13,416 nucleotides of DNA from Deltaproteobacteria bacterium (GTDB taxonomy: Bacteria; CG2-30-53-67), in the NCBI GenBank assembly GCA_013151235.1, contig JAADIO010000012.1, forward strand, positions 1 to 13,416, read 5' to 3'. Positions 1-13,416 of the stretch are shown piece after piece (position 1 is the stretch's first letter; the number at the start of each line of letters is the position of its first letter). The notes beneath the pieces were generated by a model. It did no database searches. It was not told where the DNA came from and saw only the letters and a list, made by a program, of their open reading frames with translations. The translations under genes were made by a program, and so were the position numbers.

Positions 1-69
1 AACTTCCCAATCCCACATCATTTAAGGTGGGGCAGGAGTACTTTTTTTTCTTGACAACTGTCAACCATA

Positions 70-378
70 TCAGCCTGTCGAACCATGAACGCTTCCCCCC
101 TTCCTGCTTCTTGACAATCGAGACAACTCAGTCCAATCTCCGTTGATCAAAGCTTCCTTTTTCTTACGGCTCCATCCCTTGATCTGTCTTTCTCTGGATA
201 ACGCTTCATCACGCGTAGGGAATTCCTCACAAAACATAAGCACAACAGGAAGCCTTTTGATTGTGTAGCATTGAATAACTCCTTGCTGGTGTTCTGCAAT
301 ACGCTTTTCAAGATTGTCCGTGTGGCCGGTATAATAAGAACCACCCGAACATTTCAGTATATAGACCCAGAAAGCCAT
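70..378 (-). CDS. GIY-YIG nuclease-domain protein (YhbQ/UPF0213-like)
   Basis: Small single-domain protein of 102 residues. The GIY half is seen as WVYILKC (Tyr6) and the YIG half as YYTGHT (Tyr16-Thr-Gly18), followed by the conserved LEKRIAEH helix with Arg26 and the ALSRERQIKGWSRKKK segment holding the family's Glu and basic residues. These are the catalytic-core signatures of the family; the stand-alone members are thought to be structure-specific DNA nucleases, but their physiological role is poorly known. The ATG at 378 is preceded by GGGAG at a good distance. The gene stands apart from the glycan genes, beyond a block of REP-like palindromes. Its last residues (SVHGSTG) are encoded by a REP-like sequence at 73-91, so the C-terminus has probably been replaced or extended by repeat insertion. 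The family call is secure; the function is not. Confidence 0.85.
   Translation of the reverse strand: MAFWVYILKCSGGSYYTGHTDNLEKRIAEHQQGVIQCYTIKRLPVVLMFCEEFPTRDEALSRERQIKGWSRKKKEALINGDWTELSRLSRSRKGGSVHGSTG
73..91. repeat. REP-like fragment overlapping a gene end
   Basis: The bases CCTGTCGAACCATGAACG match one arm of the REP-like palindromes at 402-570 (compare TTGTCGAACCATGGACGG at 500-517). The fragment lies inside the last codons of the GIY-YIG gene and just before its stop codon. Confidence 0.6.
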
Positions 379-401
379 ACATTCTCCCGGAATGAGCCAC
401 T

Positions 402-434
402 CCGTTCACCCTTCGACACGCTCAGGGCGAACGG
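402..434. repeat. REP-like palindrome, copy 1
   Basis: Imperfect inverted repeat: CCGTTCaCCCT on the left pairs with AGGGcGAACGG on the right around an 11-base loop. It contains the 17-base unit CCTTCGACACGCTCAGG at 410-426. It lies between the radical SAM gene and the GIY-YIG gene. Confidence 0.8.
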
Positions 435-483
435 AACCAAATATCCTTTTCAGTTTCCGTTCATGTGCTTCTCGGACCAATCG

Positions 484-517
484 ACCGTTCGTGGTGAGCT
501 TGTCGAACCATGGACGG
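484..517. repeat. REP-like palindrome, copy 2 (opposite orientation)
   Basis: Same element as copy 1 in inverted orientation: CCGTTCgTGGT pairs with ACCAtggACGG around GAGCTTGTCGA. Head-to-head arrangement with copies 1 and 3 is typical of clustered REP (BIME-like) elements. Confidence 0.75.
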
Positions 518-570
518 TTCACCCTTCGACGAGCTCAGGACAGGCCCTTCGACACGCTCAGGGCGAACGG
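518..570. repeat. REP-like compound copy 3 with two tandem cores
   Basis: Two core units stand 23 bases apart: CCTTCGACGAGCTCAGG at 523-539 and CCTTCGACACGCTCAGG at 546-562, ending in GCGAACGG. It looks like one REP-like unit inserted into, or duplicated within, another. Confidence 0.75.
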
Positions 571-614
571 AGTTATGTGCCTCTACCCCTTGTCGCCTTC
601 ATGCTGCGGGGTTG

Positions 615-1532
615 TCACTCCGCAATCCGGCAATTCCGGCAGGCAGGTATTTCGTTCCTCCTCTTCGACAAAAACAGTTTTCGAACCTCCCGGAATCTCT
701 CCCCCTGCCAGATCGAATGCAGACTCTCTTCGTGAAGATCCCCCATGATCATTTTTCTTTTATAATCGACACAGCAAAGGACCACCTTGCCGTCAAAGGT
801 GACGACCGCCGTATTGAAGGGACGCTTGCATGCATCATAGGGAAGCAACTCCTCTGTGGCAATCGTATCATCGGTCTCACCACTCCGGTTCTCGTAGTCG
901 AGGAGCCGGGCCTTCACACCCAGACCTTTCCAATAAGAAAGCGCCTCTTCCACTTCCGGAGCAACAATCTTTGTCCGGACCATGGTCACCGTAATCTCCG
1001 GAACCTTTTTGCCCCGCTTCCGCACATACCGAATCAGGTGTTCCACATTTCCCCTGGTCTTCTCGAAATTTAGTCCCGGCATGGAGGCCTCATAAACCTT
1101 TTTCGAGATCCCCTGAAAAGAGATATTGATTTCATTCAGCAGACCGCCGTCAACGAGGACGGCAACCTTCTCTTCCGTCAGGAGCGACCCGTTCGTCGTC
1201 AGGTTGATACGAGTCGCCGGTGCGTGTTCATGGATGTATTGCAACCGTTCAATCAGGCGGGGATCAAGAAGCGGTTCATTCAGGAAGCAAGGGATCAGGT
1301 TTTGAGGCCGGAAGCGTGCAATTTCGTCGACAACCTTCCGGAAGATTTTCTCTTCCATCCTCCCCTTCGGAAGAGAATCCTTTACCTCCTCGTAAGGGCA
1401 GAAGACGCAGAGACCGTTACAGCCGGAGGAGGTCTCCAGCAGGACTGTTTCGGGAAAAGCGGGGACGGGCTTCAAAAAAAGTCGTCCGATGAAACCGGGC
1501 GCTTCTTCAGGAAGGTAATAACGTAACGTCAT
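615..1532 (-). CDS. Radical SAM / SPASM-domain protein
   Basis: Soluble radical S-adenosylmethionine enzyme of 305 residues. The [4Fe-4S] cluster motif CxxxCxxC is C38-N-G-L-C42-V-F-C45, preceded by ETSSGCN as is usual. The central barrel follows (LTTNGSLLTE near 110-120, NEINISFQG near 133-141). A C-terminal SPASM/Twitch region carries Cys235, Cys253-Cys254, Cys298 and Cys301, the set expected to bind auxiliary iron-sulfur cluster(s). Such proteins mature peptides or modify small molecules, and some sit in glycan or lipid loci; the substrate cannot be read from sequence. Its ATG overlaps the stop of an upstream 38-codon frame (ATGA), and a GGGTGA lies just before it. A VapBC pair lies directly upstream on the same strand. 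Family certain, substrate unknown. Confidence 0.9.
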   Translation of the reverse strand: MTLRYYLPEEAPGFIGRLFLKPVPAFPETVLLETSSGCNGLCVFCPYEEVKDSLPKGRMEEKIFRKVVDEIARFRPQNLIPCFLNEPLLDPRLIERLQYIHEHAPATRINLTTNGSLLTEEKVAVLVDGGLLNEINISFQGISKKVYEASMPGLNFEKTRGNVEHLIRYVRKRGKKVPEITVTMVRTKIVAPEVEEALSYWKGLGVKARLLDYENRSGETDDTIATEELLPYDACKRPFNTAVVTFDGKVVLCCVDYKRKMIMGDLHEESLHSIWQGERFREVRKLFLSKRRNEIPACRNCRIAE

Positions 1533-1645
1533 CGGTCACCCGGTTGCCGTTCCGGAACATTCGGATCTTCCTCCACGAAGACCTCCCACAGACCCTCGTC
1601 CAGCCGGAAGAGGAAATCGGCACGGGTGTATTTCATGTTCGTCAT
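1529..1645 (-). CDS. Possible 38-residue protein coupled to the radical SAM gene
   Basis: Open frame of 38 codons starting MTNMKYTRADFLFRLDEG and ending ERQPGDR. It stops in an ATGA overlap with the start of the radical SAM gene, so translation of the two could be coupled. It is acidic and has no Cys, signal peptide or membrane segment. I do not recognise a family; it does not look like PqqD or a known RiPP leader. The nearest Shine-Dalgarno-like sequence (GAGGTGA, near 1667) is too far from either Met, which argues against it. It may be a real small partner or substrate, or only a leader region. Confidence 0.35.
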   Translation of the reverse strand: MTNMKYTRADFLFRLDEGLWEVFVEEDPNVPERQPGDR

Positions 1646-1675
1646 CTTCGCAAAAGGAACGGCTCACCTCGCCCT

Positions 1676-2065
1676 TTAAAGAATCGTTGTAACCAACCCT
1701 AAGATCTTTTCAAAATGACGATCCATCGTTATTAATTCCGCCCCATGTTCCAGGGTCTGCGCTGCAATCCAAATATCATTCGTCGGTATCGGGGTGCCGT
1801 GATTCTTCAGCTTTGCAGCGATCCTTGCATAACGGTCGGCAGTCACTTCACCAACCGGAACGGTTTCCACGGCTTCATGTTGAAGGAAACGGTCCAAATC
1901 CGTCATATTCTCCTTAAACTTCGTTCCGTTTCGGAAACCGAACATTAACTCTCCCAGGACCACAGATGAGACCAGAATCGATTCCGACCGGACGATGATA
2001 TCCACCACCTCCGGGTCACCGCGCTTGAAACCGACATAGGCGCTTGTGTCCAGCAGGATCTTCAT
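1676..2065 (-). CDS. vapC: PIN-domain toxin, VapC family
   Basis: Ribonuclease toxin of a type II toxin-antitoxin pair. The four acidic PIN residues are visible: Asp6 in KILLDTSAY, Glu39 in VLGELMFG, Asp97 in PTNDIWIAA and Asp115 in ITMDRHFE, at the usual spacing for a protein of about 130 residues. These residues coordinate Mg2+ for RNA cleavage in the family. I chose the ATG at 2065, which forms an ATGA overlap with the antitoxin stop and starts MKILLDTS as most homologues do; a GTG two codons upstream (2071) is also possible. The antitoxin gene precedes it directly, and the pair has its own promoter at 2341-2369. No defect is seen, so it is probably active. Confidence 0.9.
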   Translation of the reverse strand: MKILLDTSAYVGFKRGDPEVVDIIVRSESILVSSVVLGELMFGFRNGTKFKENMTDLDRFLQHEAVETVPVGEVTADRYARIAAKLKNHGTPIPTNDIWIAAQTLEHGAELITMDRHFEKILGLVTTIL

Positions 2066-2313
2066 TTCCACATCTCTTCATCAATCTGTTCACAAGACTG
2101 TATCGATTCTATAAATTCGGACGCCTCCTGCTCCGACCAACCACCCGCTAATTCAACTAATGTATTTTTTGCTCTTTTCCCCTTTGTATACCCGGCACTC
2201 CGATAGAGGATATCCAGGATCACCCCGTTTAAAGACCTCCCCGATTCTTTTGCCCTTCTTCTTATTTCCTTTTCCAGTTCCGGATCCAGGCCTCGCAAGG
2301 TAATCTGCCCCAT
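2062..2313 (-). CDS. vapB: Antitoxin of the VapBC pair (ribbon-helix-helix, FitA-like)
   Basis: Antitoxin of 83 residues. The N-terminus (GQITLRGLDPELEKEIRRRA, then GRSLNGVILDIL, about residues 2-36) fits a ribbon-helix-helix DNA-binding fold of the Arc/FitA type: a beta strand followed by two helices. The acidic, Trp-containing C-terminus (GGWSEQEASEFIES and beyond) is the part expected to wrap and block the VapC active site. The ATG has a strong GAGGTGA site upstream (2317-2323). The toxin start overlaps its stop, the normal antitoxin-first order. It likely represses its own promoter through the palindrome at 2324-2342. Confidence 0.88.
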   Translation of the reverse strand: MGQITLRGLDPELEKEIRRRAKESGRSLNGVILDILYRSAGYTKGKRAKNTLVELAGGWSEQEASEFIESIQSCEQIDEEMWK

Positions 2314-2323
2314 GATTCACCTC

Positions 2324-2342
2324 ATGATTCATAATGAGTCAT
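2324..2342 (-). promoter_or_regulatory. Probable VapB operator palindrome
   Basis: On the minus strand the 19 bases ATGACTCATTATGAATCAT form two 9-base arms matching at 8 of 9 positions around a single central base. The site touches the -10 box and covers the likely transcription start of vapBC, the expected place for autorepression by a ribbon-helix-helix antitoxin. Confidence 0.6.
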
Positions 2343-2369
2343 AATACACCTCATTGAGCGGTATGTCAA
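2341..2369 (-). promoter_or_regulatory. Sigma70-type promoter of vapBC
   Basis: On the minus strand a perfect -35 TTGACA (2364-2369) is followed by a 17-base spacer and a -10 TATTAT (2341-2346). The -35 box overlaps the stop codon of the upstream LPS-kinase-like gene, so vapBC can be transcribed independently of the glycan genes. Confidence 0.7.
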
Positions 2370-3271
2370 ACCAATCCTTTCCGCCTCTCGGCAGCTCCGC
2401 GAATCGGCTTAGCCGGCCCCCTGCGGGCCAGCATCTTTTCCGTATGGGCGGCAATACGGAGGGTCTTGCTCTCGATCTTCCGGATCAGGTCCTTATCCAA
2501 TTCCGTCAGCCTCGTCCGCCCCAGGTAGGCATGGATAAACCGCATCCGGTCGGTTCGGGTCAGACAGGAAAGCTGCAAGGCCGAGAAGTTGATCTGGGAG
2601 AGGTCCTTGAGGATACGGGAGGAGCGCGGTCGGCGGCTTTCCCGTACCCGCTGCAGATCGATCAGGTGGAGCGTGAAAGCATCATCGTCCGGCTGGATGA
2701 AGATGTGCCCGAGATAGAAATCCTGGTGGTAAAAACCGTTCCGGTGGAACCTCGCCGCCCAGCAGGCCGTCTCACTGATGATCCGCCGTTTGTATGCAAG
2801 TACCTTCCGGGAGAGGGGCGGCCGACCGAACCGGTCTGGCAGGAAATGTTCGAGCTTCTCCGCACCGTAGAGATGCTCCGTTACGGTAATCTCTCGATAG
2901 GGAAGTCCCCACTTCCGTACGGACCCGAAGGCGACCGGCGTCATGGTATGGATCCCCAATTCCTCCAGGCGGAGGATCTTCTCCCACTCGTTCTTCGCGC
3001 CGTCCCGAATGGCCAGACCGGTGAAGATCGACTTGAGCCGCGTCTCAAGGGGAGGGAAGTGCCGCTTGACATGCAGGATATGCTCTTTCCCGGCCCGGTC
3101 CTGCAGGGTTATCCGGTAAACGGAACGGAATCGGTTCTTCTTGAACTGCTCGCCGCCGGGATAATCGTAGAGACGGGAGAAAGAGGCAAGACCGTTGCGG
3201 TCGAGAAGGTCCAGAAAGGCGGGATGGATGGAAAGTCCATCCTCCCGGGTGAAGTCAATGGGCGTCATCAT
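2366..3271 (-). CDS. LPS core sugar kinase (WaaP/KdkA-type, InaA family)
   Basis: Cytoplasmic eukaryotic-kinase-fold protein, about 301 residues, expected to phosphorylate a heptose or Kdo of lipopolysaccharide core with ATP. Numbering from the ATG at 3271: the ATP-binding Lys is Lys69 in ILHVKRH, the helix C Glu lies in KNEWEKILRLEELGI, the catalytic loop is HRNGFYHQDFYLGHIFI with Asp184, and the metal-binding Asp is Asp205 in LIDLQRVR. The RILKDLSQINFS segment is also typical of WaaP relatives. Start uncertain: a TTG at 3289 has GAGGAG directly against it (no spacing), whereas the paired ATGs at 3271 and 3268 follow GAGAAG. The gene indicates an LPS-bearing outer membrane. Its exact acceptor (heptose or Kdo) cannot be told. 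Confidence 0.85.
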   Translation of the reverse strand: MMTPIDFTREDGLSIHPAFLDLLDRNGLASFSRLYDYPGGEQFKKNRFRSVYRITLQDRAGKEHILHVKRHFPPLETRLKSIFTGLAIRDGAKNEWEKILRLEELGIHTMTPVAFGSVRKWGLPYREITVTEHLYGAEKLEHFLPDRFGRPPLSRKVLAYKRRIISETACWAARFHRNGFYHQDFYLGHIFIQPDDDAFTLHLIDLQRVRESRRPRSSRILKDLSQINFSALQLSCLTRTDRMRFIHAYLGRTRLTELDKDLIRKIESKTLRIAAHTEKMLARRGPAKPIRGAAERRKGLV

Positions 3272-3364
3272 CTTCTCGGTTGCGATCAACTCCTCATCTT
3301 AATGGGAAAAAGAAACATTTGAACTTCCGCTGGGGGAGAGGGAGAGGGGGGGGAATCTTGGCTG

Positions 3365-3406
3365 CTACAGGAACTCCCTGAAACAGGGAATCGTTTTTTA
3401 CAGTCC
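3365..3406 (-). pseudogene. Relict second copy of the decarboxylase gene 3' end
   Basis: These 42 bases match 37 of 42 positions of the UDP-glucuronate decarboxylase gene end at 4008-4049, in the same orientation and including the stop codon. Read in that frame it gives G-L-stop-K-T-I-P-C-F-R-E-F-L-stop against [13 protein letters not shown]-stop. Three of the five differences are silent, one is Tyr to Cys and one turns Gln into a stop. The silent bias suggests descent from a diverged functional gene, followed by decay. The copies are 643 bases apart and bracket the DUF4258/YgiT-type pair. Confidence 0.75.
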
Positions 3407-3411
3407 ATCTC

Positions 3412-3648
3412 TTATGCAGACAAAGTGGTGATTTCAACCGTATTTTGCTTCTCACGAGCTCTTTCAACGATTTTTTCAAGTTTAGAAGCAATAGAATCGT
3501 TAATCCAATCCGCGCCACACTGCGAACAAACCGTTGCAGGCACCTGACGAACCACTACAACACCGAATCCCATATCAACGGTAAATGTAGTTTTCCCGGC
3601 TTTCTTGTGTCCCCCACACAAAGGACATTTTCCCGGCGATTGATTCAT
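3412..3648 (-). CDS. YgiT-type zinc-finger protein (probable antitoxin)
   Basis: Small protein of 78 residues with two zinc-binding pairs, Cys8-P-L-Cys11 and Cys41-S-Q-Cys44, separated by a beta-rich segment with GFGVVVVRQVPATVC. This is the YgiT-type (MqsA N-terminal-like) zinc ribbon. The C-terminal helix (SIASKLEKIVERAREKQ) could contact the partner. Unlike full MqsA it has no C-terminal helix-turn-helix domain, so direct DNA binding is not evident. An AAGGAG lies 8 bases before the ATG, and the start forms an ATGA overlap with the stop of the upstream DUF4258 gene. The toxin-first order is common for DUF4258/YgiT pairs. Its antitoxin role is inferred from family and neighbour. Confidence 0.86.
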   Translation of the reverse strand: MNQSPGKCPLCGGHKKAGKTTFTVDMGFGVVVVRQVPATVCSQCGADWINDSIASKLEKIVERAREKQNTVEITTLSA

Positions 3649-3959
3649 CTTAATCTCCTTGTTTTGTAATCTGCCTTAAAGTGCTCAAGATCCGGTCTGT
3701 AGGCAGTTATGACAAAAACGCAATCAGAGTTCGCATCATAAGCGGCCACAACATGAAAGGGCTTTTTCGCAATCCACCCGAGGAACAGCCCGGACGGCAA
3801 TGGCTTGTCATCAGGATACATCTCAATTATCTCCCCAGATGACAAAACTTCTTTAACAATCGTCGTCGAAATCCCCCGTTGCAACATACGTTCAAGTGCA
3901 TGTCTCTGCCACTCTATCCGTTTTTTCTCTACTGACTTCCTAATTCTATCAATGTCCAT
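3645..3959 (-). CDS. DUF4258 protein (probable toxin of a TA pair)
   Basis: Basic protein of about 104 residues. It matches the DUF4258 pattern: WQRHALERMLQRGIS near the start, then VKEVLSSGEIIEMYPDD, a central strand PFHVVAAYDANSDCVFVITAYRPD, and a charged C-terminus. The fold is thought to resemble small RelE/MqsR-like RNases, and the family usually pairs with a YgiT-type zinc finger as here. I chose the ATG at 3959; TTG codons at 3971 and 3965 extend it in frame, and the 3965 TTG has AGGA at a suitable distance, so the start is not settled. The following gene overlaps its stop (ATGA). The pair is wedged between two copies of the decarboxylase gene end, which suggests acquisition as a unit. 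Confidence 0.85.
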   Translation of the reverse strand: MDIDRIRKSVEKKRIEWQRHALERMLQRGISTTIVKEVLSSGEIIEMYPDDKPLPSGLFLGWIAKKPFHVVAAYDANSDCVFVITAYRPDLEHFKADYKTRRLR

Positions 3960-3976
3960 TGACAATCGCAATTCCT

Positions 3977-3985
3977 ATTATCTCA
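3977..3985 (-). promoter_or_regulatory. Possible extended -10 of the DUF4258/YgiT pair
   Basis: On the minus strand TGAGATAAT gives a TG-n-GATAAT extended -10 shortly upstream of the DUF4258 start. No convincing -35 is seen at the usual distance, and the leader would be very short, so this is tentative. Confidence 0.3.
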
Positions 3986-4007
3986 CAACATACATCCTGC
4001 GTGGATC

Positions 4008-4958
4008 CTAAAGGAACTCCCTGAAATAGGGGATCGTTTTTTGCAATCCTTCTTCAAGAGTGACTCCCGGTTCCCACCCGAGATGTTTCTTCGCCAACGA
4101 GATGTCCGGTTGCCGCCGCACCGGGTCGTCCTCCGGGAGGGGTTTATAAACAATCTTCGACTGCGAGCCGGTCAGTTCAATCACCTTCTCCGCCAATTCC
4201 AGGATCGTAAATTCCACGGGATTGCCCAGGTTGACCGGTCCGGTGAATTCATCAGGGCTCTCCATCAGTCGGAGAAACCCCTTGATCAGGTCATCAACGT
4301 AACAGAAACTTCGCGTCTGACTTCCATCCCCGTAAATCGTAATATCCTCACCTTTCAGGGCCTGTATAATAAAATTGCTCACTACCCGCCCGTCGTTGGG
4401 ATACATATTCGGACCGTAGGTGTTGAAGATCCTGGCCACCTTAATGGGCAGGTTATGCTGCCGCCGGTAATCGAAGAAGAGCGTCTCGGCACACCGTTTT
4501 CCCTCATCATAACAGCTTCGATGACCGATCGGATTGACGTGGCCCCAGTAATTCTCGATCTGGGGATGGACCTCCGGGTCGCCATAGACCTCGGATGTCG
4601 AGGCCTGGAAGATCTTCGCCCGCACCCGCTTGGCCAGGCCCAACATATTGATCGCTCCATGAACGGAAGTCTTTGTCGTCTGAACCGGGTCGAACTGGTA
4701 GTGAATCGGAGACGCCGGACAGGCCAGGTTGTAGATCTCGTCCACCTCCACGTAGAGGGGGAAAGTCACGTCGTGGCGCATCAGCTCAAATGCCGGATTC
4801 GCAATAAGTTCCGCTACATTGGTCCGCCGGCCGGTGAAAAAATTGTCCACACAGAGAACCTCATGCCCTTCATGCAAAAGCCGTTTACAAAGATGGGAAC
4901 CGAGGAAGCCTGCCCCACCTGTGACCAGAACCCGTTTCGTGGAATCATAGTTTTTCAT
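4008..4958 (-). CDS. UDP-glucuronate decarboxylase (UDP-xylose synthase)
   Basis: Extended SDR enzyme of 316 residues that oxidises C4 of UDP-glucuronate with bound NAD+, decarboxylates it and normally re-reduces it to UDP-xylose. The nucleotide-binding motif is GGAGFLG (14-20). The active site carries Thr121-Ser-Glu123 in [14 protein letters not shown], and Tyr150/Lys154 in CYDEGKR. The catalytic Arg region PVRRQPDI (near 281), [10 protein letters not shown] and [17 protein letters not shown] are hallmarks that separate this family from ordinary epimerases. Length is normal and nothing is missing. An AAGGAG lies 10 bases before the ATG, with a GC-rich hairpin just upstream of it. It follows the 4,6-dehydratase gene, so the two are probably co-transcribed. 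The UDP-glucose dehydrogenase needed to supply UDP-glucuronate is not in the window. Confidence 0.95.
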
Positions 4959-4981
4959 TTCAGGGTGACTCCTTCTATTTC

Positions 4982-4999
4982 CCCCTTTGGATAAAGGGG
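4982..4999. repeat. CCCCTTT/AAAGGGG hairpin in the dehydratase-decarboxylase gap
   Basis: Perfect inverted repeat CCCCTTT-GGAT-AAAGGGG, followed on the plus strand by AGCAAGGGGGG. In the transcript it would fold just upstream of the ribosome binding site of the decarboxylase. No T-run follows, so it is more likely a dispersed palindromic element, or an RNA-stabilising hairpin, than a terminator. The rest of the 126-base gap shows nothing else. Confidence 0.6.
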
Positions 5000-5084
5000 A
5001 GCAAGGGGGGATTCATCATGGGCGAACGTTACAGAGTCCGGCTCTCCCCAGGAAGAGAAGGCCGGGATGAGAGAAGGGCCGTTT

Positions 5085-7037
5085 CTACTGCTCCCGTACC
5101 GTCCCGATGGACGCCCGGCTTTCCTTACGGGTTTTCGTCTCGGATAAGAGATCCGGGAGGGCATCTCGGTAGGATTGATCATAGGAGGGAACAAGGTCCT
5201 GTAACAGGTTCCTGATTTCGGCCCAACGTTGCTGAGCAATCAAATCCTGGAACAAGAGTACCTTCGAATGAAAATGCTCGGAATCATGGAAGTCTTCCCG
5301 TACCACAAAAATCTTCGGATGGAGGGTCCGGACCGAACCCTCCTCGTCGGTCAAAAGCTCCTCATAAAGCTTTTCCCCGGGCCGGACGCCGGTATAGACA
5401 ATCCGGATATCCACATCAGGTTCCAGACCGTTGAGCCGGATCATCTCCCTGGCCATATCGACGATCTTGATCGGGTCCCCCATATCAAGGAGGAAAACCT
5501 CCCCCCCCTCCCCCATGGCAGCAGCCTGAAGGATCAGGATACATGCTTCGGGAATACTCATGAAATAACGCTGCATCTCTTTGTGCGTCACCGTTACCGG
5601 ACCACCGTTTCGAATCTGCTCTTCAAAGATCGGGATGGCGCTTCCCCGGCTCCCGACAACGTTCCCGAACCGGACGGAGCTGAAGAGCGTCCGCCCCTGG
5701 GCATTGAGTGTTTTGACAATTTTCTCGGCTACCCGTTTGGAGGCCCCCATCACGTTCGTCGGATGGACGGCCTTGTCCGTTGAAACCATCACGAATTTTT
5801 TCACCCCGCAGGCAATGGCCGTCTCCGCCACAATCTTTGTCCCGAAGATATTGACCTTCACCGCCTCCTCGGGATACCGTTCCATCATGGGAACATGCTT
5901 GTATGCCGCCGCATGAAAAACAAAATCCGGAATGTTATCCTGAAAAACCGTCTCGATCTTCTCGCGGTCCCGGATGTCCGCCACTACAGGCAGTACGGAA
6001 GTTCCCCCCTCTCTTCCGCATAACTCCAGTTCGATCCTGTGCAGTTCGGTCTCATCCGTATCCAGGGCAATAATCTTCCCCGGCCGGAACACCAGTAACT
6101 GCCGCACCAGTTCCGAGCCGATCGACCCGCCTGCCCCCGTTACCAGTACGCTTTTCCCCCGTAGGAAGTCAGTCACCATCTCCACATCGATCGTCGCCTG
6201 TTCCCGTCCGAGGATATCTTCAATGCGGATCTCCTTGATATCGGACAGTGATACATTCCCATAAACCAGTTCGTTCAGACCGGGAATGATCTTGACCTCG
6301 CCCACACCGGACCGCCTGACGAATCCGAGGATTTCCCGGATCTGCACGGAAGAAGCGGAAGGAATCGCAATCAGTACAAGATCAATATCCAGGCGCTTCA
6401 CCACGGAATCGATCCCGCTGCGTCCACCGCACACCTTGATCCCCTGAATAAAGACCCCGGCCTTTGCCGGATCATCATCAATAAATCCCACCGGAAGATA
6501 TGGACAATCCTTCTGCCTCCGCATATCCCGCACGATCTGTTCACCGGCATTCCCGGCGCCGACAATCAAAGTCCTTTTCCTGCCGCCTCTATGCATCCCG
6601 CTCCGTGTCTGACAATAGACCCGTTTCGACGAGCGGAACATCACAATCAGCAACAGGGTCAGGACCGAATCCATAAAGGGGATGGAGCGGGGATAGCCCT
6701 GGAAGAGCCGGTGGGTCCAGAACATGAAGATCAACCCCATCAGAACGAGGAAGCTGATCGTCACCCCCTTGAGAATGTCGATCAACTCATAGAATCCTAC
6801 ATAGGACCAGCTCATTTTATACATGCGGCAGGAATAGAAAACAGCGTATTTCACCAGAATGAAAACCGGAAGAGACCAGTAAAATTGCTGTAATGCCCGC
6901 CCCGTCATCACCCCGTCGAAGCGGAGCATAAAGGCAAGGTAGAGCGACAGGGCAATGAGCACGCCATCGCCCAAAAGAAAAAACAGGGTCCGATTGAGTG
7001 TTGTCCTTTTGAGGAAAGCAGATCCGGGCATCTTCAT
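5085..7037 (-). CDS. Membrane-anchored NDP-sugar 4,6-dehydratase (PglF/WbpM/CapD type)
   Basis: Full-length 650-residue enzyme of the nucleoside-diphosphate-sugar dehydratase family that usually turns UDP-GlcNAc into a UDP-4-keto-6-deoxy-HexNAc. Four N-terminal hydrophobic segments (about 17-38, 54-70, 88-108, 120-136) anchor it. A first Rossmann-like domain follows (LIVGAGNAGEQIV, 157-169), then the catalytic SDR domain with TGAGGSIGSE (300-309). The active site is the variant Ser-Met-Lys triad: Ser419 in VSTDKAVHPTNVMGASKR, Met430 in place of Tyr, and Lys434, as in WbpM and relatives. FGNVVGSRGSAIPIF and GVRPGEKLYEELL complete the family pattern. An AAGGTGA precedes the ATG, and a good promoter lies at 7101-7128. 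Its product would feed the DegT aminotransferase upstream. The exact hexosamine is not readable from sequence. Confidence 0.95.
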   Translation of the reverse strand: MKMPGSAFLKRTTLNRTLFFLLGDGVLIALSLYLAFMLRFDGVMTGRALQQFYWSLPVFILVKYAVFYSCRMYKMSWSYVGFYELIDILKGVTISFLVLMGLIFMFWTHRLFQGYPRSIPFMDSVLTLLLIVMFRSSKRVYCQTRSGMHRGGRKRTLIVGAGNAGEQIVRDMRRQKDCPYLPVGFIDDDPAKAGVFIQGIKVCGGRSGIDSVVKRLDIDLVLIAIPSASSVQIREILGFVRRSGVGEVKIIPGLNELVYGNVSLSDIKEIRIEDILGREQATIDVEMVTDFLRGKSVLVTGAGGSIGSELVRQLLVFRPGKIIALDTDETELHRIELELCGREGGTSVLPVVADIRDREKIETVFQDNIPDFVFHAAAYKHVPMMERYPEEAVKVNIFGTKIVAETAIACGVKKFVMVSTDKAVHPTNVMGASKRVAEKIVKTLNAQGRTLFSSVRFGNVVGSRGSAIPIFEEQIRNGGPVTVTHKEMQRYFMSIPEACILILQAAAMGEGGEVFLLDMGDPIKIVDMAREMIRLNGLEPDVDIRIVYTGVRPGEKLYEELLTDEEGSVRTLHPKIFVVREDFHDSEHFHSKVLLFQDLIAQQRWAEIRNLLQDLVPSYDQSYRDALPDLLSETKTRKESRASIGTVREQ

Positions 7038-7100
7038 ATTCCAATCACCTTATCTCAAGAATATCCAAAAGAGTCACTGACAGGCATTGCGATTAGAATC

Positions 7101-7128
7101 ATCATAGCACCGAAAATAACGATGTCAA
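7101..7128 (-). promoter_or_regulatory. Sigma70-type promoter for the dehydratase gene
   Basis: On the minus strand a perfect -35 TTGACA (7123-7128), a 16-base spacer and a -10 TATGAT (7101-7106) lie about 64 bases upstream of the dehydratase ATG. It would start a new transcript for the dehydratase and decarboxylase after the long gap that separates them from the upstream operon. Confidence 0.65.
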
Positions 7129-7186
7129 GAAGGGATGAACGGAACATCGGCGAGACATTTCCGCAACGGAACCGGCAAGGTGACGT

Positions 7187-7220
7187 ACAAATTACTCAAT
7201 ACATTGAGTAATTTTACTCA
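7187..7220. repeat. Palindromic repeat P1
   Basis: Core is a perfect inverted repeat, ATTACTCAAT and ATTGAGTAAT separated by AC (7191-7212). A third half-site TTACTCAA follows at once (7214-7221) and pairs with the second arm as well. The 34-base unit matches P2 at 30 of 34 positions, with the first 16 bases identical. Confidence 0.7.
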
Positions 7221-7278
7221 AAGAAACAACATTGATGAAGTCGTAAAAAGTCGTTTTACGGAATATCAATCACTTACA

Positions 7279-7337
7279 CCGTTCGCCCTGAGCAGGCCTG
7301 TGCTGAGTTTATCGAAGCATCGAAGGGCCTTCCGAAC
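7279..7337. repeat. REP-like compound element
   Basis: Begins CCGTTCGCCCTGAGC and ends TCGAAGGGCcttccGAAC, with a second degenerate CTGTGCTGAGTTTATCGAAG unit inside. It belongs to the same family as the palindromes at 402-570. Confidence 0.65.
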
Positions 7338-7372
7338 TTATTCAAGACCGTCACAATTCCCGAACAGGGCTT

Positions 7373-7555
7373 TTACGCTGAAGACTTGATCGCCTCAACA
7401 GAAACCTTGTACCCCAACCTGCACAAGTATTCGTGGCAATCGTCCCAGGTAAGACCGAATTCCTTGACATCAGCCAAACCGATATGTCTCAGGATATCCC
7501 CGACACCATTTTTACATATTTGCCACAAATTACTCAATACGTCGAGTATTTTCAC
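7373..7555 (-). CDS. Weak 60-codon open frame, unknown
   Basis: GTG-started frame of 60 residues containing GVGDILRHIGLADVKEFG and YLCRLGYKVSVEAIKSSA. It starts inside palindromic repeat P2. No ribosome binding site is evident and I recognise no family. It may be a remnant of a larger gene rather than a living one. Confidence 0.2.
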   Translation of the reverse strand: MKILDVLSNLWQICKNGVGDILRHIGLADVKEFGLTWDDCHEYLCRLGYKVSVEAIKSSA

Positions 7556-7558
7556 TCA
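7525..7558. repeat. Palindromic repeat P2
   Basis: Second copy of the 34-base unit, 338 bases from P1 in the same orientation. The inverted repeat is weaker here (TACTCAATAC against GTCGAGTA), consistent with decay of one copy. Confidence 0.65.
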
Positions 7559-7666
7559 CGTAATCAGAGATACCACCCGCCTTGAAGCGGTCGAAGAAGT
7601 AGAAGTTTACTCAAATCAATCTGCCTCCCCCACGAAAGACTCTTCCACCTTATTTTCAATGAAAAG

Positions 7667-7819
7667 TTATCGTAGATCGACGTGGCATAAGACCGCTTGA
7701 CCAGGAAGAATGACCGGAAGGAGATAAAGAGAGACCTCAAGCAGGATATTGATGACCTTGGCAGCCCGTCGTTTCACAGACACGGACGAAAGTAGCACCG
7801 AACCGATCGAATTCTTCAT
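7667..7819 (-). CDS. Possible 50-residue frame coupled to the sugar transferase
   Basis: Frame starting MKNSIGSVLLSSVSVKRR with a hydrophobic stretch (INILLEVSLYLLPVILPG). Its ATG overlaps the stop of the phosphoglycosyl transferase (ATGA). It ends early and matches no family I know. The coupling arrangement suggests it may be the stump of the next gene of the operon, cut short by decay. Could equally be chance. Confidence 0.2.
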   Translation of the reverse strand: MKNSIGSVLLSSVSVKRRAAKVINILLEVSLYLLPVILPGQAVLCHVDLR

Positions 7820-8544
7820 CCGCGACACCGCACAACCCGGTCCGCACCCGGAGGTGGATATGGTGTCAAGGCATCCTCTCTGCAAGCAACCCGGAGCAAC
7901 TGCTCATCAGCCCCCAACATTCTCAACACCCGCTGCAGTCCGCGCAAGGCCAGGGGACGGGAGAAAACCGCCACAACAGTCAACAGAATGAGCTTTAAAT
8001 CGATCCAGGAATTCCCGTTCCGGACATAAAGCAGCGAAAGCCTGCTTTTCCATGGCCGGATCACCTGATTATACTTGAGGTCGGGATCGTCACTTCCTGC
8101 CAGGATTTCTCCTTCGTCGGAAAATACGATCGAGGCAGGATCCGTAATCCCCGGACGTACATCAAGCAGGTGTCGCTCCTCTTCGGTATAGAGGGCTACT
8201 TCCCTCTCGACGTTCGGCCGTGGACCGACAAAACTCATATCGCCCCACAGCACATTCCAGAGTTGGGACAACTCGTCGATCTTGAACCGGCGTATCATCC
8301 TGCCTACAGGGGTTATACGAAAATCATTGGAGGAGGTGGAATCAACACCCGCCTTATCCGCGTCCACAACCATGGATCTTAGTTTCACCATATTGAAGAG
8401 TCTGCCGTTTCTCCCAACTCGTGGTGCGATATAAAACGGAGATCGGAAATCCTGGAACCACACGGCAAGAATGAAAACAAGCAAAACAGGGAAAACAACA
8501 ATCAGCCCTAAAAATGCCATGACAAAATCATAAAACCGCTTCAT
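7816..8544 (-). CDS. Initiating sugar-1-phosphate transferase (PglC/WcaJ-type PGT)
   Basis: Monotopic phosphoglycosyl transferase of 242 residues that moves a sugar-1-phosphate from a nucleotide sugar to undecaprenyl phosphate at the inner face of the cytoplasmic membrane. One N-terminal hydrophobic helix (about 7-30) fits the short PglC-like architecture without the extra N-terminal membrane domain of WbaP/WcaJ. KLRSM (54-58) and the signature KIDELSQLWNVLWGDMSFVGPRP (about 88-110), with the catalytic Asp90-Glu91 pair, are intact; VRPGITDPASIV is the next conserved block. The ATG overlaps the E1 beta stop (ATGA, 8541-8544), so it belongs to the same transcript as the E1 subunits. Together with the PglF-type dehydratase and the DegT enzyme it suggests an amino-deoxy sugar as the first sugar of the glycan. 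Confidence 0.93.
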   Translation of the reverse strand: MKRFYDFVMAFLGLIVVFPVLLVFILAVWFQDFRSPFYIAPRVGRNGRLFNMVKLRSMVVDADKAGVDSTSSNDFRITPVGRMIRRFKIDELSQLWNVLWGDMSFVGPRPNVEREVALYTEEERHLLDVRPGITDPASIVFSDEGEILAGSDDPDLKYNQVIRPWKSRLSLLYVRNGNSWIDLKLILLTVVAVFSRPLALRGLQRVLRMLGADEQLLRVACREDALTPYPPPGADRVVRCRG

Positions 8545-9530
8545 CGGCGTGAAAGTTCGAAGATGGCTTCTGTGATCTGATTCCGCCTGATGTAATACAC
8601 GTCTTCAAGATGCCTGTTCGCAGGCGCAGGCACATCCGGCAGGGCAAGGCGTTGCACAGGCGCTTTCAGATCATGAAAAGCCTTCTCGGAAACCAATGCG
8701 GCAATTTCGGCGGAAATCCCAAAACTTTTCCAACCTCCATCCACCACCAACAGCCTGCCGGTTTTGGCAACCGAGTTGAGTATACATTCTTCATCAAGAG
8801 GCTTGATCGTTCTAAGATCAATGATCTCAACACTTGGTCCTTTTTCATCTAGTGCCTTGACAGCCTCAAACGATTCATACGCCACATAAGAAGATGTCAC
8901 AAGGGTGATATCGGAACCGGATTTCCGCACAACGGCCTTGCCGATCTCCACCTCGTACAACTCTTCCGGCACATAATCCGCAATACCATAGAGCCACCTG
9001 TCATCCATGAAAACCACCGGATCGGGATCACGGATCGCGGCAACCATCAACCCCTTGGCATCGTAAGGAGTGGCCGGCATGACCACCTTCAAACCGGGAA
9101 TATGGGCAAACAGGGAGTGAAACGCCTGTGAATGCTGCGCCGCCTGTTCTCCCCCTCGGTTGATAATACCCCAGATAACCACAGGAACGGAGCTGCGACC
9201 TCCATTCATGTAATACCAGTTTGCCGCCTGGTTGATCACCGGATCCAGTGCATAGAGCATGAAATCGACCCGGGGATGCACCACCACGGCCTTCATTCCG
9301 GCAATAGACGCCCCCACCGCGGCGCCGGTTATCGCGTTTTCGGATACCGGGGTATCAATAACCCGCATCTCTCCGAAAACATCCAGAAGGCCGGTGCAAG
9401 TCTGCCCCACATACCACGGGCTCTTGAGTCCCTGGCCAATCAGAAAAACGGAATCATCGGACTCCATCATCTGACGCAACCCTTCATTTATTGCCAATGC
9501 ATAATTAAGAGACCGGCTTGCTGAAGACAT
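8541..9530 (-). CDS. Thiamine-diphosphate 2-oxoacid dehydrogenase-type E1, beta subunit
   Basis: Beta subunit (329 residues) of an alpha2beta2 E1-type enzyme related to pyruvate, branched-chain and acetoin dehydrogenases. It has the transketolase pyrimidine-binding domain with the expected catalytic Glu64 in DTPVSENAITGAAVGAS. A shifted form of the GxHHSQ loop is seen as GEQAAQHSQAFHSLFAHIPGLKVVMP (His133). The C-terminal transketolase domain contains IDLRTIKPLDEECI and LLVVDGGWKSFG. The start overlaps the alpha gene by 26 bases, with GGGAG 10 bases before the ATG, and its stop overlaps the sugar transferase start. No lipoyl-domain E2 or dihydrolipoyl dehydrogenase E3 gene is present in the window, so a role in glycan-precursor chemistry is more likely than a classical dehydrogenase complex. 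That role is inference. Confidence 0.92.
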   Translation of the reverse strand: MSSASRSLNYALAINEGLRQMMESDDSVFLIGQGLKSPWYVGQTCTGLLDVFGEMRVIDTPVSENAITGAAVGASIAGMKAVVVHPRVDFMLYALDPVINQAANWYYMNGGRSSVPVVIWGIINRGGEQAAQHSQAFHSLFAHIPGLKVVMPATPYDAKGLMVAAIRDPDPVVFMDDRWLYGIADYVPEELYEVEIGKAVVRKSGSDITLVTSSYVAYESFEAVKALDEKGPSVEIIDLRTIKPLDEECILNSVAKTGRLLVVDGGWKSFGISAEIAALVSEKAFHDLKAPVQRLALPDVPAPANRHLEDVYYIRRNQITEAIFELSRR

Positions 9531-10494
9531 ATTTTGCCAACTCCCGTGGATCGGGGTTACCCGTTCCCAATGCGAGATCGTGAGCCTTCGACACTTCTAC
9601 GCTCACACTCTTGTCAATAGTGTCCAATTCATCCTTAGATACCATCTTGTCATGTATCAGATAATCCCGAAAGACAGGGATCGGATCTTTCTTTTTCCAT
9701 TCTTCCACTTCCCGATGAGGCCTGATATCGGTATGGTCCCCCTGGATATTGTCATCCGGGCCGACGTGCCCCCTTAACCGGTAGGTCGTAAATTCCAGGA
9801 AAACCGGGCCCTGCCCCTCACGGCAATCCGTCACTGCCCTGCGCGCCGCCTCGTAAACAGCAAGCACGTCGTTGCCATCCACCCGCTCCGACCGGATATC
9901 GAACGGTTCCGCGCTCTCGAAAATGGATTTCCTGCTCCTGGTTTCCTGGATCGGCATGTGCGTTGCGTAAAAATTATTCTCACAGACAAACAGGAGGGGC
10001 AATTTATGAAGGCTTGCAAAATTCATGGCCTCGTACAGAACCCCTTCTCCCGCAGCACCATCCCCGAAGTACGCAACCGTAACCGTATTCCCCCCCCGGA
10101 TACGATCGGCAAGGGCCGCACCGAGCGCAAGAGAGATTGTCCCTGCCACAATCGGCGCCGACCCCAGGAATCCACTTTCCGGATCAATCAGGTGCATGGA
10201 ACCGCCACGCCCCACGGAGCAGCCGCCCTCCTTACAGTAGACCTCGGCCACCAGTTTGCGCAGATCTCCTCCTTTGGCCAGGAAGTGTCCGTGGGAGCGA
10301 TGGGTACCGAAGACCTTGTCCGTGTGATGGAGATTGGCACTCACCCCCGCCGCAATCGCCTCCTGGCCGGAATAAAGGTGGACGGGGCACCTGATCTCGC
10401 CGCTTCGTATAGGTTCCACGAAACTCTCTTCACAGGCCCGGATCATCACCATCATTCGGTAAAGAGAGAGAAAAAATTCTTTTTTGTATGTCAT
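9505..10494 (-). CDS. Thiamine-diphosphate 2-oxoacid dehydrogenase-type E1, alpha subunit
   Basis: Alpha subunit (329 residues) that binds thiamine diphosphate. The cofactor motif is GDG (144-146) followed after the usual interval by NN (173-174) in LLFVCENNFYATH. Upstream are THRSHGHFLAKG (64-75), equivalent to the YRDHGH loop, and GGSMHLIDPESGFLGSAPIVAG (97-118). The C-terminal loop reads YRLRGHVGPDDN (about 238-249), where pyruvate-type enzymes carry RGHSxSDP, so it is a divergent subgroup. GAGGGTG lies 4-7 bases before the ATG. The gene starts 42 bases after the DegT gene and runs into the beta gene. No lipoylated partner is nearby. The substrate is unknown; a carboligase or acyl-forming step on a sugar precursor is a possibility. 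Confidence 0.93.
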   Translation of the reverse strand: MTYKKEFFLSLYRMMVMIRACEESFVEPIRSGEIRCPVHLYSGQEAIAAGVSANLHHTDKVFGTHRSHGHFLAKGGDLRKLVAEVYCKEGGCSVGRGGSMHLIDPESGFLGSAPIVAGTISLALGAALADRIRGGNTVTVAYFGDGAAGEGVLYEAMNFASLHKLPLLFVCENNFYATHMPIQETRSRKSIFESAEPFDIRSERVDGNDVLAVYEAARRAVTDCREGQGPVFLEFTTYRLRGHVGPDDNIQGDHTDIRPHREVEEWKKKDPIPVFRDYLIHDKMVSKDELDTIDKSVSVEVSKAHDLALGTGNPDPRELAKYVFSKPVS

Positions 10495-10536
10495 ATGACA
10501 CCCTCAGAGTAGTCAGAGCGCGTAATGTGTACGCTA

Positions 10537-11646
10537 TTATCCCCGATAAAATTTCACAATACAATCACAAACATAATGAACATCATCATCCGCAAGAGAG
10601 GTATTCATGGGAAGGAGGAAACACCTCTCGAAGAAACGATCCGTCTTCGGGAGATGGTATGCAGGAAGACTGAGTCCCTTGAACTGGTGTACTGGAGTCC
10701 CGTTCCACTGGATGATCGTCCCTACACCATGCTCATCCAGAAAGCCCCTGAGTTCATCCCGCCTTCCTGCTTCCACTTCGTAATTCTGATAAATATCAAA
10801 ATGCGGGCCTTCCTCGTCAGGCCCCGGAGGCAGGGTCATATCCTCGATCTCACATAACCTTTCCTGATAGAGCCGAGCGATTTGACGCCGCCGATCGATC
10901 TCCTCCGGATAATGTTTGAGCTTCACCAACAATACGGCAGCCTGAATATTGTCCAACCGGGAATTGATCCCCCAACGCACCACCTGTCCGTCACTGTTCC
11001 GCCCGTGATCCCGCATCTCATAAAGCCTTTCGTACATCTCATCATCATCGGTGAACAAGAGACCACCGTCTCCGAAACACCCCAGGACCTTGGCGGGATA
11101 CAAACTGATGGAACCTGCCGAACCGAATGTTCCTGCACATTGCCCCTTGAATTTGGACCCCAAGGCCTGGGCCGCATCTTCAATGATGACTAATCCGTGT
11201 CTGTCGGCAATATCCTGCAGGGCATCCATCTTTGCCGTCCTGCCGTTTAATTGAGTCGGCATAATCACACGGGTCCGTGAGGTAATCGCCGCCTCAACCG
11301 CCTCCGGATCAACCGTCCTGTCCGGCAGGCATTCCACAAGCACCGGTTTTGCTCCTGCGAAATGGGCCGCTGCGGCAGTGGCAATATAGGTATGCGATGC
11401 CATAATCACTTCGTCGCCCGGCGCAACATTCACTGCCAACAAGGCCAGATACAGGGAATCCGTACCATTGGCAACACCGACACAATGCTTTGCACCCACA
11501 AATTCTTTCACTGCATTTTCAAATTCATCGATTTCCTGTTGCAAGATAAAGGCCCCTCGCTCCATGACAGAGGTCAGAACCGGCAACAATTCATCCCGAT
11601 ACTGTTGATAAACATGCGCATAGTTGAAGAACGGAACTCTTTTCAA
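10537..11646 (-). CDS. PLP-dependent sugar aminotransferase (DegT/DnrJ/EryC1/StrS family)
   Basis: Fold-type I aminotransferase of 369 residues that transfers an amino group, usually from glutamate, to a keto sugar nucleotide. GTDSLYLAL (61-69) binds the cofactor phosphate, Asp157 and Gln160 lie in IIEDAAQALGS, and the Schiff-base lysine is Lys186 in SISLYPAKVLGCFGDGG. The N-terminus (VPFFNYAHVYQQYRDEL, then GAFILQQEIDEFE) and the C-terminal LLPMNTSLADDD are normal for the family. The start is a TTG at 11646 with GGAGG four bases upstream; no nearby ATG fits, so the TTG is likely real. With a PglF-type dehydratase in the same locus it probably aminates the 4-keto sugar (PglE-like), though amination at C3 cannot be excluded. 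A palindrome (11689-11707) sits in its upstream region. Confidence 0.93.
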   Translation of the reverse strand: MKRVPFFNYAHVYQQYRDELLPVLTSVMERGAFILQQEIDEFENAVKEFVGAKHCVGVANGTDSLYLALLAVNVAPGDEVIMASHTYIATAAAAHFAGAKPVLVECLPDRTVDPEAVEAAITSRTRVIMPTQLNGRTAKMDALQDIADRHGLVIIEDAAQALGSKFKGQCAGTFGSAGSISLYPAKVLGCFGDGGLLFTDDDEMYERLYEMRDHGRNSDGQVVRWGINSRLDNIQAAVLLVKLKHYPEEIDRRRQIARLYQERLCEIEDMTLPPGPDEEGPHFDIYQNYEVEAGRRDELRGFLDEHGVGTIIQWNGTPVHQFKGLSLPAYHLPKTDRFFERCFLLPMNTSLADDDVHYVCDCIVKFYRG

Positions 11647-11958
11647 TGTGCCTCCCCATATTTCGTCTACTTCAAACCTATAGACTATTATGTATTCTTA
11701 ATACATACACCAACATGGCCAACCAGGAAAGGGAAAAGACTCGCACGGGGAGATCATCTCCATGGGGATAGCCCGAAACGTTTTAATCCAGGCACGCCTG
11801 TTCGCACAAGACTGAAACAATACCTCCCGCTTCAACAGCAGATCATTACGGTGCTCCGACTCACCTTCATAGTATTAATTATAGATCTCTGCCGTTTTAC
11901 TCTCTGCACTCAATCTTGCATCAGAAAACATATTCGCAGATCCCAGATTCTTCGGAGA
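11647..11958. other. 312-base intergenic region upstream of the aminotransferase
   Basis: No gene is seen. It holds the palindrome at 11689-11707 and AT-rich promoter-like stretches near 11875-11890 (TATTAATTATAGA). Only short frames occur. It probably contains the promoter for the aminotransferase-E1-transferase operon. Confidence 0.5.
11689..11707 (-). promoter_or_regulatory. Palindromic operator candidate upstream of the aminotransferase
   Basis: Perfect inverted repeat TATGTATT-CTT-AATACATA, 43 bases upstream of the TTG start. On the minus strand a TTGGTG (about 11709-11714) and a TAATAG 17 bases further would form a modest promoter with the palindrome filling the spacer, an arrangement suited to a repressor. 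The promoter reading is tentative; the palindrome itself is clear. Confidence 0.45.
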
Positions 11959-13020
11959 TCACATCTGAGGCCATGCCCGGTATCGACCGGCGCCCGGCCA
12001 TGGTTCTTTTATCCTTTGAACAGGAGAAGTGCGAGTTGCAATCCGTATCAGGCCCCACAGGACACCAAACCCATGCAGAAAATGATACATAAAAAAACAT
12101 ACCGGAAGTGAAAGAAGGTGCAAAGGTTCACGATAACGTTTTGCCTGTTGAAAAGCCGAGGATATAGCCAAAATTCCATAAAGCATCATAACCGCCAGAA
12201 AGGGCAACTGAACCCACGGTATCAACGACCACAAAACAAGACCGGACAAAATACCGGCTGAGAACAATCCGGTAATCGCATGTCGCGGAGCAAAGGCATA
12301 AGGTGCCACCCACCACAGATATGCATTATACGGCGCTTCCTTTGTTATCTGCTTTTTGTAGAAACTATATAGGCCAGGTTGATTATGGTAATAGACTCTG
12401 ATATTAGGGTTCAACCAAACCTTTCCACCCGCAGCGATAATACGCCGGTTTATTTCGTAGTCCTGTGCGCGTACAAGCCTCTCATCGTATAAGCCAATAC
12501 GGTCGAAAATTTCTCTTTTGAAAAAACCAAAAGGGACCGTGTCGACTGCCTTCTCACTCGAATCCAAACGAAATCCAGAATTGCCCACACCGAAGCTGTG
12601 AGTCGTCAACGCCTGAACCACCCGGGCCGCATAGCCGAAATTCCCTGGTTTAGTAATGACCACTCCACCCACGTTATCCCCCCCGGTGCGCTTCGCTGTT
12701 TCCAGGCAAAGACGCAAATAATCACGAGGATAAAAAGAGTGGGCATCCAATCTGAGAATATAATCTCCCTTCCCTTGACGAATCACTATGTTCAATGCAC
12801 AGGATTGAATTCGGCCGGGATTGTCCAACAAAACAATCTTAGAAAAACGTTGAGAGTAATCCTTCACAACACTACGTGTATGATCCAGCGACCCGCCATC
12901 TAACACGTAAATTGTGGAACAAACATGCTCAGGAAGTTCAAAAGCCAAAACAGAGTCCAGACAGCCTGAGATATAATGCTCTTCGTTGAGGACAGGGATG
13001 GCAATATCTATTGTTGTCAT
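11959..13020 (-). CDS. Family 2 glycosyltransferase, ExoA-like
   Basis: Inverting GT-A glycosyltransferase of 353 residues acting at the cytoplasmic face of the membrane. The nucleotide-sugar site begins IAIPVLNEEHYISGCLDSVL (7-25). YVLDGGSLDHT (38-48) follows, the metal-binding motif is LRLDAHSFYP (Asp92-Ala-His94), and the likely catalytic-base segment is RAQDYEINRRI (Asp187). Two or three hydrophobic segments at about 250-290 and 303-325 anchor the C-terminus, as in ExoA of succinoglycan synthesis, which adds a sugar to a lipid-linked chain. No strong ribosome binding site precedes the ATG at 13020. It lies 312 bases upstream of the aminotransferase and may be a separate transcript. Donor and linkage cannot be told. 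Confidence 0.92.
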   Translation of the reverse strand: MTTIDIAIPVLNEEHYISGCLDSVLAFELPEHVCSTIYVLDGGSLDHTRSVVKDYSQRFSKIVLLDNPGRIQSCALNIVIRQGKGDYILRLDAHSFYPRDYLRLCLETAKRTGGDNVGGVVITKPGNFGYAARVVQALTTHSFGVGNSGFRLDSSEKAVDTVPFGFFKREIFDRIGLYDERLVRAQDYEINRRIIAAGGKVWLNPNIRVYYHNQPGLYSFYKKQITKEAPYNAYLWWVAPYAFAPRHAITGLFSAGILSGLVLWSLIPWVQLPFLAVMMLYGILAISSAFQQAKRYREPLHLLSLPVCFFMYHFLHGFGVLWGLIRIATRTSPVQRIKEPWPGAGRYRAWPQM

Positions 13021-13074
13021 ACGAGAGCATCAAGAGGCGATAAGGTTCTATACACTTTTGTTTGGGTAATAATT

Positions 13075-13249
13075 TTATGATAAGGCACTGTCGTCATTAA
13101 GAGAGGCATCTACATCTTCGACGGAGCGATAGAGATGTTCCACAAAGATATTATCCGGGGGACGGGCTCACCTGGCCATGCTGATCCGGATTGCGGATTT
13201 CTCAAAAAGAATGGCCTATAACGCTGGCTTGTAGTTCGCCCATGCATCA
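13075..13249 (-). pseudogene. Eroded IS3-family transposase fragment (OrfB C-terminal part)
   Basis: One minus-strand frame reads NYKPAL-stop-AILFEKSAIRISMAR-stop-ARPPDNIFVEHLYRSVED. This lines up with the conserved IS3-family OrfB segment of the form QYTSxAFTxxLxxxGIxISMDGRGRxxDNIFVERLWRSxK, which carries the last acidic residue region of the DDE domain. Two stop codons interrupt it, MDGRGR is degraded to MARxAR, and the frame ends at 13075. No terminal inverted repeats or flanking duplication could be identified. It begins just where the tail of the neighbouring gene ends. Confidence 0.65.
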
Positions 13250-13416
13250 TCAGCCCCTCAAGTTCTCAAGTTTTCGCTTTGTAGCCAACATTAATCTCCA
13301 TGGATACCAGAGAGAAAACAGCGAATAAATACGTCTGGGGAAGGAAGGTCGTTTCAGCCCATCCTTGGTCAATTTCCAATCTGCATCACGTAAGGTCATC
13401 ATGTTCGTCAAACCAC
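13250..13416 (-). CDS. C-terminal end of an unidentified gene
   Basis: Open minus-strand frame entering from beyond the window and ending in TGA at 13250-13252; about 54 residues are visible. The tail is basic and aromatic (TLRDADWKLTKDGLKRPSF, then YSLFSLWYPWRLMLATKRK). I recognise no family. It abuts the IS3-family remnant, so the stop may belong to insertion-derived sequence and the protein may be truncated relative to its relatives. Confidence 0.45.
   Translation of the reverse strand, partial: GLTNMMTLRDADWKLTKDGLKRPSFPRRIYSLFSLWYPWRLMLATKRKLENLRG

Follow-up and report, generated by a model that had tools for sequence, protein, structure and literature searches.

A predicted toxin–antitoxin pair between two copies of a gene 3' end: possible insertion with long target duplication

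How does a small gene pair come to lie between a gene and a second, non-coding copy of that gene's own 3' end? The question is raised by a 13,416-nucleotide stretch of DNA from a Deltaproteobacteria bacterium, referred to here in its full length as the window, in which the end of a UDP-glucuronate decarboxylase-like (UXS-type) gene recurs a short distance downstream. The gene lies on the reverse strand (4008–4958) and encodes an extended SDR of 316 aa (Pfam GDP_Man_Dehyd / Epimerase). Its last 42 bases (4008–4049) are repeated in direct orientation at 3365–3406 with 37 of 42 positions identical, as the first-pass annotation had correctly reported. No other pair of 42-nucleotide stretches in the window, at offsets of 5 kb or less, matches as well (runner-up, 34/42), and 40 sequences simulated by a first-order Markov model with the dinucleotide make-up of the window reached 31 at most. 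At its full extent the repeat covers 4002–4053 in the upstream copy, which comprises the UXS 3' end with its stop codon, and 3359–3410 in the downstream copy, both read on the reverse strand, with 44 of 52 positions identical and a spacing of 643 bases. The downstream copy is a non-coding relic with an internal stop, reading DGL*KTIPCFREFL* in the gene direction, and its similarity to UXS is confined to 52 nt. A 30-base core, allowing up to 3 mismatches, occurs at two sites only in the 2.62-Mb, 73-contig genome, namely the two repeat copies, ruling out a dispersed genomic element. No inverted repeat was found at the ends of the unit. Read in the gene direction, six differences separate the copies, of which three are silent and one introduces the stop, in agreement with the silent-site differences and internal stop described earlier. 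The further proposal, that the second copy derives from a diverged homologue, goes beyond what these sites can establish (P 0.09–0.21), since with only six differences neither such an origin nor an imported end is proven in the window.

The interval between the copies holds 48 non-coding bases and a pair of genes with a 4-base overlap, neither of which is of the recombinase kind. The first is a predicted DUF4258 toxin of 104 aa (3645–3959, reverse strand, ATG at 3959–3957; PF14076, E 6e-24) and the second a predicted YgiT-type zinc-finger antitoxin of 78 aa (3412–3648, reverse strand; TIGR03831, E 1.5e-11, above the cut-off); the relic starts 1 base past the antitoxin stop codon. The first-pass annotation had named this pair as the content of the unit and had seen no recombinase; family models identify both genes, and Pfam/NCBIfam scans of the window's main genes found no recombinase family and no integrase. 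Judged by family models alone, the cargo would be an addiction module. An AlphaFold model of the toxin, built with 18 homologues (pLDDT 86), has as its top PDB match E. coli MqsR bound to MqsA/YgiT (3hi2; E 8e-4, TM 0.60/0.67), followed by RelE and then HigB. An MqsR/RelE-like (BECR) fold is predicted, and on this model the pair is MqsRA-like. A 2025 survey places DUF4258 in the RelE/ParE superfamily as a family of unknown activity and lists DUF4258–MqsA fusions (PMC11980606). As in MqsR–MqsA (YgiT), the toxin gene comes first and is overlapped by that of a YgiT zinc-finger antitoxin; unlike in that system, the toxin belongs to a separate Pfam family, with a function that is predicted only, and the antitoxin, at 78 aa, is too short for the C-terminal helix-turn-helix domain of MqsA. 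Pfam/NCBIfam scans of the antitoxin returned the YgiT finger and no helix-turn-helix match.

The next gene downstream encodes a Kdo/WaaP-type lipopolysaccharide kinase (2366–3289, reverse strand; PF06293), and upstream of UXS a family scan identified a Polysacc_synt_2 (PglF/CapD-like) gene (5085–7037, reverse strand). The remaining scanned genes belong mostly to a surface-polysaccharide cluster. A second toxin–antitoxin (TA) pair lies behind the Kdo kinase (1676–2313) and consists of a FitA/VapB-like RHH antitoxin (2062–2313) and a PIN/VapC toxin (1676–2071); no direct repeats of at least 24 nt bracket it. Elsewhere in the window, copies of a CCCTTCGACACGCTCAGGGCGAACGGA repeat occur in both orientations at 70–571 and 7276–7293, beside a small GIY-YIG gene (70–378), and look like a dispersed repeat of many environmental genomes. 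The gene-poor stretch upstream of the PglF-like gene holds a 34-nt direct repeat (88%; 7187–7220 and 7525–7558) with internal symmetry (TTACTCAATACATTGAGTAA).

The first-pass annotation had suggested a search for further DUF4258/YgiT pairs next to duplicated gene ends, and such pairs were found. A scan with a YgiT alignment yielded 45 loci in many phyla, and more were taken from 395 genomes of one phylum. A repeat was called when a direct repeat scoring at least 45 was shared by the 600 bp upstream and the 600 bp downstream, and same-size pseudo-cassettes within the same loci served as controls. With windows that overlap, related genomes that are not fully independent, other TA genes in some control stretches and TA pairs that may favour repeat-rich regions, the comparison gave flanking direct repeats at 12 of the 57 distinct DUF4258–YgiT pairs with enough flank, versus 25 of 674 controls (OR 6.9, p 7e-6), and at 9 of 38 ParE pairs, with toxins from 61 genomes of the 395-genome phylum, versus 11 of 967 controls (OR 27, p 7e-9). 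Mismatched flanks shared such repeats in 0.16% of cases. Since ParE pairs show the enrichment too, the effect is not specific to DUF4258.

These repeats measure about 28 to 283 bp, their copies are not identical, most lineages have no repeat sequence in common and the targets are unrelated. The repeat is a gene 3' end in at least five cases: UXS in the window; a GDP-mannose-epimerase-like gene beside a DUF4258–YgiT pair in a Bacteroidota genome (locus L103; 207 bp); tex (283 bp) and alaS (50 bp), both identified by family model; and a MoeA-like gene, recognised by reading its sequence, where the repeat spans 64 bp with the stop. The downstream copy starts within about 13 bases of the pair's end in the window, in the MoeA-like case and at alaS. 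The epimerase gene of L103 has relatives in three other genomes, the closest of which lacks the toxin and has an end resembling the downstream copy; this is suggestive of a downstream copy that is the native end, on fewer data than at tex. The epimerase-like gene itself (L103:3409–3719) apparently lacks its N-terminal third, and all 20 of the 20 differences between its two 3' ends fall in the first half of the repeat. Silent differences between copies are in significant excess at tex, at the epimerase and at a small DUF5647 gene. This excess was not taken to prove an imported end, since an intact copy under purifying selection would show it equally.

The presence and absence of a pair could be compared directly at tex. 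In the Nitrospirota genus of genome G144, tex is found in 61 of 79 genomes, and a ParE pair lies behind it at four of the 30 loci examined (G144, G364, G257 and G151, from four species), these carriers showing 94–97% identity over 600 bp. G364 has a tex-end relic at +668 to +936, and from +937 onward the sequence is that found directly after the tex stop in the TA-less genomes G476, G379 and G504. The downstream copy is thus the native end, as it is still joined to the native downstream DNA of TA-less relatives. The upstream tex gene of the carriers ends in TAA with a common following sequence, versus TAG in the six TA-less genomes aligned, and because of this difference the upstream end, in its last portion at least, came in with the pair. 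The relic starts at the identical position in G144, G364 and G257, for which reason the tex pair looks like the result of a single insertion event; no relic was found behind tex in G151. The upstream tex ends of different carriers resemble different TA-less species, which points to probable homologous recombination within tex. For L232 and L233, identity is 98.3% in the tex tail versus 91.7–95.1% in the rest.

The data presented above have led us to propose a model for the window, to which we give a probability of roughly one half, whereby the pair entered, or re-entered, at the UXS 3' end through recombination, as an insertion with long target duplication and no recombinase of its own. By analogy, we infer that the window arose like the tex locus. 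The pair would have arrived joined to a UXS end that preserves the reading frame, leaving the old UXS end 643 bp downstream as the 52-nt relic. The machinery would be ordinary homologous recombination, either one-sided or through a circle (Campbell-type); the variable repeats, the lack of a recombinase and the imported end at tex fit recombination anchored in the neighbouring gene. If recombination between the repeats excised the pair, the cell would lose its antitoxin and be poisoned, so that addiction would retain the pair, and such counter-selection of deletion could explain the persistence of repeats around TA pairs.

The history of the locus in relatives constrains this model. The phylum comparison set comprised eight genomes including that of the window, and UXS is absent from the other seven at E<=1e-60; no relative with UXS and without the pair, that is, an empty site, is found among the eight. 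PglF-like and Kdo genes mark the corresponding locus in G002, which belongs to the same family and another genus, and in G004. In G002 the PglF-like gene is followed by a VapBC-like pair on the opposite strand, then by an AAA/DUF4143 ATPase gene, YgiT and the Kdo kinase; about 30 bp separate YgiT from Kdo, and the locus has no UXS, DUF4258 or relic. In G004 the YgiT gene has been deleted except for what seem to be its final codons and stop, which follow a stretch that G004 otherwise has in common with G002. A tree built from the DNA of 62 YgiT genes makes that of the window sister to that of G002 (100/89), whereas the protein tree leaves this grouping unresolved. Because the two genes group in the DNA tree and both adjoin Kdo, the antitoxin probably stood beside Kdo before the two genera split. 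Fourfold sites between the genera are saturated (0.33 identical in PglF), and a relic that had evolved neutrally since then could no longer be recognised, so that the duplication of the UXS tail, with its relic still 88% identical, has to be much younger than the antitoxin's residence beside Kdo. Between the PglF-like gene and Kdo, each relative has its own TA genes together with a DUF4143 ATPase (L054:3835–4517 and L055:1674–2347), and the interval may be a spot of TA turnover inside the polysaccharide cluster. Relatives of YgiT in viral contigs amount to one weak match.

These sister-genus data make a local duplication around a resident pair a serious rival, one that we regard as possible. 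The pair would already have stood upstream of Kdo when the genome acquired UXS next to it. The UXS end and the TA genes would then have been duplicated in tandem over 643 bp, and loss of the second, redundant TA copy would have left the relic; from then on, addiction would block collapse between the repeats. A YgiT gene directly upstream of Kdo in a genome that has neither UXS, toxin nor relic, the apparent YgiT remnant in G004, the sister relation in the DNA tree, the young relic and the confinement of UXS to the window's genome among the eight all fit this history. It requires a duplication and then a deletion erasing every trace of the second TA copy, and it leans on a sister relation that the protein tree does not recover; in addition, TA-less relatives predominate at tex, which would favour insertion as the general process. 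Insertion, for its part, needs a re-introduction of the pair, since the antitoxin was already beside Kdo in the other genus; the source would be a relative in which the pair had stayed there. The cassette insertion restoring the reading frame that was proposed in the first-pass annotation thus holds in kind: TA pairs are repeatedly bracketed by duplicated gene ends, and at tex the comparison with TA-less relatives shows a pair that brings an end preserving the reading frame and displaces the native end downstream. It is less certain at the window, where the antitoxin probably stood beside Kdo earlier; the interpretation is, overall, partly supported.

It is unlikely that the relic is the remainder of a second, once complete UXS gene, left by paralogs, tandem or acquired, that stood on either side of the TA genes and decayed. 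The stop and amino-acid changes of the downstream copy resemble a decaying gene end, and in L074 a DUF4258 pair is indeed flanked by whole-gene duplicates; against this, the similarity breaks off at 52 nt, and the relic begins immediately behind the antitoxin. More improbable still is a site-specific integrative element of the tyrosine-recombinase type, mobilised in trans and using the UXS 3' end as its att site. Elements that target icd or tRNA genes do enter at gene 3' ends and restore the frame, a likeness that had been drawn earlier for this unit, but the likeness fails on the repeats around TA pairs, which vary in length, differ between copies and are mostly unrelated between lineages, and on the window, which has no recombinase. 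The pair was moreover present at 0 of the 30 UXS loci fetched, ruling out the UXS 3' end as a TA hot spot, and the genome holds only two copies of the repeat. Chance similarity is excluded by the simulations, whose maximum the match exceeds (37 versus 31 of 42). An assembly error is very improbable: this is a draft genome in which the window is one whole contig, but a misassembled duplicate would not be expected to show the 8 mismatches in 52 positions that separate the copies.

A different arrangement was seen in several Nitrospirota-type genomes, where small gene pairs follow one another with a direct repeat of roughly 80 bp (core TTTTTCATCTGCTGCGGGAAG) between them. Most of these pairs can be recognised as TA modules (VapBC, MazF-like, HigA, DUF4258/YgiT, MNT/HEPN and HicAB). 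Up to five or six copies occur in 7 kb, often downstream of a recurring TPR gene (L084:2860–6414; also L074, L071, L075, L081, L127, L145–L149 and L152). These may be integron-like TA arrays. No integrase was found in the array stretches read, no attC-like symmetry of the R repeat was noticed by eye, and the roughly 80-bp repeat is absent from the window's genome.

Several known systems resemble parts of the proposed process. Prophages and islands at the 3' ends of icd, trmE and dusA supply a new gene end and displace the native end to their far side, as proposed here; these elements are large and have an integrase and a fixed core, unlike the window unit of about 0.6 kb with no recombinase and the variable repeats around TA pairs. 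A small chromosomal TA islet between conserved genes is also known from E. coli, where ccdAB lies between folA and apaH in some strains only; unlike at the window, there is no flanking direct repeat and the intergenic DNA is replaced. Tried as a positive control, ccdAB thus showed no repeats, so that not every pair enters this way. Where ccdAB sits there, apaH has a different end and measures 849 bp instead of 843 bp (L184, L185, L186), and E. coli strain SX48 has a different folA–apaH insert with another CcdA.

A close parallel is found in restriction-modification (R-M) systems. Furuta and colleagues are said to have described, in 2010, insertion with long target duplication of R-M genes. As with those genes, the window unit would be of the addiction type, has no transposase and is flanked by a direct repeat of target sequence; R-M systems show long, variable direct repeats of the order of 100 bp and a polymorphic presence and absence like that seen at tex. 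Unlike in R-M insertions, the cargo here is a type II TA pair, the repeat is often a gene 3' end, and the upstream copy at tex, with its different stop and following sequence, is partly imported. It was in Helicobacter that insertion with long target duplication was described for R-M genes (Nobusato et al. 2000, Gene 259:99, as reported in PMC1643837, which shows an example). A review states that some R-M systems have target duplications that are long and of variable length (PMC3874152), and protection of DNA from deletion by addiction is an established idea, the stabilisation model (PMC2654758). Within the literature searched, which included few subscription papers, no report was found of long target duplication for TA pairs with an imported gene end.

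When chromosomal TA pairs without a recombinase move, the usual explanation is that another element carries them. We tentatively suggest, as an idea that may well prove too broad, that type II TA pairs of unrelated families form a wide class of recombinase-free mobile units. Such units would spread by recombining within the last part of an adjacent gene; each would carry in a functional gene end, turn the native one into a relic and be locked in place by lethal excision, and the relics would form a readable footprint of TA movement across many bacterial phyla. Should such a gene-end footprint mark at least a fifth of the members of some TA families, TA movement would become datable and traceable, and the prevention by addiction of deletion between direct repeats would become directly testable.
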